In this document: piece after piece, positions 1-64,000 of the stretch | How the letters are laid out: the number at the start of each line of letters is the position of its first letter | Position numbering within the stretch: position 1 is the first letter of the stretch | Assembly (NCBI GenBank): GCA_013178415.1 | Contig: JABLXA010000004.1 | Coordinates: forward strand, 62,001-126,000 | From: Bacillota bacterium | GTDB taxonomy: Bacteria > Bacillota > SHA-98 > Ch115 | DNA length: 64,000 nucleotides | Direction of reading: 5' to 3' | Program-made: the position numbers and the translations under genes | The notes under the pieces: generated by a model | Told to the model about the DNA's origin: nothing | The model's input: only the letters and a program-made list of their open reading frames with translations | Databases searched by the model: none

Positions 1-1
1 C

Positions 2-511
2 GATGGGTCGAAGGCCCTTAGGGCTGCTGTGAGGGCTGTATTTGGCAAAGCCGTAGTGCAGCGCTGCCAGGTGCACAAGAAGCGTAATGTACTCGATCAC
101 CTGCCTGAATCCGCCAAGGACTGGGTAGGTCGCAAGATCCAGAATGCATACATGGAACCAAACTATGCCATTGCCAAGCAGTCTCTGGAAGCTCTGGCTG
201 ACTAGTTGGAGGTGGAGTACCCTGGCGCTGCGAGCAGTCTCAGGGAGGGCTTGGAGGAGACGCTGGCGTCCACTAACCTGATTGAGTCGGCATTCTCCGT
301 GGCTGCGTCTAAGGCACACAACGTCAAGCGCTGGCAAAATGGCCAGCAGGCGTTGCAGTGGGTTGGGGCGGGGCTACTGGAGGCAGAGCGGAAATTCCAT
401 CGCATCCGTGGGTATAAGCTTCTGGGCATGCTTCAGGCTGCGATTCGCAAGGAGGTGGGAATGTCAGGGGAGATAGAGGTGCCAGTGGAGCCTGACGTCG
501 CTAGGACGTGA
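2..511 (+). pseudogene. IS256/Mutator-family transposase, C-terminal part, with in-frame amber stop
   Basis: The reading frame enters from the left edge and encodes the C-terminal part of a DDE transposase. It opens on DGS, which matches the second catalytic aspartate region of the IS256 family, followed by QRCQVHKKRNVL, the C-x2-H signature. Further on, STNLIESAF carries the third catalytic residue, a glutamate. A TAG stop at 203-205 interrupts the frame after LEALAD. The same frame continues at once to the normal end at 511, so a single CAG-to-TAG change is the simplest explanation. The element is probably inactive unless the stop is read through. Its right end lies somewhere in about 512-600, where it abuts the remains of a nuclease-like gene on the other strand. 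I could not place the terminal inverted repeat. Confidence 0.85.
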
Positions 512-807
512 AATAACGCGTCCGGGAGCGTCAGCGAAATTCTACGAAGAGTGGGACAAGCTCGGAGAGTCTTCCACAATTTGAACTTGTCCTTGTGAAA
601 GAAAATATAGTTCAACCCCCGGGCGGACTTGACCTGCACATCATAATGGGTGTTCTCGCCTTTTCGGATAACAAAATCAATCCCATGGTCATCCACCTCG
701 GCGGAATAGACATCAAAACCAAATAGAGTGAATTCCATCTTGGCATAATACTCGGCATATCGCCCCAATTGCAGATGATTCAATCGATCCCAGTCGTATT
801 TATTCAT
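433..807 (-). pseudogene. PD-(D/E)XK nuclease-like protein truncated by the insertion sequence
   Basis: The N-terminal part looks like a small restriction-endonuclease-fold protein. It has GRYAEYYAKMEF with a leading conserved helix, then HGIDFVIRK (the D of the PD motif) and YDVQVKSARG (the E/Q-x-K strand). The start at 807 follows AGGG six bases upstream; an ATG at 834 is an alternative. The last 25 or so residues are antisense to the transposase and do not look native, so the original C-terminus was probably lost when the IS256-type element landed. The substrate is unknown. The fold assignment rests on the motif pattern only, and a HEPN or other conserved hypothetical cannot be excluded. 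Confidence 0.5.
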
Positions 808-928
808 CTCGGACCCTACATGCAACCTCTCCATATCATTGGAATCAGATCATACCAGTAGCATCTTGTCGCAGCCAATATCTTTTGGTACCCCCATAAT
901 TAAGTCGGTGTCTTCAGCTTTTCATCTA

Positions 929-1144
929 TCATAGCCTAATCTGGTATGCATCTGCCCAGCGCGCAAGGTCTTCTTCACTTCGTGGCTCGAACTGAATGCT
1001 ATTATCGCCAGGATAGGGCTCCATATGAAGTGACCTTCCCCAGATGATATCTTCTGGGACCTTATCGGGAAAAGCCTTGCACTTGAGCTTACCTTTTTCT
1101 AGATGCTTACAGACTATGCAAATTGGAGCGCCACCTATTGTCAT
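929..1144 (-). CDS. Small cysteine-containing conserved hypothetical protein
   Basis: This is a 71-residue protein starting MTIGGAP, with a good ribosome site (GGGGAG) eight bases before the ATG. It has CIVCKH and LKCKAF in the first half, a likely Cys cluster. These are followed by FPDKVPEDIIWG and the PYPGDNSIQFEP segment, a pattern I recall from short conserved hypothetical proteins of anaerobes. No function is known to me. It starts 14 bases after the end of the gene at 1455-1159, so the two are probably cotranscribed. A longer reading frame extends upstream to 1255, but it lacks a ribosome site. Confidence 0.6.
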   Translation of the reverse strand: MTIGGAPICIVCKHLEKGKLKCKAFPDKVPEDIIWGRSLHMEPYPGDNSIQFEPRSEEDLARWADAYQIRL

Positions 1145-1158
1145 TAGGTTTCTCCCCT

Positions 1159-1455
1159 TTATGCCGGTGAGTTCAGCCTTTTTTGAGGCCATCGGGTCAA
1201 TGTCCATGAAAGATTGCAACAATCGTCTGCATGGGTTCCCTGCCCATCTATGCAAGGCATCTCCACCTGCCCGGACTCTCGGCCCATAAGACCTCTCACA
1301 AGGAAACGATATGCATCCAGGGCGATAAGGTGCGCTTCTTCAGCTGACACTTCCCGGCGGCTCCGAATCTCCGCCGTGAGGTGGCTAATAAGTGATTTCG
1401 CCTGCACTGAGGCTGCCTGACTATGGATGCGCTGGTAGAATACGGGGCGACCCAT
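1159..1455 (-). CDS. Hypothetical protein
   Basis: This 98-residue protein has no family I recognise. The start ATG at 1455 sits behind a strong GGAGGTG site, which supports a real gene. The protein is mostly helical and rich in Ala, Arg and Ser (AEIRSRREVSAEEAHLIAL), and ends in a Cys-containing tail. It lies just upstream of the small cysteine protein and may be its operon partner. It has no membrane segment and no signal peptide. Confidence 0.45.
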   Translation of the reverse strand: MGRPVFYQRIHSQAASVQAKSLISHLTAEIRSRREVSAEEAHLIALDAYRFLVRGLMGRESGQVEMPCIDGQGTHADDCCNLSWTLTRWPQKRLNSPA

Positions 1456-1557
1456 AGCTATCACCTCCGCATCCATTTGCCGTACATTACCGCATCCGTA
1501 TGTCTATTCCTTCTCATCACCCCATTTTCTACGTGTGCTACACCTACAGCGTTACTG

Positions 1558-2027
1558 CTACCAGCCAAATCTCACACCGAGCGAATTGAACGTCTTTCCT
1601 ATAGTCTTCCTGTGGCTGTCATATTCCATGGTTATCCAACGATAGCCAGTTACAGCCATAACAGCCCAATTCCTGGTCACACTATGGGCCAAACCCAGCC
1701 CAATTCTGTGTGATTTTGCGTATGTTACTTGTTCTGCTCCATCGGATGCAGCTCTGGCAGAAATAAACCCGATGCTACCCCATAAGAACACATCAAATGG
1801 ATGCTCTTTCTTGAGATAATATCTACTGCCTAGAGTAAAGGCAGTGGCAGATAGACCCGAGGAATTACCCTCATTCTGCCGATACTGGGCCTCGTAATTA
1901 AGACCAAGAACTACCCATTCTGACCTCTCCTTTTGACGAGCAGCTCTAGCCGTATCGTTGACCCTAACACAAACCTGGCAGATGCATCGGACTTACTGCC
2001 TACCACGATGCACAGAACTGGCCCCAT
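1558..2027 (-). pseudogene. Frameshifted outer-membrane-type beta-barrel protein remnant
   Basis: Read on the minus strand, the frame open from 1992 to 1558 encodes alternating hydrophobic and polar strands (WVVLGLNYEAQYRQNEG, RNWAVMAVTGYRWITMEY). It ends in SLGVRFGW, a C-terminal aromatic residue of the kind that closes bacterial outer-membrane barrels. It has no start codon before a GTG at 1791. A second frame, from an ATG at 2027 down to a TAG at 1913-1911, supplies matching upstream strands (ASARFVLGSTIRLEL). The two therefore join through a frameshift between 1992 and 1911. I read this as a decayed OmpA- or porin-like gene. If right, it implies an outer membrane in this lineage or transfer from a diderm. 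Confidence 0.5.
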
Positions 2028-2132
2028 GGATCTACATCCACTGGCATTGATTATAGCAGCTTCAGATCAAGCCTTTCTAAACAAACCTAAACTCTCGCCA
2101 ACGTTTCTCTCAACTTTCCATAGCTTCTATAG

Positions 2133-2348
2133 CGAGGGAATGTCTCTCCAGGGGAGACTACGGCATTGATCCGGCAGGCAGCATCGAGGCATTATGTGAT
2201 TCCAGGCAGCGCCCGCATAAATGTTGGGGAAAGGACAATTCAGTGCTATTTATCCATGTATAGGGAAGGAGGCTTTGAGGCGCTTATGCCTGTGCCGAGG
2301 GAGAATTTCCAAAGTCGACAAGGAAAATCAAAAATCTCTATAGACTAG
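2133..2348 (+). pseudogene. Remnant of a helix-turn-helix domain from an integrase-core transposase
   Basis: The open frame contains PGETTALIRQAASRHYVIPGS followed by ERTIQCYLSMYREGGFEAL. This matches the N-terminal helix-turn-helix of Mu/IS481-like transposases, which typically read S-x-TI-x-x-YL-x-x-YR-x-GGFEAL. A stop at 2130-2132 precedes it and the frame ends at 2348 before any DDE catalytic core. It is a fragment with no evidence of function. Confidence 0.55.
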
Positions 2349-2725
2349 GCTTTAGGCAAAAAATCCCCCTAATGCCCGTAGTTGCTGCATTTTTGCTCAA
2401 AGAGGAGGGGGACATCGGCTAGGAAGGCCTCCAGAAAAGTTAAAGGGGGATCGGAACAAAATCGGGACGAAATACGTTTTAAGTAAGATGGAGGGGAAGT
2501 AAAGGAGTAAGATGGAGGGGATGGTAAAACCAATGAGATTCAAGGCCTTCGTTATTTTGACCGCAAAAACTTCATCGTAACTCCTTCTGGCTTCATACTC
2601 TCTTCATAATCTCACTGTTACAATGGGAATTAAGACGGCACAGGCAGGCTGTGAATTTAGAACCACACATTGGCAGCAAGCCTGTGCTGTCAGGACGATA
2701 TGCTATATGAGGAGGTGTTCTCGAG

Positions 2726-3310
2726 ATGTTCTCTATGAAACGACTTATGGGCATCACCCTGGTGGCGGCGCTCTTCCTTGGGACCATGGGGATCGCATCC
2801 GCAGCACCCATCCCCAAACTACGTCCTGTCCCGAGATCTGCCCCGTTCCTTTCATCTGGGCCAACCGTAAACACTCTTCTTGGTTTTAACGGGACGCTCG
2901 AGCGGTTCGCCAGGTACCTGGGGCTTTCGGCTGAACAGCAGCAGAAGCTGCTCCAGCTCCAGCAGGATTTCATCGCAAAGACCCAGGACCTGCGGTTTGC
3001 GCTCCAGCAGAAGATGCTCGAACTCCGCCAGCTTTGGAGCCAGGATAAATTGGACGAGGCTGCCATCTCCCAGAAGTCAGGAGAGGTAGCAGGGCTCCGT
3101 GCGAGGCTTCTCGAGGAGAGGAAGGCCCAGCTAGACAAAGTAAAGCAAATCCTTACTCCAGAGCAGCAGAAAAAGCTCGATAAGCTCAATTCTGGGACCC
3201 AGGAGATCCGCCGGGGCTTCCGCAAGGGCGTTTTCGGCCGCTGGGGCGGAGCACACGGCGGTTTCCGCCCGGGAACGCGCCATTGGACCAGGGTTTGTCC
3301 CTGGATGTGA
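2726..3310 (+). CDS. Secreted Spy/CpxP-like protein with LTxxQ motifs
   Basis: A 194-residue protein with a cleavable signal peptide (MFSMKRLMG then a hydrophobic stretch ending IASAAP), preceded by a perfect AGGAGGTG site. The mature part is an amphipathic helical bundle with LSAEQQQKLLQLQ near residue 70 and ILTPEQQKKLDKL near residue 145. These are the two LTxxQ-type motifs of the Spy/CpxP/zinc-resistance-associated family. Family members act outside the cytoplasmic membrane as ATP-independent chaperones or metal-stress proteins. The C-terminus is Gly/Arg/Phe-rich and looks disordered. The gene stands alone and is followed by a strong terminator. The exact ligand or client cannot be told. 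Confidence 0.75.
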   Translation: MFSMKRLMGITLVAALFLGTMGIASAAPIPKLRPVPRSAPFLSSGPTVNTLLGFNGTLERFARYLGLSAEQQQKLLQLQQDFIAKTQDLRFALQQKMLELRQLWSQDKLDEAAISQKSGEVAGLRARLLEERKAQLDKVKQILTPEQQKKLDKLNSGTQEIRRGFRKGVFGRWGGAHGGFRPGTRHWTRVCPWM

Positions 3311-3450
3311 CACCGGCTTCCCGGGTAATACAGGTTCGGTCTGGTTAATGCCATTCTTCTCTCAGGCTCTTAGGGAGGCCCTAAGAGGCCCGTAGAGTAG
3401 ATAAAAAATTCCGCGGCTTATAAAAAGCTGAGGGAGTGGTCAGGTGAGGT

Positions 3451-3480
3451 GGCCATGGGGGGAAACCTCATGGCCTTTTT
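3451..3480 (+). terminator. Rho-independent terminator after the Spy-like gene
   Basis: GGCCATGggGGG pairs with CCTCATGGCC across a GAAA loop, and the stem is followed directly by a run of five T. It lies 140 bases after the stop of the Spy-like gene and before the toxin-antitoxin promoter. Confidence 0.8.
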
Positions 3481-3507
3481 ATTTATTAAGACAGCCATTA
3501 TCGATGC

Positions 3508-3536
3508 TTGAATATAGCCTGCGGCAGAGGTATACT
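3508..3536 (+). promoter_or_regulatory. Sigma-A promoter of the AbrB/VapC pair
   Basis: TTGAAT (3508-3513) and TATACT (3531-3536) are separated by 17 bp and lie 31 bp before the antitoxin start. Confidence 0.65.
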
Positions 3537-3567
3537 TTAAGTAGGAACATCTTACAGGAGGTATACC

Positions 3568-3840
3568 ATGACTTACGAGATCACGCGCGTAACAAGCAAA
3601 GGGCAGATGACGATCCCGGTTGAAATCCGACGTGCGCTCGGTATCCGCAAGGGCGATCCCCTTGTGGTGACCCTTGAAGGAAACGAGATTCGCCTACGGA
3701 AGATTGAAGCCTTTCGCCCGCTGGATGACGCCGATCCAATCTGGAAACTGATCGGAGCCGGGAAAAGTGGGGATAGTGATGTCTCGGAGAGGCATAATCA
3801 CTATCTCGCCGCGGAGGAGATTAAGCAGTGGAACGCGTGA
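3568..3840 (+). CDS. vapB: AbrB/SpoVT-fold antitoxin (VapB-type)
   Basis: A 90-residue protein whose first 45 residues are a swapped-hairpin AbrB domain (ITRVTSKGQMTIPVEIRRAL, then GIRKGDPL and a short strand). This is the DNA-binding and autoregulatory half of many type II antitoxins. The remaining residues are acidic and probably wrap around the toxin. The start has AGGAGGT seven bases upstream. It overlaps the downstream PIN-domain gene by 13 bp, the usual arrangement for a translationally coupled toxin-antitoxin pair. Confidence 0.88.
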   Translation: MTYEITRVTSKGQMTIPVEIRRALGIRKGDPLVVTLEGNEIRLRKIEAFRPLDDADPIWKLIGAGKSGDSDVSERHNHYLAAEEIKQWNA

Positions 3841-4223
3841 TGGTCGATACGAGCGCGGTCTATGCTCTCCTCGACCGCTCCGATGCTAACCATAACAGGG
3901 CTGTTATGCTGCTGAAGAATATGAGGGTCGCCGGCTGCAATGTTCTCCTGACCAATTTCATCGTCGCCGAGGCGCACGCCCTGATTCTGGCAAAGCTCGG
4001 ACACGGCCTAGCGCGGTCATGGCTCAAAGGATTATGTTGGCCTGTAGAAAGAGTGACGGCGGAGGACGAGGAGCGGGCAAGGGAAATCATTTATACCTAC
4101 GAAGACAAAACCTTTTCTTACACGGATGCAACGACCTTCGCTGTAATGGAGCGAATGGAGATCAAGAGGGCCTTTGCTTTTGACAAGCATTTCGCCCAGT
4201 TTGGGTTCTCCCTGTATTCGTAG
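3828..4223 (+). CDS. vapC: PIN-domain ribonuclease toxin (VapC-type)
   Basis: A 131-residue PIN-domain protein. It has MVDTSAVYALLD (first acidic residue), NFIVAEAH (second), and FSYTDATTFAVM with the third and fourth metal-binding aspartate positions, so the active site looks complete. VapC toxins cleave tRNA or rRNA and are held in check by the antitoxin encoded just upstream. I chose the GTG at 3828 because GGAGGAG ends eight bases before it; an ATG at 3840, overlapping the antitoxin stop, is the alternative. Confidence 0.88.
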   Translation: MERVMVDTSAVYALLDRSDANHNRAVMLLKNMRVAGCNVLLTNFIVAEAHALILAKLGHGLARSWLKGLCWPVERVTAEDEERAREIIYTYEDKTFSYTDATTFAVMERMEIKRAFAFDKHFAQFGFSLYS

Positions 4224-4277
4224 TTTCTTGACCGAAACCCGGCCGCCACCCCCTTTTAGTTTCGCGACAAAACCCCC

Positions 4278-4510
4278 TATAATATACCATTCGGAGAGGA
4301 GGGAACTCATAAAACCGCAGGGGCTTCGAGAAGCCCTGCAGAACGAAAGGCCGGGCGGAACTATTACCCGACCTCTTTCGTGGCCTTGCAGGGGAAATAT
4401 GAGGCTCTGAGTAACCCAAGCGATGGATAACGTAAAAAAGCGATTCTTCGCGTGTTCAACATGACTTACAGGAAACCAAAGGCGAAAGCCCCGGAACAAA
4501 TTCCGGGGAG
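4278..4510 (+). promoter_or_regulatory. Possible structured leader RNA with several hairpins
   Basis: A TATAAT at about 4278 is followed by roughly 230 bases that fold locally into several hairpins before the truncated membrane gene. GCAGGG.CTTC pairs with GAAGCCCTGC near 4313-4336. ACGAAAG pairs with CTTTCGT around 4343-4381, with an inner CGGG/CCCG stem. GGC-GAAA-GCC lies at 4481-4490, and CCCCGGAA-CAAA-TTCCGGGG at 4489-4508. The -35 match is poor. I do not recognise a known riboswitch class. Confidence 0.35.
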
Positions 4511-4555
4511 GATGTCGACAACTCCTTGGTCCAATCATCAGAGAGGGGAATACGC

Positions 4556-4990
4556 ATGCTCTATGTAATCGTCTTTATGAGTGGTGCGGTTTTGATGTCT
4601 TTGGAAATGATCGGGAGCAGGCTTCTAGCCCCTACTTTCGGCACATCCATTTATGTATGGGGTGCCCTGATCACCGTCGTCATGACAGCCCTTACGCTTG
4701 GCTATTATCTGGGGGGAAAAGCTGCCGACCGGCGACCAGACTCTCGAGCCATGGTACTGATCCTAGGCGTTGCCGGGTTATTAGTAGGATTCCTCCCATT
4801 CTGGTACATCCCAGTTAGCTACTCCCTTGCGATGCTTGGACCGCGCAGCGGCTCGCTTGTGGCTGCGTTCGCCTTCTTCTTTTCTCCATTGCGGCGGACC
4901 AATAGAGTGCTGCCATGCTGTCTGGAGAAAGCACATAATCACTTTGGTCGGCGTCCTATTTGTTGGGAAGGATTGATCAGTGGATCTTAA
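4556..4990 (+). pseudogene. Truncated spermidine-synthase-like membrane protein
   Basis: The first 110 residues match the membrane part of fused MFS/spermidine synthase-like proteins: MLYVIVFMSGAVLMSLEM, GSRLLAPTFGTSIYVWGAL, and TLGYYLGGKAADRRP. Three to four transmembrane helices can be seen. After FAFFFSP the frame becomes Arg/Cys-rich and unlike the family, then stops. The rest of the membrane domain and the whole SAM-binding methyltransferase-fold domain are missing. The start at 4556 has GAGAGGGG seven bases upstream. This is a 3' truncation, probably by deletion or rearrangement into the following degenerate DNA. Confidence 0.7.
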
Positions 4991-6325
4991 CTGAGTGTGG
5001 CTTTTGCCGCCAGTGAATCCAATTTCCTCGCATCCTCAAGGCGCAGATGATACCGGAAAAAGCGATGAGAATTCCCTATTCGGTATAAGGGTGATAGGCT
5101 TGAAGGCATGATATATCAATGCATGCACTCTCTCCTCGCGGCACACTACAGAAGGGTTCCCACATACTGAAATGACGAGCTTTGGACGTATAGTAAGAGC
5201 TTTACTCCAATCGATGGGTTTTGTGAGAAAATCGTCTAATTAGCCCTACCCTACCATATTGAATTGCTTTGGTCGTGGTCAGAAGGCTATCCGAATCGAA
5301 TTCATTTCCTTCCTCTTATCGAGGGCCCATCATGGTTATCGAGGTAGCCGATCACGGACTGGTACTGACGGACGTATGGACCTTCCACCTCAAAGGCACA
5401 CTCGCCCTCTCGTCCCTCGGGTCCATGCCATATGGCATAATCGCCCGGGCCGGACACGTCGGGCTCACGCCAAGGCTTCATAGACAACTCTCCCTTCTCT
5501 TCGAATCGTTTTGATGCAGGCTCTCTCATGCCGCATGGGGCAAGACATAAACTGTGACAAGATTGAGGCCTATGTAGCTTCTTATATGCAAGGGGTGGGG
5601 CTCCGAGAGAATATTGGAAATAAGGCTGGATTACGTAGGGCCCCAGAGAAAAATCTGCTATTCTGTGGGGTATTAAGCGCAATCTCACATGTTTTTAAGG
5701 CATGCCAGACCAAGATAGGTTTATATCGTCGTGAGCCATAGCGGTGAGCTGGACGACAACATGTCAAAGATGCTTAATAAGGAGAACTTCGGCAGGAGGA
5801 GGAACATCGAATTGCCATGTATGAGGACCTTCTTGAGCGAGGTAGGATAGCAATAAAAATCCCGGGTACATCTATTATCCTTAAGGAGGCGGTACATTTG
5901 GCCAGAGCGGTTTCTGGAGTGTCTTGAAGTCCCAATTTTGGTAGGGTTGATGTATGGCGTAAAAGCCATTTATCTACCGGGGAAGATTTTGAGTGGATCA
6001 TCAAAGATAGCCCAGATGGTAGATAATCACCCTATTGATGGGTTGGGTTTTGCTAATCATTTGCTAATGTACTATCTGAAATGACCTATCACGCGACGGA
6101 CAGATTAACATAGCGTACTGCTTAAAATGCAGCTAGTAGTAAACTCGAAAACTCGGCTCGTTCAATTTACATTTATCTGTAAAAGAGGCTATAAAGTGAT
6201 TGTAAAACTGATTGATTAAGTTGTTGATGATCTATTTCTACAGGGAGGCTCAAAATCCTTCTTCTTGGATGATAAAAACCGAGAAATATATGTGGCGACT
6301 ACATTATCTCCACTAAAAGCACGGG
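4991..6325. other. Degenerate DNA with short coding remnants, no intact gene seen
   Basis: I find no gene of recognisable family here. Three stretches look like worn coding sequence. On the minus strand 5481-5302 encodes a 59-residue frame with a plausible GGGAGA site. On the plus strand about 5785-5927 reads ELRQEEEHRIAMYEDLL and continues in a conserved-looking way before a stop. About 6220-6350 reads SKSFFLDDKNREIYVATT in a frame with an upstream stop. None can be tied to a function. Confidence 0.4.
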
Positions 6326-6877
6326 TGACAAGCTCTTGGCCAGATCTCTAAGGTGGGTGGCGAGTTATTGGTCATCCCAAACCGCTGGTGACGAGTTTTC
6401 GGTCACCCTAGACCGATGGTGGCGAGTCTCTGGGCAGGTTGCGCGCGGAAGTGACTGAGAATTCGTCAGCTTAGACCGAGGGTGACGAGACTGTAGGCAG
6501 GTCCCGCACGGAAGTGGCTAAAAATCCGTCAGCTTCCCCGCCAAGGTGGCGACATTCCCGTCAGGTTGGGATGATTTTGGAAAAGTCTGGGTCTATCTCA
6601 TCTTGAGCTAGCTAGAATTTAGGCAGGTTTTTCTCAAAGGTGGCCAAGATTTCGTCGGCCTCTGGTCCGTGCCGGCAGATTTCTCGCCACCTTGCCCTCA
6701 AATTGGAAGATTATAGGTTATGATTATCCATAATAAGGGATTTTGTAGCATATATTGGCCTGGAGTGGCGAGATTTTGGCCAGTTTGGACGCGGAAGTGG
6801 CTGGAATTTCGGCAGCATCTGCTCTCAAGTGCGAAAATCCTACCAGGCTCTACTCTCCGATGGCCAGAACCTAGGAG
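6326..6877. repeat. Array A: 18 helically phased TGRC-N9-GYCA dyads
   Basis: A 17-bp dyad (four bases, nine-base spacer, four bases) recurs with left halves at 6326, 6358, 6389, 6420, 6452, 6483, 6515, 6547, 6578, 6609, 6641, 6673, 6704, 6734, 6766, 6798, 6830 and 6861. Steps are 31 or 32 bp with one of 30, averaging 31.5 bp. Clear examples are TGAC-GAGTTTTCG-GTCA at 6389 and TGGC-GAGATTTTG-GCCA at 6766. The units at 6704 and 6734 are AT-rich and atypical, and the same two units are atypical in arrays B and C. The unit at 6830 has lost one spacer base. The region has stops in all frames, and a non-integral codon period rules out protein repeats. Confidence 0.85.
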
Positions 6878-7088
6878 ATTGCTCGAAAACTCTGACGACC
6901 TCTATATATTGTGGGATATAGCTTCTTTGGTAGGGTTTCCGAGCAGATTCCTAGGTCTGGGTTAATAAAACGCCAATTGTTCGGTCTGCCTCGCCTGCTT
7001 GGGCTGCCAGATTTTAGCACAGGTATATATGCGACAAAGGCCCTTGCAGACAGCGGGCCCGGAGAATGGTTAGCTGGGGGGCGCTACC

Positions 7089-7613
7089 TTGCTGATGCGC
7101 ATCGCAGACTTTTTCCTGACTATCCCGAGCCTTCCACTCATGATAGTGCTTGCAGCCTATGTGAGAGTGGATAGCGCCCCCACCATGGCCTTGATTCTGA
7201 GCATAACGGCATGGGCAGGACTTTCAAGGGCGATCCGCGCACAGGTGCTTTCTCTGAAAGAAAGGGAATTCATAGAAGCCGCCAAGGTCCTGGGGCTGCG
7301 CAAGAGCCACATTATATTCAGGGAACTCTTGCCCAATATGGGTTCATATATAGCCACCAACGCCATACTTGCCTTTACGGGGGCCATGTATGCCCAAGTG
7401 GGGCTGTTTTTCCTGGGTGTGGTGCCATTTTCTTCTCTCAATTGGGGAGTCATGCTGAATTTCGCCGTATCTCAGGGCGGGGCCCTGTACACATTGAGGA
7501 GCGTACATTACCTGCTGGCGCCAATTGTATGTATCGTCCTTTTGCAGACCGGTGCCGTCCTTTTCGCCCGGGCAATGGAGATATTATTCAACCCGCGTCT
7601 TAGGGTTCGATGA
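7089..7613 (+). pseudogene. Oligopeptide-type ABC transporter permease, N-terminally truncated
   Basis: The 174-residue frame is the C-terminal two thirds of a DppC/OppC-like permease. It has MRIADFFLTIPSLPLMIV, the cytoplasmic EAA loop (EAAKVLGLRKSHIIFRELLPN), GAMYAQVGLFFLG, and the final helix ending LFNPRLRVR. The family normally runs to about 280 residues with an N-terminal helix and extended region. Those are missing, and an in-frame TAG at 7071-7073 closes the frame upstream. The break lies about 200 bp downstream of array A. The stop overlaps the start region of the ATPase gene that follows, so the remainder of a five-gene operon is left without its binding protein, first permease and part of this one. 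Confidence 0.75.
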
Positions 7614-7648
7614 CGTGGGGGAATCCGACGATATGGAGGTTCGGGCCT

Positions 7649-8632
7649 ATGGCTAAGAAAGATGTCGTTCTTCAGGTTAAGGATCTAACGCTGGCATATA
7701 TGACTCCGAGGGGGGCTCTCCGCGCTGTTGATCATGTCGCCGTTGATGTTTATTCCGGGGAGGTCCTGGGGATCGTAGGCGAGAGTGGGTGCGGGAAATC
7801 ATCGCTGGCTTTTGCGCTGATAAAGCTGCTGCCTTCCTCGGCCCGAATTGAATCAGGGCAGATATTCTATGGCGGCAAGGACATCATCTCCGGGATGGAC
7901 GGCCCATCTCTGCGAAAATTCCGGTGGCAGGAGATTTCAATGGTGTTTCAATCGGCACTGAACACCCTCAATCCTGTTATGAGAATAGGGGAGCAGATAC
8001 AGGACGTGGTCCAGGCGCACCTTCGCCTTTCCCAGGCCGAAATATATGATAAGGCCGCTCGTCTTCTGGAATGGGTATATTTGAATCCTACCAGAGTCTG
8101 GAGGGCATATCCTCATGAATTGAGCGGTGGGATGCGGCAGAGGGTTGCCATAGCTCTCAGCCTGATACTGGATCCCAAAGTGGTAGTCCTGGATGAACCT
8201 ACCACGGCTCTCGATGTGATCAGCCAGGAGATCATCCTCAGGATTCTCACCAGGATTCACCGTGAGATGAACATCTCCATGATATTCATCACCCATGATC
8301 TTTCTTTGGTTGCGCGAGTAGCGGAGAGGGTCGCAGTGATGTATGCGGGAAAGATAGTGGAGATAGGGACCTCAGAGGAGGTATTCTATTCCCCCAGGCA
8401 CCCTTATACAATGGGCCTCTTGAAAGCGATACCTTCTACAGTAGGCGATCTCCGCAAACTTGAACCTATTCCAGGCTCACTCCCGGATCTCATCGAACCG
8501 CCCCCGGGTTGTCGTTTCAGGCCTCGATGCAATTTCGCCACGAAAGCCTGTAAGAAAGGCGAGCCAGAACTGATTCGTATAAATGAATCACATCAAATAG
8601 CATGTTTCAACTGGAAGGGAGCGGGACGCTGA
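7649..8632 (+). CDS. Oligopeptide-type ABC transporter ATP-binding protein (OppD/DppD-like)
   Basis: ATPase subunit of a peptide/nickel/opine ABC importer. Walker A (GESGCGKSS) is near residue 44, the Q-loop at MVFQ, the signature LSGGMRQR near 155, Walker B VVVLDEPTTALD, and the switch histidine in FITHDLS. The C-terminal OppD-type domain with PPPGCRFRPRCNFA supplies the cysteines that bind an Fe-S cluster in several relatives. The ATG at 7649 follows GGAGG by nine bases; an ATG at 7610 overlapping the permease stop is less likely. The ligand cannot be inferred because the binding-protein gene is absent from the window. Confidence 0.9.
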   Translation: MAKKDVVLQVKDLTLAYMTPRGALRAVDHVAVDVYSGEVLGIVGESGCGKSSLAFALIKLLPSSARIESGQIFYGGKDIISGMDGPSLRKFRWQEISMVFQSALNTLNPVMRIGEQIQDVVQAHLRLSQAEIYDKAARLLEWVYLNPTRVWRAYPHELSGGMRQRVAIALSLILDPKVVVLDEPTTALDVISQEIILRILTRIHREMNISMIFITHDLSLVARVAERVAVMYAGKIVEIGTSEEVFYSPRHPYTMGLLKAIPSTVGDLRKLEPIPGSLPDLIEPPPGCRFRPRCNFATKACKKGEPELIRINESHQIACFNWKGAGR

Positions 8633-9636
8633 TGAATTCTAACATGCCTTTGCTGCAATTTAGACGGGTTACAAAGCGTTTTCAGACCCCAAAGAGCAAA
8701 GAGAATAGGAAGGGCATAATAACGGCCCTGGATGGGGTTTCTTTGGATCTCTATAAAGGTGAAATCCTGGCGCTGGTGGGTGAAAGCGGCTGTGGGAAGA
8801 CAACTCTGGGGAAGATCGCGGTGGATCTTGTCCGCCCTGATGGTGGAGATGTCCTGTTTGAGGGAGAAAGTATCTATGGTTTCAGGAAGTCCAGGTATCT
8901 GAAGTATCGTCGCAGTGTGCAGATGATCCATCAAGATCCGTACGCGGCATTGAATCCCATGCGGACAATTCTTCAGACCTTAAGCGCGCCCATAGAGCAA
9001 TACAAGCTGGCATCCGGACGCAGCGGCGTACTTCATAAAGCCGAGGAGCTTTTGAGGGTGGTGGGGCTCGAACCGCCTGGTGACATTCTGGGTAAGTATC
9101 CACATCAGTTGAGTGGTGGGCAGAGGCAACGCGTGGTCATTGCCCGGTCCATCTCTTTGAATCCATCGGCGATTGTGGCTGATGAAGCTGTTTCTATGAT
9201 AGATGTCTCACTGAGAGTCGGGATTCTCAATCTCATGATGAAGCTGCGTGAAGAATTAGGCATAGCATATCTATTCATCACTCATGATCTTGGAATTGCG
9301 CGCTACTTCGCCCAAGGGAACAGGATTGCCATAATGTATCTTGGCAGCATCATGGAGGCCGGGCCCACGGAGGAAGTGATCAATTCTCCCATACATCCTT
9401 ATACGAGAGCTCTTCTCACCGCGGTTCCTGTCCCTGATCCGCGAAGAGCCCGCGTCGAGAGACCACTTCCACTGAAAGAAGCAGAGATTTCAGGTCATTT
9501 CATGCCATCCAATAGATGCAGGTTCGAGCCCAGGTGCATCTATGCCACGGATGCCTGCAAAGAAGGCGCTCCTGTTCTCCGGGAGATTATGCCGGGAAGG
9601 CACGTAGCGTGTATTAGAGCTGATGAAATAGGGTAG
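8632..9636 (+). CDS. Oligopeptide-type ABC transporter ATP-binding protein (OppF/DppF-like)
   Basis: The second ATPase of the importer, starting at an ATG that overlaps the OppD-like stop (TGATG). Walker A GESGCGKTT, signature LSGGQRQR, Walker B AIVADEAVSMID and the H-loop FITHDLG are all present. The C-terminal Cys region RCRFEPRCIYA matches the OppF family. The Walker B stretch reads ADEAVSMID where most family members have DEPVSALD; this DEAVSMID variant also occurs in true members, so it does not argue for inactivity. Together with the OppD-like protein it would energise a transporter whose membrane part is broken here. Confidence 0.9.
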   Translation: MNSNMPLLQFRRVTKRFQTPKSKENRKGIITALDGVSLDLYKGEILALVGESGCGKTTLGKIAVDLVRPDGGDVLFEGESIYGFRKSRYLKYRRSVQMIHQDPYAALNPMRTILQTLSAPIEQYKLASGRSGVLHKAEELLRVVGLEPPGDILGKYPHQLSGGQRQRVVIARSISLNPSAIVADEAVSMIDVSLRVGILNLMMKLREELGIAYLFITHDLGIARYFAQGNRIAIMYLGSIMEAGPTEEVINSPIHPYTRALLTAVPVPDPRRARVERPLPLKEAEISGHFMPSNRCRFEPRCIYATDACKEGAPVLREIMPGRHVACIRADEIG

Positions 9637-9790
9637 TTATCTATTTTGAAAAAGGCAATCGCTCCCATTTTCATCCTGCGATGGCGGCGGTAGTCGTCCG
9701 CCACGGCGGATTCGGACTACCCCGGCTTCCCGTAGATCAGAAATGCGGAGCATCGCTGATGTCATGATTTTGGAGGAGGGTGAGGGGATC

Positions 9791-9988
9791 ATGACCCCTG
9801 AGGTAGGGCGAATGCTCTTTGCTTCGAGCGCATGCCTGCTTATGATGAGTCTCATATGCATCCCTTATCTGGAGGCCAACTCCGCCGAATTTGTGGTGGA
9901 CATCATGGCAGTTGGGCTAAACACCGGTTTTCTCATTTACCTCACGCGCCTGTTGAGGGCAGGAAATGGGAAAGAACGGAGGCGGTGA
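9791..9988 (+). CDS. Small two-helix membrane protein
   Basis: A 65-residue protein with two hydrophobic segments (MLFASSACLLMMSLICIPYL and FVVDIMAVGLNTGFLIYL) and a positively charged C-terminus (GNGKERRR). It is preceded by GGAGGAGGG ten bases before the ATG. I do not recognise a family. It lies 150 bp after the ABC ATPase genes on the same strand and could be the last gene of that transcript. Confidence 0.45.
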   Translation: MTPEVGRMLFASSACLLMMSLICIPYLEANSAEFVVDIMAVGLNTGFLIYLTRLLRAGNGKERRR

Positions 9989-9995
9989 GAAGGAC

Positions 9996-10075
9996 ATTCG
10001 GAAGCCTTGCCGAAAATGGAATATTGGGTGAATCATTTGGAAGCCTTGCCAAGAATTCAGTATTGGATCGGGCAT
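9996..10075. repeat. Two 39-bp repeat units with compensated dyads
   Basis: The unit occurs twice, starting at 9996 and 10035. The first contains TTCGG-AAGCCTTG-CCGAA and the second TTTGG-AAGCCTTG-CCAAG. The change from C to T in the left half is matched by G to A in the right half. Only two copies are visible. Confidence 0.5.
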
Positions 10076-10283
10076 CGCACGAAGCGCCCCAGCGGGGCGA
10101 TATGGAAGACTTCGACATTCTATTCATGAAGGGAGAATTCCTCGTGGCAGAAGTGGCAGAATCATTTAGGCCCGGTTAAAACAGGCGTTGGTCGTGAGGT
10201 CTGAACAAGCCTGACGGAGACTTCGCGCGCGGATTGTTGTGAATCCTTACAGAGCGGTCGAGAATCCTTGCAGAGCGATCGCG

Positions 10284-11027
10284 CTATTTACGTCCCCCAT
10301 GCGCGGCTCTTCTTTTCTTTAGCTCTTCGCAAAGGGCGGAAAATGGTATATCTTGGGACGCCAGCGCCACCAGGGAATGATACCAAAGGTCAGCCAGCTC
10401 GGCAACGATGTCGCTGGATATCCCGTTTTTCGCTGCGATGATGAACTCCCCGGATTCTTCCCCGACCTTCCTCAGGATCCGGTCGAGGCCAGATGCCATA
10501 AGCCGCGAGGTGTAGGACCCCTCGAGCGGATTTTCTTTTCTGTCCTTGATCACGTCGTAAAGCTCATCGAGTATCCGGGCAGGCGAATCCGGATAGACAG
10601 GCGAATCCGAATGGGCAGGTGAATCCAAAGGATGTGCGGCGGCGCCGACCGCCTCATTTTCCTCTATTTCGAATTCACCACGTTCATTCAATCTCCTATA
10701 AAAGCAGGAAAAGAAGCCATCATGGCATGCCACCCCGGCCTGTTCGACATTGATGAGCAGGGTATCTCTATCGCAGTCCGCGCGAATCTCTTTTACCAGC
10801 TGGTAATGCCCGGAGGTCTCGCCTTTGAGCCAGAGGCTCTGGCGTTTGCGGCTCCAAAACCACGTCTTGCCGGTCTCCAGAGTTCTCCGCAGCGCCTCCT
10901 TGTTCATATATGCTACCATGAGCACGCATCCGGTCTTATGATCCTGAATCACAGCCGGAATCAGCCCGTCCGGCGAAAAGACCAGCTGAGACAAGATCTC
11001 ATCGCGCAATGGTTTCGAATTCTCCAC
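10284..11027 (-). CDS. hisIE: Bifunctional phosphoribosyl-AMP cyclohydrolase / phosphoribosyl-ATP pyrophosphatase
   Basis: Catalyses steps 2 and 3 of histidine synthesis. The N-terminal cyclohydrolase domain (residues 1-130) has [30 protein letters not shown] and the zinc-binding DCDRDTLL and CHDGFFSCF motifs. The C-terminal pyrophosphatase domain (about 150-247) has [20 protein letters not shown] and the ADLWYH helix. Between them is a linker containing three copies of a six-residue DSPxxx unit, an 18-bp minisatellite at DNA level. The GTG start has AAGGA ten bases upstream, and the gene follows hisF by 21 bases. It is the last gene of the his operon. Confidence 0.95.
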
Positions 11028-11048
11028 TGCATATCATCCTTCCTTCGC

Positions 11049-11804
11049 TCAGAGCCTCACTGGTATGCCCTTATCTCTCAAATACTCCTTAACCTGGCGG
11101 ACCCGAAACATGCCGTAGTGAAAGACCGAGGCAGCCAGGGCCGCGTCTGCCAGTCCTTGGGTAAGTACCTGATAGAAATCTTCCAGCTTCCCGGCCCCTC
11201 CAGATGCAATAACCGGAATATCCACTGCTTCCGCCACTTCCCTGGTTATGGCAATGTCATAACCTTCCTTGACTCCATCTGTGTCCATACTGGTGAGAAG
11301 TATTTCACCAGCGCCCAATTCTTCAACTTTTCGAGCCCATTTCACAGCATCTATTCCTGTCGCGTTCCGGCCCCCATGTGTGAAGACTTCCCAATGGTCA
11401 TTCACCCGTTTGGCATCTATGGCTACGACAATGCACTGGCTTCCGAATTTACGGGCTCCCTCGGAAATAAGGCTGGGATCGCGCACTGCCGCGGTATTGA
11501 TGGAGACTTTGTCTGCCCCAGCCCGGAGGAGAGTTCCGATGTCATCGGTGTTTCGGATACCTCCTCCAACAGTGAATGGAATGAAGACTTGGGAAGCGAC
11601 ATCTCTTGCCACATCTACAATGGTGCTCCGGTCCCTCCAGGAGGCTGAAATATCTAAAAAGACCAGCTCGTCCACGGACTCATCATTGTAAAATTTCGCA
11701 AGTTCCGTGGGCGAACCTGCGTCTCTCAATTTCTGGAAATGTATGCCTTTTACTACTCTACCATCTTGGACATCCAGGCAGGCTATGATTCTCCTTGCAA
11801 GCAT
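11049..11804 (-). CDS. hisF: Imidazole glycerol phosphate synthase cyclase subunit
   Basis: A 251-residue (beta-alpha)8 barrel that joins ammonia from HisH with PRFAR to give imidazole glycerol phosphate and AICAR. Catalytic aspartates lie in [10 protein letters not shown] (residue 11) and VVAIDAKR. The two phosphate-binding sites are TVGGGIRN and VIASGGAGK. The ATG at 11804 is preceded by AGGGGTGAG; a longer frame to 11891 reads into repeat DNA and is not likely to be translated. In this genome the matching glutaminase is fused to HisA instead of being a free protein, so HisF must recruit HisH through that fusion. Confidence 0.95.
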
Positions 11805-11919
11805 GTTCTCACCCCTGAAAACCATCATCGGGAGCCGCAGACGCAGCAGCTGGAATGTCGCCCCGCCACTGGGCATTGGAAGCTGCAGCACAGCAGCTGG
11901 GATGTGGCCCTATCGCTGG

Positions 11920-12060
11920 ATGGACACCCGTGCCGCCATGGCGGCACCATCGGGGCCGCAAAATAACGCCCGCTATTTACTGGATAGACCCCCATGCTGC
12001 TGTCGCAGCGCCGTCAGAAGGATGGAAATCCCCCGAAGCGGACCCCACTATTTTCTGGGT
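11920..12060. repeat. Two copies of a dispersed palindromic repeat, one entering hisA
   Basis: Two adjacent copies of an approximately 65-85 bp repeat lie here. Its core is GTGCCGCCATGGCGGCAC (11930-11947), a perfect palindrome in the first copy and a worn one (ATGCTGCTGTCGCAGCGCC) in the second. Flanks read TAGACCCCCATG on one side and GGATGGAAATCCCCC then CTATTTTC on the other. Further copies lie at 27.36-27.80, 29.74, 44.10 and 62.07 kb. The second copy supplies the last 20 or so codons of the HisH-HisA gene. Confidence 0.8.
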
Positions 12061-13623
12061 AGCCGCAAGAACATCCTGGAGGGTCAGATCCTTCGTATAG
12101 AGTGCCCGCCCTATGATCATACCAGTGATCCTCCCGGGGAGCGCTTCTGATTCCCTTGCGGCCAATGCTATTTGTTTTACATGCGCAAGGTTTGCTATAC
12201 CCCCAGATACTATCGTGTCGACGCCCATTCGCGCGACAGCCATGGCATGATCGAGATTTGGTCCCTGCATTGCCCCATCTCGCCGTATATCCGTCACTAT
12301 CGTCTGCCGTATACCCAGAAGCTTTAGAGCCCTGACAACGTCCTCGATGGTCCGGCCTGTGTCACGCTGCCATCCGTCCACCGCCACTTGGCCATCTCTG
12401 ACATCTATTGCGGCGATGATCTTGCCGTCGAACCGGTCGACCAGCTGGCTTATCAATTCTGGCGAATTGAGAGCGGCGGTGCCGACGATGGCCCATGAAA
12501 CGCCTGCTTCAAATGCCTTCGCCACACTCTCAAAAGTCCTCAACCCGCCGCCTAATTCTATCTTGACGCCCGGCACAGCGCTGGCCATTTCTTTTATCAG
12601 CGGAAGGTTGACCGGCTCCCCGGCCGCTGCGCCGTCTAGATCTACTATATGAATTCTTGACGCCCCTTGAGAGGCCCAGAATGACGCTATTGCAACAGGA
12701 TCTTCCGAGAATACCGTCTCTTTGGAGAAATCCCCCTGAAACAGGCGCACACATTTCCTCCGCCTGATATCAATGGCAGGGATGACTTCAAGGTATCCAT
12801 CTTCAGGAGCGCCTTTATGGATTTTCTTGAAATCGCTCCCGGCGCAGTGTACCGAAACTGAGGGAGGCGATTTAACTGAGACAGGCGCTTTGCACAATCC
12901 GATTGAGGCAGGGGCCTTGCACAATCCGATGAAATTGGACAAAAGAGATAGCCCCACGCTGCCACTTTTCTCTGGGTGGAATTGGACACCGAATACAGAC
13001 CCCTTGCAGACCGCCGAAGGGAAATTCACAGCTGGAAGCGCCACACTGGTGGAGGAGAGATCCTGTGAGCAGCGTGTTTCCCCAGAGATTTCAAATCCAT
13101 ATGTAGTCATCCCAACTTCAACATCGGCTTCATCCGGCACAGCATAGTATGAGTGAGCGAAATAGAAATAGGAATCGTCCGGGATTGTATCCAATAGCTT
13201 ACATTCTCTCCGGATCTTTACTTGATTCCAGCCCATATGGGGGACTTTGGGCGCCTTTACCGGCAAGATGTGAGTTATGGCATCATCGAATTCAAATCTC
13301 CTCACCGAACCCTTTATAACTCCGAGACCCTCAGTCCATTGAGACTCTTCGCTTCTTTCAAACAGCAGCTGCATTCCAAGGCATATCCCAAGGACAGGCT
13401 TGCCGCTCGCCAGAAATGATCTGACTGTTTCATTAAGTCCGCTATTATGCAGGAAGTCCATGGCTTCCCCGAACGCTCCGACGCCAGGGAGGATGAGCCC
13501 GTCCGCCGCGGCCACCTGTTCCGGATCACTGGTGATGGTAGCTTCAGCCCCAAGGCTTTGCAGCGCCTTCTTGACGCTGGTGACATTCCCTATCCCGTAA
13601 TCTAAAATGGCTATCATGATCAT
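11977..13623 (-). CDS. hisHA: HisH-HisA fusion: IGP synthase glutaminase joined to ProFAR isomerase
   Basis: A single 548-residue frame. Residues 1-231 are HisH, the class I glutaminase, with GICLGMQ (nucleophile Cys81) and FGVQFHPEKS (His216, Glu218). A roughly 16-residue insertion precedes the last motif. Residues about 232-277 are a linker with a duplicated nine-residue unit, GLCKAPASI then GLCKAPVSV. HisA starts at EVIPAIDI (catalytic Asp near 284) and carries TDIRRDGAMQGPN (second Asp) and DTIVSGGI. No start codon or ribosome site precedes HisA, so it must be made as the fusion. The final 20 residues come from the dispersed palindromic repeat. RBS AAGGA precedes ATG 13623; ATG 13617 is possible. 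Confidence 0.93.
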   Translation of the reverse strand: MIMIAILDYGIGNVTSVKKALQSLGAEATITSDPEQVAAADGLILPGVGAFGEAMDFLHNSGLNETVRSFLASGKPVLGICLGMQLLFERSEESQWTEGLGVIKGSVRRFEFDDAITHILPVKAPKVPHMGWNQVKIRRECKLLDTIPDDSYFYFAHSYYAVPDEADVEVGMTTYGFEISGETRCSQDLSSTSVALPAVNFPSAVCKGSVFGVQFHPEKSGSVGLSLLSNFIGLCKAPASIGLCKAPVSVKSPPSVSVHCAGSDFKKIHKGAPEDGYLEVIPAIDIRRRKCVRLFQGDFSKETVFSEDPVAIASFWASQGASRIHIVDLDGAAAGEPVNLPLIKEMASAVPGVKIELGGGLRTFESVAKAFEAGVSWAIVGTAALNSPELISQLVDRFDGKIIAAIDVRDGQVAVDGWQRDTGRTIEDVVRALKLLGIRQTIVTDIRRDGAMQGPNLDHAMAVARMGVDTIVSGGIANLAHVKQIALAARESEALPGRITGMIIGRALYTKDLTLQDVLAATQKIVGSASGDFHPSDGAATAAWGSIQ

Positions 13624-13739
13624 CTCACCATCCTTTTGCCGCGCGGAGGCGCCCCATGTAAGGGCCACGCGTGGAGATCCTCCACGTAGACGCCCCTCTT
13701 GTTTCATGCATGGGCAAGAACGTGGTATTGGGGTCAACC

Positions 13740-14378
13740 TCAAAGCACGCCTTTAGTTGACGGTATGGATGTTCTGCGGGTATCTAGAGATACGGCCTCC
13801 GCCAGCGCCCTTCCAAAACCCTTGAATATGGCCTCGATGATGTGATGCGTATTCTTTCCGTATATTAGATTGATATGCAGCGTAACCCTTGCATTCCGGA
13901 CGAAACCCATGAAAAATTCCTCGATGACCTCTGTATCCATGTCGCCCACCTTTTCTCTTTGCAGGGGAACGTTGTAGACAAGATGACTCCTTCCACTTAT
14001 ATCGATGGCCTCACTTACAAGGGCCTCGTCCATGGGAATCTGGACGCTGCTGAATCTCCTTATTCCAGCTCGATCTGAGAGAGCCTTATCAACGGCCTGT
14101 CCGAGACAGATGCCGACATCCTCGACGAGATGATGGAAGTCAACCTCCACATCTCCTTCCGCTTTAATAGACAGATCAAACAGGCCATGGGCGCCCATCA
14201 AAGTCAGCATATGGTTCAAAAAACCGCACTGGGTATCAATTGAGACCACGCCTGATCCATCCAGGTCGATCTCAACTCCCACCTTGGTCTCGGAAGTTTC
14301 ACGTCGTACTTTTGCCGAACGACAGATTTCCATGGCTTCCATTGGCATTCGGCGCAAGATGTCCTCCGGTTTGTTCAA
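13740..14378 (-). CDS. hisB: Imidazoleglycerol-phosphate dehydratase
   Basis: Catalyses step 6 of histidine synthesis (imidazole glycerol phosphate to imidazole acetol phosphate). The duplicated metal-binding motifs are present: GFLNHMLTLMGAHG with DFHHLVEDVG in the first half, and the second repeat KNTHHIIEAIFKGFG. The usual bacterial length is about 195 residues, and this frame has 212. The annotated TTG at 14378 gives a short N-terminal extension; an ATG at 14348 or 14342 may be the true start, since the conserved part begins at RSAKVRRETSET. The protein is monofunctional, with no histidinol-phosphatase domain, and no histidinol-phosphatase gene was seen in this operon. Confidence 0.95.
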   Translation of the reverse strand: MNKPEDILRRMPMEAMEICRSAKVRRETSETKVGVEIDLDGSGVVSIDTQCGFLNHMLTLMGAHGLFDLSIKAEGDVEVDFHHLVEDVGICLGQAVDKALSDRAGIRRFSSVQIPMDEALVSEAIDISGRSHLVYNVPLQREKVGDMDTEVIEEFFMGFVRNARVTLHINLIYGKNTHHIIEAIFKGFGRALAEAVSLDTRRTSIPSTKGVL

Positions 14379-14477
14379 GGAGGCCGCGCCCTACCTCTCC
14401 TTTCGCCATCTTCTTGCCAAGCAAATGTCATTGCTTTTGGACATATGGGATTCGTGATCGGATTAGAGACCTTTCGC

Positions 14478-15605
14478 TTATCTCAATCTGGATAGAGCCT
14501 CGAGAAATACATCATTGTCCTCTGGTCTCCCTATGGTCACCCTCAGGTACTGCGATATGTCAAGAGCTCCAGGGGCCAGATCATGCGGCCTTGCAAACTT
14601 TCGCACCCAGACTCCGGAATCGAGCAATCTCCTATAAGCCTCGTCCGCCGGAAGGGGAGGCCGGAGGAGAAGGAAATTGGAGGAGGAAGGGAATACCTCG
14701 ATCCCAATCTGGAGAAGGCCGGCATATAATCGTTGCCTTTCCTTCTTTATCTCTTCCACGACTCTCAAGAGCTCATCCTGGTGACGCAAGATCATCTGGG
14801 CTGCCAGTATGGAAATAGAACTGCAGTTATACGGCAATTTCACCAGGTCCAGCTGTTCCGCCACCGCTGGCGCCATGATCCCGTAACCCATCCGTAGACC
14901 AGCAAGCCTCAGAGCCTTTGAGAAGGTGCGGAGAATGATGATATTGCCGCTCGATATATTTTCTTCGTCTCCTGGCCTCGCAGCCTCATTGAGGAGGGCC
15001 CCGCCTTCACCCCCTGGCCTCGCAACCTCATCAAGGAGGGTTTCACCGCAAAAATCGTAATATGCCTCATCGATCACCACGAGTCCCTTGGCTTCGCGGG
15101 CAAGCGTCCTGAATTCCTCGGTGTAGGCGCCGCCATTTGGGTTATTGGGATTGCAGAGGAACGCAAGCGAGGCATCATCAGAGAGTTCCTCCTGGAGCCT
15201 TTTCATATCGAGTGTGAAGCCTTCGCCAAACGGGACCTCCACCACTGGTATGCCAACGGATTCCGCAATCCGGCGATACATGGTGAAGGAAGGATAAAGT
15301 GTGATCACCTTCCTGGCTCTTTGTCTCCAGGCGAGTATGATCATCTGGAGCAGCTCATCAGAACCTACCCCGACGACTACCATATTCTCAGTGACTCCGA
15401 GCCTTTGCGACAGGTCGCGTCTGAGTTCATCTGCGTTCTCAGACGGGTACCTGTTGAATGGGAGCCTCAAGATCGCCTCGGCGATTTCGCGTTTGATGTG
15501 TAATGGAACGTCGTATGGACTCTCATTGGCGTTGAGCCTTATGAGAGGTGTCCGGCTATATTCAAGGGCCGCATCCGCAGCCTTGCCAAATGCATAGGAA
15601 GACAT
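14478..15605 (-). CDS. hisC: Histidinol-phosphate aminotransferase
   Basis: A PLP-dependent fold-type I aminotransferase that converts imidazole acetol phosphate to histidinol phosphate. It has LNANESPYDVP near the start, FLCNPNNPNG, IDEAYYDF and the PLP-lysine motif RTFSKALRLAGLRMGYG. Between the DEAYYDF segment and the lysine motif sits an insertion of about 30 residues made of a 14-residue unit repeated twice (LLDEVARPGG... then LLNEAARPGD...), a 42-bp duplication at DNA level. The ATG at 15605 lies one base past the hisD stop and uses GAGGCGAG inside hisD as its ribosome site. Confidence 0.95.
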   Translation of the reverse strand: MSSYAFGKAADAALEYSRTPLIRLNANESPYDVPLHIKREIAEAILRLPFNRYPSENADELRRDLSQRLGVTENMVVVGVGSDELLQMIILAWRQRARKVITLYPSFTMYRRIAESVGIPVVEVPFGEGFTLDMKRLQEELSDDASLAFLCNPNNPNGGAYTEEFRTLAREAKGLVVIDEAYYDFCGETLLDEVARPGGEGGALLNEAARPGDEENISSGNIIILRTFSKALRLAGLRMGYGIMAPAVAEQLDLVKLPYNCSSISILAAQMILRHQDELLRVVEEIKKERQRLYAGLLQIGIEVFPSSSNFLLLRPPLPADEAYRRLLDSGVWVRKFARPHDLAPGALDISQYLRVTIGRPEDNDVFLEALSRLR

Positions 15606-15606
15606 G

Positions 15607-17037
15607 CTAACTCGCCTCATTTCCTCTGCTGCCCGCCATAGATTCATCAGGGTGTGAATCTTGCGTCATAGACTCATCGGGGCGTGAACCCTGCATCATA
15701 GACTCATCTGAGCGTGGATCCTGCTTTGTATCTTTCGCTGAATTGTCCTGGCATTGAATCGCGCCTATGGAATCGAGCCGTATTCTCATTGAATTCGCAT
15801 GGGCAAACAGGCCCTCGGTTTCAGCAAGCTTTATGGCATAGGGGCTTGCCTTCGCTAGATTTCTGGGGCTATACTTCACCACATTTATTGGTTTCAAAAA
15901 GTCCAGGCACCCCAGTGTCCCCCGGTACCTGGCGCAGCCCAACGTCGGCAGCACATGATTCGGACCGGCGACGTAATCTCCAATAGGTTCGGGACTATAA
16001 TGTCCAAGGAATATCGTCCCCGCGTTCCTGATCTTCTCTAGAAGTGCCATGGGGTCGGCTACCAAAAGCTCCAGATGCTCCGGGGCGTATTCATTTGAAA
16101 TCTCAATAGCCTCACCCATCGACGAGACCTCAACTGCCCCGCCATTTTGCGTGAGAGCCTTGATGATGACTTCACGCCTTGGCGCATTCCGCGTCTGCTT
16201 TTCGACTTCCGCGTCCACGAGATCCGAAAGGCCGGCTGCAGTAGTGATAAGAACAGCTGAAGCGAGTTCGTCATGCTCCGCCTGGGAGAGCATGTCCGCC
16301 GCCACAAAAGCTGGATCGGCGGTATCGTCGGCCAGTATGAGAATCTCGCTCGGCCCGGCCAGCATATCGATTCCGACGTCTCCATATACGAGCTTTTTGG
16401 CAGAGGTTACAAACGCGTTGCCTGGACCTACGATCTTGTCGACCCTCGGCACGATGTCAGTCCCATATGCCATCGCCGCGATAGCCTGAGCCCCGCCCAC
16501 CTTGAAAATCTTATCTACACCGCAAATATCGGCGGCCACCAACACGAAAGGATTGATTTCCCCATTTTTGCCGGGCGGGGTGCACATTATTATTTCCTCG
16601 ACCCCGGCGACTCGAGCCGGTATAGCCGTCATCATAACAGTGGAAGGGTAGGCGGCTTTGCCGCCAGGTGTATAGATGCCTACCCGCTTCAGCGGCGCCA
16701 TTCTCTGTCCAAGGAATCCATCGCCATCAAGTTCCATTGTCCAGGAGGCGATGGGCTGGCGTTCATGGAAAGCCTTGATGTTTTCGAAAGCGAACATCGC
16801 CGCATCCATGAATTCCCTGTCGACAACGGCGCGGGCACGCATGATCTCATCTCTTGATACCTGGAGCCCTTCCATATCCAGTGAGATGCCATCAATCTCA
16901 TGGGAAAGCTCAATCAGAGCCCGGTCCTTATAGGTTCTGACCCGATCTATTATCTGCCGGGCGACAGTTTCCTGCAGATCAAAGCGATTCTGTCTTCGTG
17001 ACAGGAGTTCGCTGGCGGAAAGCCTGGGGATCATCAT
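15607..17037 (-). CDS. hisD: Histidinol dehydrogenase with minisatellite tail
   Basis: Zinc and NAD-dependent enzyme for the last two steps of histidine synthesis. It contains VGIYTPGGKAAYPS, KVGGAQAIAAMAYGT, DKIVGPGNAFV, AGPSEILI, LSQAEHDELASA (a zinc-ligand region) and NEYAPEHLEL. The canonical protein would end near residue 430. Here a further 45 residues form a hydrophilic tail with three 10-residue units (QDPRSDESMM, QGSRPDESMT, QDSHPDESMA). The start overlaps the hisG stop by four bases (ATGA). Confidence 0.95.
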   Translation of the reverse strand: MMIPRLSASELLSRRQNRFDLQETVARQIIDRVRTYKDRALIELSHEIDGISLDMEGLQVSRDEIMRARAVVDREFMDAAMFAFENIKAFHERQPIASWTMELDGDGFLGQRMAPLKRVGIYTPGGKAAYPSTVMMTAIPARVAGVEEIIMCTPPGKNGEINPFVLVAADICGVDKIFKVGGAQAIAAMAYGTDIVPRVDKIVGPGNAFVTSAKKLVYGDVGIDMLAGPSEILILADDTADPAFVAADMLSQAEHDELASAVLITTAAGLSDLVDAEVEKQTRNAPRREVIIKALTQNGGAVEVSSMGEAIEISNEYAPEHLELLVADPMALLEKIRNAGTIFLGHYSPEPIGDYVAGPNHVLPTLGCARYRGTLGCLDFLKPINVVKYSPRNLAKASPYAIKLAETEGLFAHANSMRIRLDSIGAIQCQDNSAKDTKQDPRSDESMMQGSRPDESMTQDSHPDESMAGSRGNEAS

Positions 17038-17861
17038 GCGCCATCACCTGCTTCAATTTCGGGCTCTCCTGTTTTTCCATCCTGTTCCATCGTGGGCTCT
17101 CTCATCTTCCTGTCCTGTTTCATCGCTGGCTCTCTTATCTTCCCGTCCTGTGAGATCCGCCCTCTATCATCTGCCGCAGGTTTCCTTTCATTTTTATTTC
17201 CATTTGCCAGAGGCCGGATAGCGTCAAGCAGAGCGCGTATCCTCGCGATTTTGAGCCCGAAGCTCGCGCGGTTCGCTATCAGCCTAGCAGTCGCAGTGGC
17301 GATTTCAGATACAACTACGAGATCATTCTCAGCAAGAGTCCTCCCGGTCGAGACTATGTCCACTATGAGATCTGATAGACCCGCCTGCGGCGCGAGCTCC
17401 GTCGCTCCATGTAGGGGAATGATCTTTACGTTAATACCCCTGGCATTGAAATATGTCTCAGCGACACGGGGAAATTTGGTAGCGACCCTTAGGGCTCTAT
17501 GGCTGCTTCCACCGGGAGTGTCTAGGATACGGGACATTTCTGCCGCGAGAGTGCTGGGAGCTGCCACTACAAAGCGACAAAAACCAAACCCAAGGTCGAC
17601 GAGTTCATATACGTCCCTTGCCTCTTCCATAAGCACGTCTTTCCCGACAATCCCTACATCAGCCGCGCCATATTCTACATACACAGGCACATCTGTGGGA
17701 CGAGCGAGGATGAATCGCGCATCATCCACATCGAATACAAGCTTCCTGGTGTCTTCCTGCAGTTCACCACATTGGAACCCCGCCCCGCTCAGCACCCTCT
17801 GACAGTCAGGCAGGAGTCTTCCCTTGGGAATCGCTATGGTAAAGAGGTTCTCTTCTAACAA
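17034..17861 (-). CDS. hisG: ATP phosphoribosyltransferase, short form, with repeat tail
   Basis: First and committed step of histidine synthesis. This is the short HisG type without the regulatory ACT-like domain: IAIPKGRLLPD at the N-terminus, RPTDVPVYVEYGAADVGIVG, and DLIVDIVSTGRTLAEN for PRPP binding. It therefore needs HisZ, encoded directly upstream. The catalytic core ends near residue 215. The remaining 60 residues are a charged tail with three 11-residue units (QDGKIREPAMK, QDRKMREPTME, QDGKTGEPEIE). The TTG start at 17861 lies two bases after the hisZ stop. Confidence 0.95.
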   Translation of the reverse strand: MLEENLFTIAIPKGRLLPDCQRVLSGAGFQCGELQEDTRKLVFDVDDARFILARPTDVPVYVEYGAADVGIVGKDVLMEEARDVYELVDLGFGFCRFVVAAPSTLAAEMSRILDTPGGSSHRALRVATKFPRVAETYFNARGINVKIIPLHGATELAPQAGLSDLIVDIVSTGRTLAENDLVVVSEIATATARLIANRASFGLKIARIRALLDAIRPLANGNKNERKPAADDRGRISQDGKIREPAMKQDRKMREPTMEQDGKTGEPEIEAGDGA

Positions 17862-17863
17862 CC

Positions 17864-18844
17864 CTAAATGCGCCCCCCTGCCATCAATATGTGCTCAATA
17901 TGAAGGGCAAAGCCCACAGCTCCTTCTGAACGACCGAGAAGTCTGAGCAGGCCGTCGTATCGTCCCCCACCGCAGACGGGGCCGCCATGGCCAGGGGCAT
18001 AAGCTTCAAAAACCATTCCTGTATAGTATTCCAAATCCCTGACCAAGCCTAGATCCAGTTGGATCTGGATGGAAGGCCTGTTTATCTTTGCCTCCTTGAT
18101 AACCCTCCGCAGGCTTGAGACGACACATGAGATTCGACCAGAAGGATCATATGCCGCCAGCGCTTCTGCGCTTTCCAGCAGCTTTTCCCCATCTGGCAGC
18201 TCCAGGATCTCCATCAAGAAATCCCTTGACCCCTCTGGAATCCGGCTCCCTTGTATAAATCTCTCCAGGGACACGAGATCTCTGACCAGCAGGGCTTCCC
18301 TTACGCGGGTCTTTTCAGCTTCTTCCATGCCGGCGATTTCCATGACGGCCTCGATGAGGCCTACATGGCCGAGCCGAATTTGGCAGCTCGAGATGCCAGC
18401 TTCTTCGAGACACCTCGAGGCAAGGGTCAATATCTCTATGTCCGCCTCTGGCTCGCCGTCTCCCACCAACTCTGCCCCTATCTGGTGCGATTCAAGGCCG
18501 TCTGCCTCTCCGGGCCTGCGGGCTTTGAAGATGCTACCTGAATAGAAAAGGCGGAGCGGCCTCGGGAGCTCTCGCAATTCCTTTGCGGCAAGACTTGCTA
18601 CGACTTCGGTCATGTCAGGCCTCAAGATCATGACCCGGCCGCGGTAGTCAATGAATTTGTAAGCCGAATCCATGAGCTTTTTCAGTGGCCGTGGCCCATT
18701 AGAAGCATATTCTTGCACAAGAGGTATGACTACTTCCTGGTAACCGGAGGCTGATAATATCCCTGCGAGACGAGCTTCAATCTCTCGCTTTGAGACGCTT
18801 TCAGGCGGCAAAAGATAACTGCGGCCTTCAGAAAAGGAATTCAA
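17864..18844 (-). CDS. hisZ: ATP phosphoribosyltransferase regulatory subunit
   Basis: A catalytically dead paralogue of histidyl-tRNA synthetase that forms an octamer with short HisG and carries the histidine feedback site. It has class II synthetase motif 2-like ILRPDMTEVVASLAA, FYSGSIFKARRPGEADGLESHQIGAE, and a late motif with YYTGMVFEAYAPG and GGGRYDGLL. There is no anticodon-binding domain, consistent with its 326-residue length. It starts with TTG at 18844, with GGAG close upstream. It is the first his gene after a 35-bp repeat array. Confidence 0.92.
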   Translation of the reverse strand: MNSFSEGRSYLLPPESVSKREIEARLAGILSASGYQEVVIPLVQEYASNGPRPLKKLMDSAYKFIDYRGRVMILRPDMTEVVASLAAKELRELPRPLRLFYSGSIFKARRPGEADGLESHQIGAELVGDGEPEADIEILTLASRCLEEAGISSCQIRLGHVGLIEAVMEIAGMEEAEKTRVREALLVRDLVSLERFIQGSRIPEGSRDFLMEILELPDGEKLLESAEALAAYDPSGRISCVVSSLRRVIKEAKINRPSIQIQLDLGLVRDLEYYTGMVFEAYAPGHGGPVCGGGRYDGLLRLLGRSEGAVGFALHIEHILMAGGRI

Positions 18845-18887
18845 TGCACTCCAACCTCTCCCACGAAATCCGTCATCGGTCTATTAC

Positions 18888-19040
18888 CGCTTTAATCGCG
18901 AAATCTATCATTGGTTTGTCATCGCGCTAATCACGAAATCTTTCTCCGGTTTGTTATCGCGTTAATCATGAGATTTGTTGTTGATTTGCCATCGCCTTAA
19001 TCTTGAAATCTATCATTGGTTTGTTACCGCGTTAATAAGG
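18888..19040. repeat. 35-bp tandem array with CGCG-TTAAT-CRCG dyads upstream of hisZ
   Basis: Five units have dyad starts at 18888, 18923, 18958, 18993 and 19028, each exactly 35 bp apart. The 13-bp core reads CGCT-TTAAT-CGCG, CGCG-CTAAT-CACG, CGCG-TTAAT-CATG, CGCC-TTAAT-CTTG and CGCG-TTAAT-AAGG, followed in each complete unit by ATCTATCATTGGTTTG or a variant. A partial unit extends to about 18863. The array sits between the yerC-like gene and hisZ, where a his promoter or operator is expected. Confidence 0.85.
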
Positions 19041-19093
19041 TAAAGTGTTAAATTAAAAGATCAAGAAGAGTCTACCACCTGATATACACCCTG

Positions 19094-19432
19094 TCAAGAC
19101 CCTGATTTGGGCGGACTGGATTTTGGCGGCAGAATCCCTTCTTCACGCATCCTGTCGATGATAAGCCGGTAGCCATCCGCTCCATATTGGAGAAATCTCT
19201 TTACGCGGCTTATAGTGGCAGTGCTTGCGCCCGTCTTTTCGGCGATTTCTGTATAGGTGCGCCCTTCGTCCAGCATCAAGGCTACCTGAAATCTCTCCGC
19301 TAGCGACTTTATTTCGGCCACAGTACATAGATCCTCGAAGAACTTATAGCATTCGTCTACGGTCCTGAGGGACATCATCGCCTTGAATAGAAGGGTAGTA
19401 CGGTCGTCCATCAGTTTCTCGCTGGAAGGCAT
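19094..19432 (-). CDS. YerC/YecD-type TrpR-family regulator
   Basis: A 112-residue TrpR-superfamily helix-turn-helix protein. The dimerisation helices (LFKAMMSLRTVDECYKFFEDL) are followed by EIKSLAERFQVALMLDEGRTYTEIAEKTGASTATISRVKRFL, the DNA-binding part. The start at 19432 follows GAGGTGG by six bases. It lies directly upstream of the his operon in the same direction, across the 35-bp dyad array. From this context I infer that it may regulate histidine synthesis. The C-terminus has a short Pro/Lys/Ser repeat (PPKSSPPKSGS). Confidence 0.85.
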   Translation of the reverse strand: MPSSEKLMDDRTTLLFKAMMSLRTVDECYKFFEDLCTVAEIKSLAERFQVALMLDEGRTYTEIAEKTGASTATISRVKRFLQYGADGYRLIIDRMREEGILPPKSSPPKSGS

Positions 19433-19569
19433 TGATAACCACCTCATATCTTGTGATAGAGAGGATCGGTCATAATTAGTGGTTTCAACGTAATCGGCGA
19501 TTCCCCTTCACGAAATCAAAGGATCAATTCCTCTCAATTCGAGATGAGCAGAACATATCATCTTATCTT

Positions 19570-20139
19570 TCATCTGTAAAAGACAAGATTTCCAATGGCC
19601 GTAGTCACCGGGCGGCTCAGCACCCATGCATTCGATGTCTGCGATGGGTTATAGAACCCTATGGCGCCATACGAAGGATCTTCTCCTCGAATAGCTTCAT
19701 CTGCGGCCGCGAGCGAAGTGCTGTCAGGGGGAATATTGATCCGCCCATTCTGAACCACCTCATACTGCCAGTAACCACTTTCAACCTGGTATATGACCTC
19801 AGGAATAGTATCAGGATAGAGCGGGCTCTTCACTCTATTAAGCACAGTGGCTCCCACTGCCACCTGGCATAAAAAAGGCTCTCCTTCAGCTTCAGCCCTG
19901 ATAAGGCGCGCAAGAAGCAGTTTATCTTCCTGGGAGATCCCGGGCTCATTGATTGGAGGTTCGCTTGGTGGGACGTCGTAACCGTCACCAGGGGTTCCAG
20001 GGGATACTGGAGGTGGAGTGCCTTCGGGGGGAGAGATTGCCCCCGAGGGAGGCACTCCGTGGGCATTTCCTCCAATCCCTGTGGCTACTGCCACAACGAG
20101 AGCAAGAATAAGAGCGATGGTAAGGGTGTCGTTGTGCAT
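19570..20139 (-). CDS. Secreted cell-wall hydrolase, SleB/CwlJ (Hydrolase_2) family
   Basis: A 189-residue exported protein with an N-terminal hydrophobic segment (IALILALVVAVATGIG), a Pro-rich spacer, and a C-terminal SleB-type catalytic domain (about 72-189). The catalytic domain contains LLARLIRAEAEGEPFLCQVAV with the predicted catalytic glutamate, GATVLNRVKSPLYPDTI, and the closing SRPVTTAIGNLVFY. The family cleaves peptidoglycan and acts in spore germination or wall remodelling. The gene stands alone. There is no peptidoglycan-binding domain, so it is nearer CwlJ-like wall hydrolases than full SleB. Confidence 0.85.
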   Translation of the reverse strand: MHNDTLTIALILALVVAVATGIGGNAHGVPPSGAISPPEGTPPPVSPGTPGDGYDVPPSEPPINEPGISQEDKLLLARLIRAEAEGEPFLCQVAVGATVLNRVKSPLYPDTIPEVIYQVESGYWQYEVVQNGRINIPPDSTSLAAADEAIRGEDPSYGAIGFYNPSQTSNAWVLSRPVTTAIGNLVFYR

Positions 20140-20592
20140 TGCTACAGTTGATACCTCTCTTGCTGCGAATATTGCTGCGAAACTTGCGTGTTATCGTGTT
20201 GTATAGCTGCAACAGATCATACCAGATTTGGGGAAAGTGATATTCGGTTGTCCAGATTCTGTAACCTCAAATATTACTTATCTTTTGTTCAAGATAGCGC
20301 CGTGATAGACTGTTGAATCTATATAAACCATGTCACCTGCTGCGGAAAAGAATCAACAAATATGGCTCATTAAATCCGTTGCGGCGTCAGCCTGTGGAGC
20401 TGCTAAGTGACATTCTCCACATTGCTATATTTTTCGACATGCCTGTCCAAAATCCTTCTTCAATCATAATAAAAAATGCGGACTAGCGGAGCGGGGTCAG
20501 CACACTCTCGACCGCACGCTCCAGATCTATGGGGGGATAAGATAAGGAGGGGGTGATTTTCCCCCTCCTGCCCGGTCAGGATACTATATACG
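20140..20592. other. Non-coding gap with one terminator
   Basis: I see no gene in this 450-bp interval. Apart from the GC-rich hairpin at 20545-20569 it holds no structure I can support. Confidence 0.5.
20545..20569 (-). terminator. GC-rich hairpin after the RRM gene
   Basis: AGGAGGGGG pairs with CCCCCTCCT across a short loop, 24 bases past the stop of the RNA-binding protein gene on the minus strand. No long T tract follows, so termination is likely but not certain. Confidence 0.55.
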
Positions 20593-20859
20593 CTACCGTC
20601 TGTAATGGTGGCCGCCTCCGCCTGTTCGCTCGGGCCGCGGACGGGCTTCATTTACAGTAAGGCTCCGTCCCTGGAAATCGATTCCGTTCAGGGCTGCAAT
20701 CGCATCGGCAGCTCTATCCTCGGCCACTTCGACGAAGCCGAAACCCTTATCAGGGATAACGCGCACTTCAGCCGGGTCATAATCCGCGAACAAGCCGCGG
20801 AGCTCTGATTCAGTAGTGTGGTAGGGCAGATTCCCTACATATAGGCTTTTCAATGTCAT
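20593..20859 (-). CDS. Small RRM-type RNA-binding protein
   Basis: An 88-residue protein with a single RNA recognition motif: LYVGNLPYHTTESELRGLF (RNP2 strand and first helix) and GFGFVEV (RNP1, octamer position), then AIAALNGIDFQGRSLTV. A Gly/Arg/His-rich tail (ERTGGGGHHYRR) follows. Bacterial homologues are found in cyanobacteria and many anaerobes and bind single-stranded RNA. The gene is monocistronic. I chose ATG 20859 over a TTG three bases upstream. Confidence 0.9.
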   Translation of the reverse strand: MTLKSLYVGNLPYHTTESELRGLFADYDPAEVRVIPDKGFGFVEVAEDRAADAIAALNGIDFQGRSLTVNEARPRPERTGGGGHHYRR

Positions 20860-21072
20860 CAATTATTCCCCATTTCCATATCATTAGATCATGTCTGAAT
20901 TTGCCAGCTCCGTCTCCGTCCCGCATCACCGTCTCAAGAGAGCTGGTTCTTTTAAAGTATGCCCTGTGCTTCCCCGATATTATTCCGGCCATTGTTGTGG
21001 CGTCTGTGCCCATGTGGCAGCATCAGCGCCCATACCGGCGGTTGGTGCGACGCGCGGTCGTATCCCGTCCGG

Positions 21073-21306
21073 TTAGTCCACGGCTTCCACGCTCTCTACC
21101 TCAGGTATTTCAGCCTTTAAAGCCCGCTCTACCCCATTTTTCAGGGTAAGCCTGGACATAGGACAACCCACGCATGCTCCGGTCAGTCTAACTTTTACAA
21201 TCCCACCGTCGATACCTACAAGCTCGACGTCTCCGCCATGGGCTTGCAGAGCAACCTTGATCTGATTCAGCACTTCTTCGACTTTTTCTTTTAACAAGTC
21301 CTTCAC
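21073..21306 (-). CDS. NifU-like C-terminal-domain protein
   Basis: A 77-residue NifU C-terminal domain protein. It has VEEVLNQIKVALQAHGGDVEL, VKVRLTGACVGCPMSRLTLKNGVE with the CxxC cluster-binding pair, and ends VESVEAVD. Such proteins act as Fe-S cluster scaffolds or carriers. The GTG at 21306 has GGGGAAACGAGG just upstream; a longer frame to 21393 is unlikely to be used. It lies alone, with no isc or suf genes nearby. Confidence 0.9.
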   Translation of the reverse strand: MKDLLKEKVEEVLNQIKVALQAHGGDVELVGIDGGIVKVRLTGACVGCPMSRLTLKNGVERALKAEIPEVESVEAVD

Positions 21307-21491
21307 CCTCGTTTCCCCGCCCGTGAGAACCCATATCCATGAGGAGCAGGGCGGTTTATTTCCCCATGCAGCATTATTTTGTCGCCATCTCAATTATATA
21401 GTTTCATCCTTTTTGGGTCTATATAGTTGGATCAACCGATCAACCCCCGCCACCGCAAAAGTTGACGCCCAATAGCTGTGCCAAGAATATC

Positions 21492-22388
21492 TCAAGATGA
21501 GCTGATCTCAATGTCTAAGGATACCTCTACATTCGTGGAAGTATTCCAGGCGGTGATAGTATAGCGTCTCCCTTGAGGAACCCTTCTTCCCTGATTGTCC
21601 ACCTGATTCCAGACCTCTCTGAACACCTGGGATTCACCGGGAGAAAGCGTCACCTCGGTGATCATCATTATGAACACCTTTCCGTGTGACCAGCGCCAAA
21701 TCTCCTCGCCCCCGCTCATGATGAGGATGTCAAATTGCTGGCCTGTGCCATATTGCAGCGAAATTGGAGCCCCCGAGACGTTAGTCTTGGAGAATATGAT
21801 TCGCACAGGTTCGCCCGGGTTATAAATACGCTGATTTGTATAAAGCATATAGAGGATGCCGCCTTCCAGGCGAGTCGCGTAGTTCCCACGTCGTCCTGGA
21901 GGGACAACTGGTGGCACCGTGGGGGGTACAACGGGCGGTCGCGGTGGTGGCACTGGCGGTGCTGGCGGCGGTGTTGGGGGTGCCGGCGGGGGACCGGTTA
22001 CAGGGATCAAGATCATTTGGCCAGCGTAAATGAGGTCGGGGTTGGTGATGTTATTGGCTGCTGCAATCGCTTCAATTGTTGTTCCGTACCTGGCGGCGAT
22101 CTCCGCCAATGTGTCGCCGGGCTGGACAATGTAGACCCTGAATCCTGGGACGACGGTTACGGGGGGCACTGGTGCCGGCGGCCCGGGCGGTCTGGGTGGG
22201 GTGGGTCTTGGCGCCGGTGGTCCTGGAGGGACGCCGGCGACGGGTATCATTAAAACTTGTCCAGGAAAGATCAGGTTCGGGTCGGGAAGATCATTTGCTC
22301 TGATGATCGCCTCTGGCGTAACACCATATTGTTGGGCTATGCGCCAGATAGTATCCCCGGCCTGAACAACATAGCTGATCATGGCCAT
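21492..22388 (-). CDS. LysM double-domain protein with C-terminal BsuPI-type domain
   Basis: A 298-residue protein. Residues 4-50 and 83-130 are two LysM domains (YVVQAGDTIWRIAQQYGVT and YIVQPGDTLAEIAARYGTT), which bind N-acetylglucosamine in peptidoglycan. Proline-rich linkers (about 52-78 and 133-165) separate them from a beta-rich domain (about 166-298) that resembles the intracellular proteinase inhibitor BsuPI: ILYMLYTNQRIYNPGEPVRI and YTITAWN at the end. No signal peptide is visible, so export is uncertain. GAGGAGGTAA precedes the start. Confidence 0.85.
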   Translation of the reverse strand: MAMISYVVQAGDTIWRIAQQYGVTPEAIIRANDLPDPNLIFPGQVLMIPVAGVPPGPPAPRPTPPRPPGPPAPVPPVTVVPGFRVYIVQPGDTLAEIAARYGTTIEAIAAANNITNPDLIYAGQMILIPVTGPPPAPPTPPPAPPVPPPRPPVVPPTVPPVVPPGRRGNYATRLEGGILYMLYTNQRIYNPGEPVRIIFSKTNVSGAPISLQYGTGQQFDILIMSGGEEIWRWSHGKVFIMMITEVTLSPGESQVFREVWNQVDNQGRRVPQGRRYTITAWNTSTNVEVSLDIEISSS

Positions 22389-22607
22389 TTACCTCCTCAG
22401 GAAGAGGCTTTCTTCCTTCAGCAATCTGAATACCTCATCTGGTCCTATGAATACGCTTCTGGGCCTGCTTATATCACATTATTAAAGTCTATGAAAGCAT
22501 GACACTCTGATCCGCTGATTCGTCAATTTCGGATTACCTTGTATCTGGAGAAATGATAGATATGTCCGGCGCCTGGATTTGCCCCAGTCCACCGCAAGTG
22601 GGAGATC

Positions 22608-22800
22608 GCGGATATGAGGCCGCTCAGAGTGAAAGGTCATGGAATATCAGGCCGCTCAGAATAAAAGAAAAAGATCATGGAACGTCATGCTGCTCAGAGC
22701 GAAAAATCGCAGAATATCAAACCATTTAGGGCGAAAGGTCGCGGAATATCGGGTCGCTCAGAACGAAATTAGAGAGAAAGATCGCGGAATATCAAGCCAC
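22608..22800. repeat. Array D: six GCGG-N9-CCGC-type dyads
   Basis: Dyads start at 22608 (eight-base spacer), 22639, 22677, 22709, 22741 and 22784. Typical cores are GCGG-AATATCGGG-TCGC and ATGG-AATATCAGG-CCGC. Steps are 31, 38, 32, 32 and 43 bp, the two long ones carrying 6 and 11 extra bases. The flank GAAAGATC or a variant precedes each unit. The last unit overlaps the final codons of the DUF1015 gene. Confidence 0.75.
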
Positions 22801-24217
22801 TCAATGGTTTAGGATAAAAGTATGTAGACTTTTGTGGCATTCTCTGGCCTGCCTTCACTACACTGCGAATATCATCGAGCCGGGTAGGGCTGAGGAAAAA
22901 GGCCATCTGACACCTGCCGTTCATTACCCTAGCTTGCGCTTCGCCGGGGTCTCGCGTATATGATAGATTTAGATCTGTTTCGCCCAATTCTCGCATCATG
23001 ATGTGATTTATCAAGATTTCATGAAGCAGGGTGACATCCAGGTTCCCCCGCGGAGATGATGCTTCTTTGCCTAATAGCTTCTCGACTTGGGTCCTGGTAG
23101 CAGGGTCGTCCTTCATGATGAGACTGAAGTACCCCGCCTTATCGATGAGAACAAGAAATGAGTGTTCCTCTCCAGGCAATGATTCTGGCATAAGGTCCCC
23201 CATTTCTTCTATCGTGAAGAATCTTTCGGCGGCCTGGAGAAATCGAGATTTATCAAGGGCTTTGAAGTTCTCTAGCATGCGGTGGGTAGGGAAGACCGTA
23301 AGGTCTTGGGTATCCATATTAACCAGCCACATCATGACATAATCGGCTGGTATATTATTTCCAGCAACATAATTGGGCGCCATGCCCTCACTGGCCACCT
23401 TGGCTGATCTTATTTCATCCCGGTAGACCATTGCTGTTTCATAACGATGATGGCCATCTGCTATGTAGATCTGCTTGTCTAGAAAATATCGCTCCAATGA
23501 TCTCACAAGGTCTTTATCGCAAAATGACCATACTCTATGGGAAATGCCATTGTCATCGGTGAGTTCCATAGCCGGTCTATTTGAAGAAATGATCTCTGAA
23601 ACAATACTGTCAGCCCCTCCAGAGGGGTCTGTATACATACCGAAAATCGGGCTGAGATTTGCCTTGCAGGACCGCATAAGGGCCAGTCTATCCTGCTTGG
23701 GGCCTGGCATAGTATCCTCATGAGGCAGGATGATCCCCTTCTCGTATTCCTCTATCTTGACAGCTGCAATTATACCGCGCTGGATGAGGGAAGACTTTGG
23801 CGCACTTTTCACACTTGAAGGCCCTGACCTTCTCCCCGAATGTTCATCATCGGAAGCGGAGCTGTCAGAAAACTGAGCTCTGCCCGATGTTTGTTTCTTG
23901 CCATATGTAGGGAAGGCCTCAAGGGAATATTCTTCTTCATAAATGTATAAAGAAGGTTCTGAATCCGCCACGAGAATCCCTTCGGTCAGCCACCGACGGA
24001 ACGCCTCGCCCGCGCGTATGTATTTATTTTCGTGCGCCCCATCCCCTGGCCTATCCTTCCCTAGGATCAGCCTTATAACGTTCTGGGGGTGCCTCTCATA
24101 TAAGATGTTTTGCATTTCAGGGCTGATGACATCATAGGGCGGAGCTATGACCTTGGACAAATCCGCGATGCGCTCTTGGTTATAATGAATGCCCTCAAAC
24201 GGTATGATTTCTGCCAT
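22769..24217 (-). CDS. DUF1015 family protein
   Basis: A 482-residue protein of the widespread DUF1015 family, often found with amino-acid or central-metabolism genes but with no firmly assigned reaction. Conserved parts are AEIIPFEGIHYN, VIAPPYDVISPEMQ, RPGDGAHENKYIRAGEAFRRWL, GIILPHEDTMPGPKQDRL, and YIADGHHRYETAMVYRDE. A low-complexity Ser/Asp-rich insertion lies near residues 108-138. The gene's last codons run into array D. It is followed upstream by an unannotated gap and has no operon partner. Confidence 0.85.
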   Translation of the reverse strand: MAEIIPFEGIHYNQERIADLSKVIAPPYDVISPEMQNILYERHPQNVIRLILGKDRPGDGAHENKYIRAGEAFRRWLTEGILVADSEPSLYIYEEEYSLEAFPTYGKKQTSGRAQFSDSSASDDEHSGRRSGPSSVKSAPKSSLIQRGIIAAVKIEEYEKGIILPHEDTMPGPKQDRLALMRSCKANLSPIFGMYTDPSGGADSIVSEIISSNRPAMELTDDNGISHRVWSFCDKDLVRSLERYFLDKQIYIADGHHRYETAMVYRDEIRSAKVASEGMAPNYVAGNNIPADYVMMWLVNMDTQDLTVFPTHRMLENFKALDKSRFLQAAERFFTIEEMGDLMPESLPGEEHSFLVLIDKAGYFSLIMKDDPATRTQVEKLLGKEASSPRGNLDVTLLHEILINHIMMRELGETDLNLSYTRDPGEAQARVMNGRCQMAFFLSPTRLDDIRSVVKAGQRMPQKSTYFYPKPLSGLIFRDLSL

Positions 24218-24675
24218 ATTATCGCCGCAAGGGAATGTGCATGATGGGATATAGATCTGTCGCGGCTTCTCTCCTTTCGTGGTTTAAGGAAATGCTATGG
24301 CCCTGCATGGCCCAGGCGGTTTTTTGTGCCATCTTGTTTATCCCGCGCCTCATACGCACTGGGGGTTTTTTCGTGCCAATTTTATCGCAATGACATGCGG
24401 AGGTCAATGTCGATATATGGAGGCCGATTTATGCATCCGGCCCAATCCTTGATGTCAATCACTCGCCAGCCAGGATGATAAAACACTTACCACCCGGCGG
24501 CAAGTGGTCATCTATCTAGCCCTTATCATAAAGCACTGCTAAGATTCCCGGCTTCGTTTACCTATGAAAGTTATATGTATCCCAGCAAGATCTTTTCATG
24601 CCAAGACCTGTGGCAAGGCCCTATTATCGGCAGACCCCGCACGTTGTATGTTTTAAATCTGAGTTTGCCTATATC
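24218..24675. other. Non-coding gap, nothing recognised
   Basis: About 460 bp with no gene or structure I can support. Divergent promoters for the DUF1015 and DUF3842 genes are expected here, and only the latter (24676-24704) is clear. Confidence 0.5.
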
Positions 24676-24704
24676 TTGTTTATCCGTGGAAGGATTTTTA
24701 TAAT
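24676..24704 (+). promoter_or_regulatory. Sigma-A promoter of the DUF3842 gene
   Basis: TTGTTT (24676-24681), a 17-bp spacer and a perfect TATAAT (24699-24704), about 100 bp before the start codon. Confidence 0.7.
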
Positions 24705-24808
24705 GAGGCTAGAATAATGCGGAATGGGAGATCTGCGAAGGAATTCGAGGAGGCATATCCTGGAAGTATGGGGCCTCCAAAGGATAGGGCAGGGGGATTT
24801 ATTTTCGG

Positions 24809-25228
24809 GTGAAGATTGCTGTAGTTGATGGTCAGGGAGGGGGAATAGGCAGGAGCATCATTGAGCGTCTGAGACGCGATCTCACTCCGGAGGAGTTAGC
24901 TCGGGTGAGAATTATAGCGCTAGGGACAAATGCCCTCGCCACCGGGGCGATGCTGAAGGCAGGAGCTGATGAGGGGGCTACCGGCGAGAACGCTGTGGTT
25001 CATACGGTTGAAACCGTTGATCTCATATTGGGGCCTCTCGGTATTGTCCTGGCAAATTCGATGCTCGGTGAGCTTACTCCCAGGATGGCCAAGGCCATCA
25101 CCACCAGCAGAGCCCGAAAGCTGCTCATCCCTATGAACCGGTGTGGGGTGGAAGTCGTGGGTATTCAGACCGAGTCCATGCCCAGGCAGCTGGAGATCCT
25201 AGTTGAGAAAGTGAAGGCAATGCTGTAG
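24809..25228 (+). CDS. DUF3842 family protein
   Basis: A 139-residue conserved hypothetical of anaerobic Bacillota. It opens with IAVVDGQGGGIGRSIIERL, a Rossmann-like Gly-rich loop, then IIALGTNALATGAMLKAGADEGATGENA, GPLGIVLANSMLGELTPRMA and LIPMNRCGVEVVG. The sequence suggests a nucleotide- or dinucleotide-binding role, but no reaction is known. It starts with GTG at 24809, with AGGGGGA about 12 bases upstream. A strong terminator follows. Confidence 0.88.
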   Translation: MKIAVVDGQGGGIGRSIIERLRRDLTPEELARVRIIALGTNALATGAMLKAGADEGATGENAVVHTVETVDLILGPLGIVLANSMLGELTPRMAKAITTSRARKLLIPMNRCGVEVVGIQTESMPRQLEILVEKVKAML

Positions 25229-25287
25229 CGCGACGATCTAGCAGTCCGCGTCGCCAAATGTCGCCAAATATCGAAGAATGGATTTCA

Positions 25288-25345
25288 GACCACGAAGGTC
25301 TTTGAGTCTCAGTCTGAAGGCAGAGACTACTTCGCGGTCTTTTTT
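25288..25345 (+). terminator. Terminator after the DUF3842 gene
   Basis: GACCACGAAG pairs with CTTCGCGGTC around an inner GTCTC/GAGAC hairpin, followed by six T. It separates the DUF3842 gene from the transporter gene. Confidence 0.8.
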
Positions 25346-25451
25346 ATTGCCTGATCTTCAAAAGGTGCCCTTTACGGCATATGAAATCAGGCGAGGCCGA
25401 CCACCGCGAGCAGAATAATTCCTTGAATATATCAAAGGGGGTTATTTCATC

Positions 25452-25991
25452 ATGGTTCGACCAGAATTGCGAAGCCTTATTCGTGGCGGGCTTTTTATCG
25501 CCCTTGGTATCGTTCTTCCAATAGCCTTTCATTCCATCGGCGCTGGTCCGGTTTTCTTGCCGATGCATGTGCCGGTACTGTTGGCAGGATTCATTGCGGG
25601 GCCCGCGACCGGAACCTTGGTAGGAATATTGACGCCTATTCTGAGCGCGTTCCTCACGGGAATGCCACCTCTTATGCCGCCGAAAGCCCAGATGATGATG
25701 GTGGAACTCGGCATCTATGGAATGCTTACAGGACTCCTCTATAGGACTGTGAAATGGAATCTGATACCATCCCTCGTAGTCGCCATGTTAGGCGGGCGTA
25801 TCGCATATGGAATCCTAGGAGCATACTTGCTGCCGCTTTTCGGGTTCAAGGCTGTGCCGGTTTTCTATCCAATTACCGGGGGTATAGTGTCCAGCTTGCC
25901 GGGAATCGTGATACAACTGATCTTTGTGCCATCGATCGTCTGGCTCCTGGAAAGGCATGCGAAAAAGGAGAGTTCGGTGAGCCGGAGCTAG
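25452..25991 (+). CDS. ECF transporter S component (substrate-binding membrane subunit)
   Basis: A 179-residue integral membrane protein with about six hydrophobic segments, starting RGGLFIALGIVLPIAFH. It shows the ECF S-component features: short length, PMHVPVLLAGFIAGPATGTLVG with an Ala/Gly-rich first half, and a late basic tail. S components capture a vitamin or metal and work with a shared EcfT/EcfA module, which is not encoded here. The substrate cannot be read from the sequence. A GGGGG tract lies 12 bases before the ATG. Confidence 0.8.
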   Translation: MVRPELRSLIRGGLFIALGIVLPIAFHSIGAGPVFLPMHVPVLLAGFIAGPATGTLVGILTPILSAFLTGMPPLMPPKAQMMMVELGIYGMLTGLLYRTVKWNLIPSLVVAMLGGRIAYGILGAYLLPLFGFKAVPVFYPITGGIVSSLPGIVIQLIFVPSIVWLLERHAKKESSVSRS

Positions 25992-25999
25992 GGGCAGCG

Positions 26000-26120
26000 G
26001 ACGCAGCATGACAGGGGTATGGATACTCCTCCCGGCGGACGCAGTATAGCCGGGGATGGTGATGCCGTCCCGTCGGACGCGACCTTGCTGCAGGTCGCTC
26101 TGTGATCCGAGGCCCTCGGG
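26000..26120 (+). repeat. Dispersed repeat sharing GGATACTCCTCCC with 40.34 kb
   Basis: The segment GCAGCAT...ATGGATACTCCTCCC..CGGACGCAG, followed by CTTGCTGC and a CCTCGGGCTAT element, recurs at 40335-40430 in the same orientation. It is non-coding in both places. Here it is partly duplicated, with GGACGCAG occurring twice. Confidence 0.6.
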
Positions 26121-26504
26121 CTATATGGCCTCGGATCAAAGCCGCTGGGACGATACCGCCTATATCCGAGTCGCCACCGTTCAGACCAATGCCGATGGGA
26201 TGAGCACCACAACCCCGAGTCTACCGGCTATAGATCAACGTTGCCGGGATGATGCCGCTGGAAGTACATGTAAAGAGACTGTCTACGAGATAGACAATCT
26301 ACTGCGTTTGCTGTCTATAAAACAGGCAGGCTGCCAATGACGCACTCTGAAGCGAGAGCGCCGGTCGGGCCGGCATTAGGGATTACACTGGCGAAGATAT
26401 CGTCACTTTAGACCTAGCATATTCCATAAAATCTCTCATTCCGGATACTTGCCTCCAGAATACTCCATTTGAGACGGGGGTGTTGAATTTGAGGGAAAAA
26501 GGAA

Positions 26505-26621
26505 GGCTGTGGATATGAAGCATCTGTGGACTTATGGATAACCCCTTCGGGGTTACTCAAAGGGTCCACAGATGCTTGGACAACGCTTCGCGTTGACTAC
26601 ATATCCACAATATCCACAGCC
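26505..26621. other. Multi-branched palindromic element, possible ncRNA or cruciform
   Basis: An outer 12-bp stem pairs GGCTGTGGATAT (26505-26516) with ATATCCACAGCC (26610-26621). Alternatively 26508-26517 pairs with 26600-26609. Inside, AAGCATCTGTGGAC (26518-26531) pairs perfectly with GTCCACAGATGCTT (26564-26577) around a hairpin AACCCC-TTC-GGGGTT (26540-26554). A second arm is AACGC-TTC-GCGTT (26582-26594). All stems are exact. ATATCCACA occurs twice on the plus strand (26601-26609 and 26610-26618) and once on the minus strand, each one base from a DnaA box. No neighbour gene explains it. Confidence 0.7.
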
Positions 26622-26700
26622 CCGACGACGCCGATCTGATTTATTGAAAAACAGAGAAAAGGCGAGATCGAGAGAGTTAGTCTTAAAACATTAAGATGAG

Positions 26701-27316
26701 TGGCATAATTTTCGGCACCTGAGGGTAGAGGCCGCCGAAATTCCAGCCACCTCTGCATCCAAGTCGGCTAAAATCTCGCCACCTCCAGCTAAGATATACC
26801 ATAAAGTTCCTTCTTATGGATAATCATAACTTATAATCTTCCAATTCGAGGGCAGGGTGGCTAGAAATTCGCCACTCAGGTCCAGGGGCTGGCGAAATCT
26901 TGGCCACCCTTGAGCAAAACCTGCCTAAATCCTAGCCAGCTCAAGACGAACTTGATCCAGACTTTGCCAAAATCATCCCGACCTGACGAGAATATCACCA
27001 TCCCGATAAGGAAGCTGACAGATTTTTAGCCACTTCTGCGGGGGACCTGCCTGCAGTCTCGTCACCTTCGGTCTAGGCTGACGGATTTTTAGTCACTCCC
27101 GCGCGCAACCTGCCTAAAAGCTTGCCACCCCCGGTTTAAGCTGACGAATTCTCAGTCACTCCCGCGCGCAACCTGCCTAAAAGCTTGCCACCCCCGGTTT
27201 AAGCTGACGAATCTTCAGCTAACTGCGCGCGGGACCTGGCTAGAGACTCATCATCGGCGATTTGATGTGACCGGAAAATCGCCACATGTTTCGAGGAACT
27301 GGCCGAAATATCGCCG
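26701..27316. repeat. Array B: 20 helically phased TGRC-N9-GYCA dyads, inverted copy of array A
   Basis: Left halves lie at 26701, 26733, 26765, 26797, 26827, 26858, 26890, 26922, 26953, 26984, 27016, 27048, 27079, 27111, 27142, 27174, 27205, 27237, 27268 and 27300, an average of 31.5 bp. The reverse complement aligns with array A in register, including the AT-rich unit pair (26797 and 26827, with the same 30-bp step) and the conserved AATTGGAAGATTATA block. Two nearly identical 63-bp blocks (from 27111 and 27174) show recent duplication of a unit pair. No reading frame spans it. Confidence 0.85.
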
Positions 27317-27354
27317 GCTGACCCAGGTCCCGTTCTCTACCCTGAAAATCGATG

Positions 27355-27800
27355 GTGGCCATTTTCATCCGTCCGATGGTGCCGCCGCAGCGGCATGGGG
27401 GTCTACTTTGAAAATAGCTGAGCGCCATTTTCATTTTTCGTTGGTGCCGCCGTGGCGGCATGGGGGTCTACCCTTAAAATGAGCTACCCTTAAACCCACT
27501 TTCCGCATGTATAGTTTACCAAATGGCGTCGTAGCGCGGTTTATGGCCGATCAGAAAATTGTGAAAGGGTTAAGTCGAAATTTTATGCAAACTTTCGAAC
27601 CTAGGTAGCATCGGTAATTGTAGACTGGAATATTCTACATGCAAAATATGGGCTTAAAATGAGCTGCCGCTGTTTTTACGCTCCTGATGGTGCCGCCATG
27701 GCAGCATGAGGGTCTGCCACTGAAAATAGCGGGGGCCGCTTCGGGGGATTTTCATCCTTCTGCTGGTGGTGCCGAGGTAGCATGGGGGTCTACCGAGAAA
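27355..27800. repeat. Cluster of four palindromic dispersed repeats
   Basis: Copies lie around 27355-27415, 27420-27480, 27660-27725 and 27735-27800. Each has TTTTCATCC or similar, then GGTGCCGCC(n)GCGGCATG and GGGGGTCTACC. They are in the opposite orientation to the copies at 11.9 and 29.7 kb. The stretch between 27480 and 27660 shows nothing recognisable. Confidence 0.7.
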
Positions 27801-27936
27801 CTGTGCATGATAATATGGCAGATCCCCATGCCGCTGAGCGGCGCCATTATGCGCCCGGCGAATCGGATACTGCGGATGGATGATGTTCTAAGTCTTGTCA
27901 AGGGGTGATCCTATGGATGATCTTATTATGGTGATC

Positions 27937-29544
27937 TTATTGCTTGTCGAGACGTATCACTCGATCAGATAGTTCGCATTTGAACCGCTGAGGTAGCGTT
28001 TTTATGTAGTCTACTAGGGCATCCAGGTCAATCGGCCCGGTCTCTTGATCTTTCGCCTCTTTGAAGACTATGAAGTTATCTCCTCCTGCTGCGAGGAACG
28101 AGTTGGCCACGACTGTATATGTTGCGGCTTTATCAATGGGTTCATCGTTCTCCAGCCATATCTCGACAACTTTGTCGCCGAAAGGACGGCGGTCGTCCCA
28201 GCTGTACTTGAGGCCTGAGATCTGGAGGAAGCGAGTCCGTATTTGATCTCCCTGCTTCTGCCATTGCTGGTTGAGCAGGGTATAGATCTGCTCTCCGGTC
28301 ATCTTCATGGTCACCAGGTTATTTCCGAAAGGCTGAATCTCATAAAGTCTCCCCCAGGTGACAGGGCCTTGCTGGATGTCTGCCCGGATGCCGCCCGGGT
28401 TCATGAATGCCATTTGGGTCCCGGCCTTCCAGCGTTGCGCGTCTGCTATCAGATTGCCCAGGGCGGATTCCCCGGCAGGGGTCTGCTCCCGCGTTATATC
28501 TCCGGCAGCCGTGCCAATGACGGCCTCGATGCGCGGCTTTATATCAGCCGCATACTTTGCTATTAGTTGTTCAAATCGCGGTTCTGGCTTCTTTTCGTCT
28601 GCCCATACTGTGACGATTTCGCCAGTTGCCCGTGTCACATCGCCTGTCCGCCGGTTGATGATTAGATCCACATCAGCGAAAGCTGTGCCCTTGCTGTAGG
28701 CTTGGACTACAAGCTTTCCGTCCACCTCGCCATTCAGATAAGTATGTGTATGTCCACTTATTATCACATCTACGGCATCATCGATATTCTCCGCGATCAT
28801 CCTGATCGGCCCCGTTATTTCGCCTGTTTTGCTATCCTGGATCCCGCCCTCATGGGCCAAGACCACTATGGCCTCGACTCCTTTGGCACGGAGTTCGGGA
28901 ACATACTTATTTATGCTCTCGACAGGATCGAGGAATTCCACACCAGCAACACCTGTCGGCATGACGATGGTTGGGGTCTCCGTTGTCACGACTCCAATGA
29001 AACCTATAGGAATGCCACCTACAGTCTTTATTACATATGGCGGCAAAATCGGATCGCCAGTATCCTTGCTCACCACGTTAGCAAGCACTAAGGGGAAAGA
29101 TGTCCCGGGCCAGTAACCTGTTGCCTGGTGGCGACCCCCATATTGCAATCTCAAGAGTTCTGACACACCCTCATCGAACTCGTGGTTGCCAGGGACACCC
29201 ACATCAAACCCCAGGAGTTGCAAGACTTCCAGAGTAGGCTCGTCCTGAAACAGGGCAGAGATCGGTGGGCTTCCTCCGACCATATCCCCAGCATGAACCA
29301 TAAGAGTAAGAGGATTTGACGCCTCTCGCTCCAGCAGATACGAGGCAAGATAAGCTACCCCGCCAGCCGGCCGGTTTGACACATTGGAGGTTTGAGTTAG
29401 ACTGCCATGAAAATCGTTGATGCTCAAGATCTGGACTTCAAGGGTCCCATCATCAGCAAGGGACGGCCCGGTAATAGAGAAGCTGGCACATATCAATACC
29501 AATAACACCGCAGCCAGAAAACCACCAGTTTTTCTCCTTAACAC
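27937..29544 (-). CDS. Secreted 5'-nucleotidase / metallophosphoesterase (UshA-like)
   Basis: A 535-residue exported enzyme. After a signal peptide (FLAAVLLVLICASFSITG) comes a calcineurin-like domain with ILSINDFHGSL, HAGDMVGGS, GVPGNHEFDEG and VIISGHTHTYLNG, which supply the two-metal site. The C-terminal 5'-nucleotidase substrate domain (about 340-535) has LGNLIADAQRW, FMNPGGIRADI and the late ANSFLAAGGDNF motif. The family removes phosphate from extracellular nucleotides or UDP-sugars. The GTG start at 29544 follows AAGGAG by 12 bases. It would work outside the membrane in phosphate or nucleoside scavenging. Confidence 0.92.
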   Translation of the reverse strand: MLRRKTGGFLAAVLLVLICASFSITGPSLADDGTLEVQILSINDFHGSLTQTSNVSNRPAGGVAYLASYLLEREASNPLTLMVHAGDMVGGSPPISALFQDEPTLEVLQLLGFDVGVPGNHEFDEGVSELLRLQYGGRHQATGYWPGTSFPLVLANVVSKDTGDPILPPYVIKTVGGIPIGFIGVVTTETPTIVMPTGVAGVEFLDPVESINKYVPELRAKGVEAIVVLAHEGGIQDSKTGEITGPIRMIAENIDDAVDVIISGHTHTYLNGEVDGKLVVQAYSKGTAFADVDLIINRRTGDVTRATGEIVTVWADEKKPEPRFEQLIAKYAADIKPRIEAVIGTAAGDITREQTPAGESALGNLIADAQRWKAGTQMAFMNPGGIRADIQQGPVTWGRLYEIQPFGNNLVTMKMTGEQIYTLLNQQWQKQGDQIRTRFLQISGLKYSWDDRRPFGDKVVEIWLENDEPIDKAATYTVVANSFLAAGGDNFIVFKEAKDQETGPIDLDALVDYIKTLPQRFKCELSDRVIRLDKQ

Positions 29545-29734
29545 CTGGATATCAACTCCTTCTGCATGTCTATATGGGATCCGACTCTATTTTTATACTC
29601 GGATCCCATTTTCCCTCCTTTTCATTTTAAGATTTCATCTTTAAGGAATTCTTGCGGATAGATCAACTGGTGGTAAAAAGCCTGCTATAGATTTCCATGA
29701 TTGCGTCGAGATCACCGGACCTCTTGGCTGTTCT

Positions 29735-29825
29735 CAAAGTAGACCCCCATGCCGCTCCGGCGGCACCATCAGGGGGATGAAAATCTCCCGAGGAGGGCGC
29801 CGCTATTTTCGGGGCAGCTAGCTAT
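29735..29825. repeat. Palindromic dispersed repeat copy
   Basis: GTAGACCCCCATGCCGCTCC then GGCGGCACCATC and GGATGAAAATCTCCCG, matching the copy at 11.98-12.06 kb. It ends at the stop of the lipoprotein gene. Confidence 0.7.
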
Positions 29826-30877
29826 ACCCCTGTTGACTGCCCTTGATAGATTACTGTAACCTCATTGCTTCTAGTGCTCTCGTTGCCAGCTGCGTCAACC
29901 GCTGTTACCACATACGAATATGTGCAGCCCTCCTCGACCCGGGCATCCTGGAATGCTGTATCTGTTCCTATCGTCGCGATGACCTTATAGCCGCCAAATG
30001 GCAGATCGCGCCTGTAGACTTTGTAATTGGCAAGATCATTTTCAGGGGTAGGTGGAGCTTGCCAGGACAATTCCATAGCGTCCGGTCCCGCGGTCACCAT
30101 AAGCCCGGAAGGAGGGGCTGGCGCCTCATTATATTCGGTTCCCACTGTAATGCCGCCGGATGAGAAGTCCCAGTTGACTGTTGTTGTTTTACCCGGGTTT
30201 ATATCAATACTTGTCCAAAGGCTTTCATAGATCATGACTCCCTCTGCGTCGTAAAGCTTGATCATCATATCATAAGTTTTGGGTAATATGCCAGGTATTG
30301 TGGCGTGAATCGTATCCGTTCCCGGTTCACGTTCGATATCCACCTGACTGCGGAGGTTGGTGGAATCCTTATACAGGCGCAATTTATGAACATTTTGCTG
30401 GTTTGGTATAGCTCTGAGGTCTGCATGAAGCTCCAGGGTTCCGGTAGCAGGCTTGAGGACTATGTTGGAGCGAGCTTCCTGGCCCTTCAGCACTGCGACG
30501 CGCGAAGTTCCTTGATACATTATGTTGCCCGCCTCATCTTTCATGGACACAGTGACAGTCCACGGACCTACGAGCACCCCGGTGAAGATCACCTCAGCCG
30601 CGCCATTCTGCAGGGCAGCATTTTGGGAGAGGACTATGGTGCCATTGGTGAGAGTGACCTCTACTTGAGACAGGTTCAACTGGCGGTTTGGATGTAGCAT
30701 ATCGCCATGCTTCGAACCAGGTGACCTTGTGGTCTGAGACTCCGGTGTTGAGATAACAACCCTCACTGACCCGGTGCCCTGCTGTACTCTAGGCGTCACC
30801 CCTCCCATGGAGCATCCAGCCATGAAACCGAGCAAAAGGCAAAGAAGACCAATACTGATGAGAAATTGACGAGGCAT
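29822..30877 (-). CDS. Lipoprotein with C-terminal fibronectin type III domain
   Basis: A 351-residue lipoprotein. The signal sequence ends in LGFMAGCS, a lipobox with the modified Cys. A Thr/Ser-rich linker leads into two or three beta-sandwich regions (LSQVEVTLTNGTIVLSQ, IMYQGTSRVAVLKGQEARSN), which resemble carboxypeptidase-regulatory-like or transthyretin-like folds. The last 100 residues are a fibronectin type III domain (APAPPSGLMVTAGPDAMELS, YKVYRRD, YSYVVTAVDAAGNES). It is a surface protein of unknown ligand. The ATG at 30877 follows GGAGGTGG by six bases. Confidence 0.8.
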   Translation of the reverse strand: MPRQFLISIGLLCLLLGFMAGCSMGGVTPRVQQGTGSVRVVISTPESQTTRSPGSKHGDMLHPNRQLNLSQVEVTLTNGTIVLSQNAALQNGAAEVIFTGVLVGPWTVTVSMKDEAGNIMYQGTSRVAVLKGQEARSNIVLKPATGTLELHADLRAIPNQQNVHKLRLYKDSTNLRSQVDIEREPGTDTIHATIPGILPKTYDMMIKLYDAEGVMIYESLWTSIDINPGKTTTVNWDFSSGGITVGTEYNEAPAPPSGLMVTAGPDAMELSWQAPPTPENDLANYKVYRRDLPFGGYKVIATIGTDTAFQDARVEEGCTYSYVVTAVDAAGNESTRSNEVTVIYQGQSTGV

Positions 30878-31096
30878 GATTTCCACCTCCACACACCCTA
30901 TTTTGGTTCGTCATGGAATCATGGATAATTCTACCTGCCTTTTAATCAAATTTCAACCATATATTACAAAATAATACTTAAATTCATTCTTTTGGGTGAT
31001 AGTAGGATAGGGATAAATCTCTTATCCTAAAGGGGAACAGGTTTTTTCACGAAGAGAAGCGAGCTTTCATGAGAGGGTGAATTCTCTATCCTTGCC

Positions 31097-31125
31097 TTGG
31101 CAGTTCTTCCTTATAGTGTTATAAT
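31097..31125 (+). promoter_or_regulatory. Sigma-A promoter of the helicase gene
   Basis: TTGGCA (31097-31102) and TATAAT (31120-31125) with a 17-bp spacer, 56 bp before the start codon. Confidence 0.75.
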
Positions 31126-31181
31126 CAGCACATATGGGGATGCAAAACATACCATCAGGCACCGGGGAAGGAAGTAGTTAG

Positions 31182-33536
31182 TTGATTGAAGCATCAGAGA
31201 TCTATCAATACAAAGGGATTATTCTAGACAGATTCCAGCGCGAAGCAATCGACAGCATTCTCAAAGGCAGATCGGTCCTGGTCTCGGCGCCAACGGGCGC
31301 AGGGAAGACTCTGATAGCGGATTTTCTGATAGACGAGGTCCTCGCGAGAATGGGTAAGGCAATATATACTGCTCCCATCAAGGCGCTCAGCAACCAGAAA
31401 TATAAAGATTTCAAGGCTGTGCATGGGGCTGAGAATGTAGGCATAGTGACCGGGGATGTTGTGATTAACGATACTGCTCCTATCCTGGTAATGACGACGG
31501 AGATATTGAGGAATATCCTGCATACCGACATCAACCGTCTTGAAGGGGTATCCCATGTGGTTTTCGATGAAATCCACTACCTGGGTGATAAAGAACGGGG
31601 GAGTGTATGGGAAGAAGCCATAATCTTCCTTCCGGGGACCATTAAAATATTAGGGCTTTCTGCAACTATACCAAATGCGCGCGAACTCGCTGATTGGATG
31701 AGCGAAGCGCGAGGAGAGAAGGTTGATGTGGTCTGGCATCTGGAGCGGCCCGTTCCTCTTGTTCATTCCTTGTTTGAAAAGAATCTGGGCCCGTGCACGC
31801 TTCATGATGTTGTAAAGTATTACAATAAGCAAAGGCGGAAGGCCATGCACCGTGGGTTGAGGCGATTTGGAGGGAATAGGCGAAGGTCGAATCAGGATTT
31901 TGACCTTGGTTCTGATGATCCTTTCAGAGACTGCGATTACGATGATGATCATGGTGCTGATGGCCATGACATTTTTCCCGCGACTACCCATATCGACCTC
32001 ATTGACTATCTCAATCCAGATTTCCTTCCATGTCTATATTTCCTTTTCAGCCGGCAGCAATGTGAGGTTAGGGCAGCGGAATTGGCCAGGCACCATTCTT
32101 TCCTGTCTGGTCCCGAAATAGAGGAAGTCGGCAGATTCTTCGATGAAAGGATCGAGGGATTCTCGGTGTCAGACCTCCCGACGACACAGGCGCTGCGTCG
32201 GGTATTGACACGGGGGATAGGATTCCACCATGCGGGCCTGCTACCGGTTCTGAAAGGGATTGTAGAGGATCTGTTCGCGCAAAGGAAGATTTATGTGCTT
32301 TATTGCACAGAAACCTTTGCTTTGGGGGTAAACCTTCCCGTCAAGACTGTATGCTTTGATTCTCCAGAGAAATTCGACGGTATCGGATACCGGCCGATGA
32401 CTCACCAGGAATATTTCCAGATGGCGGGACGGGCGGGGCGCCGCGGCATTGATTCTCAGGGATATGTTTTCACTCTAGTGGATCTTAACTTTTTCCGCAA
32501 AGAGCAATACCCAATCTACGAGGAGAAGAGGGTGGAGGATCTCGAAAGCCAGTTCAAGCTATCCTACAATACTTGCCTGAATCTGATAACGAAATATGAT
32601 GAAAATGAAATCAGAGTCCTCCTTGATAAGAGCTTTGCAGCCTATCAAAGGCGCAGGAAAATCACTAATATCGCAGAAGAAATAGAGAGGCTCAAGGAAA
32701 AGAGGGATGACCTGGCCTCGGAGCTGGGGCTCGACGAAAACAGGAGACTCCCCAGATCTGACGCAAGGAGATTGCGTCGCCTGAACAACAGGATTGATTT
32801 CCTGTCACGGGAGCTTGCGGGAAGTTATTCTGCAGCTTTCTTGATGGATGAATTCGAAAGAAAGGTACAGGTTTTGAGATATCTTGATTATATAGTCGGA
32901 GGGGGCATAGCGTCCATACGATCCAAGCGACATCGCAAGGGCGAACCCGCGAGCCCCGAGCTCACCCTCAAGGGGCTGATGGCCTCGCGTATAAACGTGC
33001 AGGAGCTTCTGGTGACGGAGCTCTTGTGGGGAGGTTTTTTTCATAGGCTGGACGAGGATCAGATAAATGCCCTTGCAGTCGCCATAGACTATGAACCCCG
33101 CAGAGAGAGTTTTGGAATAAAACGCGCGCCATTTGATATGGATGCAATCCAGGACATCGTTAACAGAATACGCAGGACCGAGATGGAGATTCTCGGTCAC
33201 TCAACCGTGATCTTTGACCCGAGCCTTTCTACCCTGGCATACCTGTGGAGCAAAGGGATAGAATTCATTGATCTCATGGCTGTGGCGAAAGCGGGGCCGA
33301 TCCCATCGGCTCTTGCCTCTCGCCTGGAGAAATCCCTCAATTTGAACCGCAACAGCTTGAGACGGGTCTATATCAATGATATGTCTGCCGAGGGAGACAT
33401 TGTTCTGGCTCTCAGGAGGGCCATCGATCTCCTGCGGCAGGTAAAACTTGCTTGCCCAGAGGATGAGGAGCTGATACAAAAGATCAACAGATGCATGGAC
33501 AAGATGGATCGTGATGTGGTGAGGGTTGACCTTTGA
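31182..33536 (+). CDS. Ski2/Mtr4-like superfamily II helicase
   Basis: A 784-residue DExH RNA helicase of the Ski2/Dob1/HelY type. Motifs are clear: FQREAIDSI (Q-like), SAPTGAGKT (I), TAPIKALSNQKY (Ia), VVFDEIHYLGD (II, DEIH), LGLSATIPN (III), RGIGFHHAGLLP (IV/V region), FALGVNLPVKT, and FQMAGRAGRRGID (VI). The C-terminal third carries a helical DSHCT-like domain. An acidic low-complexity insertion (about 226-263) lies between the RecA domains. It probably unwinds structured RNA. The TTG start at 31182 is preceded by GGGAAGGAAG. It stands alone, followed by the carbohydrate cluster. Confidence 0.92.
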   Translation: MIEASEIYQYKGIILDRFQREAIDSILKGRSVLVSAPTGAGKTLIADFLIDEVLARMGKAIYTAPIKALSNQKYKDFKAVHGAENVGIVTGDVVINDTAPILVMTTEILRNILHTDINRLEGVSHVVFDEIHYLGDKERGSVWEEAIIFLPGTIKILGLSATIPNARELADWMSEARGEKVDVVWHLERPVPLVHSLFEKNLGPCTLHDVVKYYNKQRRKAMHRGLRRFGGNRRRSNQDFDLGSDDPFRDCDYDDDHGADGHDIFPATTHIDLIDYLNPDFLPCLYFLFSRQQCEVRAAELARHHSFLSGPEIEEVGRFFDERIEGFSVSDLPTTQALRRVLTRGIGFHHAGLLPVLKGIVEDLFAQRKIYVLYCTETFALGVNLPVKTVCFDSPEKFDGIGYRPMTHQEYFQMAGRAGRRGIDSQGYVFTLVDLNFFRKEQYPIYEEKRVEDLESQFKLSYNTCLNLITKYDENEIRVLLDKSFAAYQRRRKITNIAEEIERLKEKRDDLASELGLDENRRLPRSDARRLRRLNNRIDFLSRELAGSYSAAFLMDEFERKVQVLRYLDYIVGGGIASIRSKRHRKGEPASPELTLKGLMASRINVQELLVTELLWGGFFHRLDEDQINALAVAIDYEPRRESFGIKRAPFDMDAIQDIVNRIRRTEMEILGHSTVIFDPSLSTLAYLWSKGIEFIDLMAVAKAGPIPSALASRLEKSLNLNRNSLRRVYINDMSAEGDIVLALRRAIDLLRQVKLACPEDEELIQKINRCMDKMDRDVVRVDL

Positions 33537-33607
33537 TAAGGTGAAAACGGGACGGAGGGAGGGAGGCGCCGTTTGTTCGCGAGAGGTTTACGGGTACGGC
33601 GTATGCA

Positions 33608-34639
33608 ATGAAAGGACTCATGAAATTAGATATGGCTCCGGGAAATATGGAGATCAGGGAGGTTTCTGTCCCATCACCCGGGCCGGGTGAAGTGCTCATT
33701 GAAGTGAAGGCTGCTGGTATCTGCGGCTCTGATATTCACATCTATCACAGCGATATCAAGATCCCTTTGAGACCGCCGGTTATCACTGGGCATGAGTTTT
33801 CCGGGGTAATTGCCGCAGTCGGCGAAGGTGTCTCGGGCTGGGAGATCGGCGAAAGAGTGACGTCAGAGACGGCTGTTATCTATTGCGGCAAATGCCTTTA
33901 TTGCCGCACCGGATTCTACAATCTTTGTCCGGAACGCAGGACGCTGGGCTATTGGGTGAACGGCGCATTTGCTCCGTACACTGTGGTCCCGGCTTCCAGG
34001 CTGCACAGGCTCCCGGAGAATATCTCATTTGAAGAAGGCGCCATGACTGAACCCCTCGCCTGCGTGGTCCACGCGGTGAATGAACTCACCAGCATCAAGG
34101 CCGGCGATGTTGTGGCCGTGGTTGGCCCCGGGCCTATAGGACTCTTGGCGTTGCAGCTTTCCCGCCTTGAAGGAGCTGATGTGATAGTCTTTGGCACCTC
34201 CACAGATGAGGCAAGGTTGAAGATGGCAAAGGAATTGGGCGCGCTGGAGACTGCAAGCATCCAGGATGTGGATGCTATTGGCTTCATGGGAAAGATCACA
34301 GGCGGGTTGGGAGCAGATGTAGTTCTCGAGTGTTCTGGATCAGCTGGCGGCACCGCTCTTGGGCTTGATCTTGTGAGGCGGATGGGTCAATTCACCCAGA
34401 TCGGCCTCCATGGCAAGAGGATAGAGGTAGATTTTGAGAGAATATGCTACAAAGAACTCAAAGTTACAGGAAGCCTTGGCTCGATTTGGAGTTCATGGGA
34501 GAAAGCGCTCAAGTTCATGGAAGATGGCGGTGTGCAGCTGAAACCCCTTATCGGGGACATTCTCTCTCTTACAGATTGGCAGGAAGGATTTAAACGGTTC
34601 GAAGAGAAAAGAGGATTGAAAATCATCTTTAGACCCTAG
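33608..34639 (+). CDS. Zinc-dependent sugar or polyol dehydrogenase (MDR family)
   Basis: A 343-residue medium-chain dehydrogenase. The catalytic zinc site is shown by AAGICGSDIHIYH (Cys) and ITGHEFSGV (His-Glu). The structural zinc site YCGKCLYCRTGFYNLCPER keeps four cysteines. The Rossmann loop reads VVGPGPIGLLALQL. Closest by pattern are threonine, sorbitol or L-iditol dehydrogenases. It is the first gene of a run with a LarA-like protein, split transketolase and a mutarotase-like protein, so a sugar or sugar-acid substrate is likely. The start is tentative because no good ribosome site is visible. Confidence 0.88.
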   Translation: MKGLMKLDMAPGNMEIREVSVPSPGPGEVLIEVKAAGICGSDIHIYHSDIKIPLRPPVITGHEFSGVIAAVGEGVSGWEIGERVTSETAVIYCGKCLYCRTGFYNLCPERRTLGYWVNGAFAPYTVVPASRLHRLPENISFEEGAMTEPLACVVHAVNELTSIKAGDVVAVVGPGPIGLLALQLSRLEGADVIVFGTSTDEARLKMAKELGALETASIQDVDAIGFMGKITGGLGADVVLECSGSAGGTALGLDLVRRMGQFTQIGLHGKRIEVDFERICYKELKVTGSLGSIWSSWEKALKFMEDGGVQLKPLIGDILSLTDWQEGFKRFEEKRGLKIIFRP

Positions 34640-34748
34640 ACATAAGGTCGATGGCGTATGGTCAGGCAAGGAACCGGAAATCCTCGCCATGCCACAGTAT
34701 ACTATGCCATTTTCTGTTCTTTTTGTGTTTTATGCTATCGGGGGGATG

Positions 34749-36038
34749 ATGGTGGGAGTCTTAATATCAGAGTTGCCCGCGATGGTTCTAGTTGAACAAC
34801 AATTCCCAAGAGAGACTATCCCAGATATCGAAGGGGAGGTAGCATCCGAGCTTGCAAGGATCAGCGCGAAGGACCGCATCTCACCCGGTGAGAGGGTCGC
34901 GATCACAGTAGGCAGCCGCGGGATCGCCAACATTGCGCGTATCGTCAAAGCCGTGGTTTCATATTTGAAGGACCTGGGCGCTTCACCCTTTATCATCCCG
35001 TCCATGGGGAGTCATGGCGGTTCTACGCCGGAAGGCCAGCTGGAGGTGCTCGCAGGATATGGCATCACATCTGAGTCAATGGGCGTTCCAATAATACCAG
35101 GCACTGATGTGGTTCAAATCGGCGTAAGGGCGGGAAATAAACCGGTATATGTAGATAAGGTGGCTGCATCGGCGGATAAGATCGTAGTTGTCAATCGAAT
35201 CAAGGCCCATACCGATTTCCACGGCAGGATCGAGAGCGGCATCATCAAGATGCTTGTCATTGGCCTGGGGAATGAAAAGGGCGCTTCGATGATCCATTCC
35301 GAAGGAATAGCAGGGCTCCGAGACGGAATTCCTCAAGCGGCGCGGGTCATCCTGGATAAGCTCCCCGTAGCATTCGGCATCGGGATCATTGAGAATGCCT
35401 ATGATGAAACCTCCTTGATCCGGGCCATTCCATCTGACCAATTATTCGTTGTGGAACCGGATCTCCTTATAGAGGCCAAGAGGAGAATGGCCAGGCTTCC
35501 TGTTGAAAAGGCAGATCTTCTGATTGTCCAGGAGATGGGGAAGGATATTAGTGGGAGCGGGATGGACACGAATATCATTGGCAGGGTCAAGATCGCAGGC
35601 GAGCCGGATCTTGAACGCCCGGTATTTCAAATGATAGTCGTCCTGGATCTTACTCCGGGAGCCCATGGGAACGCCATTGGGATCGGGCTCGCGGACTTCT
35701 GCACGAAAAGGCTTGCTGATCAGATCGATTGGGAAGCTATGTACGTCAATGTGATCACCTCGACGTTTGTTGAGCGAGGCAAGCTTCCCATCGTCTGCGC
35801 CAATGATCGCGACGCGATAATATCAGCTCTCTCTGTATGCTGGGACATGGACCCTTCGCGCGCTCGCATCGTGTACATCAAAAACACTCTCAAGATATCC
35901 AGGATTTGGGTTTCTGAACCACTTATGGAAGAATTGTCTGCTGACTATCCCATTGAAATACTGGATAGCCATGTAAGATTTGAATTTGACCATCAGGGTA
36001 GATTGAGCAGCCCGAGTTGGAAAGGGGTATTGGAATAG
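34749..36038 (+). CDS. LarA/DUF2088-type protein (lactate-racemase-like)
   Basis: A protein of about 429 residues in the lactate-racemase N-terminal (DUF2088) superfamily. It has ERVAITVGSRGIANIARIV, PSMGSHGGSTPEGQLEVL (the GSHGG region), VNRIKAHTDFHGRIESGIIKM and VIGLGNEKGASMIHSEG. In LarA the corresponding residues hold a nickel pincer cofactor, but the cofactor and reaction for this branch are not known. In this genome it lies between a zinc dehydrogenase and a split transketolase, which points to epimerisation of a sugar acid or hydroxy acid. The frame is open from 34689. I place the start at ATG 34749, or GTG 34752, near GGGGGG. Confidence 0.8.
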   Translation: MVGVLISELPAMVLVEQQFPRETIPDIEGEVASELARISAKDRISPGERVAITVGSRGIANIARIVKAVVSYLKDLGASPFIIPSMGSHGGSTPEGQLEVLAGYGITSESMGVPIIPGTDVVQIGVRAGNKPVYVDKVAASADKIVVVNRIKAHTDFHGRIESGIIKMLVIGLGNEKGASMIHSEGIAGLRDGIPQAARVILDKLPVAFGIGIIENAYDETSLIRAIPSDQLFVVEPDLLIEAKRRMARLPVEKADLLIVQEMGKDISGSGMDTNIIGRVKIAGEPDLERPVFQMIVVLDLTPGAHGNAIGIGLADFCTKRLADQIDWEAMYVNVITSTFVERGKLPIVCANDRDAIISALSVCWDMDPSRARIVYIKNTLKISRIWVSEPLMEELSADYPIEILDSHVRFEFDHQGRLSSPSWKGVLE

Positions 36039-36040
36039 TC

Positions 36041-36874
36041 ATGGGAATGTCGCAGGAAAGGGTCGAAGAACTCTCCAAAATCGCCAATGATCTCAGGAAA
36101 GACGTTGTTACCATGATCCATAAGGCGACTTCTGGTCACCCAGGAGGCTCGCTCTCAGCCGCTGATATTGTGACGACGCTATATTTTGAAAAGATGCGGG
36201 TAGATCCTTCAAGGCCAGAATGGGAAGATCGAGACAGGTTTGTGGCTTCCAAGGGGCATGCCGCCCCCATTGTCTATGCGGCCCTCGCGCGCCTCGGATA
36301 CTTCCCGCGTGAGGAACTCTGGACGTTGCGCCAAGTAAATAGCATCCTCCAAGGACACCCTGATAGGATCAAAACACCTGGCATCGATATGTCTTCAGGC
36401 TCTCTTGGCCAGGGGCTTTCTGTAGGAATCGGAATGGCTCTGGCAGGGCGTCTCTCAGGTAAGGACTATCATGTTTATGTTCTCTTGGGCGACGGCGAGC
36501 TCAATGAAGGGCAGATATGGGAAGCTGCCATGTCTGCCGTGAAATTCAAGGTTTCCAATCTGACTGCCATATGCGATTGGAATAGGTTGCAGCTGGATGG
36601 GCCTACGGAAGAGATCATGCCCATGGAGGGAATTCCGGATAGGTGGAGAGCTTTTGGTTGGAATGTACTGGAGATAGATGGCCATGACATAAAACAGATT
36701 TCTGATGCAATTGACCAGGCAAAAGCATATGCCGGAGGGCCTACCATCATAATAGCAAGGACGATAAAGGGCAAAGGCGTCTCCTTCATGGAGAACAACT
36801 ATGCGTGGCATGGAAAGAATATCAACGATGCTGAATACGAAGCTGCCATGAAGGAACTCGAGGGGGTCAGATGA
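36041..36874 (+). CDS. Transketolase, N-terminal subunit
   Basis: The thiamine-diphosphate-binding half of a split transketolase, 277 residues. It contains KATSGHPGGSLSAADIVTTLYF, SKGHAAPIVYAAL, GSLGQGLSVGIGMAL and LLGDGELNEGQIWEAAM (the GDG motif for ThDP and Mg), then CDWNRLQLDGPTEEI. It works with the C-terminal subunit encoded next. The start ATG at 36041 is three bases past the preceding stop. Split transketolases act in pentose interconversion or in dedicated sugar catabolic routes. Confidence 0.92.
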   Translation: MGMSQERVEELSKIANDLRKDVVTMIHKATSGHPGGSLSAADIVTTLYFEKMRVDPSRPEWEDRDRFVASKGHAAPIVYAALARLGYFPREELWTLRQVNSILQGHPDRIKTPGIDMSSGSLGQGLSVGIGMALAGRLSGKDYHVYVLLGDGELNEGQIWEAAMSAVKFKVSNLTAICDWNRLQLDGPTEEIMPMEGIPDRWRAFGWNVLEIDGHDIKQISDAIDQAKAYAGGPTIIIARTIKGKGVSFMENNYAWHGKNINDAEYEAAMKELEGVR

Positions 36875-37848
36875 CGATGCCGCAAGTTGAGATAAGAGCA
36901 AAAAAGGCCTTGAGGGATGCGTTTGGCGAAGCATTGGCTGAATTAGGACGCCAGAACGCTGATGTAGTGGTTCTGGATGCGGATGTGGCTCATTCATCCC
37001 GTACCATATTATTCGGCAAAGAATTTCCTGATAGATTTTTCAATGTGGGGATAGCTGAAGCAAATATGATGTGCATTGCAGCCGGACTGGCGACTGCCGG
37101 CAAGATACCATTTGCCACGACTTTTAGCTTTCTCGCCACGCTCAGGGCCGGTGAGCAGGTGAGGACCAGCATAGCGTATCCAAAGCTCAACGTAAAGATC
37201 TGCGGGGCCTACGCAGGGCTGTCAGATTCATATGATGGAGCTACGCACCAGGATGTCATGGATATAGCTGTTATGCGCGCGATGCCCAACATGATGGTAG
37301 TTGCGCCCGCAGATGCCGTTGAGACAAAGAAGGCCGTGTTTGCCGTCGCCAGGCATGATGGACCTGTATATCTCCGGCTCAGCCGCGCCGAGGTGCCAAT
37401 CGTGACCGACGAAGATACCCCCTTTGTTCTTGGACGTGCCAATATTGCGAGGGATGGCAAGGATGTCTCTATCATCTCCACCGGGACCATGCTGAGCGCT
37501 GCCCTCGATGCTGCCGAGAGACTATCCACTGAAGGGATCGGTGCAAGGGTTATCAACATGCATACCATAAAGCCTCTGGACGAAGAGATGATCGAAAGGG
37601 CTGCCAGGGAGACGGGGGCCATTGTGACAGTAGAAGAGCACAACATATATGGAGGCCTGGGCGGCGCCGTAGCTGAAGCTTTGAGCAAGACTTACCCTGT
37701 TCCAATGGAAAGGGTGGGAATCAATGATACCTTTGCTGAGTCCGGAAAGTATTCGGACCTTCTGAAGAAGTACGGCCTTACAAGCGATAATGTTTACCAG
37801 GCAGTGAAAAATGTAATGGAGAGAAAGAGGGAGCATGTCGCGCGATAG
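36871..37848 (+). CDS. Transketolase, C-terminal subunit
   Basis: The pyrimidine-binding and C-terminal half of a split transketolase, 325 residues. It starts with an ATGA overlap of the N-terminal subunit stop. It has VVLDADVAHSS, RFFNVGIAEANMMCIAAGLA (Glu for ThDP activation in the GIAEA motif), ATTFSFLATLRAGEQVR and VVAPADAVETKKAV. The terminal domain includes NIYGGLGGAVAEAL. Tight coupling suggests a stoichiometric complex with the upstream subunit. Confidence 0.92.
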   Translation: MTMPQVEIRAKKALRDAFGEALAELGRQNADVVVLDADVAHSSRTILFGKEFPDRFFNVGIAEANMMCIAAGLATAGKIPFATTFSFLATLRAGEQVRTSIAYPKLNVKICGAYAGLSDSYDGATHQDVMDIAVMRAMPNMMVVAPADAVETKKAVFAVARHDGPVYLRLSRAEVPIVTDEDTPFVLGRANIARDGKDVSIISTGTMLSAALDAAERLSTEGIGARVINMHTIKPLDEEMIERAARETGAIVTVEEHNIYGGLGGAVAEALSKTYPVPMERVGINDTFAESGKYSDLLKKYGLTSDNVYQAVKNVMERKREHVAR

Positions 37849-37949
37849 AATTGCCTATGTCAGGCGCGAATAATCTCGTGGTCTGGGGCAGGCCCGGGTA
37901 ATCACGGGCATATGGGCGAATCTAGAAGTTCCTCTATGGGGGTGAGCAA

Positions 37950-38900
37950 ATGGCTCAGGTTTCCATATTAAAGGTAAATTATGGAGGATGGCCTAATTGT
38001 TACAGGGTATCTGATGGAACAATTGAGTTTATCGCCACCACCGATGTTGGCCCTCGAATCATTCGTTTCGGTTTCGTCGGGGGGCCTAATGAGTTCTGCG
38101 AATTCACCGAACAGATGGGAAAAATTGGCGGAGATGAGTGGAGGATCTATGGTGGACATAGGCTTTGGCATAGTCCTGAATCGAGGGCGAGGAGCTACTA
38201 TCCTGACAACCGGCCGATACACATCGAAGAGATCGAGGGCGGCATCAGGCTCAGACAATATACAGAACCTACCACGCACATAGCCAAGTGTATCGAGATT
38301 GTCTTTGCCGGTGAGAATGCTGAGGTTGATGGCAGCGGGGGACAGGTGATCGTAACTCATAAGATGACCAACGATGGGGTCTGGCCGGTGGAGCTTGCAG
38401 CGTGGGGCCTTAGCGTTATGGCTCCGGGTGGCGTGGGAATCGCTCCGCAGACGACGGAAGCTGATCCCGAGGGACTGCTCCCCAATAGATGGCTGGTGGT
38501 TTGGCCTTACACAGACCTCACTGATTCAAGGCTATATCTTGGGAAGAGGTTCATCTTCTTGAGGCAGGATAGCTCCGCCGCACAGCCCTGCAAAATTGGC
38601 GCATCCGTAACTGACGGTTGGGCGGCCTATGCCAACAAAGGGCATCTCTTCGTGAAGAGCTTCGAATATATGGACGAAGCCCTGTACCCTGATGGTGGGG
38701 CTTCCGTTGAGATGTACGCCAATGACCGGATGCTCGAGCTCGAGACTTTAAGCCCGATGGTTCTCCTTGACCCGGGCGACACGGTAGAGCATGTGGAAGT
38801 CTGGAGCCTACACAAAGATATAGGTCTGCCTGATGATTCCCGATCTATCACGGAAGAGATCGTTCAGAGCACGATCTTGCCTGTGGTTGAAGGCCGGTAG
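37950..38900 (+). CDS. Aldose-epimerase-like (galactose mutarotase fold, DUF4380-type) protein
   Basis: A 316-residue beta-rich protein with a mutarotase-like layout: IEFIATTDVGPRIIRFGF, EWRIYGGHRLWHSPE (conserved His), and VIVTHKMTNDGVWPVELAAW. No signal peptide is present. Related proteins occur in sugar catabolic clusters and are thought to act on aldoses, but the reaction of this one is inferred only from fold and context. It follows the transketolase genes by 100 bp. Its last 53 bp overlap the 3' end of the convergent MFS gene. Confidence 0.7.
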   Translation: MAQVSILKVNYGGWPNCYRVSDGTIEFIATTDVGPRIIRFGFVGGPNEFCEFTEQMGKIGGDEWRIYGGHRLWHSPESRARSYYPDNRPIHIEEIEGGIRLRQYTEPTTHIAKCIEIVFAGENAEVDGSGGQVIVTHKMTNDGVWPVELAAWGLSVMAPGGVGIAPQTTEADPEGLLPNRWLVVWPYTDLTDSRLYLGKRFIFLRQDSSAAQPCKIGASVTDGWAAYANKGHLFVKSFEYMDEALYPDGGASVEMYANDRMLELETLSPMVLLDPGDTVEHVEVWSLHKDIGLPDDSRSITEEIVQSTILPVVEGR

Positions 38901-40149
38901 CGCGGAATCTCCGGGGTTCGGGAACCCCACGCCTCAGAATAGCCCAAGCTAGGAGCATGGAGATTCCTGATGCAGCGAAAACGGGGTAGTAACCCCACCT
39001 GGCTATCATGAGGCCGGCAAGGATTGGGGTCAAGGTGCGAAATGGAACTGTGAGAATGCTCACAAGCCCTACATATTTGGGGACATCTTCTGTTGGCGCG
39101 AAATCCAGGATTATATTCCCGCTGCTCACCCCATAGCCCGCAGCCCATATGGCCGTCAGGGCAAAGGTGAGCCACATTGCGGGTATGGTTGGGGAAATAA
39201 GGGGCGCAAATGAGGCAAGTGCGCCGAGAATGGCAGTTGCCTCAAGGATGATCTTGTGTCCGTCGCGGTCTGCGATATATCCGATGACCAGGTTTGCCAG
39301 CGCTCCACCGCCCATGGTGATGCCGGTGAAGACGGCTACATCGGACGCGCTGGCAGACAACCTGTTGATGGCATATACCGTAAAGAACGCCTGAGCCATT
39401 GCCCCGATGGCCCACAGGATTTGGCTCAGAATGAAGTTGAGGAAGATCTTGTCCTTGCGGAGGACGGACGGGAGCTCCCGCAGGGCCTCGAGAGTTGTTT
39501 TGTTAGTTTGGACCTCCTGCGCGTATTCTCTTACCATGGCCAGCGGCATGACACTTATCGTCAGGATTATAAAGCCAATGGTGAAACAGAAAACATAGCC
39601 AATGGGGAAAGGGTAGGATGAGAGCACCCTCCCTGCCATGGTAGCGCCCAGGACTCCGAGGATTCCTCCGATGCATCCGCCTACTCCAAAGAGGCTTCCA
39701 CGTCGTTCTGAAGGAAGGGCCTTAGACAGAAGCGAATAGTAAGCGGGCATGTTAAGCCCCATGGATAGGCTATGGATCGCAAAGAACAGGAAAAATAGCC
39801 ACAGGACCAGGGGCTTATTGGATCCGCCCCAGATCCATGCGGCGATGGCGAGCAGGAGGATGGGTCCTCTTTCGAACATACCCACTGTCACCACGTAGTA
39901 TTTGGTTACCCGCAGGCGGCTTATCATTGGCGCTATGATAATCTGGGGAAGAAAGACTCCCAGGTTGTTTATCGCTGGGATCAGTCCAACTAATACGTCG
40001 GATGCAGTGAGCTGCCTCAGGAACATCGGCAGAATCGTAGTAAATGAAAGGAAGCTGATTCCCAGGGGAAAGCCGATGGAATCAATCATCATGAGCAGAT
40101 AATTGCGCCTGACATCCTTAGGACCTATCGAGACCTGTGTACGATTCAA
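38848..40149 (-). CDS. Major facilitator superfamily transporter
   Basis: A 433-residue membrane transporter with 11 to 12 predicted helices. Recognisable segments are FPLGISFLSFTTILPMFL, LNMPAYYSLLSKALPSERRGS and a central cytoplasmic loop around YAQEVQTNKTTLEALRELP. The TTG at 40149 has GAGGCGGG six bases upstream; a longer frame to 40218 is not supported. The gene faces the sugar cluster and could import its substrate, but it is on the opposite strand and separately transcribed. Confidence 0.85.
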   Translation of the reverse strand: MNRTQVSIGPKDVRRNYLLMMIDSIGFPLGISFLSFTTILPMFLRQLTASDVLVGLIPAINNLGVFLPQIIIAPMISRLRVTKYYVVTVGMFERGPILLLAIAAWIWGGSNKPLVLWLFFLFFAIHSLSMGLNMPAYYSLLSKALPSERRGSLFGVGGCIGGILGVLGATMAGRVLSSYPFPIGYVFCFTIGFIILTISVMPLAMVREYAQEVQTNKTTLEALRELPSVLRKDKIFLNFILSQILWAIGAMAQAFFTVYAINRLSASASDVAVFTGITMGGGALANLVIGYIADRDGHKIILEATAILGALASFAPLISPTIPAMWLTFALTAIWAAGYGVSSGNIILDFAPTEDVPKYVGLVSILTVPFRTLTPILAGLMIARWGYYPVFAASGISMLLAWAILRRGVPEPRRFRATGLQPQARSCSERSLP

Positions 40150-40334
40150 TGCAATCCCGCCTCGCTTCTTTATAGTCACCACATTAAAGATTCTGTGGAT
40201 ATAACCGAGTCGCACCAAGTACTGATTCTAACATTTTCTACTGATTCTGACATCCTCTCATGGCTAAAGCCATATGTATCACCCATAAGTCTCATCATCA
40301 GGCCTGATGAGAGGCCAGCGATCCCCCTCTGATG

Positions 40335-40432
40335 GGCGCAGCATAGCCAGGGGAATGGATACTCCTCCCGTCGGACGCAGCCTTGCTGCGGGGCTGCTCA
40401 GTGGTCCTCGACCCTCAGGCTATTATGGATAT
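40335..40432 (+). repeat. Second copy of the GGATACTCCTCCC dispersed repeat
   Basis: GCGCAGCATAGCCAGGGG, then ATGGATACTCCTCCCGTCGG and ACGCAGCCTTGCTGC, matching 26000-26120. A CCTCAGGCTAT end also matches. It lies between the divergent MFS and DUF212 genes. Confidence 0.6.
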
Positions 40433-40501
40433 TGCGCTTTATGGTCCGGACCTGTATAATTCATGCAGGTATCTCGGAAACATCCCTGAGAGGTGACACA
40501 G

Positions 40502-40936
40502 TTGGTCTGGCATAATGAGCCTCTGATTGCACCCATGGTTGCCTGGGTCTTCGCCCAACTAATCAAGTTTATCATAGCTTACGTGGAGCATGGCAGACCC
40601 GACTTTACCCGCCTCGTGAATCCTGGCGGCATGCCAAGCTCGCATTCGACTCTGGTTTCGTGCATGTCCGTAGCTATAGGGAGGACTGCCGGCTGGGACT
40701 CAGACATCTTTGCCGTAGCGGCCATTCTTTCTATGATCGTTCTTTACGATGCGGCTGGCATCCGGCGCGCAGCTGGCAAGCAAGCCCGGGCGATAAACAA
40801 GATTGTAGACGATTTTTATAAAAAGCGAAGCTTTAGTGAAGAGAGACTTCGGGAGCTCCTGGGCCATACCCCGCTAGAGGTATTTGTCGGGATGGCGCTG
40901 GGGACGGCGATAGCCTTTATCTGGCCTATCGGGTGA
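40502..40936 (+). CDS. Divergent PAP2-family membrane protein (DUF212)
   Basis: A 144-residue membrane protein of the DUF212 or divergent PAP2 family. AWVFAQLIKFIIAYV and NPGGMPSSHSTLVSCMSVAIG carry the PSSH-type phosphatase motif. DAAGIRRAAGKQARAINKIVDDF and LGHTPLEVFVGMALG complete the family pattern. It probably acts on a lipid or polyprenyl phosphate, which is not proven for this family. The TTG at 40502 follows GAGAGGTG well; the frame also opens at GTG 40493. Confidence 0.88.
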   Translation: MVWHNEPLIAPMVAWVFAQLIKFIIAYVEHGRPDFTRLVNPGGMPSSHSTLVSCMSVAIGRTAGWDSDIFAVAAILSMIVLYDAAGIRRAAGKQARAINKIVDDFYKKRSFSEERLRELLGHTPLEVFVGMALGTAIAFIWPIG

Positions 40937-41029
40937 GGAGTTTCCTGCATGGTGGTCTAACATCGTCACCATGCATCAATGCAGGCCTGATTCCAGGTAT
41001 GCCGTCCCGCAATAAGGCGTCATGACGCG

Positions 41030-43258
41030 TTACTTATATGCGTTTACCGCTTCTTTCAACTCGGAGATGATCTCTGCCGCTCTCTGTGCAGCTTCACCCG
41101 AACCATTTGCCTTCGCCAGTTGACTGATGAGGGCGCTTCCCATTATGACCGCATCTGCAAATCGGGCTACTTCCCGAGCTTGGTCAGGATTGGAGATCCC
41201 GAACCCTACCGCGAGTGGAAGGTCTGTATGTTTCCTCACTCGCTCCACCAGCGGGATCAATCCATCAGATAATTGAGCCCGTGCGCCGGTCACCCCTGTT
41301 ACGCTTATGCAGTAAACAAAACCGCTTCCGCCGGAAAGAGCCAGGGCCAGCCGCATTTCCGGCGTCGTAGGCGCCACAAGAGGTATCCAGGCAAGTCCGT
41401 ATATTTCGCACATATCCAAGAGTTCACCCGCCTCTTCCCTCGGAAGATCGGGCACCAAGATCCCATTATATCCTGAATCCGCCGCCTCCTTGGCGAATTT
41501 GGCAATTCCCCGGTGGAATACGGGATTATAGTAGGTGAACGCTATAAGGGGAACATCGGCTTTTTGCCGTATTGCGCGTCCTATCTCCCATGCTTGTTCA
41601 ATGTGAAACCCGCCTGCCAGGGCTCTCTGGCTCGCAGCTTGGATAACAGGGCCATCTGCCAGGGGGTCGGAGAATGGGAAGCCAATTTCGATGGCATCTG
41701 CACCAGCATTTGCAACGGCCACCGCAACCGCGATGGTGGTGGAAGGATCAGGATCTCCTGCTGTGATGAATGGGATCACTCCCTTGCCACCGGTTTCCCT
41801 GAGTTTACGCAGGTGCCTTTCTAGCCTCGCCCCAGGAAGATCAGATGAATGTGAGGCTGTCGCAATCCGCGATTCTTCCGGCTTTTCGAGTGAAGCAGGG
41901 GGACTGGTTATGCGAGAGATCGAGGTATATGGGGCGGACGTCCATGCCGTCGGGACGGCTCCGCCGGAGAGTTGGAAAGCCCCTGAAGCCCCCGAAGCCC
42001 CCACAGCTCCCGAAGCCCCCTGGGAGGACCCGAGTCGGTCCATTTCTTTTCTCTCCAGGATCGCAGCCACTGTCTCGACATCCTTATCTCCGCGCCCTGA
42101 CAGGTTGACGATTATGATGGCGTTCTTATCGATATACCTTGCGAGTCCGGGAAGGTAGGCCAGTGCATGCGCGCTCTCCAGAGCCGGTATGATTCCCTCC
42201 GTCTCTGTAAGCAAGCGAAATGCCATGAGAGCCTCTTCATCGGTGACAGCTACATATTGGGCGCGCCCTGTCTCTTTGAGATATGCATGTTCCGGCCCTA
42301 CCCCGGGATAGTCCAGGCCTGCTGAAATCGAATGGGCAATCTGTACCTGGCCGTCATCATCTTGCAGCAGAAATGAAAGGGAACCATGGAGAATTCCCTT
42401 TGTCCCGGCGGTGAGGCTCGCAGCATGTCTCTTTGTGTCTATTCCTTCACCCGCTGCTTCCACTCCGATCATCTGCACGCCCTCGTCATGCAAGAATGGG
42501 TAGAACAAGCCTATCGCATTGGACCCTCCGCCAACGCAAGCCACGAGGTAGTCAGGCAGACATCCTCTCTCTTTCAAGATCTGTTCCCGCGCCTCTATTC
42601 CGATCACCGATTGAAAATCCCTGACCATACGTGGATAGGGGTGCGGCCCTACAACTGAACCTATTACATAATGGGTGGTTTCCACATTGGTAACCCAATC
42701 GCGGATCGCTTCGTTGGTGGCATCCTTGAGGGTCTTCGAACCTGAAGAGACCGGCGTCACCTCAGCCCCCAGGAGGCGCATCCTGAAGACATTGAGAGAT
42801 TGACGCTTCATATCTTCTTCTCCCATATATACCCTGCATTTGAGCCCAAAGGCCGCGGCAACCGTTGCCACTGCGACTCCGTGTTGTCCTGCGCCAGTTT
42901 CTGCGATTATGCGCTTCTTTCCCATCCTCACTGCAAGCAACACCTGACCTAGGGCATTGTTGATCTTATGAGCACCGGTATGATTCAGATCTTCTCTCTT
43001 GAGATACACGTTTTTCAGCCCTAGACGTTCCCCTAGCCGGCGAGCATGATAGAGGGGAGTCGGGCGGCCGCTATAATCCTGCTCATACACACGGAGTTGC
43101 TGCTGGAAATCAGGATCATTGATTGCCTTTTCATAGGCGGCCTCTAATTCCGCCAGTGCCGCCATCAATGTCTCCGGCACAAATCTTCCCCCGTAGGGTC
43201 CAAAACGTCCCGAACTATCGGGAACAGCAGTCTTCATCTTGGGTATTGCCATTTTCAT
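41030..43258 (-). CDS. trpBA: TrpB-TrpA fusion: tryptophan synthase beta and alpha chains in one protein
   Basis: A 742-residue fusion with the beta subunit first. TrpB occupies about 1-410: [34 protein letters not shown] with the PLP lysine near residue 98, [15 protein letters not shown] near the end. The linker (about 412-485) is low-complexity with Gly/Ala/Ser repeats from a 9-bp minisatellite. TrpA follows: [34 protein letters not shown] with catalytic Glu and Asp, and [13 protein letters not shown]. Fungal fusions have the opposite order, alpha then beta. The start at 43258 follows GGAG and overlaps trpF by 44 bp. Confidence 0.95.
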
Positions 43259-44045
43259 TCTCTCCTTCAAGATCTTTAAACGCTTTTTTCGCCGTCGCAA
43301 CAAAATCCCGTATCAAGCCGGGATCTTTGCGCCCGTCTATTTCCACCCCCGAGGATACATCCACGCCCCAAGGCTTCACCTTTGCTATAGCATCCGCTAC
43401 ATTAGAAGGTTTAAGGCCGCCTGCCAGGATGATCTTTTTGTCATGAAACCTTCTTACGATTGTAGCGGCTATGTCGTGATCGGCTGAAATGCCAAGCCCT
43501 CCGCTTCCAGCCGGGCTCCATGTATCAAGGAGAATCAGAATTCCCTCGTTATCCGCACCAGATCCTGACGCACCAGATCCTGAACTAGATCCTGAGCCAG
43601 ATCCGCGGCCCCAGGAAGCTCGCGTCCCTGGGGAGCGCAGAAAACATGGCGTCGCAGCGAATTCTTCGATGGCCCGCGCCAAGGCTCCGTTAGATACGAT
43701 CTGACTATAGGGCTCAGACCCCGAGGGAATCCCAAATGACCTGATCACTCTGAAACCCGAGGCCCGGAGCCTGCGGCATAGGTCAAGATCCCCATAATCA
43801 TGAAGTTGAATGGTATCTAGATGAGACTCTTCAAGGGCTTCCAATATCTCCTCCTCCGGTTGCCCGCGGAAAACCCCCACCTTCCATATTCCCGTGGGTA
43901 TATCAGACGAGAGTTCTTTCACTTTGGAAGGCGTCACATAGCGGCGGCTATTCGGAACCATGACAAATCCTATTGCATTCACTCCGGCTTCAAGGGCAGC
44001 CTCCAGAGCGACAACGTCTCTGATCCCACAGATCTTGATCCACAT
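43215..44045 (-). CDS. trpF: Phosphoribosylanthranilate isomerase with Gly/Ser insertion
   Basis: The (beta-alpha)8 isomerase of tryptophan synthesis step 3. It has [20 protein letters not shown] (catalytic Cys), [25 protein letters not shown], and [29 protein letters not shown] with the catalytic Asp. The insertion at about 141-168 is a Ser/Gly-rich stretch ([18 protein letters not shown]) in the place of a loop, encoded by a 12-15 bp repeat. The 3' end overlaps the TrpBA gene by 44 bp. The canonical enzyme is about 205 residues and this one is 276. Confidence 0.92.
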
Positions 44046-44084
44046 GAATATTCACCATCCATATGCCCGCTCATCTACCCCCAA

Positions 44085-44165
44085 AATAGTAGCGCCCTCT
44101 TTGTGGGAGTTTATTCCATCTGATGGCGCTGCGACAGCAGCATGGGGGGTTACATGAAAAATCGT
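44085..44165. repeat. Palindromic dispersed repeat copy between trpF and trpC
   Basis: CCATCTGATGGCGCTGCGAC then AGCAGCATGGGGGGTTACATG, a worn copy of the 65-85 bp palindromic repeat. It ends just before the trpC stop. Confidence 0.6.
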
Positions 44166-44169
44166 CGCT

Positions 44170-45066
44170 TCATCCCTGAGCAATAATTCTTTGATCTATA
44201 ACTCCGGCATTGCCTCCGGCGACCAGTTCCCTTGTTTTGGCAACGATATCAGGACTCGTTACCAGGGCTTCTCCTACGAGGGCGGCATGAACTCCCAATT
44301 CCCTCAACACCTTCATATCATGACCGCACTTTATGCCGCTTTCAGATACGATGGTCGCCCCCGGCGGGACCATGGGCATGAGTTCCATTGTGGTGGAGAT
44401 GTCAGTATGAAAGGTCCTGAGGTTTCTGTTGTTTATCCCTATGAGTCCGGCGCCGGCTGATATCGCTCTTGCAAGCTCATCCTGGTTATGTACTTCCACA
44501 AGGGCGGTCATACCGAGCTGGTGACTGAGTTCCAGAAGCTCGTTGAGCGATCTGTCATCAAGGATGGCCGCGATCAGGAGAATTGCGTCAGCGCCAAGAG
44601 CCCTAGCCTCGTAGACTTGATATGGATCTATGAAGAAATCTTTGCAGAGCAGGGGAAGCGATGACTTTTGGCGGAGTTCCTGCAGGGTTGCCGTGCTGCC
44701 CAGGAAGAAATCAGGCTCAGTGAGCACCGACAATGCTGAAGCTCCACCCTCCTCATAAGCCCCCGCGATAGCCATGGGATCAAAGTTTTCCCGCATTTTT
44801 CCCTTGACAGGTGAGGCGGGCTTGATCTCGGCGATCAAGGAAACCCGGCCTTTGTGCCTCAGGGAGGCCTTAAAATCCCGTGCGGGAGGAGCACTTCTTG
44901 CCACGCGCTCCATTATTTCCTCAAGCGAGACATGGCTTTTCTTCTCTTCAATGCGTACTTTACGCTTTTTTACAATATCATCCAGTATCAACGATGCTTG
45001 CGGCGGCAGCAGCAGCTGTTGCGCCGCCGCTCCCTCCTTCCAGAGATGCTGTGACTTCAGGCGCAT
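44170..45066 (-). CDS. trpC: Indole-3-glycerol-phosphate synthase
   Basis: Step 4 of tryptophan synthesis. The core reads SLILDDIVKKRKV, SLIAEIKPASPVKGKMRENF (catalytic Lys), LSVLTEPDFFLGS, LPLLCKDFFIDPYQVYEARA, ALVEVHNQDEL and GINNRNLRTF. The family usually starts near LDDIV; here an N-terminal extension of 25 residues runs back to ATG 45066 and includes a Gln/Leu/Pro-rich stretch from repeat-like GCNGCN triplets. A TTG in the frame (before ATACTG) is an alternative start. It follows trpD by 57 bases. Confidence 0.93.
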   Translation of the reverse strand: MRLKSQHLWKEGAAAQQLLLPPQASLILDDIVKKRKVRIEEKKSHVSLEEIMERVARSAPPARDFKASLRHKGRVSLIAEIKPASPVKGKMRENFDPMAIAGAYEEGGASALSVLTEPDFFLGSTATLQELRQKSSLPLLCKDFFIDPYQVYEARALGADAILLIAAILDDRSLNELLELSHQLGMTALVEVHNQDELARAISAGAGLIGINNRNLRTFHTDISTTMELMPMVPPGATIVSESGIKCGHDMKVLRELGVHAALVGEALVTSPDIVAKTRELVAGGNAGVIDQRIIAQG

Positions 45067-45123
45067 CCCCGGCGGCAGCTGGGGAAAACCTGATGATAAT
45101 GGCTGGCCGCCGGGAGGTTCCGC

Positions 45124-46173
45124 CTAGCTTGCCAGAGCCAATGTGGTCTCAACCAAGGCGTCCAGTGTCGCAAGGGCCTTCCGCGAGTCGATTGACTCTG
45201 CCGCAAGCCTTACTCCGTCCTTTAGATCCCTTACAGCCCCCGCCGCAAGGAGAGCTGCCGCGGCATTGAGTAATACCACATCACGCCTTGGGCCCTTTTC
45301 GCCTGAAAGGATCGACCTTGTTATCATCGCGTTTTCCTCAGGCGTGCTCCCGGCTACATCCTCTGGCTTCCCAAGGGCGAACCCCAGGTCTTGCGGGTGG
45401 ACTTGGTAATTCCTTATTATCCCATCTTCTACCTCAGTCACCTGAGTCGGCCCAGTTATCGAGAATTCATCCACTCCTCCATGCCCATGCACAACCAGGG
45501 ATCTTTTCGTGCCCAAAGCTGATAATACTTGTGCCAGGATGGGGGTGAGCTCCGGTTGGTATACGCCTACGACCTGAGCTTTTGTGAATGCTGGATTCGT
45601 TAGGGGACCCAAGATATTGAATATCGTCCTGACCCCCAGATCCTTGCGAACCTTTGCGGCGTTTCTCATGGATGGATGGAAGCGAGGCGCGAACAGGAAT
45701 GCAATTCCTACAGTATCAAGGCACCTTTCTACCTCCGCAGGGCCAAGATCCACCTTCACGCCGAGCGCCTCAAGAACATCGGCGCTGCCGCATCGACTGG
45801 ATACCGAACGATTGCCGTGTTTCGCCACCGGAACCCCGGCCCCGGCGACTACGAAGGCGGCTGTAGTGGAGATGTTGAAAGTAGACTTGCCATCCCCTCC
45901 TGTGCCGCATGTGTCAACCAGAAGTGAATATCGTGATTTTACAGGAGTTGCTAGGTCTCTCATGGCCCGGGCGCAACCTTCGATTTCATGGGGCGTTTCA
46001 CCTTTTGCCCTCAAGGCTATCAAAAAACCTGCTGTTTGCACTTCGCTGACCTGGCCGGTCATGATAGAGATCATGGCCTGATATGCCTGCTCCGGCATAA
46101 GATTTTCACGGCTCAATATCCTTCCGATCAACTCCTTGAAGAAAGGACCGGTTTCATGTGCCACTGTTGTCAT
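45124..46173 (-). CDS. trpD: Anthranilate phosphoribosyltransferase
   Basis: Step 2 of tryptophan synthesis, moving phosphoribose from PRPP to anthranilate. It has LLVDTCGTGGDGKSTFNIST (PRPP motif), AKHGNRSVSSRCGSADVLEALGV, the conserved FAPRFHPSMRNAAKVRKDLG and GHGGVDEFS. Length is normal (349). The ATG overlaps the trpG stop by four bases (ATGA), so the genes are coupled. Confidence 0.95.
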   Translation of the reverse strand: MTTVAHETGPFFKELIGRILSRENLMPEQAYQAMISIMTGQVSEVQTAGFLIALRAKGETPHEIEGCARAMRDLATPVKSRYSLLVDTCGTGGDGKSTFNISTTAAFVVAGAGVPVAKHGNRSVSSRCGSADVLEALGVKVDLGPAEVERCLDTVGIAFLFAPRFHPSMRNAAKVRKDLGVRTIFNILGPLTNPAFTKAQVVGVYQPELTPILAQVLSALGTKRSLVVHGHGGVDEFSITGPTQVTEVEDGIIRNYQVHPQDLGFALGKPEDVAGSTPEENAMITRSILSGEKGPRRDVVLLNAAAALLAAGAVRDLKDGVRLAAESIDSRKALATLDALVETTLALAS

Positions 46174-46790
46174 TGTTTGGTAACCTCCTGTCTCGGCCTT
46201 CCGGCTCTTTTCTCTTGTATCTCTTCTACAAGGCTCTTGAAATTGCTCAAGATCGTCTTTCCGTCACGTGTGAGCGCTGATTCCGGATGGAACTGAACTC
46301 CAAAGACTGGATAGACGGAATGGGCTATAGCCATGATTAGACCATCCGAGGTCTGAGCTATGACATTCAGGCATTTTGGCATAGATTCTCTTCTTACGAT
46401 AAGGGAATGGTACCTGGTGGCTGAGAATGGATTTGGCACACCATGGAACAGCGGATGTCCCTCATGGTATATGGAAGATACTTTGCCATGCATGAGCATG
46501 GGCGCCTGGATGATCTTGCCCCCGTAAGCGGCGGCGATGGCTTGGTGGCCCAAACATACCCCCAGAATGGGTATCCTGGCCCCAAATTCGTCGATCGTTG
46601 GAAGCGAGATCCCAGACTGCTCGGGCCTTCCAGGCCCCGGGGAGATGACTATCGCCTCAGGAGCCATGTCGTATATGTCGGATATGGTTATTGCGTCGTT
46701 CCTGACCACTTTCACATCGAGGTCAAGCTCTTCAAGATATTGGGCTAGATTGTAAGTAAAGGAATCGTAATTATCGAGCAGCAGCCACAA
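46170..46790 (-). CDS. trpG: Anthranilate/aminodeoxychorismate synthase glutaminase component
   Basis: A 206-residue class I glutaminase that feeds ammonia to TrpE. The LLDNYDSFTYNLAQYL start, ISPGPGRPEQSGIS, GVCLGHQAIAAAYGG (nucleophile Cys) and FGVQFHPESALT (His-Glu) are all intact. The start is a TTG at 46790 that overlaps the trpE stop by 20 bp; no better start precedes LLLDNYD. In many Bacillota the same protein serves PabB as well. Confidence 0.95.
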   Translation of the reverse strand: MWLLLDNYDSFTYNLAQYLEELDLDVKVVRNDAITISDIYDMAPEAIVISPGPGRPEQSGISLPTIDEFGARIPILGVCLGHQAIAAAYGGKIIQAPMLMHGKVSSIYHEGHPLFHGVPNPFSATRYHSLIVRRESMPKCLNVIAQTSDGLIMAIAHSVYPVFGVQFHPESALTRDGKTILSNFKSLVEEIQEKRAGRPRQEVTKQ

Positions 46791-48507
46791 AGTCGCATTC
46801 CTCCCTTCCTCTCGCCAGCTTCATGGCTCTGAATATGGCACGGGCCTTATGCTGGCTTTCCAGGAATTCACGCTCGGGCACCGAATCGGCCACTATTCCG
46901 GCGCCCGCCTGCACATGGGCCTGGCCGTTTGCCGTCACTAGGGTGCGAATCGCGATGGCCATGTCCATATTGCCATTGAAGCCAAAGTAGCCTACAGCTC
47001 CTGCGTAAATCCCGCGGGCAACAGGCTCTAGCTCGTCGATTATCTCCATTGCCCTCACCTTGGGAGCGCCACTTACGGTGCCTGCAGGGAAACATGCGGC
47101 TAGCACGTCAAAAGCGTCATACCCGTCTCGCAATTTCCCCCGCACAGTAGAGACGATGTGCATCACATCGCTATAGCATTGAATCTCCATGAATGTGGGG
47201 ACAGTGACAGTGCCTGGAGCGGCGACGCGCCCTATGTCATTTCTGGCAAGATCTACGAGCATAACATGTTCAGCGCGCTCCTTTTCATCAGAAAGAAGAT
47301 CCTGCGCTAGTCTCTTATCTTCGGATTCACTATGCCCGCGCGGGCGTGTCCCGGCGATCGGTCGTGTTTCCACAATGCCATTTTCCGCGCGCACCAGCGT
47401 CTCAGGAGAGGAACCGATGACTTGCAGACATCCGAAGTCCAGGTAATAAAGGTATGGGGATGGGTTTAGACTTCTCAGAGCTCGATAGACTTCAAAGGGT
47501 TCAACATCTAGCGGGCATGTAACCCGGCGGGATAAGACTACCTGGAAGATGTCCCCCTTCTCAATGTACGATTTGGCGATTTCTACGGCACGACAGAACT
47601 GTGCTTCATCAAGGCTTGCGGTCTCGCAGTTTTGCTCATCTCTTGGAAGTTGTGGCACATCTGCGCCCTGCGTCTTAGCTGCGTGTCGCACCTTACCTGC
47701 GGATTGCGCTGCGCCTGCGGATTGCGTTACATCTGCGTATTGCGCTGGACCTGCGGATTCCTTCCTTCCTGGAGACTGCGCGGGATTGAATTCACCCCCG
47801 GGAATGAATCGCGGCGAAGTGAGACCATCATCCAGTGGACGGGCCAGTATTGATGCGATGCGCTCCACCTGTTCATGACATCTGGACCTGGCCGCCTTCA
47901 CATCGACCTCATCGAGGCCGAAAGATATAATGGTGATGGTATGTCTCAAATGGTCGAAGATCACCACCACATCAGTGATGACAAAGAGCATTTCAGGCAG
48001 ACCTAAGGCATCAGGGGGGCGCGATGGGAGCCTTTCTATGTATCGTACGACATCATATGAGAGATAACCAACAGCCCCGCCGGTGAATCTCGGGGCATCA
48101 GATGCCTGGAGCCCGGCAATGCGATAGCCGCCCATGATCTGGCTTAGAGCCTGGAGAGGAGACCTGGCGTCAAGCCGCGTCCTGGACCAGAGAGTTGACA
48201 TGTCCCAGGGCCACGATGATGCCGCGCATGGCGACTCGGCAAGAGCCAGCCCGCGATGCCCAGAGGATCTATCGTCGCCCTTTAGAGGATGTGGGGATGG
48301 GCCCTTTCTATAGAGGAAAATCCCCTCGTTGCTGGATGATACTATCACTCTAGGACCCACGCCGAGGAACGAATACCTTCCCGAGCCCCTGGGATCCTCA
48401 GCGCTTTCCAGGAGGTAACAGGCCCCCTCAGCCTTCAGCTTTTGAAATGCGCTCGTAGGGGTTTCATAATCGGCCAAGAATCTACGTTGAACTGTCACTA
48501 TTTCCAT
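46771..48507 (-). CDS. trpE: Anthranilate synthase component I with repeat insertion
   Basis: A 578-residue chorismate-using enzyme. The N-terminal domain carries the Trp feedback element (YLLESAEDPRGSGRYSFLG). The chorismate domain has EKGDIFQVVLSRR, PSPYLYYLDFGCLQVIGSSPE, ETRPIAGTRPRG, LVDLARNDIGRV and PAGTVSGAPKVRAMEIID. Two low-complexity insertions separate the domains. The larger (about 250-290) is made of 18-bp units that repeat in DNA. It is the first gene of trpE-G-D-C-F-BA and lies behind a T-box leader. GGGAGG precedes the start. Confidence 0.95.
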   Translation of the reverse strand: MEIVTVQRRFLADYETPTSAFQKLKAEGACYLLESAEDPRGSGRYSFLGVGPRVIVSSSNEGIFLYRKGPSPHPLKGDDRSSGHRGLALAESPCAASSWPWDMSTLWSRTRLDARSPLQALSQIMGGYRIAGLQASDAPRFTGGAVGYLSYDVVRYIERLPSRPPDALGLPEMLFVITDVVVIFDHLRHTITIISFGLDEVDVKAARSRCHEQVERIASILARPLDDGLTSPRFIPGGEFNPAQSPGRKESAGPAQYADVTQSAGAAQSAGKVRHAAKTQGADVPQLPRDEQNCETASLDEAQFCRAVEIAKSYIEKGDIFQVVLSRRVTCPLDVEPFEVYRALRSLNPSPYLYYLDFGCLQVIGSSPETLVRAENGIVETRPIAGTRPRGHSESEDKRLAQDLLSDEKERAEHVMLVDLARNDIGRVAAPGTVTVPTFMEIQCYSDVMHIVSTVRGKLRDGYDAFDVLAACFPAGTVSGAPKVRAMEIIDELEPVARGIYAGAVGYFGFNGNMDMAIAIRTLVTANGQAHVQAGAGIVADSVPEREFLESQHKARAIFRAMKLARGREECDFVAAAR

Positions 48508-48582
48508 TGGGGTTTCCTCCCTGTATTACCCTTTACAGGATGCTCTGCTTTGTTTGACCGCGAGAGACCATATCTACATAAC

Positions 48583-48608
48583 AAAAAACCCGCCCCACAT
48601 GGGACGGG
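48583..48608 (-). terminator. Second T-box terminator
   Basis: CCCGTCCC pairs with GGGGCGGG on the minus strand, followed by six T. It is the last barrier before trpE. Confidence 0.8.
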
Positions 48609-48676
48609 AGTATTCCGCGGTGCCACCCAATTTGAGGATCAATATCCTCATATCCTCAGCCACACCATCATGAAAC

Positions 48677-48708
48677 AAAAAACCTTTCATCCCAACTGGG
48701 ACGAAAGG
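48677..48708 (-). terminator. First T-box terminator
   Basis: CCTTTCGTCCC pairs with GGGATGAAAGG across AGTT on the minus strand, followed by six T. Confidence 0.85.
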
Positions 48709-48988
48709 TAAACTTCCGTGGTGCCACCCAACTAGAGGATACAATCCTCCACTCGTCATAAGGTACAGGCAGTGAGGCTATATTTCTGCCGATACCCTCT
48801 CCTGTTAACGGCGGAGAAATCCGTTGAATCCTACCGGCGCTATCGCCCTCAGATCCACCCTCAGGGGCCCATTCACCATCCGCGTCCTGACCGGACTCAC
48901 ACCAGGCGCCGGCTCTCTTGCAGGCGGCAGGGTGGCTACTTCTCCCCATCACCGGTTTATCTAGCCATATGCCGTATGTTTGAAATCT

Positions 48989-49017
48989 AATATATCAGGG
49001 CGAGCGCGCGGTGTCAA
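48989..49017 (-). promoter_or_regulatory. Sigma-A promoter of the trp operon
   Basis: On the minus strand TTGACA (49017-49012) and TATATT (48994-48989) are 17 bp apart, about ten bases before the predicted start of the T-box leader. Confidence 0.85.
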
Positions 49018-49117
49018 TAGCCTTTTTCGAATCTTCGCATCTGCCCATCAATGGCCGCCGTAAGCCTCCAGGCCCTGGCCCGAGAGGATAAGACGGGCTT
49101 CTTTGATGTCTCGATCC

Positions 49118-49462
49118 CTACCTTAACCCTAAAAGAATGCGAAGTCTATATTCTACTGCCGCCATAGTGGATGGAGATACTGCGCCTAGTCGCGCTGTGA
49201 GCCTTTCCTTCGCCATAGATCGGATATCTTCACATTTTACAAAGCTCTTTTCCTTCAGGCCCCCTTCTGGAGGGTTGACCTCAACGTGGAAAGGGATGTC
49301 CTTTTTTCTTGTGGTTATTGGCAAGACAACGACAAGCTCCGCCGGACCATAATTGAAAGGATCTACAGAGACAACGAGGCCCGGCCTCTTGCCTGCCTGC
49401 TCGTGACCTCGAGCAGGATCTAGGTCAACGAGCCATATATCGCCCCGGGAAGGCTCAGGCAT
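49118..49462 (-). CDS. mazF: MazF/PemK-family endoribonuclease toxin
   Basis: A 114-residue toxin with the PemK fold: PSRGDIWLVDLDPARGHEQAGKRPGLVVS, VVVLPITTRKKDIPFHVEV and KSFVKCEDIRSMAKERL. The conserved Arg/Gly/Pro of the RGDIW start and the Thr in PITT correspond to the RNA-cleaving site. The ATG at 49462 has GGAGAG upstream and lies two bases from the stop of the antitoxin, so the pair is coupled. Family toxins cut single-stranded mRNA at short motifs; the motif here is unknown. Confidence 0.9.
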   Translation of the reverse strand: MPEPSRGDIWLVDLDPARGHEQAGKRPGLVVSVDPFNYGPAELVVVLPITTRKKDIPFHVEVNPPEGGLKEKSFVKCEDIRSMAKERLTARLGAVSPSTMAAVEYRLRILLGLR

Positions 49463-49464
49463 GA

Positions 49465-49713
49465 CTACCATCTCTCCAGTCCGTCGGTTGAGGCAATATC
49501 CCATGCCTTGCGTTCCTCAATCTCAGCCTTCCAAGCTTCCGAATCTTCCTTTAGCGCAGCAAAAGCCCTGTTAGCTTCTTCCAGGAAGCATTTGGTCCTA
49601 TACTCCTCAATCGCCTTATCAAGAAGGGATTGCATTGATTCCCCAGTGCGAGTTGCAAGCTCTTTGAGGGCCTTCCAGGTTTCATAATTGATTCTGACTG
49701 TTGTGCCCGGCAC
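49465..49713 (-). CDS. Ribbon-helix-helix antitoxin paired with MazF
   Basis: An 82-residue antitoxin. The first 45 residues look like a ribbon-helix-helix dimer (TTVRINYETWKALKELATRTGESMQSLLDKAIEEY). The C-terminal helix (ALKEDSEAWKAEIEERKAWD) probably blocks the toxin. An inverted repeat in its promoter is a likely autoregulatory operator. Confidence 0.85.
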   Translation of the reverse strand: MPGTTVRINYETWKALKELATRTGESMQSLLDKAIEEYRTKCFLEEANRAFAALKEDSEAWKAEIEERKAWDIASTDGLERW

Positions 49714-49749
49714 AAAAATACCCTCCTTGTCTTGCGAATTCTACAATTT

Positions 49750-49779
49750 AGTATACCAAATAGTATACTCCAATGTCAA
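49750..49779 (-). promoter_or_regulatory. Promoter and operator of the MazF-type toxin-antitoxin pair
   Basis: The minus strand has TTGACA (49779-49774), an 18-bp spacer and TATACT (49755-49750). The exact inverted repeat AGTATAC-N6-GTATACT (49750-49769) covers the -10 and part of the spacer, as expected for an antitoxin operator. Confidence 0.75.
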
Positions 49780-49867
49780 TGGTCTCTGCCGGAAATCCGA
49801 TCCCCTTATACCGCGCAACCTTCTTCTGTCGTACAGCTTTTTTTTGCGCGCCGCCGTCCCGCCGGTA

Positions 49868-51754
49868 TCAGGATAATTTCCGATAAGCGGCGTAAAGCTT
49901 GTTCAAGTTCCTGAGGCTCACGTCCTCCAGTCCGCCGACGCGATTGCGCGCAAGCCAGAGCTCTCGATGTTCGTCAATGATCTCTGCGAGATCCAAAGAT
50001 AGCTCCCTCATCTTGCGCCTGACTTCGGGGGTCGGGCCCCCATGCTCTGAGGAGAGATGAAGCTTTATCTTGCCCAGTTTGCATGCATGAAGGAGCAACC
50101 TCGCTGCATTATAGAATTCTCGTCTTATGATATCTGCATCCTTGCACAACGGCTGGCTGTTTCTGAAAGTGTCCACTGCGCTTCTTATAGCCGCCACGGC
50201 CGCATCGAATCCCTCCGGTTCGATTCCTTCGACAAACCGCGTCTTGTCAAGATCCTCCATGAGAATCCTCGCCAGGACGCTGGCATTGGCTGTGGTTAGC
50301 CCGACAGCCTTGTAGACATTTCCCAGATCATAGAACGCCTTGCCAGAAAGTCCAGTATCATCCTGGAAAGCGAAGCGCGAGAGGGCCTTTGCGACATCCA
50401 GGTCCTTATTGTTTTCGTAATTCCAGGATACAGCAGCGCCGTAAAGGAAGCCGAGATAGCTGACCGGCTGGTAATTGATATGCCCATTATCTCCCCAATC
50501 AGTATTCAGATATCCCATAGCCCCATGTTTTTTCCCATTCTCCGCGGCATTTCTCAGATTTCCCAGGGCGTTTTCAGTGCGCCCTCCAATTGTGTTCCAT
50601 GCAGACGTTCCGGGACAAACATAGAAGGGGAGGCCAGATTTGGCGAATTTCTCGCCATGCGCATCGAAAGGATGTCCGGCCTCATATCCCCATTCGAGGG
50701 CGATGACATCCTTCGGAAGCTCTGGGATAAGCTCTGGCGCTTCCATTATGATATCGCCCCAGAACATCATTATGCGATTATGCTTTACCACCAGTTCATG
50801 GATTTTCATCAGGAAGTCGAAATATACCCGATGCTTGCCTTTGGATTCAACCAGTGCTTTGCTCCTCCCTTGTCCCAACTCAAATGTTTCATCACAGCCA
50901 ACATTGAACTGCTTGCTTGAGAAATAGGGAAGGAATTCGTCATACAAGCTGTCTAGGAATTCTAGACTATCGGGAACCGCGGGGCTCAATGAGAATGGCT
51001 CATCGTGCCTGCCTCCCCATGGGGTATCAAAACCCTCAGGGCATTCGGCCATGTGAATGTATTCTGGATGTTTGAGCCATGGGGTGAGGTGAGCGAAGGA
51101 GTTCTGGTTCGGTACCAATTCAATGAACCTTTCCTTGCAGAATGCATCCAGCGCGAGTATTTCTTCGCCGGTGAAGGGAGAGGCTCCGCGCCAGGGAATC
51201 GGATGCCGGAGGTATTCAAAGGTGTGTTCAGTGTATAGCTGGATCTGGTTTATCTTCAGATCCGCGAACCAGTCAACCAAGGCGAACAATGTATCCATCT
51301 TGGGGACCTTGCCCCTGCTTATATCCAGCATGACTCCGCGATTGGGGAAATCTGGCTCATCGGAAATATCGAGGCATGGCAGAGTGGCTTTGAATTGCAT
51401 GAGAAGTTGCTTCAATGTTGCAACTCCATAGAAGATTCCTTCCGGTAGATTTGATATTATGGCTATTTCTTCGGGTTTGATAGCCAATCTGTAGCTTCCC
51501 GTTTTGCCGCAAGAGATCTCGGGATCCAGCACAAGCCTGATCCGAGGTCCATTTGCGGCCCCATAGTCGTTTATCACGATCTTGCCTGTCACGTTGGTAT
51601 ATTCTGATAAAGCGCATTTCAACCGGTTTGCGATAAAAAGCATCTCCTTGGATATTTCGTATGGTATCAGTATGAACGTCACAGGGCTCAGGTCTGCGGT
51701 TCCTTCTAGACGCTGGATTTTCCTGGGGAAAGGGGCCAACAAGATCTCCTCCAC
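49868..51754 (-). CDS. Glycoside hydrolase family 20 beta-N-acetylhexosaminidase-like enzyme
   Basis: A 628-residue enzyme. The N-terminal GH20b-like domain ends with GIFYGVATLKQLL. The GH20 barrel follows with PDFPNRGVMLDISRGKVPKM, IELVPNQNSFAHL, FNVGCDETFELGQG (the Asp-Glu catalytic pair), VIALEWGYEAGHPF and YLNTDWGDNGHIN. The C-terminus is helical. No signal peptide is visible, so it would act inside the cell on imported GlcNAc-containing sugars. The GTG at 51754 has GGAGGTG six bases upstream. The gene is transcribed away from the P-type ATPase gene, with a 35-bp dyad array between them. Confidence 0.85.
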   Translation of the reverse strand: MEEILLAPFPRKIQRLEGTADLSPVTFILIPYEISKEMLFIANRLKCALSEYTNVTGKIVINDYGAANGPRIRLVLDPEISCGKTGSYRLAIKPEEIAIISNLPEGIFYGVATLKQLLMQFKATLPCLDISDEPDFPNRGVMLDISRGKVPKMDTLFALVDWFADLKINQIQLYTEHTFEYLRHPIPWRGASPFTGEEILALDAFCKERFIELVPNQNSFAHLTPWLKHPEYIHMAECPEGFDTPWGGRHDEPFSLSPAVPDSLEFLDSLYDEFLPYFSSKQFNVGCDETFELGQGRSKALVESKGKHRVYFDFLMKIHELVVKHNRIMMFWGDIIMEAPELIPELPKDVIALEWGYEAGHPFDAHGEKFAKSGLPFYVCPGTSAWNTIGGRTENALGNLRNAAENGKKHGAMGYLNTDWGDNGHINYQPVSYLGFLYGAAVSWNYENNKDLDVAKALSRFAFQDDTGLSGKAFYDLGNVYKAVGLTTANASVLARILMEDLDKTRFVEGIEPEGFDAAVAAIRSAVDTFRNSQPLCKDADIIRREFYNAARLLLHACKLGKIKLHLSSEHGGPTPEVRRKMRELSLDLAEIIDEHRELWLARNRVGGLEDVSLRNLNKLYAAYRKLS

Positions 51755-51852
51755 AGATAACACCTCCTATTTCTCTATCCGAAGCAGATTTTCTACGAAG
51801 GGACGAGGATTCCTCTTGCAATGGTGCGACAAGTTAAAGTTTTATGTGAGTG

Positions 51853-52075
51853 GTCACGACGTAACAACTGTTTGCAGATGGCAGATTGTCACGGCGTGAC
51901 GGGTTCAGGTTGTGAACATATTATCACGGGGTGACAACTGAGGTCGGAAAGCAGATTGTTAAAATATGATAGGTTGAGATCATGGGTGGATTGTCACACA
52001 ATGACAATTGTGCGCAAAGAGCAAAGTGTCATGGCGTGACAGCTTGAGGCTGCGCATGGATGGTCACAGGGTGAC
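51853..52075. repeat. 35-bp array of GTCAC-N3-GTGAC dyads between divergent genes
   Basis: Seven dyads start at 51853, 51888, 51923, 51958, 51993, 52028 and 52063, each exactly 35 bp apart. Cores read GTCAC-GAC-GTAAC, GTCAC-GGC-GTGAC, ATCAC-GGG-GTGAC, GTTAA-AAT-ATGAT, GTCAC-ACA-ATGAC, GTCAT-GGC-GTGAC and GTCAC-AGG-GTGAC. Weak extra units fit at 51818 and 52098. The intervening 22 bases vary freely. Confidence 0.85.
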
Positions 52076-52422
52076 ACTTATGTATGGGTGAATAGGTGAT
52101 TACGGGATGGATTTCAGGGGTAAAATCTGCCGATATTCCAGTAAGCGCAACCTTGACTATTCACCCTAGTTTGGGTAGTCTAGGGATTGGATTCTATTTT
52201 TGCCAGATAGGATCTCCTGGCTAGCCGGGCCAATCTTTTGCCACAGGGTTTTGTTGCCACAGGGTTTTGCCCTGCTAGAGTTTATTTCGCTGAATCCCAT
52301 GCCAGGCAGCAATATGGGCAGAAGTGTGGGGCGCGGAAGAATTCTGGCGACTTGGTGAATACTTTGATTGATTGGTCTAGTAACCATTCAGAGGGCCTAT
52401 CTTCAAGATCAGGAGGGTGTCT

Positions 52423-55314
52423 TTGTTGTCAGGTGTCAGGGCTATATCAGGCATCGGCGCCGAGGTCGAACCATATGACGCAAGAGATAGGGAGCGATCT
52501 CTGGCTGAGGCGCATACAATGGAGTTTGAGGAAGTTGCGCGAATTATGGGGGTGAATCTCGAGCATGGGCTTCCCTCCGAAGAAGCTGCCAAGAGACTGG
52601 CCAGGTATGGGCCGAATGCTCTTCAGGAGGAAAAGCCCAGAAGCATCCTTGAAATGCTTTTTGAGCAGTTCAAGGATTTTTTAGTTTTGATCCTTATAGC
52701 TTCCACTTTTATTGCCGCCCTGCTCGGGGAGATCCTGGATGCCGGGGTCATTCTGGTGATAGTTATACTAAATGCCATAATGGGACTCGTGCAGGAGAGA
52801 AGGGCAGAGAGGGCTTTGAGCGCCCTTAAGAAGATGGCCGCCCCCATAGCCACAGTGATTAGGGATGGGAAAACGCTGAAGGTCCCCGCGGCGGATCTCA
52901 CGCCGGGCGATGTGGTGGTGTTGCAGGCCGGTGATTTGATCCCCGCAGATATTCGTCTTTTTGAGGCAGTCAACTTGAAAGTCGACGAAGCGCCATTGAC
53001 AGGGGAATCGGTGCCGGTTGAAAAAGACGCAAGGGCGTTGCTCGAGCCTAAGAGCCCGCTGGGCGATAGGATCAACATGGCGTATATGGGGACTGTAGTA
53101 ACCTACGGCCGTGGCAGTGGGATTGTCACCTCCATAGGTATGGCCACTGAGATCGGCAAGATAGCAAAGCTTATTTCAACCTATGAGCAGGAAGAAACTC
53201 CTCTCCAGCGAAAACTCGGGGCCTTCGGCAAGTGGCTTGGGGTAGCCTGTCTTGCCATCTGCGCGCTGGTGTTTAGCCTTGGGCTCCTCAGGGGCGAGGC
53301 GCCTTTTGAGATGTTCATGACAGCCGTAAGCCTCGCGGTAGCCGCTATTCCAGAGGGACTGCCGGCAATAGTCACGGTGGTCCTTGCCCTGGGAGTTCAA
53401 AAGATGATAGCCAGAAATGCCATTATAAGGCGTCTCCCGGCCGTAGAAACCCTGGGGTGCGCGACTTACATATGTTCCGACAAGACTGGAACCCTTACGG
53501 AAAACAAGATGATGGTTGTTAAGGCTTATCTGGCGTCTGGGGAGGTTTTCGATGTTACAGGGAAGGGGTATGAGCCGGTCGGGGAATTTCGATTATCTCG
53601 CTCATCTGGCGGCGGGGCCGACGGCGGTGCAGTTGGTGAATCCCGCCTGCGCGAGGCTTCAGGTAATGTGGCTAACGACCAGCCGAGCCTGTCTGATGGT
53701 CAGGGAGAGCTGGCTGGTAAGCGGCGGGAATCGGTGAATCCCCTTGAGGATGAGGAGCTAAAGCTTCTTTTGACGATCGGCGCGGCCTGTAATGACGCGT
53801 CCATTCAGAAAAAAGCTGATGGCACCTATGATATTGTGGGAGATCCCACGGAGGGAGCCCTTGTGGTCTTGGCTGAAAAGGGCGGTATTTCAGTTGATCA
53901 GTTGAGGAAGAAGGCGCAAAGGCTCCAGGAGATCCCATTTGACTCACACCGCAAGCGGATGACCACGATCCACAATTATTCTGGGACCACATATGCCTTT
54001 GTGAAGGGCGCTCCGGACATCTTGCTGTCATTGTCGACTCATTATTTGACCCGTACCGGGATAGCGCGCCTAGATGACACTAAGCGACAGGATTTTGCCC
54101 GGAATCTTGAGGAAATGGCGGCATCCGGCCTCAGAACTCTGGGGATGGCTTATCGTAAACTTGATAAGGTGCCGCAAGAATTAAAACCTGAGGAGATCGA
54201 AATTGATCTGGTATTTGTCGGCGCAGTAGGAATGATGGATCCCGTAAGGCAGGATGTTGCTCCTGCCGTCAGGGTGTGCCAGCAAGCCGGTATTCGTCCA
54301 GTCATGATCACCGGTGACTATCCGCTTACAGCCAGGGCGATTGCGAAAGAGCTTGGGATGCTTGGCGAATCCGGAAGGGTGCTCTCTGGGCCAGAATTAG
54401 AGGCCATCTCCGACGATGAGTTGGATGAATTGGTGGAACAGGTGAGGGTTTATGCCAGGGTTTCACCTGAACATAAATTGAGAATAGTTGAATCTCTCAA
54501 GAGGCGAGGCCAAGTGGTAGCCATGACAGGTGACGGGGTTAATGATGCTCCGGCCCTGAGAAAGGCCGATATTGGCGTCGCCATGGGCATAACTGGCACG
54601 GATGTGGCAAAAGGCGCATCTGATATGATCCTGACTGATGACAATTTTGCCAGCATTGTTGCCGCCGTGGAGCAGGGGAGGACCATCTTTGAAAACATAC
54701 GCAAGTTCATAATCTACCTTCTCTCCTGTAATATTGGGGAACTCCTGATATTTCTCATCGCGATCTTGGCCGGCCTTCCAAGGCCTCTTGTGCCGGTCCA
54801 GATCTTGATGATAAACTTGGTGACTGATGGACTTCCTGCACTGGCGCTAGGTGTTGAGCCGGCTGAGCCCGGGATCATGAACGTCCCGCCGAGGGATCCT
54901 AAGGAAGGTATACTTAATGGCCCTGTGATCGCGCGCCTGGTTTTCATTGGCGCCTTGATTGCCATCGCCACGTTAACGCCACTATTCTTTGCGGAAAGAT
55001 GGGGCATCCCGGTAGAGAGGGCGCGGACCATGGCCTTTGCCACAATGGGATTTGCAGAGCTATGGCGAGCCTTGGGGAGCAGGTCGGAGAGGAGATTCGT
55101 ATTTACTCTATCTCCTCTATCTAATCCACAGCTAGTGGTAGCCATTGGGCTTTCCGCGCTCCTTATCCTAATGACCATCACTATTGGCGGTCTCGCCGAA
55201 TTGTTTGAGATGAGCCCATTGACTGGACATGAATGGGAGGAAATCATGCTTATGAGCCTCATTCCTCTTGCAGGTACTGAGTTGCTTAAGATAAGGTTCA
55301 TGTCGAGGTCATAG
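52423..55314 (+). CDS. P-type calcium-transporting ATPase (SERCA/PMCA-like)
   Basis: A 963-residue P2-type ATPase. It has the actuator motif LTGESVPV, the phosphorylation motif ICSDKTGTLTENKMMV, KGAPDILL in the nucleotide domain, MITGDYPLTARAIAKELGML and MTGDGVNDAPALRKADIGVAM. The membrane motif VAAIPEGLPAIVTVVLALG is typical of calcium pumps. The nucleotide domain has an insertion of about 50 Gly/Ser-rich residues after YEPVGEF. It pumps calcium or manganese out of the cytoplasm. AGGAGG lies just before the GTG at 52417, so the TTG at 52423 is a likelier start. Confidence 0.93.
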   Translation: MLSGVRAISGIGAEVEPYDARDRERSLAEAHTMEFEEVARIMGVNLEHGLPSEEAAKRLARYGPNALQEEKPRSILEMLFEQFKDFLVLILIASTFIAALLGEILDAGVILVIVILNAIMGLVQERRAERALSALKKMAAPIATVIRDGKTLKVPAADLTPGDVVVLQAGDLIPADIRLFEAVNLKVDEAPLTGESVPVEKDARALLEPKSPLGDRINMAYMGTVVTYGRGSGIVTSIGMATEIGKIAKLISTYEQEETPLQRKLGAFGKWLGVACLAICALVFSLGLLRGEAPFEMFMTAVSLAVAAIPEGLPAIVTVVLALGVQKMIARNAIIRRLPAVETLGCATYICSDKTGTLTENKMMVVKAYLASGEVFDVTGKGYEPVGEFRLSRSSGGGADGGAVGESRLREASGNVANDQPSLSDGQGELAGKRRESVNPLEDEELKLLLTIGAACNDASIQKKADGTYDIVGDPTEGALVVLAEKGGISVDQLRKKAQRLQEIPFDSHRKRMTTIHNYSGTTYAFVKGAPDILLSLSTHYLTRTGIARLDDTKRQDFARNLEEMAASGLRTLGMAYRKLDKVPQELKPEEIEIDLVFVGAVGMMDPVRQDVAPAVRVCQQAGIRPVMITGDYPLTARAIAKELGMLGESGRVLSGPELEAISDDELDELVEQVRVYARVSPEHKLRIVESLKRRGQVVAMTGDGVNDAPALRKADIGVAMGITGTDVAKGASDMILTDDNFASIVAAVEQGRTIFENIRKFIIYLLSCNIGELLIFLIAILAGLPRPLVPVQILMINLVTDGLPALALGVEPAEPGIMNVPPRDPKEGILNGPVIARLVFIGALIAIATLTPLFFAERWGIPVERARTMAFATMGFAELWRALGSRSERRFVFTLSPLSNPQLVVAIGLSALLILMTITIGGLAELFEMSPLTGHEWEEIMLMSLIPLAGTELLKIRFMSRS

Positions 55315-55420
55315 ACCGCCAGAACCAATGACACCAATGACTGGCATCTGACATCGGTGAAATGCCGCCGGGAGGAAACTGCCCATAGGGCGGCTATTCC
55401 CCGGCGCCGGTCTCCTCGAG

Positions 55421-55543
55421 CTATTTGAGTTTATTGGCGAACCAGGCGGTATGAAGATCCTCGTCGATGAGATTTGCCCAGAGGAGGTCAGATAATTCGC
55501 GGTTGTCCCCGATTTTGACTATGAGGTCTTTGTAATCGCGCAT
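55421..55543 (-). CDS. Very small ferritin-like (rubrerythrin-type) fragment
   Basis: A 40-residue frame, MRDYKDLIVKIGDNRELSD and on to LIDEDLHTAWFANKLK, with the pattern of the last two helices of a ferritin-like protein. Upstream in the same frame QKLL, a TAA stop and then EEKAM continue the helix pattern, so this is either the remnant of a longer gene or a short protein using GAGG eight bases before the ATG. The metal-binding set is incomplete. Confidence 0.4.
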   Translation of the reverse strand: MRDYKDLIVKIGDNRELSDLLWANLIDEDLHTAWFANKLK

Positions 55544-55815
55544 GGCCTTTTCCTCTTATAGAAGCTTTTGTATCCATGTAGGTTCCCCCTGTGTTAGATT
55601 GCCCCGGCTTGGAAACCTTATAACAGGATGGCAGGAAATCAAGAATGGTCCGCGAATTATAGCATTCGCGGGCGGAATGGCAAACCGTTCCATGGTAGGT
55701 GCTCATGTCGCCAGGGGGCGTCGTTATCAGCGGAATACAAAATCAAGGGTGAAGGGAGTGAAAAGGCGCATTTCCCCTCTCAATGAGAATTGGGAGGTGC
55801 TCTGCGCCAGACTGG

Positions 55816-56871
55816 GTGGAACTGAGCGAATTCTTGCGGACAATACTAACTGAAACGGGTGTTTCGGGCCATGAGTTCAAGGTTGCCGATGCCATAGATG
55901 GATTCTGGAAAGGTCTCGTAGATGAGATAAGACATGATAAGCTCGGAAACCTTATAGCCCTAAAGCGCGGTCAAGGTGGCGGCACGGCCCCGAAGATCAT
56001 GTTAGCCGCCCATATGGATGAGATCGGCATGATGGTTACCATGATCGAAAAAGAAGGGGCGCTGAGGTTCGCGACGGTGGGCGGGATAGACCAACGCGTC
56101 CTGGTGGCGCAGGAAGTCATCGTACATGGCCGCCGGGATCTTCCAGGCGTAATTGGCGCTAAGCCCCCACACATCCAAGATCCCGACGAGCAGAAAAAGG
56201 CCGTTAAAATGGAGAACCTCTATATTGATGTGGGTTTGCCAAAGGATGAACTGGAAAAGCTGGTATCTGTGGGAGATTTGATCACATTTCAGCGGGAACC
56301 AGTCTTACTGAAAAATGGCTTGCTAGCAGCGAAGGCGCTTGACGACCGAGCAGGGGTCGGCATGTTGTTTGAGTGCCTCAAGCGACTTGCTTATATTAAG
56401 CATGTGGCAGATGTCTACTGCGTCGCCACGGTCCAGGAGGAAGTCGGTATCCGGGGCGCTATGGTGAGCACATATGGTGTGGCCCCTGACATAGGCATAG
56501 CCATTGATGTAGGTCATGGAGATTCGCCAAATGTGCCTGAATATTTGACTTTGGGGCTTGGCAAGGGACCGGCGATAGCGTTTGGCCCTCAGGTGCACCC
56601 GGGAATCTATGATAGACTTGTTCAAGTTGCCAAGGATGATGGAATACCATATCAAGTTGAATCATCGCCGCACCCTGGCGGCACCGACGCATGGTCTATT
56701 CAGACAACGCGGGAAGGTGTCCCTTCGGCGCTCATTTCCATCCCTCTGCGATACATGCACACTTCGGTAGAAACCGTTTCCCTGGACGACATCAAGAGGG
56801 GTGGACAATTACTGGCCTCCTTTATTGCCAGTATCGACACTTCTTTCATGGAGGGATTGAAATGGTCCTAG
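55816..56871 (+). CDS. M42-family aminopeptidase, first of three
   Basis: A 351-residue metallo-aminopeptidase. The family pattern is clear: LTETGVSGHEFKVADAI, MLAAHMDEIGMMVTMIEKEG (first metal His and Asp), AKALDDRAGVGML (bridging Asp), TVQEEVGIRGA (catalytic Glu-Glu), IAIDVGHGDSP and HPGGTDAWSIQ (late metal and substrate residues). M42 enzymes form TET-like dodecamers that trim peptides. The GTG at 55816 matches the family N-terminus; the frame opens at 55783. The 3' end overlaps the next gene by 10 bp. Confidence 0.92.
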   Translation: MELSEFLRTILTETGVSGHEFKVADAIDGFWKGLVDEIRHDKLGNLIALKRGQGGGTAPKIMLAAHMDEIGMMVTMIEKEGALRFATVGGIDQRVLVAQEVIVHGRRDLPGVIGAKPPHIQDPDEQKKAVKMENLYIDVGLPKDELEKLVSVGDLITFQREPVLLKNGLLAAKALDDRAGVGMLFECLKRLAYIKHVADVYCVATVQEEVGIRGAMVSTYGVAPDIGIAIDVGHGDSPNVPEYLTLGLGKGPAIAFGPQVHPGIYDRLVQVAKDDGIPYQVESSPHPGGTDAWSIQTTREGVPSALISIPLRYMHTSVETVSLDDIKRGGQLLASFIASIDTSFMEGLKWS

Positions 56872-57893
56872 CGAGGCTCAGTGAATGCGCCGGGATCTCT
56901 GGCCGGGAGTCTGAGGTGCGGAATGCCATAAAGGATGAGATCAAGGACTATGTTGATGAGATTAAAGTAGATGCCCTGGGCAATTTAATTGCCATGAAAA
57001 AGGGCAGCAAGGCAAACAACAACACTCGGGTGATGCTCGCTGCCCACATGGATGAAGTGGGCCTGATGGTTACATATATCGATAAATCAGGTATGCTTCG
57101 CATTCATCCTGTTGGCTCTGTCGACCCGAGAGTGCTGGTTTCTAAGGCGGTATTCGTCGGCAAGGATAAGATTCCCGGGGTTATTGGCGCCAAGGCCATT
57201 CATTTACAGGAACGTGAGGAAAGGGAGACGCCTTTCAAATTGGACCAGTTATTGGTCGATATCGGCGCCAAAGACAAGGAAGAAGCCGAAAAACTCGTGA
57301 AACTTGGCGATGCTGTGGTGTTCGCCACGCGATACCAGCAGATTGGAAACAACAGGGCCAAGGGCAAGGCATTCGATGACCGTGTAGGATGCGCCGTCCT
57401 GGTGGAGGTTCTCAAGGAGAGGTGGGATTTCACCATTTATGGAGTGTTCACCGCCCAAGAAGAGGTGGGAGGGCGGGGGGCCACGGTGGCGGCCTATGCC
57501 ATAAATCCAGACCTCGCCGTGGTCTTCGAGGGGACCACCGCATCTGATGTTCCTGAAGCTAAAGAACATGCATATTGCACCACTTTAGGCAAGGGACCGG
57601 CGCTTACCTTCATGGACAGGTCTGTGCTGGTGAAGAAGGATATAACCAGGAGGTTGCTCGAGGTCGCCGAAAAAAAGGAGATTCCCGTTCAATTTAGACG
57701 AACGACCGCAGGTGGAACTGATGCGGGCCGGATCTACCTCCAAAGGGAAGGCATTCCATCAGAGGTGGTGTCAGTTCCAACTCGATATATACATTCACCG
57801 GTCTCGGTAGTAGACCTGAGCGATGTTGACAACACGGTGAAGCTCACCAATGAATTTCTGAGGAGCATTCAAGATAGGGGGTTGCCACTTTGA
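56862..57893 (+). CDS. M42-family aminopeptidase, second of three
   Basis: A 343-residue paralogue of the preceding enzyme. It has CAGISGRESEVRNAIKDEI, VMLAAHMDEVGLMVTYIDK, GKAFDDRVGCAVLVEVL, GVFTAQEEVGGRGATVAAY and TTAGGTDAGRIYL. All metal-ligand positions look intact. The start at 56862 has GGAGG seven bases upstream, inside the first gene. It overlaps the third gene by four bases (TTGA), so translation is coupled. Different surface residues suggest different specificity or mixed complexes. Confidence 0.92.
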   Translation: MVLARLSECAGISGRESEVRNAIKDEIKDYVDEIKVDALGNLIAMKKGSKANNNTRVMLAAHMDEVGLMVTYIDKSGMLRIHPVGSVDPRVLVSKAVFVGKDKIPGVIGAKAIHLQEREERETPFKLDQLLVDIGAKDKEEAEKLVKLGDAVVFATRYQQIGNNRAKGKAFDDRVGCAVLVEVLKERWDFTIYGVFTAQEEVGGRGATVAAYAINPDLAVVFEGTTASDVPEAKEHAYCTTLGKGPALTFMDRSVLVKKDITRRLLEVAEKKEIPVQFRRTTAGGTDAGRIYLQREGIPSEVVSVPTRYIHSPVSVVDLSDVDNTVKLTNEFLRSIQDRGLPL

Positions 57894-58891
57894 AGGAATT
57901 GATTCGGAAGCTCGTGGAAACTTATGGGCCTTCTGGTTCAGAGGAACGGATCAGGGATACCATTAAGAGTGAGATAGAGGGATTAGTAGATGAGGTGAGG
58001 GTGGATCCACTCGGCAATTTAATCGCGCATAAAACAGGTTCAGGTGCCAGGGTCTTGATAGCCGCCCACATGGACGAGATCGGGGTCATCGTGACTTTCA
58101 TCGATGACAACGGCTTCTTGAGGTTTTCCAATGTTGGCGGTGTGAGGCCGCATGTCCTGTTAGGCTCAAGGGTGATCTTCAAGAACGGAACCATCGGCAC
58201 CTTTGGAACGGAGAGATTAGATGACATCAAGGACCTCAGGTTTGACAAAATGTTCATCGATATCGGCGCCAAGGATCGGAAGAGCGCTGAGGCAAAGGTT
58301 AGCATCGGAGATACTGCTGGCTATCACCGTGAGTTCACTGACTTGGGTGATAGGCTCCTGTCGAAATCTATGGACGACAGGATCGGATGTGCCGTAGCCG
58401 TCGAGGCGATGCGCCGTCTCAAAGGCGTCAAGCTGCCCAATGATGTCTATTTCGCCTTTACCGCCCAGGAAGAGGTGGGGGCCCGCGGGGCAAGGACTGT
58501 TGCATATGGCGTTTCCCCTGATATGGGCATCGCCCTCGACGTGACCGGGACCGGGGATACCCCTGAATCTTTGAAGATGGCTGTCAAGCTTGGGGGAGGC
58601 GCAGCCATAAAGGCCATGGATCGTTCGATCATGGTCCATCCAAAAGTGAAGGATTTCCTCGTGGATGTGGCGAAGCAGGCGAACATCCCTTATCAGATTG
58701 AGATACTGGAGTATGGCGGGACAGACGCAGGTTCGATACATACCACCAAAGAAGGCGTCCCAAGTGGCGTCATCTCGATACCCGCAAGGTATATACACAC
58801 GCCAAATGAGATTGTGGACTATCAGGATGTTGAAAATTCTGTGAAGCTGCTGGTGGAAGCGCTGAAGAGGCCTGTGGAAAAGGTCCTATGA
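57890..58891 (+). CDS. M42-family aminopeptidase, third of three
   Basis: A 333-residue paralogue with YGPSGSEERIRDTIKSEIE, VLIAAHMDEIGVIVTFIDDNG, SKSMDDRIGCAVAVEAM, AFTAQEEVGARGARTVAYG, IALDVTGTGDTPE and GGTDAGSIHTTKEG. Catalytic and metal residues are all present. The TTG start overlaps the previous stop (TTGA). With its neighbours it makes a dedicated peptide-trimming operon, which is unusual because M42 genes usually occur singly or in pairs. Confidence 0.92.
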   Translation: MKELIRKLVETYGPSGSEERIRDTIKSEIEGLVDEVRVDPLGNLIAHKTGSGARVLIAAHMDEIGVIVTFIDDNGFLRFSNVGGVRPHVLLGSRVIFKNGTIGTFGTERLDDIKDLRFDKMFIDIGAKDRKSAEAKVSIGDTAGYHREFTDLGDRLLSKSMDDRIGCAVAVEAMRRLKGVKLPNDVYFAFTAQEEVGARGARTVAYGVSPDMGIALDVTGTGDTPESLKMAVKLGGGAAIKAMDRSIMVHPKVKDFLVDVAKQANIPYQIEILEYGGTDAGSIHTTKEGVPSGVISIPARYIHTPNEIVDYQDVENSVKLLVEALKRPVEKVL

Positions 58892-59004
58892 ATTGGCTAG
58901 ATCCGCTTTGCGGCTCTAGCGGAGCGTCATGAATGGTGAGTCATACACGCCGGGATCCCTGCATATAGGTAACCTGTAACTTCGAGACAGGAGTGGGGAT
59001 TCCG

Positions 59005-60456
59005 GTGTTTCCTTATTCTATGAGACCTATGACTATCCGATTTCTCGCCGTTCGATTTGCGGCTATTCAGCTTCTTTTGGTCATACTTCTTATGGTTCTT
59101 GTCCCTTGCTTTTTGATGCCCTGCCAAGTCTGTGCAGAGACAGGATCACCCTATGACTTTGACACGGACCCCGGGCCCAAGATAATCATAAACATACCGG
59201 CATACAGACTTTATTTCTATCGCCAGAACCAGCTTGTGAAGGATTACCCTATTGCAGTGGGCAAGACGGTTTCCAAGACTATGCTGGGGGAATATACAAT
59301 CGTCCGGAAGGCAAAGAACCCCACATGGTACCCGCCCGATGGTTCGCCCCCGGTTCCTCCCGGACCCAATAATCCGGTGGGGTCCAGGTGGCTTGGCCTG
59401 AACAAAAGCGGTTATGGCATCCATGGGACGAATGCGCCATCATCAATTGGCAAAGCTGTATCATTGGGCTGTATCAGGATGTATGAAGAAGATGTCAAGG
59501 AACTCTATGATATAGCCCCAATTGGCACGAGGGTGAAGTTCATATATGAGACAATAGTGGTGACAACAGATCCCATGCTCAAGGAGACATATATAACCGT
59601 CTTTCCAGATATCTACCAGATGGGGACGAATACTCTCACTCAAGCTTTGAACGCCATAAAGGCGTTGTCCGGCTGGATCAATTTGGAGCCCGATGAATTC
59701 ATCTTGTCTAACCTCTTGAAACAAGCATCGGGGAAGCCATCTGTGTTTCCGAAGCGGGTAGAAATCGCGATCAACGGGTTGAAGCTCAAATCTACAGGAT
59801 TTCAGCAGAGAGGAGAACCGATGCTGCCGGTGGCGGATCTTTTGGCTATGTCCAAAGCCATCGGCGTTTCAAAAATCGCCGGCGCCTCGAAAATCACCGG
59901 TGCCCTGAAAATTCCCGAGGCCCCTAAACAGCCAGGTGGCTCAGGGGAAGCATCTATCCCGACAAGTGGAGGAATAGCGCTGGCTCAGGAACCCGCCGGG
60001 GGAGACGCCGGCAAGAAGGCGCAGGAAGGGGCTCTGCCAGCGCAGGTAGCATCTCTCTACGGGAGGTCATATATTCCTCTGAAAGCGTGTGCCAAACTCC
60101 CTGGTTTCGCCGGCGCTACCTATAAGATGGAACGACAGGGATCAAAGGTTGTGGTTTATCTGGATCTACCCGCGAATTTGCCGGTGAATCCGCCTGAAAA
60201 TCCTCATGCGGCTGCTGGCGCTGGGCCTCCGCAGGGAACCGGCGCTCAGCCACCGGCGTCTATCATGGGGCCAAAACCGGAAGATAAATCGGGACTACAA
60301 AATAAGCCAGAGTTGCAGGATGAGCCGAGGCTACAGAATGAGCCAGAACTGCAGGATGAACCAGGACTGCAGAATAAATCAGAACCGCAGGGTGCGCTGG
60401 AACCGCAGAGTGTATTGGAACCGGGGGTATTGGAACCGGAGAGTGAAATGGAATAG
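59005..60456 (+). CDS. L,D-transpeptidase (YkuD) with copper-amine-oxidase-N-like domain and repeat tail
   Basis: A secreted or membrane-anchored peptidoglycan cross-linking enzyme. A signal-type segment (LLLVILLMVLVPCFLM) leads to the YkuD domain (residues about 60-180) with GIHGTNAPSSIG and SLGCIRMYEEDV, the His and Cys-Arg of the active site. A domain like copper amine oxidase N (about 250-390), with an inserted low-complexity region, follows. The last 65 residues are an 18-bp minisatellite coding for six-residue units (LQNKPE, LQDEPR, LQNEPE, LQDEPG). The GTG at 59005 or 58993 is the start. Confidence 0.88.
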   Translation: MFPYSMRPMTIRFLAVRFAAIQLLLVILLMVLVPCFLMPCQVCAETGSPYDFDTDPGPKIIINIPAYRLYFYRQNQLVKDYPIAVGKTVSKTMLGEYTIVRKAKNPTWYPPDGSPPVPPGPNNPVGSRWLGLNKSGYGIHGTNAPSSIGKAVSLGCIRMYEEDVKELYDIAPIGTRVKFIYETIVVTTDPMLKETYITVFPDIYQMGTNTLTQALNAIKALSGWINLEPDEFILSNLLKQASGKPSVFPKRVEIAINGLKLKSTGFQQRGEPMLPVADLLAMSKAIGVSKIAGASKITGALKIPEAPKQPGGSGEASIPTSGGIALAQEPAGGDAGKKAQEGALPAQVASLYGRSYIPLKACAKLPGFAGATYKMERQGSKVVVYLDLPANLPVNPPENPHAAAGAGPPQGTGAQPPASIMGPKPEDKSGLQNKPELQDEPRLQNEPELQDEPGLQNKSEPQGALEPQSVLEPGVLEPESEME

Positions 60457-60613
60457 TGAAATGGAATCAGGGCAGGCCTCGGACTCAAACCCAGACTCAG
60501 ACCCGGACTTGGGCCCGAAACCATACCCTGATTTGGAGGGGTGACTTCAAGAAGTAGCGCCACATATTAGCCTTAAGTCCTATATAGATCCTGGAGATTC
60601 ATCTCCCCAGGTC

Positions 60614-61825
60614 CTACATATTCAGGAATTTCGAGAGCAAGAGCCCTGCGAGCTCAATTTCTCCATAAGTCTTAGCCTTTTGCCAATCCTTGCTCATTAC
60701 CGCTGTTACAAGGTCAGTAGAGACTCCCAACTCCTGGGAGAGCGCGCTTGCCAGCCTCTCTTTGGCCAAAGTGCCTAGGTGAGTCCAATCCTGATTCAAG
60801 AGGCTCTCGGCCTCCTCCGCTGTCAGACCGTAGGACAGCAGCCTATCTTCCAGAGCTGGTTTGAGATCATCCCTCACGGAATTCCAGCGACCCTCTGCAA
60901 GGGCTTTGACCTGCTGCGGTGTCAGAGCCCCCTTTGATATGGCGCTCACCTTGTTCATCAGGTCCTCCCTTGTGACGATCCCTTTGGCAGAGATGAACTT
61001 AGGCTCACCATATGCGGTGGCGACGATGTTGACGTCATCCCCCTTGCGCAAGTTATCAAGATCTGCCGCCACGGAATTCCGGAATATCTCAGTATCAGGA
61101 CCGAGACTCATGGTTTCCTCGCGCCCGCCCAGCAGCTTCACGGTGACCGTCCGGTACATAGAATCAAAATCCGAAAGCTTTCCGTCGCTGATCTTGAGGT
61201 CGGTGATTGACTTGACCATCGACGCTACTTCTGCCCGGGTGGCGGGGATAGCTGGTTGGAACACCGCGCCAAAGTGAACCGGGATCACTTCCAGCCTGTT
61301 TAGGATCTCGATTGGCTCGAATGCCCAGTGCCCAGGAGCTACATCAGAAAAGGAAGGTTGCCATGGGGTCCTGGGCTGCAATTTTCCGGCGAGGTTGATG
61401 CACCTGGCGAGGGCCACGGCGGCTTCTGCTCTGGTGACCACCCTAGATGGTCCGAAATTCCCGCCTGGATAGCCCGACATGATGCCTCTATCATCCACTG
61501 CAGCAATATAACCCCTTGCCCAGCTATCCTTTTTTACATCCTTGAAGCGAGGTTCGCCGGAAGGCCTTATGGCAAAGGCACGCGCGATAACCTTGGCAAA
61601 TTCCGCCCGGGTTATATTTGCTTCCGGCCTGAATAACCCATCAGGATAGCCCCCGATGATTCCTTCTGATGCAAGGGATTCTATGGCATCTCTTGCCCAG
61701 CTATATTCAGTGTCTTTAAAACCCTTACTAGCGGCTGGGACAACCGACGTGAACATAAAGACAAAAACTGTGGAAAGCGCTGCGATCATAAGTTTGTGAT
61801 ACCTTGCTGAGAAAAAAAACTTCAT
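60614..61825 (-). CDS. S-layer homology domain protein
   Basis: A 403-residue exported protein with three SLH domains. After a signal peptide (LMIAALSTVFVFMFTSVVPA) come FKDTEYSWARDAIESLASEGIIGGYPDGLFRPEANITRAEF-type repeats near 36-95, 98-155 and 165-215, which bind secondary cell-wall polymers. The C-terminal half has a small beta-rich domain and Ala/Leu-rich helices of unknown role. It anchors to the cell wall or S-layer. GGGAGG lies about 11 bases upstream of the ATG. Confidence 0.9.
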   Translation of the reverse strand: MKFFFSARYHKLMIAALSTVFVFMFTSVVPAASKGFKDTEYSWARDAIESLASEGIIGGYPDGLFRPEANITRAEFAKVIARAFAIRPSGEPRFKDVKKDSWARGYIAAVDDRGIMSGYPGGNFGPSRVVTRAEAAVALARCINLAGKLQPRTPWQPSFSDVAPGHWAFEPIEILNRLEVIPVHFGAVFQPAIPATRAEVASMVKSITDLKISDGKLSDFDSMYRTVTVKLLGGREETMSLGPDTEIFRNSVAADLDNLRKGDDVNIVATAYGEPKFISAKGIVTREDLMNKVSAISKGALTPQQVKALAEGRWNSVRDDLKPALEDRLLSYGLTAEEAESLLNQDWTHLGTLAKERLASALSQELGVSTDLVTAVMSKDWQKAKTYGEIELAGLLLSKFLNM

Positions 61826-62064
61826 GGTGAAAGATTACCTCCCGTTTCGGCGCTATTAGTCTTTTTCTACAGATAGCCAAATATCTCCTTTATGTAATGT
61901 GTGGTTGGCATGGTTCGTGCTAGTTAGAATGGCAACTGAAGGGTAGTCTTCCACGAGACCTGAGGAATCTGGATGCGATGATTTCAAGGACGCTGCAAGG
62001 CCTGATTTCTAGATCACGAAAATTGAGCATCTCAGATCGGTTTCATGCTGGGCAGGGAGTTCGG

Positions 62065-62105
62065 GGTAGTCCCCCATGCCGCCATGGCAGCATGGAAGTC
62101 TATCC
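62065..62105. repeat. Partial palindromic dispersed repeat next to array C
   Basis: GGTAGTCCCCCATGCCGCC then ATGGCAGCATGGAAGTCTA, a fragment of the 65-85 bp palindromic repeat, 13 bp before the first dyad of array C. Confidence 0.6.
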
Positions 62106-62117
62106 AAAAGTATGGGC

Positions 62118-62583
62118 TGGCGAAAATTCCATCACTTTCTGGGCAAACATGGCGAAATCCTCGCCAGCTCAAATCAGGGGTGGCGTGTTTTTAGGCAGGA
62201 TCTGTGTGAAGATGGCGAGGATTTCGGCAGCCTCCTCTCAGAGGTGGCGAAATAGTCGTCAGGTCGGGGCGATTCTGGGAGATCTTGGGTAGATTTTACC
62301 TACAGGTGGCTGAAATCTCGTCAGGTCTTGTCGAGAGGTGGCGGCAATGCCGCCAGTCTTCGTTCCCGGATGGCGAAATCTTCGCCACCTCATGTCCAAA
62401 TTGGAAGATTCAAGGAGGTGATTATCCAGTATAATACAGTTTATGGTATATATTGGGCCAGGGTGACGATATTTCGATCAGGCTGAAGGCAAGACTGGCG
62501 ATATTCTGGCCAGGATGAGGGCAGAGCTGGCGATGGTTTCGCCATTTGCCAGTCTGCGTTCAGGGGTGACGCCATATTCGTCA
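62118..62583. repeat. Array C: 14 clear TGRC-N9-GYCA dyads, third copy of the phased array
   Basis: Left halves at 62118, 62150, 62181, 62213, 62245, 62276, 62307, 62339, 62371, 62402, 62464, 62496, 62528 and 62567, with a weak unit at about 62433. Steps are 31 or 32 bp except the last (39). Six cores are exact palindromes, for example TGGC-GATATTCTG-GCCA at 62496. The AATTGGAAGATT block matches arrays A and B. The last two units lie about 350 bp before polA. Confidence 0.85.
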
Positions 62584-62705
62584 TCTATCTCGATGTTTTT
62601 AAACTAGCTTCTGTGATAATCTTGTCGCACCAGGCGGCTAGCAGCGCGGCGCAAAGAAATATTTTACTAGTGAATTCATCTTCTCGGTCACAAAGAAGTT
62701 ATGCG

Positions 62706-62790
62706 CCCAGAATCGCCTGGGACCCAGAATCGGCTGCGGCCTAGAATTGCCCCGGGCTCGGAATTGCCGTTGGCCCAGAATTGCCCTGGC
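62706..62790. repeat. Five 17-bp repeats upstream of polA
   Basis: Units start at 62706, 62723, 62740, 62757 and 62774 and read CCCAGAATCGCCTGGGA, CCCAGAATCGGCTGCGG, CCTAGAATTGCCCCGGG, CTCGGAATTGCCGTTGG and CCCAGAATTGCCCTGGC. The core AGAATYGCC is the conserved part. Confidence 0.7.
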
Positions 62791-62791
62791 A

Positions 62792-62821
62792 TTGGACGCG
62801 ATGCTATGGATTTGGTATAGT
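62792..62821 (+). promoter_or_regulatory. Putative promoter of polA
   Basis: TTGGAC (62792-62797) and TATAGT (62816-62821) are 18 bp apart, starting two bases after the 17-bp repeats. Confidence 0.5.
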
Positions 62822-62900
62822 AAATACAGGTGATGGATGTCCATATAATGTGGCATGGCGCTGCACGATGTGGAAATCCGGCAATAGTACGGGGGCGATT

Positions 62901-64000
62901 TTGTTGGGAGATCATGAACACAGAGGCAAGGTTATCATAATCGATGGGAATTCTCTTCTTCATCGGGCCTTTTACGCTCTTCCCCCATTGACAACTTCCT
63001 CCGGAGAGCATACAAACGCAGTATTTGGCTTTACCAATATGCTCTTCCGGTTGCTGGACGAGGAAAGGCCGGATCTTCTGGCGGTTGCCTTTGATAGACC
63101 AGCACCCACATTCCGCCATGTCGCCTATGAGGATTATAAAGCCAATCGCAAGAAGATGCCTGACGAGCTGGCTTCCCAGGTGCCCCTCGCAAAGCAAGTA
63201 GTAGAGGCCCTCGGCGTCCCCATATTCGAAATCGATGGATACGAGGCTGACGATGTAATTGGGACCATCAGTAAGCTTGCCGAGGAGCAGGGCTATGATG
63301 TGATGATAGTAACAGGCGATCGCGATGCCTTTCAGCTCATTTCCCCCCATGTCAAAGTTATGATCACCAGGAAAGGCATAAAAGACATCGAGGTATTCGA
63401 TGAGGATCAGGTAAAGGAGAAATATGGCATCGCCCCATCCCAGGTGGTAGATATCAAATCACTGGCTGGGGATGCTTCTGACAATATTCCGGGAGTTCAT
63501 GGAATCGGCGAGAAGACAGCCCATGAGCTTATAGCGACATTCGGTTCTCTGGAGAATCTGCTTTCCAACCTGGATAAGGTCTCGAAGAAAAGGGTCAGGG
63601 AATTGCTTGAGCAGGGTAGTGATTCAGCGATTCTCTCCAAACAGCTGGCTACAATCGACCGCGAGGTCCCAATTAAGGTAGACTTATCTGCCTGCAAGAT
63701 TGGCACGCCGGACTCGACCCGGTTGGCGGAGCTTTTCAGACGATTGGAGTTCAAATCCTTGCTGCGGCGGATCGGCCCGACTCCGTTGCAGGAACAGGCC
63801 AAAGGCTCGGAGCATACTACTGCTGCAGCCGCCGGGAGTGCCCGGACCCAGGCTGAGGACATCTGGAGCCCTACTGAGGCCGCCCAGGGTCCGGCTGAGG
63901 TCGTTCAGGGCCCGGCTGAAGGTGCGCGGAGTTCGGCTTCCGCGGAAGATTTCCTTGAGCTTCCCTATGAGGCTGAATGTGTTGTAACCGGTGAGCAGCT
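62901..64000 (+). CDS. polA: DNA polymerase I, 5' part, running off the right edge
   Basis: The frame encodes the first 366 residues of DNA polymerase I. The 5'-3' exonuclease domain (about 1-265) has VIIIDGNSLLHRAFYAL, AVAFDRPAPTFRHVAYEDYKANR, EIDGYEADDVIGTI, VTGDRDAFQLI and LAGDASDNIPGVHGIGEKTA, covering the metal-binding acidic cluster. A Pro/Ala-rich linker follows (about 297-345), including a 21-bp duplication (QGPAEVV, QGPAEGA). The frame then enters the next domain with ELPYEAECVV. The TTG at 62901 follows GGGGG by five bases. Polymerase motifs lie outside the window. Confidence 0.92.
   Translation, partial: MLGDHEHRGKVIIIDGNSLLHRAFYALPPLTTSSGEHTNAVFGFTNMLFRLLDEERPDLLAVAFDRPAPTFRHVAYEDYKANRKKMPDELASQVPLAKQVVEALGVPIFEIDGYEADDVIGTISKLAEEQGYDVMIVTGDRDAFQLISPHVKVMITRKGIKDIEVFDEDQVKEKYGIAPSQVVDIKSLAGDASDNIPGVHGIGEKTAHELIATFGSLENLLSNLDKVSKKRVRELLEQGSDSAILSKQLATIDREVPIKVDLSACKIGTPDSTRLAELFRRLEFKSLLRRIGPTPLQEQAKGSEHTTAAAAGSARTQAEDIWSPTEAAQGPAEVVQGPAEGARSSASAEDFLELPYEAECVVTGEQ

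Follow-up and report, generated by a model that had tools for sequence, protein, structure and literature searches.

A fused hisH-hisA gene in the histidine operon of a Bacillota bacterium

Results

The window, i.e. the whole 64,000-nucleotide stretch of Bacillota DNA that was analysed, carries on its minus strand histidine biosynthesis genes in the order hisD, hisC, hisB, hisHA, hisF, hisIE, where the names hisD and hisC rest on sequence inspection and the others on HMM matches. The hisHA gene (11977..13623, minus strand) is a single open frame with HMM matches for both domains; it runs from an ATG at 13623 (MIMIAILDYG...) to a TAG stop at 11977-11979, and its product has 548 residues, with a mass estimated from this length at approximately 59 kDa. 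The his genes around it, including its upstream neighbour hisB (13740..14378, minus strand; PF00475) and its downstream neighbour hisIE (10284..11027, minus strand; PF01502 and PF01503), are all intact. As the original prediction had it, HisF is encoded beside the fusion by an intact gene of its own (11049..11804, minus strand; 251 aa), which scores 366.6 bits against TIGR00735, over the cut-off of 294.55.

The fused protein comprises four parts, all read from the minus strand. The HisH domain (residues 1-233; 12925..13623), the class-I glutaminase of IGP synthase, is defined by its motifs, by pLDDT values mostly above 90 and by a TIGR01855 match of 221.8 bits (cut-off 105.4). It is followed by a 45-codon spacer containing no stop (residues 234-278; 12790..12924), with two in-frame TTG codons and a pLDDT of approximately 30 at residues 247-274, then by the barrel domain (residues 279-530; 12034..12789) and by a C-terminal tail (residues 531-548; 11980..12033; pLDDT <50) derived from a dispersed repeat. 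The barrel belongs to the HisA/HisF type (PF00977, His_biosynth, 224.6 bits; cut-off 23.6). With TIGR00007, the HisA model, it scores 224.8 bits, approximately 4 below the equivalog cut-off of 228.95, and with the HisF model only 64.7 bits, i.e. far lower. In a tree it joins the HisA proteins of four other genomes (G001, G008, G009, G127) with support of 100/100. Despite the TIGR00007 shortfall, it is filed as HisA, the ProFAR isomerase, on the sequence-based criteria of motifs, tree position and operon context. A genome-wide search gave no second hisH or hisA, and the fused copies are thus the sole ones. The prediction that HisH is joined to HisA, rather than to HisF, is therefore upheld by HMM matches within one open frame and by the weak HisF score of the barrel; the HisH-HisA fusion is real.

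Around HisH residues 180-200 (window approximately 13025-13090, minus strand) there is an extra loop of approximately 20 residues, which is predicted to be disordered and is absent from most relatives; the HisH of one of them, G009, has a different insert at this position. We considered whether the barrel might be PriA, the bifunctional HisA/TrpF, and rejected this identity; TrpF has its own gene in the window (at about 43296-44036), so the HisA need not be bifunctional. The TrpF region (window about 43250-44090, minus strand) has a Gly/Ser-rich in-frame insert in the middle of the domain.

The residues expected for catalysis are complete, in agreement with the original prediction. On alignment to HisH chains in the PDB, the HisH domain keeps the PGVG, GICLG and HPEKS motifs, with the catalytic Cys-His-Glu residues and the oxyanion strand all present. 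The PAIDI, AIDVRDG, VTDIRRDG, SGGI and IIGRALY motifs of the HisA domain match those of HisA relatives, and include the catalytic Asp residues and the phosphate-binding motifs. The separate HisF keeps D11, D130, R5, E46, D98, K99 and E167, which we take to be the active-site, ammonia-gate and HisH-interface positions of the Thermotoga maritima IGP synthase. The residues thus give no sign, as far as sequence can suggest, that the activity of HisH, HisA or HisF, or the docking of HisH on HisF, was lost.

At the junction, two tandem 27-nt copies (12877..12930, minus strand), in frame and 89% identical, duplicate the end of HisH (IGLCKAP[AV]S). If the hisH stop once closed the 27-nt unit, both copies now have sense codons there (AAG, AAA). 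Within the linker, the two TTG codons (first bases 12924 and 12897) are the only standard starts in frame with HisA; both lie inside the repeated segment, and neither is preceded by a Shine-Dalgarno-like sequence. The proposal that HisA has no start codon of its own is accordingly not strictly correct. If the sequence is accepted as it stands, the product must be a fused one. It may be that some HisA is also produced free, either by initiation at an internal TTG or through proteolysis of the linker, the predicted disorder of which makes it likely to be protease-accessible, and that the fused protein is then not the principal working form; given the lack of Shine-Dalgarno-like sequences before the TTG codons, we regard this as unlikely. 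The codon usage of the linker, tried as proof of the frame, did not discriminate (3.05 for frame 0, 1.78 for frame 1), and comparison of the linker with the spacer and HisA extension of the same-family relative G001 gave scores no better than those of shuffles.

In-frame repeats occur elsewhere in the operon. Short repeats, arranged in tandem or nearly so, are found in four genes, namely in the hisIE linker (10580-10626), the hisHA linker (12877-12930), hisC (14963-15040) and the C terminus of hisD (15634-15723); their lengths of 18, 27, 42 and 30 nt are all multiples of three, and every one is in frame. A dispersed repeat family has copies at 11980-12080, 27361-27468, 27674-27800, 29740-29818 and 44075-44148, and more elsewhere in the genome; one copy provides the final hisA codons and the stop.

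Five relatives belonging to the same order or class were examined (G001, G002, G003, G008, G009), and in all of them hisH and hisA are separate but adjacent. In G001 (same family) and in G008 and G009 (same class), hisA is frame-shifted relative to hisH and begins at the hisH stop or shortly downstream of it; in G002 and G003 (same order), the two genes are in one frame with stops between them. The HisA of G001 (locus L116, about 7878-8721) seems to begin right after the hisH stop, with an N-terminal extension of approximately 40 residues and no ATG or GTG nearer to its core. In a neighbouring family of the same class (f3; G004-G007, G010-G016), most genomes lack a clear match to HisH or HisA, a pattern which suggests, at the level of sequence matches, loss of histidine synthesis.

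Separate genes at the same site in relatives had been put forward as an observation that would count against the fusion. This arrangement was found in all the relatives examined, and shows a recent origin of the fusion in the window lineage rather than an artefact, since an independent fusion kept through another family (below) shows the architecture to be viable.

An assembly or sequencing error, in which a base dropped immediately ahead of the HisA core would join two separate genes, was considered with the fusion's genus being represented by one genome and the junction known from one strain. When every single-base change in the junction was tested, inserting one base at offsets 126-134 was found to give hisH a stop and HisA an ATG start, as would be consistent with the frame shift in the close relatives. 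Such an error, however, must fall within about nine positions that include no long homopolymer, and would leave HisH with a 45-residue tail that is absent from relatives; every neighbouring his gene is intact, and the same architecture is conserved elsewhere. In our judgement an error is very unlikely.

In a sample of 398 genomes from the phylum, at least one other clean open HisH-HisA frame was present among the matches listed, in G271, a member of a family from another class (f114). The fusion occurs in all three f114 genomes examined (G271, G399 and G400, from two genera), at loci L133, L154 and L155, in frames of 498, 545 and 538 residues, with linkers of approximately 12 residues (NFACAVGRAAGATDFFLPAID, NFVWAVARSRKAADFVLPAVD and NFGAVVKQAARAPQFFVPAID) and with hisF downstream as a separate gene. 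A sequencing error is implausible for f114 because the fusion is kept across two genera. In the HisA tree as in the HisH tree, the fused state has to change twice, and the window genome was joined with f114 in none of the bootstrap trees. On this evidence, the HisH-HisA architecture recurs and is conserved within a clade. The f114 and window fusions have the same domains in the same order, with hisF separate and downstream, and differ in being of independent origin and in their linkers, the f114 linker being approximately 12 residues and predicted helical, that of the window approximately 45 residues and predicted disordered.

Other candidates were rejected. G020 (locus L145; G020:C12:27500-31500) has a 412-codon open frame comprising a HisH fragment and HisA, in which the HisH start lies in another frame and the C-terminal end of HisH is missing or shifted; this frame probably reflects assembly errors or a damaged gene. 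The other long frames picked out in the phylum sample, in G160, G234, G257, G342 and G346, and stop-separated pairs such as those in G279 and G051, are not open HisH-HisA frames. There was no open HisH-HisA frame among the 80 loci of a named collection, a set biased by its search patterns.

The AlphaFold model of the window protein (mean pLDDT 86.5, pTM 0.53) has two confident domains joined by a disordered linker (pLDDT approximately 30), with no fixed orientation between them; that of the G399 fusion (mean pLDDT 90, pTM 0.89) has a defined domain orientation and a helical connection. The single domains of both models superpose well on solved HisA and HisH structures. Yeast HisHF is the best match of both by E-value, with whole-chain TM-scores of 0.33-0.39 and rmsd values of 20-22 Å, a comparison limited for the window model by its lack of a defined predicted domain orientation. 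HisA and HisF are homologous barrels, so HisH might dock on the fused HisA in the way that it docks on HisF in HIS7, giving a HisHF-like enzyme. Such docking is absent from both models, neither of which fits yeast HisHF overall, and a separate HisF with HisH-facing residues is present; packing of HisH on HisA in the HIS7 manner is thus not predicted, and we consider it very unlikely. The predicted arrangement would still allow HisH to bind the separately encoded HisF.

Discussion

The overall evidence favours, as the likely interpretation, a real and recent fusion of adjacent hisH and hisA genes to give one 548-residue protein, in which HisH still serves HisF and HisA is tethered. Loss of the hisH stop, with the two frames coming into register beside a hisA that was already adjacent, is the probable origin of the fusion. 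HisH would then dock on the separate HisF as usual and hydrolyse glutamine, with ammonia passing through the HisF barrel, while HisA, carried on a flexible linker of approximately 45 residues, would make PRFAR near HisF, its consumer. If PRFAR transfer gains at all, it would do so through a higher local concentration and not through a tunnel. The most secure consequences are a fixed 1:1 ratio of HisH to HisA and, provided that HisH binds to HisF, a HisA recruited to the IGP synthase; local enrichment of PRFAR is plausible, and direct channelling in a HisA-HisH-HisF complex, as originally suggested, is no more than possible with a linker predicted to be disordered. A large partner at the C terminus is, as the fusion suggests, tolerated by HisH, which presumably still serves the separate HisF.

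The main rival has the same anatomy as the best explanation and differs from it only on the benefit of the tether, i.e. the frames were joined by chance and the product tolerated, in a genome whose genes acquire in-frame repeats and tails, with the enzymes working independently and equal dosage being the only benefit. The linker is itself a tandem repeat, in-frame tandem repeats are present in HisIE, HisC and HisD, TrpF carries its Gly/Ser-rich insert and the HisA tail comes from a dispersed repeat, all of which is consistent with a neutral origin, as is the predicted disorder of the window linker, which would leave the domain arrangement unfixed. Arguing in the other direction, the f114 fusion is retained across two genera and its short linker is predicted to be ordered. 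We give a neutral fusion somewhat less than an even chance; since the two readings overlap on the anatomy, our confidence in one does not exclude the other.

A stronger proposal is that the fusion arose at least twice since HisA, HisH and HisF act as one assembly, with the tether keeping the enzyme that makes PRFAR on the IGP synthase and passing PRFAR on locally. We hold this to be doubtful; if true, it would lend the long-proposed hisBHAF metabolon direct genetic support.

The closest known counterpart is HisHF/HIS7, the fused IGP synthase of eukaryotes and of some bacteria and archaea (PMC1963479, PMC11237513; PDB 1jvn, 1ox4, 1ox5, 1ox6), which, like the window protein, has an N-terminal HisH and a (β/α)8 barrel of the HisA/HisF family in approximately 550 residues. 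By contrast, the barrel of the window protein is HisA, the preceding enzyme, with HisF separate, and its predicted domain arrangement differs. The window protein does not belong with HisHF/HIS7 on the identity of its barrel (64.7 bits with the HisF model; HisF encoded separately), nor is 1jvn-like docking predicted (whole-chain TM-score 0.33-0.39 for both models, the orientation in the window model being undefined).

Reported fusions of his genes include hisA/hisF, hisIE, hisHF, hisNB and hisIED, hisH-hisA not being among those surveyed (PMC1963479), and in Archaea hisHF and HisA/F-HisIE (PMC11237513). In the open-licence literature, the only literature searched, no described HisH-HisA fusion was found. 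The hisIE, hisNB and hisIED (HIS4) fusions resemble that in the window in joining adjacent his genes, and concern other enzymes (PMC1963479); unlike them, the window fusion touches the hisBHAF core. This core has been proposed to form a metabolon, without experimental proof (PMC1963479, PMC10138114), and a HisB-H-A-F or HisA-HisH-HisF metabolon is discussed as unproven (PMC10138114, PMC8305728). Having arisen on two occasions, with a flexible linker in the one and a short, ordered linker in the other, the HisH-HisA fusion offers natural proteins with which to test the HisB-H-A-F metabolon proposal.

Follow-up and report, generated by a model that had tools for sequence, protein, structure and literature searches.

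A dispersed palindromic repeat across the 3' end of hisA as the likely source of the HisA tail and stop codon in a Bacillota genome

The HisA protein encoded in the window, the 64,000-nucleotide stretch of Bacillota DNA analysed here, ends in a tail whose last 20 or so residues were attributed in a sequence-only reading to a dispersed palindromic repeat that had landed in the gene end. The locus raises the question of where this tail came from and whether the gene is in use with it. The best explanation, with a probability of about 0.85, was that a dispersed palindromic repeat lies across the hisA 3' end and is translated as tail and stop.

A copy of the repeat makes up the C-terminal ~27 codons of HisA and the TAA stop (window 12063..11977, minus strand). 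The minus-strand frame ends in ...LTLQDVLAATQKIVGSASGDFHPSDGAATAAWGSIQ followed by the TAA at 11979-11977 and includes the tail peptide stretch SASGDFHPSDGAATAAWGSIQ. In an nhmmer search of a 174 kb pool the unit matched the repeat profile over 83 nt (model positions 1-82) with an E of 8.7e-21, which rules out chance as the source of the match, and the best other copies in a genome-wide blast were 81-84% identical (E 1e-18 to 1e-14). Similarity began at 12062/12063, at the unit's own boundary (CTACC) and not mid-unit, and the originally given span of 11977-12060 was correct within one codon. The stop lies at the start of a second unit, where the consensus CTG AAA ATA reads CAG TAA ATA and an A-to-T change created the stop codon. 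A unit whose GGGGG run is complete at five Gs is free of stops in the hisA frame and reads LKIAAPASGDFHPSDGAAAAAWGST. This frame was open in 29 of 48 longer copies and was the most often open of all frames, so in-gene copies in that frame need no special selection.

The host gene joins HisH and HisA in one frame (Table 1). The linker, IGLCKAPASIGLCKAPVS..., is present in duplicate, and neither an ATG nor a GTG start was located immediately before the HisA domain in this frame. HisH and HisA were in separate frames or separate genes in the relatives checked.

Table 1. Positions of the HisA host gene and of repeat units in the window
Feature	Position	Strand	Evidence
Host gene, in-frame HisH-HisA fusion	11977..13743	-	ORF; PF00117 + PF00977; TIGR01855 + TIGR00007
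Repeat unit encoding the HisA C-terminal tail (~residues 245-271 counted from LEVIPAID)	11980..12062	-	nhmmer E 8.7e-21; genome-wide blast
HisA stop codon TAA, within the first bases of the next unit	11977..11979	-	codon view; unit consensus
Second, degenerate head-to-tail unit, hisA-hisF spacer	11917..11987	-	nhmmer E 1.5e-9
Two head-to-tail units (27.4 kb copy of the sequence-only reading), the second at 27403-27474	27337..27474	+	profile search
Two head-to-tail units, 27657-27718 and 27720-27799	27657..27799	+	profile search
Single unit, nearest to consensus	29734..29816	-	nhmmer E 8.1e-22
Weak, diverged unit in the fused TrpB-TrpA linker, HisA-tail frame	41932..41989	-	nhmmer E 3e-5; frame
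Single unit (44.1 kb copy of the sequence-only reading)	44075..44154	+	nhmmer E 1.5e-15
Partial unit, GC-rich palindrome only	62060..62108	.	nhmmer E 5.5e-6

The repeat unit is a palindrome of ~65-80 nt that has GTAG at its ends and contains two hairpins. Aligning 61 units in the hisA direction gave the consensus CTACCctGAAAATAGCgGcGccCgCtTCgGggaTTTTCATcCtTCTGATGGTGCcGCCgcaGCGGCATGGGgGtCTAC, in which a variable hairpin 1 is flanked by GAAAAT and ATTTTC and hairpin 2, rich in GC, is formed by TGCCGCC..GGCGGCA. GTAG was located on the reverse strand at both unit ends. At one end 29 of 40 units carried the corresponding CTAC and at the other end 29 of 56 did so, the remainder being mostly one-base variants. 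The source genome held at least 69 units in 43 clusters at E<1e-6, the unit count being a lower bound as only the stretches around blast hits were read. Twenty-four clusters were single units and 19 were head-to-tail arrays with a spacing of 57-92 nt, mostly 63-66, and none of these 19 multi-unit clusters was of mixed orientation. Most clusters overlapped no recognised gene. The genome-wide collection of copies that had been proposed yielded in-gene cases in hisA, nadB and gatD and a weak one in trpB-trpA, and the two further copies named in the sequence-only reading, at 27.4 kb (27361-27413, plus strand, HFHPSDGAAAAAWGS) and 44.1 kb (44075-44154, plus strand, IPSDGAATAAWG), were real.

Several other reading frames touching the repeat were not counted. 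Source-genome ORFs with repeats on the 5' side (G6PD-like, ABC transporter, nucleotidyltransferase and S41-peptidase-like) were set aside as translation may start downstream, and an ORF of 250 aa on C11 had no Pfam match. ORFs over repeats in the relatives G002, G003, G006 and G008 were mostly without a Pfam match, while in the frames of a class II tRNA synthetase (G002) and a PhdYeFM protein (G028) the repeat covered the first part only, likely upstream of the real start.

Other repeat families were also present in the window. Sequence ~80% like one end of the IS110-family element described below adjoins a second degenerate array with units of 32/63 nt (window 26574-27285 and 6388-6837), of which an inverted copy of 436 nt, 81% alike, lies at a distance of 20 kb, and more degenerate tandem arrays with units of 30-35 nt were located at 18853-19043, 22624-22803 and 15634-15723. 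The source genome seems rich in intergenic repeat families.

An alignment of HisA with relatives had been suggested for finding the native end. HisA sequences from 33 relatives, with identities from 62 down to 37%, were followed to the C-terminus and most ended within ~10 residues of the repeat start point, with the tail phrase present in none. The frame of one, L035, continued into hisF, and the native C-terminus can be placed only to within several residues because a few relatives (L014, L015) carry unrelated extensions of up to ~20 residues. Relatives with the same tail and no repeat elsewhere, the finding that would have made the gene the source of the repeat, were sought among these 33 and none was found. 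Because no relative's HisA has the tail and most end near the repeat start, the extension is specific to the source genome and the repeat did not come from hisA. The converse history, in which the repeat is a spread fragment of hisA, is refuted on present data and its probability is negligible, as no point in its favour was found, similarity stops at the repeat boundary, and the repeat was nevertheless detected in 13 of the 60 relatives searched, at family, order, class and phylum distance. The direction from repeat into gene was thereby supported, given also the 43 or more clusters in the source genome.

The TIGR00007 model was complete (1-230 of 231) by residue 557 of the 588-residue fusion. 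An AlphaFold2 prediction, made from an alignment of the window HisA and four relatives, gave a confident barrel (mean pLDDT 87, pTM 0.85) with the last helix at 238-250 and a pLDDT below 50 at residues 253-271. The tail is thus predicted to be unstructured and to lie outside the TIM barrel, so that the enzyme probably tolerates it. The window gene was the sole HisA gene found in its genome, which argues that the extended HisA would be in use, translated to the repeat-borne stop and working. A false junction in the assembly or a dead hisA pseudogene is very improbable. The assembly consists of 57 contigs and several contig ends are at IS copies inserted in repeats, but the hisA copy is inside a 318 kb contig, and a pseudogene is at odds with the only HisA of the genome, a barrel predicted to be intact and the open flanking his frames.

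The best relatives' HisA proteins were 62-64% identical and the collection included no close relative with an empty hisA site, so that insertion into the hisA end is deduced and the event itself was not seen. A before and after pair of this kind, absent for hisA, was present for nadB (C4:256189-257727). The best relative, G003, was 91-93% identical in DNA on both flanks and contained no unit, its NadB ending in WNIEDTIIKIGQ and a stop. The source-genome nadB contained an insert of ~84 nt and ends in WNIEDTAIKVDLHSAAAAPSE; the repeat, read here from its other strand, includes the stop. A single unit took the place of the final codons and brought a new stop with it, and this empty and filled pair directly shows the insertion of a sister copy. 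No clear target-site duplication, which together with terminal inverted repeats would mark a MITE, was observed in the pair, but the edges of the insert are ambiguous by several bases. The 91-93% identity extended over the nadB-nadC region (L182 and L183; G000 C4 vs G003 C3) in genomes of different families whose HisA proteins were just ~47% identical, which suggests that this region was recently transferred.

The claim that the repeat had landed in the hisA end therefore held for the repeat origin of the tail, while landing as such was seen directly at nadB and would apply to hisA by analogy. The units would be old, GTAG-ended, hairpin-forming elements that were spread by some enzyme, mostly outside recognised genes, and a unit that landed in its open frame, whether in a loop or at the end of a gene, could leave a product that survives. 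Translation of hisA would run into a unit that is open in the orientation and frame present there and occupies the position expected for the final native codons, with one substitution in the next unit giving the stop. It is also conceivable that a unit was first located in the hisA-hisF spacer and that a deletion or frameshift at the native stop later let translation enter it. Most units are in spacers, a second unit directly follows the hisA unit and, by reading, the HisA frame is open across the spacer up to hisF apart from the TAA, so that the spacer could be easily entered. Such a run-on is nonetheless less likely, as similarity at hisA starts at the unit boundary rather than mid-unit and the unit at nadB went straight into the last codons. 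The nadB case makes insertion the better guess for the arrival of the hisA unit.

The gatD gene is split. Contig C22 ends with its N-terminal half and contig C32 begins with its C-terminal half, and these were the only GatD pieces found in the source genome. That the two contigs adjoin is inferred from IS ends and gene halves that match. Between the halves are two units, SAPKIAAPTLGDFHP and SDGAAAAAWGST...MAARAST, both in the frame used at HisA. They occupy a site where G001 and G002 have a short, uninterrupted loop (e.g. VVIESQLPLGGAPTMVGFENHSG), and an IS110-family element sits inside the first unit. A two-step history is proposed in which the repeat would have entered in frame and the IS110 element would later have split the gene at the repeat. 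In G008 an in-frame TAG occurs in gatD (L157) at precisely the loop where the source genome has the repeat. At trpB-trpA one open frame of 760 codons (window 41033-43312, minus strand) includes a linker of ~65 residues, and trpB and trpA were separate genes in six relatives. The linker resembles PSDGAAAAAWGST, and this weak match (nhmmer E 3e-5) suggests that the fusion linker probably contains a repeat unit.

The IS110-family element was represented by a full copy of about 1.77 kb on C7, from 131980 to ~133753, with PF01548 and PF02371. Four of its six left junctions and four of its six right junctions fell at one and the same position in a repeat copy, the target being TTTCATCC/CT/CTGATGG, and the repeat is a preferred target of this element. 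The full copy itself (L146, C7:131700-136500) is inside a CRISPR array with repeat GTTTTTAGTCTACCTATGAGGGATGGAAAC and is among the few copies outside the palindromic repeat. At L006 (C23, unit at ~4804-4908) ~26 extra bases are similar to the element's two ends joined together (CTATCTGATTTCATTACAGGAC) and may be a scar left by excision or deletion.

Units were presumably moved by some enzyme, and the RAYT/Y1 transposase was rejected as a candidate. No Y1/RAYT (REP) transposase gene was detected in the source genome or in the relatives G001-G008 tested, and the repeat was near none of the Y1 loci in four repeat-bearing relatives (G018, G043, G048 and G059).

The structure of the repeat bears on whether it is primarily a transcribed 3' hairpin that stabilises mRNA or acts as a terminator, as has been suggested for REPs, with its coding role at hisA incidental. 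The arms of the GC-rich hairpin (TGCCGCC/GGCGGCA) formed 4.38 of 6 pairs within copies vs 3.60 when shuffled, a value reached in none of 2000 shuffles, and arms one base out of register gave no signal in the same test, as expected. Stem variants in relatives, TGTCGCC/GGCGAC and TGCCGAC/GTCGGC, were compensated changes. This covariation, the mostly intergenic sites and the conservation of the repeat across a phylum favour a hairpin role, but the folding of a single unit was just modestly better than shuffled (z about -1), which is unconvincing alone, and a T-run terminator was not shown. No Rfam 15 family was above the gathering threshold for the repeat in the window, where the sole match was a T-box leader elsewhere (RF00230, 104.5 bits, 48694-48961, minus strand). 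Such a role is possible but doubtful as the primary account, and it is compatible with a repeat translated as the HisA tail rather than exclusive of it.

The sister copies at hisA, nadB and gatD show several outcomes of one process. We offer tentatively that a phylum-wide repeat with an open frame may be a general donor of coding sequence in the source genome, providing ends and stops (HisA, NadB), a loop (GatD) and a bridge (TrpB-TrpA), as well as an IS110 landing site that can later break the gene entered. The nadB pair and the two-step history of gatD bear on the conversion of non-coding repeats into protein and on its cost, in a way that is testable by ordinary enzyme assays. The repeat family and the set of cases appear to be new on a non-exhaustive search of the repeat literature, while the phenomenon itself is known.

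Among known systems, GTAG REPs are GTAG-tagged short palindromes that are mostly intergenic and in some species are in frame inside ORFs (Di Nocera et al. 2013, PMC3733652). Just over 10% of their intragenic copies are at ORF ends, their termini often give flanking ORFs a stop codon, their stems have compensated changes and head-tail dimers are absent or rare; the words 'Firmicutes' and 'Clostridia' are absent from the text (PMC3733652). The source-genome repeat shares the GTAG tag at the unit end and the short stem (6-9 bp, small loop, compensated changes). In contrast, its unit is ~65-80 nt with two hairpins, no RAYT gene is in the genome or near the repeat, and its arrays are all head to tail where REP dimers are mostly head-head or tail-tail. 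It is therefore REP-like and was not filed as a REP, since the tag and stem fit while the RAYT link and dimer orientation do not. IS elements targeting REPs include ISPpu9, ISPpu10, ISPa11 and others (PMC1525189) and IS110 elements use RNA-guided targeting (PMC11208160, PMC11187229). The IS110-family element described here likewise inserts at one repeat position, although element and target repeat are both new. Palindromic repeats within genes are known from Rickettsia (RPE), with Wolbachia counterparts (PMC2229807 and references there). The likeness to RPE drawn in the sequence-only reading was fair for the outcome, as both are palindromic with an open frame, are read in frame in conserved protein genes (gatD, hisA and nadB here) and are also located between genes. 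The sequences are unrelated, however, and the source-genome repeat has units of 65-80 bp vs 105-146 bp with terminal inverted repeats in RPE, GTAG rather than CGTC ends and few genic copies. The GTAG REPs, with copies at ORF ends that give stop codons to flanking ORFs, are closer. To the protein-coding palindromes best known from Rickettsia and some REP families, the repeat of the source genome adds a family shared across a phylum.

Follow-up and report, generated by a model that had tools for sequence, protein, structure and literature searches.

The his operon of this Bacillota bacterium is likely to be controlled by HisR, the 35 bp repeat in front of it having arisen by a lineage-specific duplication of DNA that begins with the downstream half-site of the HisR operator; the copies would then be at most weak extra half-sites and not the main control element. 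Within the window (the whole 64,000 nucleotide stretch that was analysed) the array was found together with matches to a promoter and to the HisR operator, the order of which is conserved in relatives, and the array was absent elsewhere (Table 1).

Gene order and the his regulator

On the minus strand the order was the yerC-like gene, the array, hisZ, hisG, hisD, hisC, hisB, hisHA, hisF and hisIE, and the position of the array between the yerC-like gene and hisZ, as given in the first-pass annotation, was borne out. The yerC-like gene encoded a YerC/HisR protein of the TrpR superfamily which matched TIGR02531 (E 6e-39, 132 bits, cut-off 42) and which has solved TrpR-like relatives (3frw, 3g1c and 3kor). 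The YerC-like family is known as HisR, a histidine repressor found in Bacillota, whose published operator is the 20 bp palindrome cacTTTAnnnnnnTAAAgtg and whose gene lies directly before the his operon in some lineages; histidine-dependent DNA binding in vitro is documented only for the HisR of R. gnavus (PMC9413887). As the family is that of a known repressor and a HisR operator is present here, it is very probable that the YerC-like protein regulates the his operon. Named genomes yielded only distant relatives of HisZ (27-37% identity).

The locus resembles the HisR regulon of Bacillota (PMC9413887) in that a TrpR-family gene immediately precedes the his operon and an operator similar to cacTTTAnnnnnnTAAAgtg follows closely after the promoter. 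It differs in the five-copy 35 bp array between the operator and hisZ, which was present in none of the 68 other hisR-his loci.

An additional feature of the operon was that hisH and hisA formed a single open frame of 588 amino acids (11977-13743), joined by a 27 bp duplication; a separate HisA from a TTG start is also possible. The two genes are in different frames in the relatives G001 and G008.

Table 1. Positions of the annotated and predicted features of the hisR-his locus, numbered from the first nucleotide of the window
Feature	Position	Strand	Basis or remark
hisR (yerC-like), TrpR-family histidine repressor gene	19094..19447	-	TIGR02531, Pfam Trp_repressor
Predicted his promoter TTGACA-17-TAGACT	19069..19097	-	hisR stop codon within the -35 box
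Putative extended operator with outer half-sites 8 bp out on either side	19023..19052	-	Half-site comparison across loci
Predicted HisR operator CACTTTACCTTATTAACGCG	19028..19047	-	2 mismatches to published consensus
Array copy 5 (hisR-proximal)	19002..19036	-	Last 9 bases belong to operator
Array copy 4	18967..19001	-	Most diverged
Array copy 3	18932..18966	-	
Array copy 2	18897..18931	-	
Array copy 1 (hisZ-proximal)	18862..18896	-	
GGAG, likely hisZ ribosome-binding site	18849..18852	-	Read from sequence
hisZ	17864..18844	-	TIGR00443 E 8e-78, 262 bits (just below cut-off 272); Pfam PF13393
Remaining his operon: hisG, hisD, hisC, hisB, hisHA, hisF, hisIE	10284..17861	-	Order same in relatives
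Five further his-operon duplications	10241-17151		Mostly at gene joints
hisG tail			33 bp tandem array
hisD tail, overlapping hisC start			30 bp tandem array
hisH/hisA joint			27 bp tandem array
hisI/hisE linker			18 bp tandem array
After hisE			21 bp tandem array

The predicted promoter and HisR operator

The array had been described as lying where the his promoter should be. Analysis of the hisR-hisZ gap revealed only one promoter-like site (10/12) on the coding strand, and this preceded the array and overlapped the end of yerC/hisR; the array therefore lies in the predicted transcribed leader. A 20 bp operator was found near this promoter and was the sole site that good in the 64 kb window and one of six sites with ≤2 mismatches in the 3.57 Mb genome. 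Genome-wide, matches to the HisR operator pattern were fewer than matches to the reversed-pattern control, so that the operator match alone is no proof, and for the same reason the pattern cannot name further targets of a wider HisR regulon.

The distance from the -10 box to the operator was 21 nt here and 20-22 nt in three close relatives (G001, G008 and G009). In these relatives, all of which lack an array, TTGACA just after hisR is followed by the -10 box, the operator and, 25-41 nt further on, hisZ, as against 184 nt between the operator and hisZ here. Counted from hisR, the array starts inside the downstream half-site of the operator and fills the leader to the hisZ ribosome-binding site, such that operator and array overlap at the hisR-proximal end only. 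Without the 166 bp of array that are not part of the operator, 18 nt would be left, which is shorter than the 25-41 nt of the relatives and of a similar order. These distances point to an array that arose by tandem duplication within the transcribed leader, beyond both the promoter and the operator. Some relatives belonging to the same order (G002 and G003) also have long leaders, of 228-235 nt, without an array, and a long leader is therefore not unique to this genome.

Of the 69 loci with a his gene next after hisR, 37 had an operator with a score of 16 or more out of 22, and this locus alone had a tandem array (period ≥15, score ≥50). It had been proposed that the YerC-like protein, or another factor, controls the his genes via the array. 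The YerC-like protein as regulator is supported, but the array as its operator is not, as the 68 other pairs are without one; 36 of these 68 array-less pairs keep a recognisable operator, which argues against a controlling role for the array. A literature search found no paper on tandem repeats associated with his-operon operators.

In the mechanism that we propose, HisR encoded just upstream would control the his operon by histidine-dependent repression. With histidine plentiful, HisR and histidine would bind the operator, approximately 15-35 bases downstream of the transcription start predicted near 19062, and the bound protein would block the promoter, which overlaps the end of hisR. A tandem duplication in this lineage, beginning with the downstream half-site of the operator, would have made the array and lengthened the untranslated leader by up to ~175 bases, the copies diverging later. 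These copies would be at most weak extra HisR half-sites, presumably without strong function, and the leader array is probably neutral or a weak auxiliary. The lack of indels in 175 bp, the low variability of the inner half-sites (see below) and the imperfect operator, with its 2 mismatches, are points against this explanation.

Sequence of the array

TRF and repeat finding revealed five head-to-tail copies of 35 bp, ~71% alike, between 18862 and 19036; the repeat noted in the first-pass annotation (18888-19040) was real, but its extent had been given slightly short. The lag-35 self-identity of the array was 0.71, compared with a maximum of 0.44 in 20,000 shuffles. Across 175 bp there were ~27 substitutions between the copies (22 transitions and 5 transversions) and no indels. 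The exact 35 bp step described for the five units was thereby confirmed, although the motif ascribed to them, CGCG-TTAAT-CRCG, was exact in none of the five copies (1, 1, 1, 3 and 2 mismatches).

The array consensus was not significantly more palindromic than shuffled versions of itself (arms of 6, 8 and 10 gave p 0.30, 0.91 and 0.82), and an array of palindromic operators was not supported, the dyad symmetry of the repeated site being no better than chance. The unit was found nowhere else in the 3.57 Mb genome, and the 13 bp dyad, at ≤1 mismatch, was found at only four other places genome-wide, which equals the level of the reversed control. An array of promoters, read by eye from TTAACG-17-TAGATT in copy 5, was also discarded, this site being degraded in most of the other copies and its -10 falling in poorly conserved columns of the array.

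Bacterial minisatellites in intergenic regions are head-to-tail copies of one unit. The his array is like them in being tandem copies of one unit by TRF, in differing mostly by transitions and in being restricted to one lineage (1/69 loci); it is unlike them in having no indels and in having a unit which includes an operator half-site. For the minisatellite trait of a copy number that differs among strains, a search of the class brought up no second genome of the genus.

The array is part of the predicted 5′ leader, with nine bases between its end and the GGAG preceding hisZ, a position that would suit a function as RNA, be it an attenuator, a riboswitch or translation control. This reading can be given hardly any credence: the folding energy of the array was no better than that of shuffles (z +0.55), no Rfam family matched in the hisR-hisZ gap, no terminator was found on the transcribed strand of the leader and no run of histidine codons was found in any frame of it. 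Neither a known RNA family nor a terminator with a His-codon leader peptide was thus found, in agreement with the earlier failure to recognise a T-box or attenuator for the his operon.

Resemblance of the array copies to HisR sites

In the phase of the operator, the other four copies scored 13, 12, 11 and 15 of 22 and so did not score like true HisR operators, the accepted ones having 16-21 of 22, a range whose lower end is set by our own cut-off of 16. The in-phase reading was the best of all 35 phases, as would follow from the copying of the unit from an operator arm; because the copies are related to one another, the best phase does not count as separate evidence of binding. Variability was lowest in the columns of the inner half-site (0.12 vs 0.32; permutation p ~0.04, or 0.045 without the operator-proximal copy), which is weak evidence for constraint. 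The longer arm with both half-sites was no more conserved than the rest (p 0.25). The copies show weak traces of HisR half-sites.

An alignment of the 37 accepted operators, which come from loci related to one another and in which an 8 bp register was noticed without prior prediction, revealed a third half-site: in 21 of 37 a further TTA preceded that of the operator by exactly 8 bp, and no other upstream position had TTA in more than 13 of 37. The next TTA peaks were a further 8 bp upstream or at the position of the -10 box, and on the other side of the operator AAG was found again 8 bp downstream in 13 of 37. Extended operators were seen, for example, at loci L011, L007, L078 and L158. The alignment suggests that many HisR operators exceed the published 20 bp, additional half-sites lying 8 bp further out. 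The tandem operators of E. coli TrpR have half-sites at an 8 bp register beside the palindrome, and the extra half-sites of HisR operators are similar in this respect. The HisR half-sites differ in being TTTA/TAAA, the step of the array is 35 and not 8, and tandem binding by HisR would be by analogy. The TrpR half-site spacing is also quoted in PMC9413887; a search of the main text of that paper for an operator extension found none.

If the array were a series of auxiliary HisR sites, each copy would hold one or two half-sites and HisR would spread along the leader from the main operator, so tightening or grading repression through a block to the polymerase. The start of the unit in an operator half-site, the in-phase scores at the best of 35 phases, the low variation of the inner half-site columns, the exact spacing and the tandem tendency of HisR operators at other loci agree with this reading, whereas the copies score below all accepted operators as defined by the cut-off, the arm with both half-sites is no more conserved than the rest, the 35 bp step matches neither the 8 bp register nor a whole number of helical turns, and the array is present in no relative. 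On balance we regard auxiliary sites as possible though unlikely. Quite improbable is an expanded operator, at which HisR would nucleate at 19023-19052 and spread over the 35 bp copies of the half-site arm, such that a multi-site TrpR-family operator in the transcribed leader would have its repression tuned by copy number.

Other repeats in the his operon and the window

Six short tandem arrays, including that of the leader (35 bp), were found in the his operon of this genome. With 6.7 per 10 kb, the his operon was richer in arrays than a 200 kb part of its contig (0.4) and than the remainder of the window (1.8), with a Poisson p of 5e-5; the background was taken from 264 kb of one contig, and the test was devised after the pattern was seen. 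No arrays of score at least 80 were found in the his regions of relatives. The leader array could be explained without a new regulator, by a propensity for tandem duplication in this region or by weak constraint at the joints.

A second array was located at 51.8-52.1 kb, with dyads at 51817, 51852, 51887, 51922, 51957, 51992, 52027 and 52062, an exact 35 bp step. These eight dyads (51817-52076) were like TGTCAC-GGN-GTGACA and were separated by poorly conserved spacers, as expected of a phased operator array; the dyad was strongly palindromic (p 0.0005 at arm 8). A common array-building habit had been suggested for this array and the his array. The exact 35 bp step is indeed common to both, but homology between them was not supported (p 0.10 ungapped, 0.14 gapped), and the shared step may be a coincidence or a shared constraint. 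It is very unlikely that another DNA-binding protein recognises each copy of the his array, as seems likely for the palindromic array at 51.9 kb. Although the shared step and the presence elsewhere in the window of dyad-rich arrays of ~32 bp would be consistent with such a protein, the his unit is not palindromic, is found nowhere else in the genome, is absent from relatives and has no detectable homology to the 51.9 kb unit.

The regions 6300-6900, 26700-27300 and 62150-62640 are intergenic and contain degenerate dyads like GGTGGCGA-N4-TCGCCACC at ~32 bp steps. The segment AAATTGGAAGATT...GATTATCCA is common to all three, once inverted, and they are possibly operator arrays for one regulator. 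Another degenerate array of ~32 bp (unit like TCGCGGAATATCAGGCCGCTCAGAGCGAAAG) is found at 22607-22780, between the genes at 21492-22388 and 22769-24217.

Implications for the HisR regulon

This analysis places the his operon in the HisR regulon and proposes its promoter and operator to the base, while the eye-catching repeat is here probably not the control element. Should the array be functional, it would be an example of operator expansion through tandem duplication. The extra half-sites seen beside HisR operators, if real, would imply that HisR binds in tandem in the manner of TrpR.

Follow-up and report, generated by a model that had tools for sequence, protein, structure and literature searches.

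Repeats found between bacterial genes are usually explained as selfish hairpins, and the iterons of plasmid origins are spaced at about two helical turns. Among the systems that resemble the locus described here, BOX elements carry variable numbers of tandem boxB units (PMC3049150), and the parS site of the F plasmid consists of twelve 43-bp repeats with 16-bp inverted repeats (PMC6238139). Archaeal Lrp-type sites are clustered semi-palindromes on one face of the helix, with a centre-to-centre spacing of two or three turns, and Ss-LrpB has about 100 bp of DNA wrapped round three dimers (PMC2995911). The locus considered here, array B, lies in a 64,000-nt stretch of DNA (the window) on contig 4 of a genome of 3.57 Mb in 57 contigs, which may be a metagenome assembly. 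It had been singled out from its sequence as the inverted copy of another dyad element in the window; the observation as a whole is confirmed, while the interpretation placed upon it is partly supported.

Array B (26701–27316, plus strand) consists of a left arm, an AT-rich core and a right arm. Sixteen recognisable 17-bp dyads of the pattern TGNC-N9-GNCA, plus a weaker one, occupy slots that recur every 31.4 bp (3 helical turns). On the left, dyads start at 26701, 26733 and 26765 and, after a gap, at 26858, 26890 and 26922; past a degenerate slot they start at 26984, 27016, 27048, 27079, 27111, 27142, 27174, 27205, 27237 and 27268, with the weaker dyad at 27300. The distance from one dyad to the next is 31, 32, 62 or 93 bp. 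The 93-bp gap holds the AT-rich core (CCATAAA..TTATGGATAATCATAACYTATAATCTTCCAATT, 26782–26857, plus strand), which fills two unit slots and has a mean column identity of 0.78 across 17 copies; what had been described as an AT-rich pair is this single conserved core of ~76 bp. The right arm (27016–27316, plus strand) is a run of 63-bp dimers (32+31 bp) with alternating unit classes, and one dimer has undergone a fresh tandem duplication (27077–27202, plus strand). Two near-identical 63-bp blocks had been placed at 27111 and 27174. The duplication is real, although blocks in that register are only 53/63 identical; the best match is between 27077–27139 and 27140–27202 (60/63), and an exact run of 59 nt recurs at a lag of 63 from 27091. 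Promoter and terminator content in array B shows no excess over shuffled sequences. Immediately to the left of the array (26505–26621) there is an imperfect inverted repeat in which several words resemble DnaA boxes (TATCCACA/TGTGGATA), and a similar stretch also lies left of the array in copy L021.

When array B was compared with the window's genome, 47 places matched, about 16 of them over a long stretch. Using dyad patterns together with the neighbouring sequence, 26 arrays of three or more dyads were recognised in the regions examined, along with one further remnant of two dyads. They are 400–900 bp in length, all lie between genes and they occur on most large contigs, as dispersed intergenic palindromic modules of the kind seen in REP, BIME and BOX elements. 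Identity to array B divides them into a close subfamily (71–85%) and a divergent one (66–69%). Array A (6326–6878, minus strand) is an inverted version of the array B element and 81% identical to it, the query 26691–27340 matching 6845–6388 on the other strand over 461 bp (blastn, E=5e-113). The inverted relationship given in the original prediction thus holds, although the two are not simply a pair but 2 of the 26 dispersed copies. Array C (62118–62585, minus strand) belongs to the divergent subfamily and has the same slot order and core as arrays A and B. Function need not extend to all copies, as truncation affects several arrays and phase coherence is missing from copy L027.

The window also contains other dispersed repeats. 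A second hairpin family (GGTGCCGCC..GGCGGCATGGGGGTCTACC, about 65–150 bp) is found at 27336–27806, 29727–29812, 11905–12055, 44080–44153 and 62060–62100. A third family (CGGACGCGACC..), which often adjoins the arrays and is also present between atpA and atpG, occurs in the window at 26001–26200 and 40320–40428 and elsewhere at L113 7500–7699, L139 and L141.

The dispersal of the arrays over most large contigs, and their regular tandem dyads arranged as in F-plasmid parS and as expected for ParB/sopC sites, could be read as the signature of a centromere-like or nucleoid-anchoring array, in which a ParB-, Noc- or SopB-like protein would load on the dyads and the dispersed copies would organise or segregate the chromosome. 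We regard this as unlikely: no par genes were recognised by eye beside the arrays, copies sit inside operons, and a genome of the same family presumably segregates normally although it has no arrays. The genes neighbouring the arrays, judged by eye from their translations, show no common theme that would mark a regulon.

The arrays have their internal order in common. With 23 copies anchored at one slot, nearly all can be aligned free of gaps over about 300 bp despite identities of only 60–90%. Aligning the units confirmed the shared order that had been proposed: over the inner 9 nt, identity between copies is 0.64 for units sharing a slot, compared with 0.41 for different slots, and 31-bp units along the slot diagonal are 0.57–0.87 identical. 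The left arm is a module of 157 bp (15 turns), made of three dyads at 32 bp followed by the AT-rich core over two slots; its self-identity peaks at lag 157 (0.44 vs a background of 0.25), and the module is present up to three times, for example in copies L002 and L005. The right arm has a different period. Identity there is 0.62 at lag 63 vs 0.36 at lags 31/32, and each unit is closer to the next but one than to its neighbour (0.67 vs 0.49), an alternation never reached in 2000 shuffles of unit order (permutation p≤0.0005, with or without array B). The alternating classes and the 63-bp dimer of the original prediction are therefore borne out for the right arm, whereas the left arm follows 157-bp modules; likewise, growth by the copying of pairs is not supported as a general rule. 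Most of the array is inherited whole, the fresh 63-bp duplication having arisen locally in copy B. Alternate inversion of neighbouring units, suggested by eye, is unsupported for the dyads alone.

That helical phase is kept, as had been proposed, is upheld with a period of 10.5 bp. A walk that favours 31.4-bp steps served to delimit the two arms of each copy, so the phasing itself rests on analyses in which no spacing was imposed. In an unconstrained search, about 5–14 TGNCN9GNCA sites were found in 860 bp around each main array, far above chance, while the flanks have 0–5 such sites in about 1.1–1.8 kb. For these exact sites in the main arrays, the phase coherence R is mostly 0.83–0.98 at 10.5 bp, copy L027 being the exception. 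The strongest independent evidence for helical phasing is the single array of G009, a genome from another family of the class. Its 13 dyads use another half-site (TGGCWAG) and are arranged in triplets at 32 bp that are separated by gaps of 41 or 52 bp, giving a module of 105 bp (10 turns); over 442 bp, coherence is best at a period of 10.51 (R=0.978). Dyad triplets at 32 bp are common to both genomes, and the modules of 63, 105 and 157 bp mean that three lengths in two lineages all come close to whole turns.

Semi-palindromes held in phase at two or three turns, in a geometry near to the 32-bp triplets, are also what archaeal Lrp clusters display, so that the arrays might be Lrp/AsnC-type operator clusters that wrap DNA. 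The distribution of the candidate proteins makes this quite improbable. Genes with an AsnC domain number one or two in each of the 17 class genomes, with or without arrays; the only one in the window's genome belongs to a class-wide family, and no dyad array lies near an AsnC-domain gene in either that genome or G009. By analogy it is possible that the arrays work like an Lrp operator cluster; that they are one is not supported.

How strongly spacing is maintained can be judged from two other dispersed repeat families of the window's genome, aligned in the same way, which served as indel controls and are few and small. The arrays have 0.013 gaps per mismatch at 80–95% identity and 0.027 at 70–80%. 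The corresponding values are 0.19 and 0.13 for the GGTGCCGCC..GGCGGCATGGGGGTCTACC hairpin family and 0.27 and 0.18 for the 'ddr' family. At 30% divergence, simulating substitutions without indels produced a spurious gap background of at most 0.012. Indels per mismatch are thus about 5–14 times rarer in the arrays than in the hairpin family, as pairwise counts that are not independent. Conservation of bases is concentrated at the dyad ends: across 17 copies, column identity is 0.917 for the outer six dyad bases, 0.654 for the inner nine, 0.619 for the linkers and 0.779 for the AT core. Changes private to a single copy occur at 0.28 per eligible column in the outer dyad and 0.30 in the core, compared with 0.53 in the linkers. 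This depletion suggests that selection may also act on the resident copies, and part of the conservation pattern could reflect a long-lived master copy under selection and not each copy in place.

Each dyad could in principle pair, and some copies lie inside operons where they are probably transcribed, so that the arrays might form chains of small hairpins in a structured RNA. The half-sites show no covariation, which argues against RNA hairpins and is expected of sites for a protein dimer. At no variable position does pairing exceed that in shuffles, and dyad positions 5:13 are complementary less often than when shuffled (0.21 vs 0.35). The folding z-scores of -2.2 and -1.0 are unremarkable, the arrays have no Rfam match, and hairpins would not need 10.5-bp phasing. 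Lacking covariation, an Rfam match and strong folding alike, an RNA element was rejected as highly improbable. Elsewhere in the window a T-box leader (Rfam RF00230, 104.5 bits) is located on the minus strand at 48694–48961, upstream of a trpE-like minus-strand gene.

The arrays have a very narrow distribution. Among 398 genomes sampled from the phylum, the three-dyad pattern occurs in two, the window's genome (G000) and G009, and a looser two-dyad pattern adds one isolated match (G088), which is taken as a chance hit. G001, from the same family as the window's genome, has no arrays. Its atpA-atpG gap is 85 bp, and that of class members about 10 bp, compared with about 825 bp in the window's genome, where the gap holds another repeat and an array. 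Similarly, an array lies between prmC and tsaC in G009, where the spacer of most of its congeners is short. As relatives have no array at either of the two sites compared, the array or a segment carrying it was gained, and there is presence/absence polymorphism at orthologous sites of the kind expected of MITEs. In G008 the prmC-tsaC spacer (L174 878–1500) is occupied by another insert, which has repeats of its own (GGGTTGCCGGTGTTGC) and no such dyads. No DNA similar to the arrays was found in phage and plasmid collections, and an origin from either was rejected. The core pattern has 3 matches in viral_contigs and 23 scattered matches in genome_contigs, none with two neighbouring dyads. The single viral three-dyad match, on a phage-like contig (L172 1–240), is an unrelated simple 32-bp tandem repeat and was set aside as a chance match.

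One copy has moved recently. Array A is part of an 825-bp unit (6133–6957, minus strand) that recurs with 99.76% identity at G000:C8:181k, where the flanks are unrelated. The left end of this unit is a separate hairpin repeat (CCTAGG..CCTAGG), while the right end is a related but weak (15/22) inverted end; this composite (L007/L008) offers the sole inverted end pair among the arrays. Because one side is bounded by a separate hairpin repeat, the hairpin element accounts for this recent mobilisation better than the array does. The hairpin element (CCTAGGAATCTGCTCGGAAAC..GTTTTCGAGCAATCTCCTAGG at 6133–6957), found alone in contigs C9, C18, C32 and C54, seems, together with the related right end, to have moved array A into two loci. 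The region around array A (4526–7613) appears by eye to be decayed, with a truncated ORF resembling the start of a spermidine-synthase-like protein on one side and an ABC permease (DppC-like) without its N-terminal part on the other.

Gains at these orthologous sites, the two near-identical 825-bp copies at unrelated loci and the lack of a consistent neighbour gene would all fit a purely selfish, non-autonomous mobile element, in which the dyads would be transposase or recombinase sites, their spacing would be conserved only in an active master copy, and the chromosomal copies would be functionless passengers. We consider this conceivable, if somewhat unlikely. No terminal repeats are shared across the family, the ends varying from copy to copy, and the MITE signature of common terminal inverted repeats with target-site duplication was not found; a different hairpin repeat borders the one recent duplication; the copies are old and diverged (60–85% identical); and private changes are depleted at the dyads.

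The explanation that we favour, and hold to be probably correct, is that the arrays are a mobile or expanded intergenic element in which the selected feature is a same-face, phase-locked array of 17-bp dyads for a putative dimeric (or higher-order) DNA-binding protein. The dyads are taken as putative protein-binding sites on double-stranded DNA. The protein would occupy the dyads on one face of the helix and build one large complex, with the AT-rich core of each 157-bp module acting as a bend, an unwinding site or the site of a second protein. Protein binding, cooperativity along one face and the copies' part in nucleoid structure, in segregation or in their own spread are what we infer from these features. 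Carried further, the arrays might constitute a lineage-specific chromosome-organising system, equivalent in bacteria to positioned chromatin particles or to dispersed centromeres: at about 26 places the putative protein would assemble into long complexes along one face, wrapping DNA by whole turns (63, 105 and 157 bp, or 6, 10 and 15 turns). This extension is speculative and we think it doubtful. The conserved quantity is helical phase, indels being rare while the linkers drift, which makes the arrays evidence from natural evolution pointing to a large cooperative nucleoprotein complex. The 17-bp dyad, the triplet and the 157-bp module also give defined baits for finding the protein.

Comparison with described systems brings out a mixed relationship. 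With BIME/REP and BOX elements the arrays share a dispersed, non-coding, intergenic and modular organization of palindromic tandem units, but they are long (400–900 bp), keep slot order and spacing to helical phase with rare indels, and have half-sites without the hairpin-type covariation of compensatory stem-loops. Phased repeats beside an AT-rich stretch recall plasmid iteron origins, from which they differ in having about 26 chromosomal copies with no Rep gene noted alongside. Among centromeres, F-plasmid parS offers the closest analogue; both it (sopC) and the arrays have tandem repeats that each contain a dyad of 16–17 bp; the arrays, in contrast, exist as many dispersed chromosomal copies with a 31.4-bp unit, an AT-rich core and no par genes recognised alongside. 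Finally, whereas Lrp-type clusters occupy single control regions and the arrays are repeated, unrelated to a gene set and served by a protein that is only putative, they resemble the clusters of Ss-LrpB and BarR in their semi-palindromes, AT-rich centre, three-turn spacing and groups of three.

Follow-up and report, generated by a model that had tools for sequence, protein, structure and literature searches.

An array of seven short dyads lies between two divergently transcribed genes, one encoding a glycoside hydrolase of family 20 (GH20) and the other a P2-type cation ATPase, in a 64-kb window (the whole stretch of DNA that was analysed). The locus raises the question of whether this array is an operator that belongs to the two genes beside it or one member of something more widely distributed in the genome.

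The array in the window

The first-pass annotation described seven dyads of the form GTCAC-N3-GTGAC separated by exact 35-bp steps, a description that is borne out, with six good dyads and a degenerate fourth one that is in phase with the others (Table 1). All six sites with at most one mismatch that are present in the window are located inside the array; in shuffled sequence, such sites number 0.87 per 64 kb, and none are paired at 35 bp. The chance expectation of such an array is about 1e-24 for this word and this step, and about 1e-19 after a generous correction.

Two further details of the initial description have to be revised. The 22 bases between the dyads were said to be free to vary, but odd units resemble odd units and even units resemble even units (12.0 vs 8.3 of 25 non-core positions), and this alternation gives the array a higher-order repeat of 70 bp. 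The array was also said to fill the intergenic region, of which it occupies 223 of about 653 bp. In addition, a perfect tandem 16-bp duplication, TTGCCACAGGGTTTTG, is found at positions 52238-52269 of the window, between the array and the ATPase gene.

In a CRISPR array, repeats of about 25-40 bp are nearly identical and the spacers between them are unique. A CRISPR array or a relic of one was considered for the locus and rejected: the conserved part consists of the 13-bp dyads only, and the spacers are related to each other in alternation.

Table 1. Features of the window. Mismatches of the dyads are scored over the ten fixed bases of GTCAC-N3-GTGAC.
Feature	Position in the window	Strand	Details
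T1 phased dyad array	51853..52075	.	Seven units, 35-bp steps; model R1 matches
Dyad 1, GTCACGACGTAAC	51853..51865	.	1 mismatch
Dyad 2, GTCACGGCGTGAC	51888..51900	.	0 mismatches
Dyad 3, ATCACGGGGTGAC	51923..51935	.	1 mismatch
Dyad 4, GTTAAAATATGAT, degenerate	51958..51970	.	4 mismatches, in phase
Dyad 5, GTCACACAATGAC	51993..52005	.	1 mismatch; 0 to RTCAY-N3-RTGAY
Dyad 6, GTCATGGCGTGAC	52028..52040	.	1 mismatch; 0 to RTCAY-N3-RTGAY
Dyad 7, GTCACAGGGTGAC	52063..52075	.	0 mismatches
Flanking gene, GH20 (glycoside hydrolase family 20)	49868..51763	-	Pfam PF00728, PF02838; start 90 bp from the array
Flanking gene, P2-type cation (calcium-like) ATPase	52417..55314	+	Pfam, NCBIfam; start ~340 bp from the array
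T2 mobile array element, 825 bp	6133..6957	.	Model R2 matches 6323-6874; near-identical copy on contig C8
Second T2 array	26701..27315	.	Appears between convergent genes
Third T2 array	62115..62585	.	T2 model match

A dispersed family of arrays

A search for the same dyad array elsewhere in the genome, which the first-pass annotation had proposed, revealed four further loci. The genome (G000, 3.57 Mb) was searched for two dyads 35 bp apart and then with a sequence model, R1, of two adjacent units, and contains exactly five arrays of this family, hereafter T1, on contigs C4 (the window), C1, C11, C17 and C27. Model R1 also identified two T1 arrays in G003, a genome of the same order and of another family, and no such array in 19 further genomes from the same order, class and phylum.

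The T1 dyads follow the consensus RTCAY-N3-RTGAY, which extends weakly and symmetrically to about 25 bp. Over the seven arrays, the steps measure 34 bp (20 times), 35 bp (23 times), 24 or 25 bp (5 times) and 44 bp (once); these lengths are spaced roughly one helical turn from each other, and the few remaining steps include weak sites. Compensatory changes between the two arms of T1 units show no excess over column-shuffled controls at any position pair (P 0.14 to 1). Because the arms do not covary and the steps are about one turn apart, a dimer site on duplex DNA fits T1 better than a hairpin does. Outside the arrays, exact dyads are not in excess: 22 of 30 are within the five T1 arrays and 8 are elsewhere, vs about 14 expected by chance, which makes T1 unlike an ordinary regulon.

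None of the T1 arrays is a colinear copy of another, and all are old, the window copy included. The array of the window is one copy of a dispersed intergenic family and not a private operator. Hence, the multi-site operator suggested at first survives in part: the units do look like sites for a protein, with constraint on the dyad as well as on the spacing, the steps changing by about one turn, but an operator reserved for the GH20 and ATPase genes is contradicted by the presence of the same array at four other loci of G000 and two of G003. Furthermore, T1 sites are absent upstream of the ATPase orthologues of three relatives (G001-G003), in which no GH20 orthologue was found, hence the array did not come with the ATPase. 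An origin of the array ancestral to the ATPase gene was rejected, as the orthologues are without it, and, unlike a simple operator of the flanking genes, the array is not conserved with the ATPase in G001-G003.

A winged-helix protein with an endonuclease-like domain

The largest T1 array, of about 15 units on contig C1, ends 168 bp upstream of the gene of a 250-residue protein, P0001 (G000:C1:173251-174000). The T1 array on contig C2 of G003 is likewise directly upstream of a P0001 homologue, which is 49% identical over the winged helix and 62% identical over the rest. This homologue (L052 5455-6392) appears to be split by a non-homologous stretch of about 200 bp, possibly a dispersed repeat.

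The N-terminal half of P0001 is a MarR-like winged helix (wHTH), and a PDB sequence search with the protein returned winged-helix regulators only. Profile comparison relates the C-terminal half to endonuclease-like domains found in phages and other viruses (probability 99.6, E 7.7e-24). A scan of viral sequences gave no match with one protein as the query and, with the alignment, matched essentially the C-terminal domain; PADLOC gave no match. Residues E147, D149, E159, Q164, H165, D185 and K188 are invariant in 19 homologues, and D149, E159, G162, Q164, H165, D185 and K188 are invariant in the homologues and the viral relatives alike, the D, E, Q, H, D and K being invariant in 18 viral relatives. 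Judged by these alignments, the conserved acidic, His and Lys positions of the EDxHD/Vsr superfamily are present in the C-terminal domain.

The structural comparison was made with a model of the domain of a viral relative (pLDDT 86.6) and not with P0001 itself. This model resembles two Vsr entries (Z 10.5, rmsd 5.5 A over 120 residues; Z 9.4, rmsd 2.8 A over 104) as well as I-Bth0305I, a homing endonuclease of the EDxHD type (Z 9.8, rmsd 3.2 A over 95), and its Vsr and I-Bth0305I scores are above most others in the comparison; Foldseek alone gave a weak match with the viral-domain model (E 0.74). P0001 is most likely the cognate binder of the T1 dyads. Upstream of many wHTH/endonuclease-like genes (e.g., L129, L130, L132 and L146), a recurring TATGGTATAATATGG-like box is found just 5′ of the start codon, perhaps a conserved promoter.

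Paralogues and homologues with arrays of their own

In G000, the wHTH/endonuclease-like protein is present as four paralogues, P0001 included, and paralogues 2, 3 and 4 are preceded by arrays of other dyads. The array upstream of the paralogue at C2:37712 is composed of TGRCGA-N5-TCGYCA at 31/32-bp steps (family T2), while the paralogues on C43 and C3, which are 82-86% identical to each other, have common AGTGCT-N7-AGCACT-like dyads at 32 bp (family T3). The 31.5-bp arrays had been contrasted with the 35-bp array; they are in fact sister families with a paralogous protein.

In other genomes of the class, a CTGGTCC-N5-GGACCAG dyad is located upstream of the homologues of G006 and G014, a GTGGTAGAAAAACTACCAC dyad is found in G012 and a similar one in G010. 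The homologues of G009 and G004 are preceded by arrays of TGCAT-N3-ATGCA, a dyad related to that of T1, at 34/35-bp steps, and the homologues of G003 (contig C9), G008 and G016 have other upstream dyads. Closely related proteins have the same dyads and distant ones do not. In the pairs G009/G004 and G006/G014, each of which has common dyads, the flanking genes are conserved, indicating that gene and array were inherited in place.

The link between arrays and protein does not depend on a given dyad sequence. Scored blind to that sequence, a 28-37 bp periodicity is present upstream of 14 of the 16 in-class homologues with readable upstream DNA (contig ends cut some regions) vs 16 of 173 control windows, some of the latter probably being outer parts of arrays. 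Some of the in-class scores come partly from other repeats, of 11 bp in G009 and G004 and of 53 bp in G015; in G009 and G004, the dyad chains can be read directly despite the 11-bp repeat. Similarly, TRF detected upstream repeats for 15 of 19 in-class homologues vs 11 of 110 controls. Within the class, the arrays are linked to this protein family. Outside the class, in the rest of the phylum, 7 of 39 homologues are periodic upstream vs the same 16 of 173 controls and TRF revealed no excess of upstream repeats, hence cognate arrays as a phylum-wide trait of the protein are unsupported beyond the class by either measure.

Dispersal and constraint of the sister families

Sequence models place T2 (TGRCGA) arrays at about 28 loci of G000 and T3 (AGTGCT) arrays at about 12. 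In G009, which encodes a homologue 59% identical to the C2 protein, related arrays have steps of 32, 41 and 52 bp, one turn apart. All mapped arrays are intergenic and are found between tandem, divergent and convergent genes about as often as a neutral distribution would predict, the orientation counts being approximate as they rely on a conservative and crude gene caller. Since T2 and T3 arrays are also found between convergent genes, a role as promoter-only elements was rejected for these two families. In two intergenic regions (G000:C17:111926-112652 and G000:C4:141902-142282), two different array families are located side by side.

The 825-bp T2 element of the window matches G000:C8:181094-181920 at 99.8% identity; the match ends sharply and the flanks are unrelated, demonstrating that this unit transposed recently. 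No target-site duplication was seen at the element, which has only a faint terminal inverted repeat and is without an open frame of its own. The evidence of mobility comes from the sister family T2 only. In 115 pairs of older colinear T2 copies, which are not independent of each other, the half-site bases of the dyads differ by 16.1% and the remaining bases by 23.8%, the core being the lower of the two in 111 of the 115 pairs. The dyads are therefore under constraint in the dispersed T2 copies.

Alternative explanations

The explanation that we favour, and hold to be probable, is that the arrays are non-autonomous, protein-bound elements, each family being coupled to one single-copy nuclease-like protein, and that the array of the window is an old dispersed copy. 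Its main rival is a multi-site operator of a carbohydrate regulon, in which the C1 protein or another dimeric regulator would control sugar genes (GH20, GH42, FGGY kinases, fucose-isomerase-like and ROK genes) and the arrays would have spread by selection and not by mobility. All five T1 arrays located away from nuclease-like genes (four in G000 and one in G003) adjoin carbohydrate genes, and such genes make up 6 of the 10 nearest genes for T1 vs 2 of 20 sampled for T2/T3 (p ~0.007, from few loci). None of the T1 arrays outside nuclease-like genes sits between convergent genes. This bias towards carbohydrate genes fits regulation better than random insertion; moreover, the T1 steps keep the helical phase, and no more than 90 bp separate the GH20 start from the array. 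However, T1 loci are few, dyads outside the arrays are no commoner than expected by chance, the sister families also occur between convergent genes and beside housekeeping genes, and one sister element was recently transposed as a unit. Nor does a regulator need a domain in which all the nuclease-like residues are invariant. A regulon of this kind is rather unlikely; co-option of the window array as a control region for sugar genes, GH20 among them, is a live possibility.

Two other explanations fare less well. The arrays could be passive repeats moved by an unrelated transposase, the nuclease-like genes merely being near some copies and the dyads being relics of tandem growth. The T2 element, with its sharp ends, its recent copy and no open frame of its own, would suit such a repeat, and its mobilisation by a nuclease-like protein is putative. 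This explanation is nevertheless improbable, because nearly every homologue of the class has an upstream array with its own dyad, compared to about one in ten control windows, because the choice of dyad follows the relatedness of the proteins, and because the dyads have diverged less than the remainder of colinear T2 copies. Structural hairpins in RNA or single-stranded DNA, i.e., tandem stem-loops as in attenuators or REP-like folds, are suggested by the palindromic form of the dyads with their three-base loops, but we give them very little credence: complementarity between the arms does not exceed that of the column-shuffled controls, the steps preserve a helical phase that matters for duplex DNA, the arrays occur in every gene orientation and no Rfam match was found at the window array.

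Comparison with known systems

REPIN/RAYT serves as the model for repeat populations that a single-copy, domesticated enzyme keeps in a genome. There, palindromic elements dispersed over the genome are maintained by an enzyme with a single, vertically inherited gene, next to which lies a cluster of that enzyme's own elements (PMC3116915, PMC8049555). The arrays described here are likewise palindromic, extragenic and dispersed, with a cluster adjoining the presumed cognate gene, each family has one single-copy gene that is inherited in place, and several families with different palindromes are present in one genome. Unlike RAYT, the protein resembles a winged-helix Vsr/EDxHD endonuclease and not a Y1 (HUH) tyrosine transposase, and, where a REPIN is a pair of hairpins, each element here consists of many duplex dyads in a phased arrangement 200-800 bp long, the T1 arms being without covariation. 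Because these two defining features, the Y1 transposase and the hairpin, are lacking, the arrays and their proteins do not belong to REPIN/RAYT, although by analogy they would work like it.

The invariant acidic, His and Lys positions and the catalytic-domain fold, the latter predicted from the model of viral relatives, are reminiscent of Vsr and of EDxHD homing endonucleases such as I-Bth0305I. The EDxHD enzyme I-Bth0305I forms a dimer on a target that spans nearly 60 bp, and I-TevI, another homing endonuclease, represses its own gene (PMC3943268). In contrast to Vsr and these homing endonucleases, the proteins studied here are encoded by chromosomal single-copy genes, carry an N-terminal MarR-like winged helix and have cognate dyad arrays, and no intron or intein context was seen for their genes.

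The repeated upstream dyads at a fixed helical phase also resemble multi-site operators of dimeric repressors, from which the arrays differ by their many units, by their dispersal (including between convergent genes), by the lack of a single-site excess and by the transposition of a sister array. Similarly, the T2 arrays are non-coding, intergenic and copied as units, as are MITEs and other miniature mobile elements, but they lack a target-site duplication, their terminal inverted repeat is faint, and their body is an ordered phased dyad array under constraint.

A proposed mechanism

In the proposed mechanism, a P0001 dimer would bind each T1 dyad, and the 34.5-bp steps, plus or minus one turn, would hold neighbouring dimers at a constant angle, leading to an ordered nucleoprotein array. 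Binding to the array in front of its own gene could provide autoregulation of the C1 gene. The other arrays would move non-autonomously, the protein plausibly assisting their copying by cleaving the bound or the target DNA, and the window copy would be a resident array, possibly taken up as a regulatory region of GH20. Dyad binding, the dimer geometry, cleavage, mobilisation by the protein and an effect on GH20 are what we infer from the computational results on the array families, their phasing and their proteins.

A broader and more tentative proposal, to which we give somewhat less than even chances, is that of an undescribed two-part system in which winged-helix endonucleases of the EDxHD type, encoded by single-copy genes and each reading a dyad code of its own, maintain, copy and are regulated by helically phased, dispersed dyad arrays, with several pairs in one genome and some arrays recruited for control in promoter regions. 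No description of such an array-protein system was found in the open-access literature. If true, it would be a second pairing of this sort, chemically unrelated to REPIN/RAYT, with several pairs per genome and a dyad code that can be read for each protein. Such a system would allow the persistence of repeat populations, the co-evolution of protein and palindrome, and the timing with which arrays become gene-control regions to be tested. The 35-bp array and the 31.5-bp arrays of the window would then be covered by one account, as families of the same thing.

Other features of the window

Five 35-bp units (approximately CGAAATCTATCATTGGTTTGTCATCGCGTTAATC) at positions 18862-19036 of the window are similar to the phased arrays; they match none of the three families, and no cognate gene was found for them. 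Closer to the GH20 gene, a PemK/MazF-type toxin gene is located at 49118-49713 (-) with a small upstream gene that is likely its antitoxin, and a T-box leader (Rfam RF00230, 104.5 bits) is found upstream of trpE at 48694-48961 (-).
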